This document shows positions 1 through 8,480 of a stretch of 8,480 bases of DNA, in pieces. The first letter of the stretch is position 1, and each line of letters opens with the position of its first letter. The notes beneath the pieces were generated by a model. That model did not search any database, was not told where the DNA came from, and worked only from the letters and a program-made list of their open reading frames with translations. Location: assembly GCA_035528375.1 (NCBI GenBank), contig DATKYS010000084.1, positions 1-8,480 on the forward strand, read 5' to 3'. The position numbers and the translations under genes were made by a program. The DNA comes from a bacterium. Its GTDB lineage: Bacteria > RBG-13-66-14.

Positions 1-164
1 GTCGGGGGGCCGGTGTACGAAAGAGGATGAGTCGGGGGGCCGGTGTACGAAAGAGGATGAGTCGGGGGCCGGTGTAGGAAAGAGGATGAGCCGGGGGGCC
101 GGTGTAGGAAAGATGAGCCGGTCGGGGGGCCGGTGTAGGAAAGATGAGTCGGTCGGGGGGCCGG
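1..164. repeat. Degenerate ~30-bp tandem repeat upstream of rpmJ
   Basis: Six head-to-tail units begin at about 1, 31, 61, 90, 121 and 152, with spacings of 30, 30, 29, 31 and 31. The core is a G-run motif (GTCGGGGGGCCGG) followed by TGTA(C/G)GAAAGA(GGA)TGA. Units 1 and 2 are identical, and the last is cut off after GTCGGGGGGCCGG. There are no unique spacers, so this is not a CRISPR array. The indels break every reading frame and each unit carries a TGA, so coding is unlikely. The array touches the window edge, so its full length and the upstream gene are unknown. Confidence 0.9.
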
Positions 165-219
165 ATAGAATTCGTCGTATTTTTCATCGAATAAAAACAA
201 CTAGAGAGTGTAAATCGTC
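165..219 (+). promoter_or_regulatory. AT-rich leader before rpmJ
   Basis: Composition changes abruptly from the G-rich repeats to an AT-rich stretch of about 40 bp immediately before rpmJ. This is where a promoter or ribosome loading region for the alpha operon could lie. I see no convincing paired -35/-10 boxes. The only purine stretch near the start, AGAGAG at about 203-208, is a weak Shine-Dalgarno candidate. Transcription may instead enter from genes to the left of the window. Confidence 0.3.
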
Positions 220-333
220 ATGAAGGTCCGCAGCTCAGTAAAGCCCATGTGCGACAAGTGCCGGGTCATCAAGCGCCGGGGCGTCGTCCGCGTCATCTGC
301 AAGAACCCCCGCCACAAGCAGCGTCAGGGTTAA
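220..333 (+). CDS. rpmJ: 50S ribosomal protein L36
   Basis: A 37-residue basic protein, the usual L36 length and too short for most ORF finders. It begins [14 protein letters not shown]. It carries the zinc-ribbon ligands Cys11, Cys14, Cys27 and His32, so it is the zinc-binding (C+) form rather than the zinc-free paralogue. L36 binds 23S rRNA in the large subunit. The ATG at 220 gives the canonical N-terminus. It is the first gene of the alpha operon here and lies 9 nt before rpsM. In many bacteria infA sits directly upstream, but here that position is occupied by tandem repeats, and infA, if nearby, is outside the window. Confidence 0.96.
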
Positions 334-342
334 AGGAGAACG

Positions 343-714
343 ATGGCACGCATCGCCGGAATAGACCTGCCCCGCAACAAGCGCATCGTCATCAGCCTGA
401 CGTATATCTTCGGCATCGGGAACACCACCGCCCGGACCATATGCGATAAGGCCGGCCTGGACGTGGACACCCACACCAAGGACCTCACCGACGACGAGAT
501 AAACAACATCCGCAAGGTCATCGAAGAGGGGTATCGGGTAGAGGGGACGCTGCGGGCCGAGGTTGCCATGAACATCAAGCGCCTCATGGCGATCAACTCC
601 TACCGCGGCATGCGCCACAAGAGGGGCCTGCCCGTCCGCGGTCAGCGCACCAAGACCAACGCCCGGACACGCAAAGGCCCGCGCCGCACCGTGGGCGCCA
701 AGAGCAAGAAGTAA
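343..714 (+). CDS. rpsM: 30S ribosomal protein S13
   Basis: A 123-residue S13, close to the usual 118-125. The N-terminus [14 protein letters not shown] and the helix-two-turn-helix region (about residues 14-60, with [10 protein letters not shown]) are typical. The C-terminal signature [15 protein letters not shown] is followed by [11 protein letters not shown] and a basic tail. S13 sits in the head of the small subunit and contacts 16S rRNA, S19 and the P-site tRNA. A good Shine-Dalgarno (AGGAG at 335-339) precedes the ATG. The gap from rpmJ is only 9 nt, so there is no room for an independent leader of the kind S4 binds ahead of rpsM in E. coli. Confidence 0.97.
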
Positions 715-726
715 AAACGCATCGGC

Positions 727-751
727 GATCCGCCCGCCCGGTCGGCGGATC
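727..751 (+). promoter_or_regulatory. Hairpin in the rpsM-rpsK gap
   Basis: A perfect 8-bp stem, GATCCGCC (727-734) with GGCGGATC (744-751), encloses a 9-nt loop. It lies in the 54-nt gap between rpsM and rpsK, about 17 nt before the rpsK start. No T-run follows, so it is not an intrinsic terminator. It could be a processing or stability element, or a site of translational control of S11. The function is inferred only from structure and position. Confidence 0.5.
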
Positions 752-768
752 CCCTTGAAAGGCCGTTC

Positions 769-1158
769 ATGCAGCGCCAGCGCCGCCGCAGGTCCATAAA
801 GTTCGACGAGGGCACCCCGGAGGGGTACATCTGTATCCGCTCCTCCTTCAACAACACCATCGTCAGCGTCACCACCCTCGACGGCCGGGTCATCGGCTGG
901 GGCAGCGCGGGCAGCGCGGGCTTCAAGGGCTCGAAGAAGTCCACCCCCTTCGCCGCCCAGCTCACCGCCGAGAATTGCGCCAAGAAGGCGCTCGACGCCG
1001 GAATGCGCAAGGTCGAGATTCACATCAAGGGCCCGGGCTCCGGCCGCGAATCCGCCATCCGAGCGCTATCCGCCGCCGGTCTCGGCGTCACCGCCGTCAT
1101 TGACATGACCAGCATTCCGCACAACGGCTGCCGCCCGAAGAAGCGGCGCCGGGTGTAG
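769..1158 (+). CDS. rpsK: 30S ribosomal protein S11
   Basis: A 129-residue S11, the usual length. After a short basic N-terminus ([12 protein letters not shown]) come the conserved core segments [30 protein letters not shown], and the C-terminal signature [13 protein letters not shown] with [15 protein letters not shown]11 lies on the platform of the small subunit and contacts 16S rRNA near the E site. The ATG at 769 follows a modest purine stretch (GAAAGG, 757-762). The gene ends 9 nt before the TTG start of rpsD, so the two are very likely co-translated. Confidence 0.97.
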
Positions 1159-1167
1159 GGGGGCGTC

Positions 1168-1794
1168 TTGGCCAGGTATACAGGACCGCGTTGCAAGCTG
1201 TGCCGCCGGGAGGGAGTCAAGCTCTTCCTCAAGGGGCAGCGATGCTATTCCAATAAGTGCGCCGTCGAGCGCCGTCCGACACCCCCGGGTATGCACGGAC
1301 GCGGTAGACGCCGCCGCCCGACCCCCTACGGTACGCAGCTCCGCGAGAAGCAGCGCATCCGCCGCTCCTACGGAATGCTCGAGAGGCAGTTCTTCAACTT
1401 CTACACCAAAGCCGAGCGGGCCAAGGGCATCACCGGCCACACCCTTTTAATCATGCTCGACACCCGGCTCGACAGCGTGCTCCAGCGGGCCGGGTTCGTC
1501 GCCACACGCGCCCAGGCCAGACAGTACATCCGCCACGGGCACACGGCCGTTAACGGGCACAAGGTGGACATCCCCAGCTACAGGGTAAAGGCCGAGGACA
1601 CCGTCTCCATCCGCGAGACCTCCAGCGTCGTCCCGCAGGTCAAGTTCCGCCTCGAGCGCCTCCAGCCTCAGCCCGTGGACTGGCTCACGGTGGACCAGGC
1701 CAAGCTCGAGGTAAAGGTGACACGGCTGCCCAACCGCGAGGACATCACCCTGCCCTTCAACGAGCAGTTCGTGGTCGAGCTCTACTCGCGTTAA
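1168..1794 (+). CDS. rpsD: 30S ribosomal protein S4, zinc-binding form
   Basis: A 208-residue S4 starting at TTG (1168-1170) after a G-run (1158-1163) that can serve as Shine-Dalgarno. This start yields MARYTGPRCKLCRREG, the normal S4 N-terminus. Four cysteines (Cys9, Cys12, Cys26, Cys31) form the zinc site of the C+ type. The S4 RNA-binding domain spans about residues 95-155 (LDTRLDSVLQRAGF, then ARQYIRHGHTAVNG). S4 nucleates 30S assembly on 16S rRNA and in E. coli represses translation of its own operon. I could not identify an S4-binding pseudoknot here. The order rpsK-rpsD-rpoA is the standard alpha operon arrangement. Confidence 0.97.
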   Translation: MARYTGPRCKLCRREGVKLFLKGQRCYSNKCAVERRPTPPGMHGRGRRRRPTPYGTQLREKQRIRRSYGMLERQFFNFYTKAERAKGITGHTLLIMLDTRLDSVLQRAGFVATRAQARQYIRHGHTAVNGHKVDIPSYRVKAEDTVSIRETSSVVPQVKFRLERLQPQPVDWLTVDQAKLEVKVTRLPNREDITLPFNEQFVVELYSR

Positions 1795-1882
1795 CGCCCG
1801 GTCCGAGACTTGGGATACCGGCGGGGGGGTTATTCGCCGACCCGCCTAGATTTAAAAACCCCTCCACGGGGCTCTAGCAAAC
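1795..1882 (+). promoter_or_regulatory. Structured 88-nt leader before rpoA
   Basis: This is the longest gap in the operon. GGCGGG (1820-1825) can pair with CCCGCC (1841-1846). A mutually exclusive pairing is CGGCG (1819-1823) with CGCCG (1835-1839). A small CCCC/GGGG hairpin (1859-1862 with 1868-1871) includes the only G-run that could act as Shine-Dalgarno for rpoA, 11 nt before its ATG. A role in setting alpha-subunit output separately from the ribosomal proteins is an inference; no promoter is convincing. Confidence 0.4.
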
Positions 1883-2869
1883 ATGATCATCGGCAAGGTC
1901 CTGGATACCGACATCAAGGTGCTGATCGAGGAGGACAAGGCCCATCGCAACCGGGCCGTGTTCACCATTCAGCCTCTGGCCTCGGGGTTCGGCACCACGG
2001 TGGGCAACGCCCTGCGGCGGGTTCTGTTGTCCAGCCTCACCGGCTACGCCCCCGTCGCGGTGCGCGTCGAAAACGCCAATCACGAGTACGACACCCTGCC
2101 CGGCGTGATCGAGGACGTCTCCGACATCCTCCTCAACCTGCGCCAACTGGTGTTCAGCGCGGAGAGGAGCGACGAGGAGGTCCACGCGGTGAGCCTGGCC
2201 GCCAAGGGGCCCGGCGAGGTGACCGGCGCCGATCTCGTTCTGCCACCCGAGATCAAGGTTCTCAACCCCGACTCCTACATCGCCGGCCTGGACTCCGACG
2301 GCAAGCTGGAGATGGACATCGTGCTGATACGCGGGCGCGGCTACCTCACCTCCCACGAGGTGGAGCTGCCCCCCGAGCACGACTACGTCGGCATGATTCC
2401 CATAGACGCCGTCTTCACGCCCGTCGTCAAGGTCAACTTCAACGTCGAGGAGACCCGCGTCGGACAGATGACCAACTTCGATAAAATGGTCCTCGAGGTG
2501 GTGACCGACGGTTCCGTCAGTCCGCGCAGCGCCGTGGAGACCGCGGCGGCGATTCTCATCAACTTCTTCTCCGTCATCAGCTCGGCCGACGCGCGCCGGA
2601 CGCCCCAGGAGGAGCGGGAGGACGAGGAGAGGCACCGGATACGGGAGCTCCTGGCCCGCCCGGTATCCGAGCTCGACCTCTCCGTGCGCTCGGCGAACTG
2701 CCTCCGCGCCGCCGACCTGCACACACTCGGCGACCTGGTGGTCAAACCCGAGTCCGAGATGCTCAAGTACCGCAATTTCGGCAAGAAATCCCTGGCCGAG
2801 ATCGAGGCCTTCCTCACCGAGTACGGCCTGCACCTCGGGATGGACCTGAAAGAGCTGTTGGGCGATTAG
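1883..2869 (+). CDS. rpoA: DNA-directed RNA polymerase subunit alpha
   Basis: 328 residues, the normal size. The N-terminal domain (about 1-235) contains the dimerisation segment GFGTTVGNALRRVLLSS (35-51) and drives assembly of the beta and beta' subunits. An acidic and basic linker (about 237-256) joins it to the C-terminal domain (257-328). That domain retains the DNA-contact residues of E. coli alpha at a constant offset of 4: Arg269, Asn272, Cys273 (in VRSANCL), Gly300, Lys302 and Ser303 (in NFGKKSL). It should therefore bind UP elements and activators. The gene sits between rpsD and rplQ as expected; the Shine-Dalgarno is weak and lies in a possible hairpin. rplQ begins 10 nt after the stop codon. 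Confidence 0.98.
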   Translation: MIIGKVLDTDIKVLIEEDKAHRNRAVFTIQPLASGFGTTVGNALRRVLLSSLTGYAPVAVRVENANHEYDTLPGVIEDVSDILLNLRQLVFSAERSDEEVHAVSLAAKGPGEVTGADLVLPPEIKVLNPDSYIAGLDSDGKLEMDIVLIRGRGYLTSHEVELPPEHDYVGMIPIDAVFTPVVKVNFNVEETRVGQMTNFDKMVLEVVTDGSVSPRSAVETAAAILINFFSVISSADARRTPQEEREDEERHRIRELLARPVSELDLSVRSANCLRAADLHTLGDLVVKPESEMLKYRNFGKKSLAEIEAFLTEYGLHLGMDLKELLGD

Positions 2870-2879
2870 GGGTTCCCTC

Positions 2880-3290
2880 ATGCGGCACAAGAAAGAGGGC
2901 TTTCAGCTCAACCGACCCACCGCCCACCGGCGGGCGCTGCTGCGCAACCTTTGCCGGTCCCTCGTCCGCCACGAGCGGATCGAGACGACCCACACCAAGG
3001 CCAAGGCGCTCAAGGCGTTCGCCGACAGCCTGTTCGCCAAGGCGCGCTCATCGGACACGGCGGCGCAGCGGGCCGTTTTCGCCGAGCTGGGGGACAAGAA
3101 GGTCGTCAAAAAGTTCTTCGAGGTGGTGCTTCCGCGCTACGACGAGCGCACGGGCGGCTTCGTCCGCATCATCCCCCGGGGATACCGCAAGGGCGACGGG
3201 GCGCCGGTCAGCTACGTCGAGCTCTGCGAGATGGGCGAGGACTTCGCCAAGCCGCGCGTCATCAAGCTCAAGAAGAAGATCACCAAGTAG
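2880..3290 (+). CDS. rplQ: 50S ribosomal protein L17
   Basis: 136 residues, slightly longer than E. coli L17 (127). The N-terminus MRHKKEGFQLNR and the following HRRALLRNLCRSLVRHERI with IETTHTKAKALK are the L17 signature. The C-terminal part contains the expected RIIPRGYRKGDGAPVSYVEL. L17 binds 23S rRNA in the large subunit near the peptide exit region. The ATG follows the rpoA stop by 10 nt, with AGGGG (2868-2872) as Shine-Dalgarno. It is the last gene of the operon and is followed within 25 nt by a rho-independent terminator. Confidence 0.97.
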   Translation: MRHKKEGFQLNRPTAHRRALLRNLCRSLVRHERIETTHTKAKALKAFADSLFAKARSSDTAAQRAVFAELGDKKVVKKFFEVVLPRYDERTGGFVRIIPRGYRKGDGAPVSYVELCEMGEDFAKPRVIKLKKKITK

Positions 3291-3313
3291 GGGAGCCAGC
3301 CGCGTCAACGTGG

Positions 3314-3336
3314 ACCCCCTCGGTGAGGGGGTTTTT
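3314..3336 (+). terminator. Rho-independent terminator of the alpha operon
   Basis: An 8-bp stem is formed by ACCCCCTC (3314-3321) and GAGGGGGT (3325-3332) around a 3-nt GGT loop, followed by a T-run (3332-3336). It lies 24 nt after the rplQ stop and ends the ribosomal-protein transcript before the repeat/tRNA region. Confidence 0.9.
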
Positions 3337-3341
3337 AAATG

Positions 3342-3418
3342 CCCGTCTGCGGCGATGAGTGTTGAATTGAAATAGATTCTCCCCGCGACTGCGCCCCCTA
3401 ATATCGGGGGGACAGGGG
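3342..3418 (+). repeat. Family 1 repeat, copy A (divergent, solitary)
   Basis: The most divergent of five copies. The head (CCCGTCTGCGGCGATGA) matches CCCGCACGCGGCGGTGA of the others. It is followed by the AT-rich box GAATTGAAATAGATTC, then CTCCCCGCGA and a C-run/G-run hairpin (CCCCC around 3393 with GGGGGG around 3406). The repeat begins only a few bases after the alpha-operon terminator. About 70 bp of unrelated sequence with short complementary GTCCC/GGGAC runs (about 3427-3447) separates it from copy B. It is not next to a tRNA. Confidence 0.75.
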
Positions 3419-3493
3419 TGTAGGGCGGTCCCGTGGGACGAGTCCCCTGCGGGCCGCAGCGATGGGGGCGGAGGTTATTAAAGGGGTATCACA

Positions 3494-3579
3494 CCCCGCA
3501 CGCGGCGGTGATTGCCGAATTGAAATATAATTCTCCCCGCGAGCTTGCCCCTCAAGATGGGGGGGTTGGGGGGAAGGGC
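3494..3579 (+). repeat. Family 1 repeat, copy B (first of pair B-C)
   Basis: Head CCCCGCACGCGGCGGTGA, AT-rich box GAATTGAAATATAATTC (an imperfect dyad with GAATT/AATTC ends), then CTCCCCGCGAG, a C-run, AAGAT and long G-runs. It contains a perfect TATAAT at 3526-3531, but nothing like TTGACA lies 16-18 bp upstream, so I do not call a promoter. An A-rich linker of 17 bp separates it from copy C. The period from B to C is 103 bp. Confidence 0.85.
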
Positions 3580-3596
3580 TTGGAAATAAAAACACG

Positions 3597-3691
3597 CCCC
3601 GCACGCGGCGGTGACCATCGAATTGTAATAAACTCCCCCCGCGAGGTTGCCCCCTCAAGATTGAGGGGGTTGGGGGAGTTGAGGGGGTTGA
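3597..3691 (+). repeat. Family 1 repeat, copy C (abuts tRNA-Ser(UGA))
   Basis: It has the same head and box as copy B. Its hairpin differs: CCCCCTCAA (3650-3658) is matched by TTGAGGGGG (3661-3669), so both arms change together relative to the pure C7/G7 hairpin of copy E. It continues into further G5 runs (3672-3676, 3683-3687) and ends with TTGA directly at the first base of the mature tRNA. Four G-runs in a row make it a G-quadruplex candidate on the + strand. Confidence 0.85.
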
Positions 3692-3778
3692 GGAGGGCTA
3701 GTCCTAATTGGTAAGGCAGCGGACTTGAAATCCGCCGGGCTTCGGCCCATACAGGTTCGAATCCTGTGCCCTCCGCCA
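3692..3778 (+). tRNA. tRNA-Ser(UGA)
   Basis: An 87-nt class II tRNA with encoded CCA (3776-3778). The acceptor GGAGGGC (3692-3698) pairs with GCCCTCC (3768-3774), and the discriminator is G3775. The anticodon stem GCGGA/TCCGC holds the loop CTTGAAA, with TGA at 3726-3728. The long variable arm GGGC-TTCG-GCCC is the serine hallmark. The T arm is ACAGG-TTCGAAT-CCTGT. The D stem is a short GTC/GGC with one wobble pair, as is usual in serine tRNAs. It should read UCA and related UCN codons. No promoter is obvious upstream; the 5' side is occupied by repeat pair B-C. Confidence 0.96.
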
Positions 3779-3780
3779 GC

Positions 3781-3853
3781 AGCGTAGCGCGCTGCACCGC
3801 GGTTCCGCGACGGCACGTTCACACGTTCGATGGTTCGGCGCCGCGAGCGGTGC
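3781..3853 (+). repeat. Family 2 repeat, copy 1 (73 bp, follows tRNA-Ser(UGA))
   Basis: It begins two bases after the tRNA CCA. The first 31 bases contain a small hairpin (GCAGCG 3779-3784 with CGCTGC 3790-3795) and CGCGGTTCCGCG. The arm GCACCGC (3794-3800) is complementary to GCGGTGC at the far end (3847-3853), so the element could fold as one long hairpin with a variable centre. Copy 2 has exactly the same length and the same arms. No T-run follows, so it is not a standard terminator. Confidence 0.8.
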
Positions 3854-3879
3854 CCTTGAATAATTTTGGAATGCCTTTT

Positions 3880-3952
3880 AGCGCAGCACGCTGCACCGCG
3901 GTTCCGCGACGACTCGTTTGTAAATTCGGTAGGTAAGCGCCGCGGGCGGTGC
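3880..3952 (+). repeat. Family 2 repeat, copy 2 (73 bp)
   Basis: Same length as copy 1 and 99 bp downstream of it. The outer parts are nearly identical (the first 31 bases differ at two positions, and the end is GCGCCGCG-GCGGTGC with one change), while the central part of about 25 bp differs at many positions. The arms GCACCGC (3893-3899) and GCGGTGC (3946-3952) are again complementary. Unlike copies 1 and 3, it does not follow a tRNA. Confidence 0.8.
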
Positions 3953-3968
3953 GATTGTCGGCGACCCG

Positions 3969-3998
3969 CTGACACGCAACGGCTCACTCTGCTATAAT
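3969..3998 (+). promoter_or_regulatory. Sigma70-type promoter for tRNA-Ser(GCU)
   Basis: The -35 box CTGACA (3969-3974) matches TTGACA at five of six positions, and the -10 box TATAAT (3993-3998) is perfect, with an 18-bp spacer. It lies about 47 bp before the mature 5' end of tRNA-Ser(GCU). It is the best promoter in the window and could also drive tRNA-Arg(ACG) downstream, because no terminator is seen between them. Confidence 0.8.
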
Positions 3999-4019
3999 TC
4001 CGACGCGCGAGACAACTGC

Positions 4020-4039
4020 TTTTCCCGGCCTCGGGAAAG
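4020..4039 (+). other. Hairpin in the 5' leader of tRNA-Ser(GCU)
   Basis: TTTCCCG (4021-4027) pairs with CGGGAAA (4032-4038) around the loop GCCT; T4020 and G4039 can add a wobble pair. It ends 6 nt before the mature tRNA and has no following T-run. It would lie in the precursor cleaved by RNase P; a role in processing is only an inference. Confidence 0.55.
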
Positions 4040-4045
4040 TGTCGC

Positions 4046-4138
4046 GGAGAGGTGACCGAGAGGCCGAAGGTGATCGCCTGCTAAGCGATTGAGTGCTTAA
4101 TGGGCGCTCCGCGGGTTCGAATCCCGCCCTCTCCGCCA
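4046..4138 (+). tRNA. tRNA-Ser(GCU)
   Basis: A 93-nt class II tRNA with encoded CCA (4136-4138). The acceptor GGAGAGG (4046-4052) pairs with CCTCTCC, and the discriminator is G4135. The anticodon stem ATCGC/GCGAT holds the loop CTGCTAA, with GCT at 4080-4082, reading AGC and AGU. The long variable arm is GAGTGC...GCGCTC with one wobble pair. The T arm is GCGGG-TTCGAAT-CCCGC. It is preceded by a strong promoter and followed directly by a family 2 half repeat. Confidence 0.96.
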
Positions 4139-4168
4139 GCGCAGCGCGCTGGACCGCGGTCCCGCAAC
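4139..4168 (+). repeat. Family 2 repeat, copy 3 (half copy after tRNA-Ser(GCU))
   Basis: Only the first part of family 2 is present (AGCGCAGCGCGCTG then GACCGCGGTCCCGC). The distal GCGGTGC arm is missing. It starts at the tRNA CCA end, so that CCAGCGC (4136-4142) and GCGCTGG (4146-4152) form a 7-bp hairpin using the encoded CCA itself. The position relative to the tRNA is within a few bases of that of copy 1. Confidence 0.65.
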
Positions 4169-4204
4169 CAGGCTTGCCGACTTACCGAGTAACTGCTAAT
4201 ACGT

Positions 4205-4286
4205 CCCGCACGCGGCGGTGAGCGTTTAATTGAGATAGATTCCCCCGCGAAACTGCCCCCCCAGGATGGGGGGGTTGGGGGGAAGG
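4205..4286 (+). repeat. Family 1 repeat, copy D (first of pair D-E)
   Basis: Head CCCGCACGCGGCGGTGA, box TAATTGAGATAGATTC, then CCCCCGCGAAACTG, a C-run, AGGAT and long G-runs ending GGGGGGAAGG. The end matches that of copy B. A linker of about 19 bp (4287-4305) leads to copy E, and the D-E period is 101 bp. About 36 bp of unremarkable sequence (4169-4204) separates it from the preceding half repeat. Confidence 0.85.
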
Positions 4287-4305
4287 TCTCGAACTTAGAA
4301 AAGGC

Positions 4306-4399
4306 TCCGCACGCGGCGGTGACTGTTGAATTGAGATAAACTCCCCCCGCGAAACTGCCCCCCCAAGATGGGGGGGATGGGGGGGTTGAGGGGGTTGAG
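4306..4399 (+). repeat. Family 1 repeat, copy E (abuts tRNA-Arg)
   Basis: Head TCCGCACGCGGCGGTGA and box GAATTGAGATAAACTC. It then has a nested structure: an inner C7 (4358-4364), AAGAT, G7 (4370-4376), and an outer C6 (4343-4348) that can pair with a second G7 (4379-4385). It ends with TTGAGGGGGTTGAGG running into the tRNA, identical over 15 nt to the end of copy C. Very long G-runs make it a G-quadruplex candidate. Confidence 0.85.
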
Positions 4400-4476
4400 G
4401 CGCCCGTAGCTCAGATGGATAGAGCGCCGGACTACGAATCCGTAGGCCGCAGGTTCGAATCCTGCCGGGCGCGCCA
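4400..4476 (+). tRNA. tRNA-Arg(ACG)
   Basis: A 77-nt class I tRNA with encoded CCA (4474-4476). The acceptor GCGCCCG (4400-4406) pairs with CGGGCGC (4466-4472), and the discriminator is G4473. The D arm is GCTC-AGATGGAT-AGAGC. The anticodon loop CTACGAA has ACG at 4434-4436. The T arm is GCAGG-TTCGAAT-CCTGC. A34 is expected to be deaminated to inosine by TadA so that it reads CGU, CGC and CGA. Its 5' end touches repeat copy E. It is followed by a terminator, so it is probably the last gene of the tRNA transcript. Confidence 0.97.
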
Positions 4477-4484
4477 GAATCGAG

Positions 4485-4511
4485 CCAGCCGCCACCGGGC
4501 GGCTGGTTTTT
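4485..4511 (+). terminator. Rho-independent terminator after tRNA-Arg
   Basis: A perfect 9-bp stem, CCAGCCGCC (4485-4493) with GGCGGCTGG (4498-4506), encloses the loop ACCG and is followed by T5 (4507-4511). It lies 8 nt after the tRNA CCA and separates the tRNA region from the glycosyltransferase gene. Confidence 0.92.
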
Positions 4512-4546
4512 CACGCCTTCCGGCTGCCCTTTATGGCTTTATCTGG

Positions 4547-4552
4547 TAAGAT
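4547..4552 (+). promoter_or_regulatory. Possible -10 box for the glycosyltransferase gene
   Basis: TAAGAT matches TATAAT at five of six positions and lies about 38 bp before the preferred ATG at 4590. The region 17 bp upstream (CTGCCC, 4524-4529) is a poor -35, matching at three positions. A promoter somewhere here is expected because a strong terminator lies just upstream, but this assignment is weak. Confidence 0.3.
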
Positions 4553-4589
4553 ATGGCTTTCTCGTTCCGGCCCGATGACGGAGGCACTC

Positions 4590-6134
4590 ATGTTACCCGA
4601 GGAGAGGAGGGATAGAGCCCATCGGCTTGCCGGTTTGCTGGTCGTCCTCCTCCTCGTCCTCTTCGGTCTGGTCAGGGTCGTCTTCTTTCCCTCCGACACC
4701 TTGTTGCGGTACACAAACGACGACACCTTCTACTACCTGGGCATGGCACGCAATCTGGTGGCGGGGAACGGGCTGAGCTTCGACGGTATGCACCAGACCA
4801 ACGGCTTTCACCCGCTGTGGTTGGGTATCTGTAGTCTGCCTTACCTCCTCGGTGCCGGCACTTTCGCCGGGTGGCGGATAGTGATGGCCCTGACGGTCCT
4901 CGTCTGGGGCGCGGGTCTTCTGTTAGCGCGGAGCGTGCTCAGGCGGAGGTTCGGCGAGCGCGGGACCCTGCCGCCCTTGATTCTCCTCGCGTGGCCCCTG
5001 GTTTTCAGTACCTGCGCCTGCGGCATGGAAGTGACGCTGACGTTCACGCTGGTGTTCACCGCGCTGGAAGTGGCGGACCGGTACGGTGTTTTCAAGCTGG
5101 AGGGAAGCCGGCGCGCCGAGCTGGGGATCGGGGCTTTGCTGGCGTTGATCTTCCTCTCGCGGCTGGATTCCTTCTTCCTCCACGTCGCGGCGTTCTGCTA
5201 CCTCCTGGCCGCCTACCGCCGCGCGGGGCCGGGTCACGGAAAGGGCTGGCGCGATCTCGCGGGTCGGTTTCTACGGCTTTTCGGCCCGAGCGTCCTAGCC
5301 CTGGTGGGTTTCCTGGCGTGGAATCAACTGACCTTCGGCCACCTGGTGCCGATCTCCGGGGCGTTGAAGGGCTCCTTCCCCGTACCGAGCTTGATGTTGT
5401 ACCAGGTGGTGAACTACCGGGAAATGGGCCTGTTGGCGTTGTCGGCGCTAGTCTGGGTGGCGGTGAAGCGGCGTGAGTTGGATGCCGGAGTTGGAATCGT
5501 CGCCTGGGGGTTTTTCGGCCAGCTCGCGTACATGCTGCTCTTCCAGAAGTGGGCGTTTTTCGCCTACTATATGGTCGCGCTCGGGCTTCCCGTTTCGATT
5601 CTCGCCGTCGGCCACCTGAGCGGCCGGACGCTTCGGGGGCGGATCAAATTGCGGAGGGCTCTCATCGTCGCCGTGACGGTGGTCGTGCTGGCGGGGCAGG
5701 TCGTTTCCTTGGTCCGGGCCAAATTCGGTTTCCAATCTTACTCGTATCAGGCGGCGCTCTGGGCCGCGGGGAATACCGACGAGGACGCCGTGTTCGCCAT
5801 GACGGACTGCGGCGTGTTCGGCTACTTCTCCGAGCGCTCGTGCATCAACCTGGACGGACTGGTCAACGACTACCGCTACCAGCGGGAGCTGTCCGCGGGG
5901 CGGCTGACGGAGTATCTGGAGGCCGAGGGCGTGGATTACATCGTCTTCCACGACTTGCGCTTCTCTCCGGAGGGCGACTACGAGGCTTACGTGCTTAACA
6001 TCCCGGGGCGGCTGTACGGGGGCATGAGCGCGTACACCCTCCAGCCGGAAGACATCGTTTTTCGCAGTGAGCCTTATCGGTGGAATTACGACACGGACCT
6101 GTTGACCGTGGGCATCTGGAAGACAGACTGGTGA
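4590..6134 (+). CDS. Polytopic GT-C-type glycosyltransferase (ArnT/PMT-like fold)
   Basis: 514 residues from the ATG at 4590, chosen because GGAGG (4580-4584) lies 5 nt before it. In-frame ATGs at 4533 and 4575 have no Shine-Dalgarno. After a first membrane helix (about 13-33) comes an acidic loop motif, NDDTFYYL (43-50), and TNGFHPLW (70-77). This layout is typical of GT-C enzymes, which use polyprenyl-phosphate sugars and an acidic metal-binding first loop. Several more hydrophobic helices follow, then a soluble C-terminal part of about 125 residues, probably periplasmic, with DCGVFGYFSERSCINLDGL. The acceptor and sugar cannot be told from the sequence. It stands alone between a tRNA terminator and mreB, with no sugar-pathway neighbours. 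GT-C membership is fairly secure; the role is unknown. Confidence 0.75.
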   Translation: MLPEERRDRAHRLAGLLVVLLLVLFGLVRVVFFPSDTLLRYTNDDTFYYLGMARNLVAGNGLSFDGMHQTNGFHPLWLGICSLPYLLGAGTFAGWRIVMALTVLVWGAGLLLARSVLRRRFGERGTLPPLILLAWPLVFSTCACGMEVTLTFTLVFTALEVADRYGVFKLEGSRRAELGIGALLALIFLSRLDSFFLHVAAFCYLLAAYRRAGPGHGKGWRDLAGRFLRLFGPSVLALVGFLAWNQLTFGHLVPISGALKGSFPVPSLMLYQVVNYREMGLLALSALVWVAVKRRELDAGVGIVAWGFFGQLAYMLLFQKWAFFAYYMVALGLPVSILAVGHLSGRTLRGRIKLRRALIVAVTVVVLAGQVVSLVRAKFGFQSYSYQAALWAAGNTDEDAVFAMTDCGVFGYFSERSCINLDGLVNDYRYQRELSAGRLTEYLEAEGVDYIVFHDLRFSPEGDYEAYVLNIPGRLYGGMSAYTLQPEDIVFRSEPYRWNYDTDLLTVGIWKTDW

Positions 6135-6153
6135 TGTCCCGGCCGGGTCGGGT

Positions 6154-6183
6154 TTGACCTTTTCCGGCGCGGGGGTCTTTAGT
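6154..6183 (+). promoter_or_regulatory. Candidate promoter of mreBCD
   Basis: TTGACC (6154-6159) matches the -35 consensus at five of six positions. TTTAGT (6178-6183) is a moderate -10, matching at four of six, with an 18-bp spacer. It lies in the 99-bp gap between the glycosyltransferase gene and mreB, about 50 bp before the mreB start. A second -10-like GATAAT at 6206-6211 lacks a -35 and sits too close to the Shine-Dalgarno. No T-run terminator for the upstream gene is visible, so read-through is also possible. Confidence 0.4.
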
Positions 6184-6233
6184 ATCATCGGGGGGTCACC
6201 GATCGGATAATTTTTCCAGCGGGAGCCGGCGAC

Positions 6234-7268
6234 TTGTTCAGACCCTACATCAGTTTCTTCAGCCGCGACCTGGCCATAGACCTCGGGACGGCCAACACCC
6301 TGGTTTACCTGAAGGACCGGGGGGTCGTGATTGACGAGCCCACGGTGGTCGCCTTGCGCCGGGACACCGGCGTGGTGATGGCGGTGGGCCTCGAGGCCAA
6401 GATAATGCTCGGCCGGACCCCCGAAGCGATTCACGCCCTGCGCCCGATGAGCGACGGCGTCATCGCCGACTTCGAGGTCACCGAGCGGATGCTGAAGTAT
6501 TTCATCATGAAGAGCCACGGTCGGCGTTTCTTCGTCCATCCGCGCGTTCTGGTCTGCGTGCCCTCCGGGATAACGGAGGTGGAGAAGCGCGCGGTTCGCG
6601 ACTCGGCTACGCACGCCGGGGCGCGCGAGGTGCTCATGGTCTACGAGCCCATGGCCGCGGCGGTGGGCGCGGGACTGCCCGTCCACGAGCCGGTGGGCAA
6701 CGTGATAATAGACATCGGCGGCGGCACCACCGAGGTGGCCGTCATCTCCCTCTCCGGCATCGTCACCAACACCAGCATCCGCATCGGCGGCGACGAGATG
6801 GACGTGGCCATAGACAAGTACCTGCGCAAGACGTACAACCTGCTGGTCGGTGAGCAGACCGCCGAGCAGATCAAGCTGCAGATAGGCAGCGCGTTCCCCC
6901 TGGAGAAGAAGGAGACGATGGACATCCGGGGCCGGGACATCGTCGAGGGGGTTCCCCGCACGCTGTCGGTGACCTCCACCGAGATCCGGGAGGCGCTCGC
7001 CGAGCCGGTGAGCGCCATCCTGCGCGCCGTGCACCAGACTCTGGAGCAGACCCCCCCCGAGCTGGCGGCCGACATCGTGGACCGCGGCATCTACATGACC
7101 GGCGGCGGCTCCATGCTGCGCGGCCTGAACGATCTGTTGCACCGGGAGACCGACCTCACCATCCACCTGGTGGACAACCCGCTCACGACCGTGGTGGCCG
7201 GGGCGGGAAAGGTGCTGGAAAACCCGGACGAGTTCCACAAGGTGATCCTGAGCGAGAATCGGCGATGA
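6234..7268 (+). CDS. mreB: Rod shape-determining protein MreB
   Basis: A 344-residue bacterial actin, the standard length. The phosphate-1 motif is DLGTANTLVY (16-25), phosphate-2 is DIGGGTTEVAVISL (160-173) and the adenosine motif is GIYMTGGGSMLRG (285-297). The hydrophobic, aromatic N-terminus (MFRPYISFF) suits membrane attachment. MreB filaments move with the cell-wall elongation machinery and guide lateral peptidoglycan synthesis. The start is TTG at 6234, supported by GGGAG (6221-6225) 8 nt upstream and by the fit to MreB N-termini; the next in-frame ATG would delete the ATP-binding site. The last bases overlap the mreC start in ATGA (7265-7268). Confidence 0.98.
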   Translation: MFRPYISFFSRDLAIDLGTANTLVYLKDRGVVIDEPTVVALRRDTGVVMAVGLEAKIMLGRTPEAIHALRPMSDGVIADFEVTERMLKYFIMKSHGRRFFVHPRVLVCVPSGITEVEKRAVRDSATHAGAREVLMVYEPMAAAVGAGLPVHEPVGNVIIDIGGGTTEVAVISLSGIVTNTSIRIGGDEMDVAIDKYLRKTYNLLVGEQTAEQIKLQIGSAFPLEKKETMDIRGRDIVEGVPRTLSVTSTEIREALAEPVSAILRAVHQTLEQTPPELAADIVDRGIYMTGGGSMLRGLNDLLHRETDLTIHLVDNPLTTVVAGAGKVLENPDEFHKVILSENRR

Positions 7269-8014
7269 CCGGAGAGAAGCGGTTGTTGGCCTACCTCGTG
7301 GTGCCGGTGGTCCTGGCGGGCGCGGTCGCCGTCTGGGCCGACCTCACCGGTTTCGAGCCGCTCACCCGTCTGCGGGGTGAGCTGGCCGGGGCGAGGGCGG
7401 AGCTGGCCCTCCTGGGCGGGCGCTGGTCCCGTTTCTTCTCCGGGGAGGAGGCGCGCCTGGAGGAGGCTTCCCGCGAGGCCGAGTTCGCGCTCTCGGAGCT
7501 CACCTCGAGGGAGGATCGGGAGGAGAACCGCCGCCTGCGCGCCGAGCTGGGGCTGCGTCTGCGGAGCCCGTGGCGGCTCCTCACCGTCGAGCTGACCCTA
7601 ACGATACCGCCCACCCTGGCCGCCGGCGAGGACCGCGGCGTCGCCCCCGGCCAGGCCGTTCTGGTGGACGGCTGGCTGGCCGGGGTGGTGGGCCGGGTGG
7701 TCGGGGATACGGCCGAACTGGTGCCGCTGGGCGATCCCCGGCTGAGGCTGGGGGTGCGCCTGGAGAGGACCCGGCGCACGGGGGTGCTGGTTTCCCGCGA
7801 GGGCGGGCTCTGGATAGATTACCTGTCGGCGGACGTGCTCCCCGAGGACGACGAGCTGGTGGTGACCAGCGGTCTGGGCGCGCTGCCCCCGGGCGTTCCC
7901 GTGGGGCGCGTGTCCGAGGTCGGCTGGGAGCCCGGCGCGCTGGAGCTGACCTGTCGGATCGAACCGGCGGCGGAGGTCGCGGGGGCCGGATTCGCCCACA
8001 TAATCCTGCGATGA
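7265..8014 (+). CDS. mreC: Rod shape-determining protein MreC
   Basis: 249 residues, at the short end for MreC (E. coli 367). One membrane helix lies at about 7-25 after a basic N-terminus, as a signal anchor. A charged heptad-like region (about 34-95, ending in REENRRLRAELGL) is the dimerising coiled coil. The beta-barrel domain (about 104-249) contains the family motifs RGVAPGQAVLVDG, GVVGRVV and DELVVTSGLGALPPGVPVG. MreC is periplasmic and is thought to activate PBP2-RodA synthesis together with MreD. Identification rests on these motifs and on the position between mreB and mreD. The ATG overlaps the mreB stop (ATGA, 7265-7268), indicating translational coupling. Confidence 0.94.
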   Translation: MTGEKRLLAYLVVPVVLAGAVAVWADLTGFEPLTRLRGELAGARAELALLGGRWSRFFSGEEARLEEASREAEFALSELTSREDREENRRLRAELGLRLRSPWRLLTVELTLTIPPTLAAGEDRGVAPGQAVLVDGWLAGVVGRVVGDTAELVPLGDPRLRLGVRLERTRRTGVLVSREGGLWIDYLSADVLPEDDELVVTSGLGALPPGVPVGRVSEVGWEPGALELTCRIEPAAEVAGAGFAHIILR

Positions 8015-8480
8015 TTTACCTCGTCGTACCGGCGGCGCTGGTGCTCGATAGGCTGGGGTTCGGCTTCTTCGGCGGTTGGGAGCTGTTCCGCCCCGACCTG
8101 GTCCTCGCGGCCGTGGTCTACATCTCCCTGGCGGGGAAGAAGCCGGTGCCGGCGGTGGCGGTCTCCTGGCTGGCCGGTTTTCTGGTGGACCTCTCCGGGT
8201 GGGGCCTGTTGGGAGCCAATGCGGTGGCGCTGGCCGGCGTGTCGCTCCTGGTCTTCGCCCTGCGGGGGCTGGTTTACCGGCGCAGCCACCTGGTGCGGCT
8301 GTTCACGGTGGTGGGCGTCGGGTTCCTCAAGGGCGGTCTGGTTTGGCTTTTGGCCGCACTCTCTTCCACGCCGGGACCCGTCGGCGGCTGGGAGGTCCTC
8401 AGCCAGGTTGCGGCCACCGCCGCCCTCGGACTGCCCCTCTTCCTCCTCTTCGACCGCTGGTTCGAGCCGTCCTACGAGGC
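8011..8480 (+). CDS. mreD: Rod shape-determining protein MreD, 3' end outside the window
   Basis: The reading frame stays open from the ATG at 8011 to the window end: 156 complete codons and two bases, with no stop seen. The product is very hydrophobic with about six candidate membrane segments (roughly 2-13, 29-42, 46-62, 69-87, 97-119 and 131-148). RPDLVLAAVVYISL followed by AGFLVDLSGWGLLGANA resembles the conserved MreD region (PDL, then a short Gly/Asp-rich turn between helices). Typical MreD is about 160-170 residues, so little is missing. It begins inside the mreC stop (ATGA, 8011-8014). MreD is an inner-membrane partner of MreC in the elongasome. The short sequence motifs are weak alone, but the operon position makes the call firm. 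Confidence 0.9.
   Translation, partial: MIYLVVPAALVLDRLGFGFFGGWELFRPDLVLAAVVYISLAGKKPVPAVAVSWLAGFLVDLSGWGLLGANAVALAGVSLLVFALRGLVYRRSHLVRLFTVVGVGFLKGGLVWLLAALSSTPGPVGGWEVLSQVAATAALGLPLFLLFDRWFEPSYE

Follow-up and report, generated by a model that had tools for sequence, protein, structure and literature searches.

Inward-pointing repeats at tRNA ends in a little-known Coatesbacteria genus suggest that a repeat family was co-opted to drive tRNA genes

Why should paired copies of one repeat stand directly against the 5′ ends of two unrelated tRNA genes? The stretch of DNA analysed here, which we call the window (8,480 nucleotides), is a contig of a 2.63-Mb draft genome of Candidatus Coatesbacteria (genome G000, genus g1). 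The genus is little-known, and the literature that we found naming Coatesbacteria contains passing mentions only, outside title and abstract. Among named records, the closest is Candidatus Coatesbacteria bacterium RBG_13_66_14, whose rpoA protein is 96% identical. Genes in the window, named from sequence, are rpmJ, rpsM, rpsK, rpsD, rpoA, rplQ, three tRNA genes, a membrane protein gene, mreB, mreC and mreD, the MreB assignment being supported by Pfam. A 30-bp tandem repeat, GTCGGGGGGCCGGTGTAGGAAAGAGGATGA, present in 5.4 copies upstream of rpmJ (window 1–164), is truncated by the contig start. Between the tRNAs and mreB lies a gene for a 533-aa membrane protein (4533–6134) that matched no Pfam family.

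An earlier note on this DNA had described five related repeat copies, four of them in two head-to-tail pairs. We located all five, with in-register positions at 3349 (A), 3502 (B), 3605 (C), 4212 (D) and 4313 (E). The spacings of 153, 103, 607 and 101 give the pairs B-C (period 103) and D-E (period 101), and TRF independently calls the B-C array with period 103. The ends of the copies are also as claimed, with B and D ending in GGTTGGGGGGAAGG and C (3679–3693) and E (4386–4400) ending in TTGAGGGGGTTGAGG. C runs into tRNA-Ser(UGA) and E into tRNA-Arg(ACG), the end sequences reaching 2 nt and 1 nt, respectively, into the 5′ ends of these tRNAs. A DNA search of the window genome with unit E matched 16 other places at E < 0.002 (best 1e-29), and thus the repeat is not a product of chance. 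Overlooked until now were two minus-strand copies and a third tRNA gene, tRNA-Ser(GCU), which has its own canonical promoter. The features of the locus are as follows.

3316..3336 (+): intrinsic terminator belonging to the rpmJ...rplQ operon and preceding the first array
3342..3421 (+): repeat unit A, degenerate, the most distal in the tRNA-Ser(UGA) array (E 6.8e-16)
3491..3580 (+): repeat unit B, with -10-like TATAAT at 3526–3531
3594..3691 (+): repeat unit C, flush with tRNA-Ser(UGA), with -10-like TAAACT at 3629–3634
within 3594..3691 (+): unit C hairpin CCCCCTCAA/TTGAGGGGG at 3650–3669, followed by a G-rich end
3692..3778 (+): tRNA-Ser(UGA) (ARAGORN; tRNA family match)
3781..3858 (-): antisense unit of the same repeat family, abutting the 3′ end of tRNA-Ser(UGA)
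3880..3957 (-): second antisense unit in the tRNA-Ser(UGA) 3′ array
3969..3998 (+): canonical promoter of tRNA-Ser(GCU), CTGACA-18-TATAAT
4046..4138 (+): tRNA-Ser(GCU), between the two repeat pairs (ARAGORN)
4137..4168 (-): partial 3′ unit after tRNA-Ser(GCU), hairpin and first bases only
4201..4287 (+): repeat unit D, with -10-like TAGATT at 4236–4241 and a hairpin at 4256–4274
4302..4399 (+): repeat unit E, flush with tRNA-Arg(ACG), with -10-like TAAACT at 4337–4342 and a C-rich stretch
within 4302..4399 (+): unit E hairpin CCCCCCCA/TGGGGGGG at 4358–4376, followed by a G-rich end
4400..4476 (+): tRNA-Arg(ACG) (ARAGORN; tRNA family match)

Simple tandem duplication of a tRNA gene had been excluded as an explanation, and this holds because the 5′ units carry no copy of a tRNA 5′ end. 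A known RNA family was also considered (T-box, rtT and other Rfam families), and only the three tRNAs of the window match at gathering score. A phage origin was examined by blastn against phage records, which gave no match. An outer stem, CTCCCCCC/GGGGGGAG, can be drawn in C, D and E; it is not counted as conserved since its AT extension is not retained in other copies. Single-strand folding z-scores for units A–E reach only -0.5 to -3.0.

To census the family, we used two sequence models. Nearly all places matched by unit E lie in arrays directly 5′ of the tRNAs Ser(UGA), Arg(ACG), Ala(CGC), Val(CAC), Glu(UUC) and Arg(CCU). The units on the 5′ side of these six tRNAs, which form the subclass of the window, are called class I below. 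A sequence-only covariance model built from 28 copies (R1) also matched, weakly and over its first 50 positions only, sites adjoining other tRNAs. Flank reading and an iterated profile joined these into one family with a common core, which lies in sense on the 5′ sides of tRNAs and antisense on their 3′ sides. Each unit of about 100 bp consists of an A-rich stretch, a GC core (CGCGGCG...CGAAT...ACTCCC.CGCG), a short linker and a hairpin flush with the gene. The hairpin terminates the unit at the tRNA on both sides, and the GC blocks CGCGG and CGCG are invariant in all subclasses.

A core model from 43 units (R2, matches counted at E < 0.05) found at least 76 core matches in the window genome among the best 150 of 1,788 candidates scored. 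At least 49 of the 76 are directed at a tRNA no more than 500 nt away, 28 at 3′ ends and 21 at 5′ ends. Together, the 500-nt flanks of all tRNAs account for 1.9% of the genome. Four or five further matches, beyond the 49, fall in an insertion-split tRNA-Val array. Of the remaining core matches that we read, most lie at the ends of protein genes, antisense at the stop codon or in sense before the start (ends judged from sequence). Orientation is inward in 52 of 55 units next to tRNA ends across four genomes (binomial p 1.5e-12, the units not being fully independent). This is a genuine, genus-specific and tRNA-directed repeat family with inward polarity, wider than previously described. The copies are strongly enriched at tRNAs rather than scattered, which upholds the proposed link to tRNA 5′ ends, and the restriction to 5′ flanks proves too narrow given the mirror-oriented copies at 3′ ends and some copies at protein-gene ends. 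A separate unit, with TAAACT and a C-rich stretch, lies upstream of an apparent secE near the tRNA-Leu(UAA) gene (window genome C73:80262–80320).

Intergenic repeats in bacteria are usually viewed as scattered and weakly functional. The REP/BIME, ERIC and BOX elements surveyed in PMC2267715 resemble this family in being short, dispersed, palindromic, intergenic and lineage-specific. Here, in contrast, the units are tied to tRNA ends, tandem, fixed in inward orientation on both ends of the gene, and conserved in position across species. That survey left out clusters related to stable-RNA genes. The invariant GC blocks in all classes, the period of about 100 bp and the G-runs adjoining the tRNA in class I would also suit an element acting as DNA, either as a site for nucleoid or boundary proteins or as a G-quadruplex or cruciform that keeps tRNA genes open or limits fork–transcription conflicts. 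However, the G-run occurs only in class I, the hairpins of other subclasses being without long G-runs, and we regard this explanation as very improbable.

Are the arrays recent insertions or inherited parts of tRNA flanks? We compared the tRNA flanks of the window genome with those of three congeners (G001–G003). Counted over genome pairs, the same tRNA has a 5′ array in both genomes in 19 cases, in one in 9 and in neither in 89; for 3′ arrays the counts are 26, 4 and 88. In these counts tRNA-Val of the window genome was scored present by hand, its array being split by an insertion, and two of the 5′ absences are detection failures, since Ala(CGC) and Arg(ACG) of congener G003 carry diverged class I units. 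The diverged Ala(CGC) unit retains TATAAT and a re-paired hairpin. At the window locus of RBG_13_66_14, coding DNA is 92–94% identical and the arrays 75–82%; there, tRNA-Ser is preceded by three units in sense and followed by three in antisense. Mean unit identity is 79% within an array, 74% at the same tRNA between genomes and 66% between different tRNAs of one genome, indicating in-place inheritance of the arrays with turnover through local duplication. Thus, the arrays are kept at the same tRNAs across species despite sequence turnover, and because they occupy the same tRNAs in the three congeners, the pairs in the window are vertically kept modules of tRNA flanks and not recent insertions. 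The array at tRNA-Val(CAC) in the window genome is split by an insertion-sequence-like stretch (C107:1–187 and C113:1–197). An 8-bp direct repeat, AAAAAGAA, is present on both flanks of this insert, exactly at the -10 region of the unit nearest the tRNA. Each of the two contigs breaks off within the insert, and a 41-aa reading frame in it has no Pfam match.

These comparisons bear on a selfish or neutral origin, in which a MITE- or REP-like repeat inserted at tRNA ends and then expanded in tandem, its hexamers and stems being by-products. Targeting might perhaps use the acceptor stem, which is identical when read inward from both ends of a tRNA. Such a repeat would account for the mirror-oriented presence of the family at both tRNA ends and some protein-gene ends, for copy numbers that differ between species, for the duplicated tRNA 3′ ends in 3′ arrays and for the partial homogenisation of arrays. 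However, there is no sign of moving copies: close relatives do not show different insertion sites, the same tRNAs being occupied in G000–G003. No unoccupied site was found with which unit ends could be compared for a target-site duplication. Side-specific features (a -10 in class I, the longest A-runs on 3′ sides) also argue against it, as does the position of the 5′ arrays where canonical promoters are missing, and we consider it distinctly unlikely. Of the three options raised originally, a recently moving element is therefore unsupported, while a duplicated upstream regulatory block and a leader RNA fit best for class I.

Outside genus g1, the core family was not detected. Searches of G004 and G006–G013 from the wider phylum with R1 and R2 gave only weak, chance-like matches. 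G005, from another genus, keeps class I-like units. These lie in sense directly before apparent start codons of protein genes, where their G-rich end could be used for ribosome binding.

What, then, could the class I units do? Where a tRNA lacks a 5′ array, it is in most cases preceded by TTGACA-17/18-TAnnnT at about -40, and the rRNA promoter of the window genome is likewise canonical (TTGACA-17-TAACTT). Using a score matrix trained on the canonical tRNA promoters of this genome, we found a canonical promoter within 130 nt of 1 of 26 tRNAs with 5′ arrays versus 65 of 105 without (Fisher p 2.4e-8). None was found within 650 nt of tRNA-Ser(UGA) or tRNA-Arg(CCU), and the rplQ terminator is situated upstream of the tRNA-Ser(UGA) array. 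The repeat appears to replace canonical promoters at several tRNAs.

Class I units contain a hexamer, TAnAnT (TATAAT, TAAACT, TAGATT or TAAATT), five bases before CGCG that resembles the -10 of this genome. The mean -10 score is 6.1 bits in class I, -0.3 in 3′ units and -0.4 in other 5′ units, and T occupies the first position in 76%, 16% and 14%, respectively, a bias which, like its p-values, overstates independence because class I units have a common origin. Scores under 5 bits occur in about 40% of class I units, one example being TTGATG from the Glu array. C accounts for 76–92% at the five positions that follow the hexamer, which gives the GC-rich composition of a discriminator. Together with CGCGA, this C-rich stretch resembles E. 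coli rRNA promoters at their discriminator and start, and we treat the likeness as a lead only. The canonical promoter of tRNA-Ser(GCU) is followed by a similar leader (CGCGA...CTGC, linker and a hairpin resembling that of the repeat units), indicating that the repeat hexamer sits where a -10 belongs. Two scans found no -35 hexamer 16–18 nt upstream in the units of the window, and no extended -10 is visible in class I units. Because no -35 is visible, the promoter step is one that we infer.

The tandem P1-P2 promoters of E. coli rrn operons (PMC5179076) are similar in placing several start-like modules upstream of a stable RNA, with a TAnAnT -10 and a GC-rich stretch between the -10 and the putative start. 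Unlike P1-P2, the modules here are closely similar versions of a single ~100-bp repeat dispersed among six unrelated tRNA genes, lack a -35 hexamer and each have their own hairpin.

The hairpin is shared by the 5′ arrays. In the 42 nt after the core, perfect Watson-Crick stems have a mean length of 7.5 bp in class I, 5.7 bp in other 5′ units and 6.2 bp in 3′ units, against 3.7–3.9 bp in shuffled controls. About 25 different perfect stems occur at this position, including CCCCCCCA/TGGGGGGG, CCCCCTCAA/TTGAGGGGG, CAAGC/GCTTG, CGAAC/GTTCG, CAAGCTT/AAGCTTG and CCAGCAT/ATGCTGG. Since the stems differ in sequence, it is pairing that is kept and not sequence. At the DNA level, pairing thus appears conserved with change on both sides, as a structured leader would require. 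The other 5′ arrays (Leu, Pro, Met) have no -10, and at Leu(CAA) two units sit between the tRNA and a canonical promoter (TTGACA-17-TATATT, about 262 nt upstream), an arrangement conserved in three genomes. Therefore, the hairpin leader is common to 5′ arrays and the putative promoter special to class I, and in arrays such as that of Leu(CAA) the units need not be promoters.

The Leu(CAA) arrangement also favors a reading in which the units are only structured leaders or spacers. The tRNAs would then be transcribed from upstream promoters (those of a neighbouring tRNA, rplQ or apt), and hairpins of the processed leader would shield tRNA folding or direct cleavage by RNase. Hairpins flush with the tRNA that vary in sequence and keep their pairing fit this well. 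In several class I cases (Ala, Glu, Val and Arg(ACG)) another tRNA is located upstream, and the two could share a transcript. However, such a leader would not explain why the -10-like hexamer is present in class I and missing from the Leu/Pro/Met-type 5′ units and the 3′ units. The terminator between rplQ and unit A also speaks against it, as do putative terminator-like units between tRNA-Lys and the Glu array. This reading is unlikely in our judgement.

We propose that class I units are tandem promoter-plus-leader cassettes for tRNA genes, derived from a repeat that on the 3′ side resembles a terminator, a proposal for and against which we see the case as evenly balanced. TAnAnT would be the -10 element and the C-rich stretch after it the discriminator. 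The transcript would begin near CGCGA and extend across the hairpin and the G-rich end into the tRNA, and the leader would be removed by RNase P. Tandem units would be multiple promoters, each reading through the next. The family, its placement, orientation and conservation, the hairpins, the hexamer bias and the lack of other promoters close by are observed; the transcription steps are predicted from these sequence features.

Read in tRNA sense, 3′ units consist of the hairpin, the reversed core, a GC stem and then T's, for example CCGCGAGCGGAGCCGTTTTT after tRNA-Lys. The reversed core ending in a GC stem and T's would most likely be a terminator. An A-run of at least four on the unit strand occurs in 53% of 3′ units, 28% of class I units and 19% of other 5′ units (p 0.18 for 3′ units versus class I; 0.007 versus other 5′ units). 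Non-proximal 3′ units often hold the 3′ end of their own tRNA, which 9 of 32 match better than 95% of other tRNAs. Such copies occur in 3′ arrays only, for example those of Lys, Leu(CAA) and Ala(UGC).

In E. coli, the tyrT 3′ repeats (rtT RNA, RF00391) are tandem units of about 178 bp downstream of a tRNA, in each of which the 3′ end of that tRNA is duplicated. Similarly, 3′ arrays such as those at Lys, Leu(CAA) and Ala(UGC) are tandem units with tRNA 3′-end copies. Unlike rtT, the units here are about 100 bp, there is no Rfam rtT match in the window, and the 5′ units of the window are without a tRNA copy. Nothing closer was found in the literature on tRNA-flanking repeats and tyrT repeats.

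Taken for both sides, the data allow a broader and more tentative proposal, which we hold to be somewhat doubtful. One modular family may have spread, pointing inward, to tRNA ends and then split into a promoter with a hairpin leader on the 5′ side and a terminator with a hairpin trailer on the 3′ side, both tandem, so that much of the tRNA set would be wired by one repeat. If true, this would show a repeat rewiring the expression of core translation genes, and would be a simple case of promoter and terminator arising from one sequence.

Every tandem unit after tRNA-Lys(UUU) (C39:19358–19731) and tRNA-Leu(CAA) (C10:24151–24413) contains another copy of about 20 nt from the 3′ end of the tRNA. 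Additionally, three sense units, each ending in a hairpin, follow tRNA-Gly(UCC) in the window genome (C73, about 65050–65420). Two of the three are followed by a tRNA-like 3′ end, CACCCCGCTCCA, and the array stands just upstream of the promoter region of tRNA-Thr(GGU).
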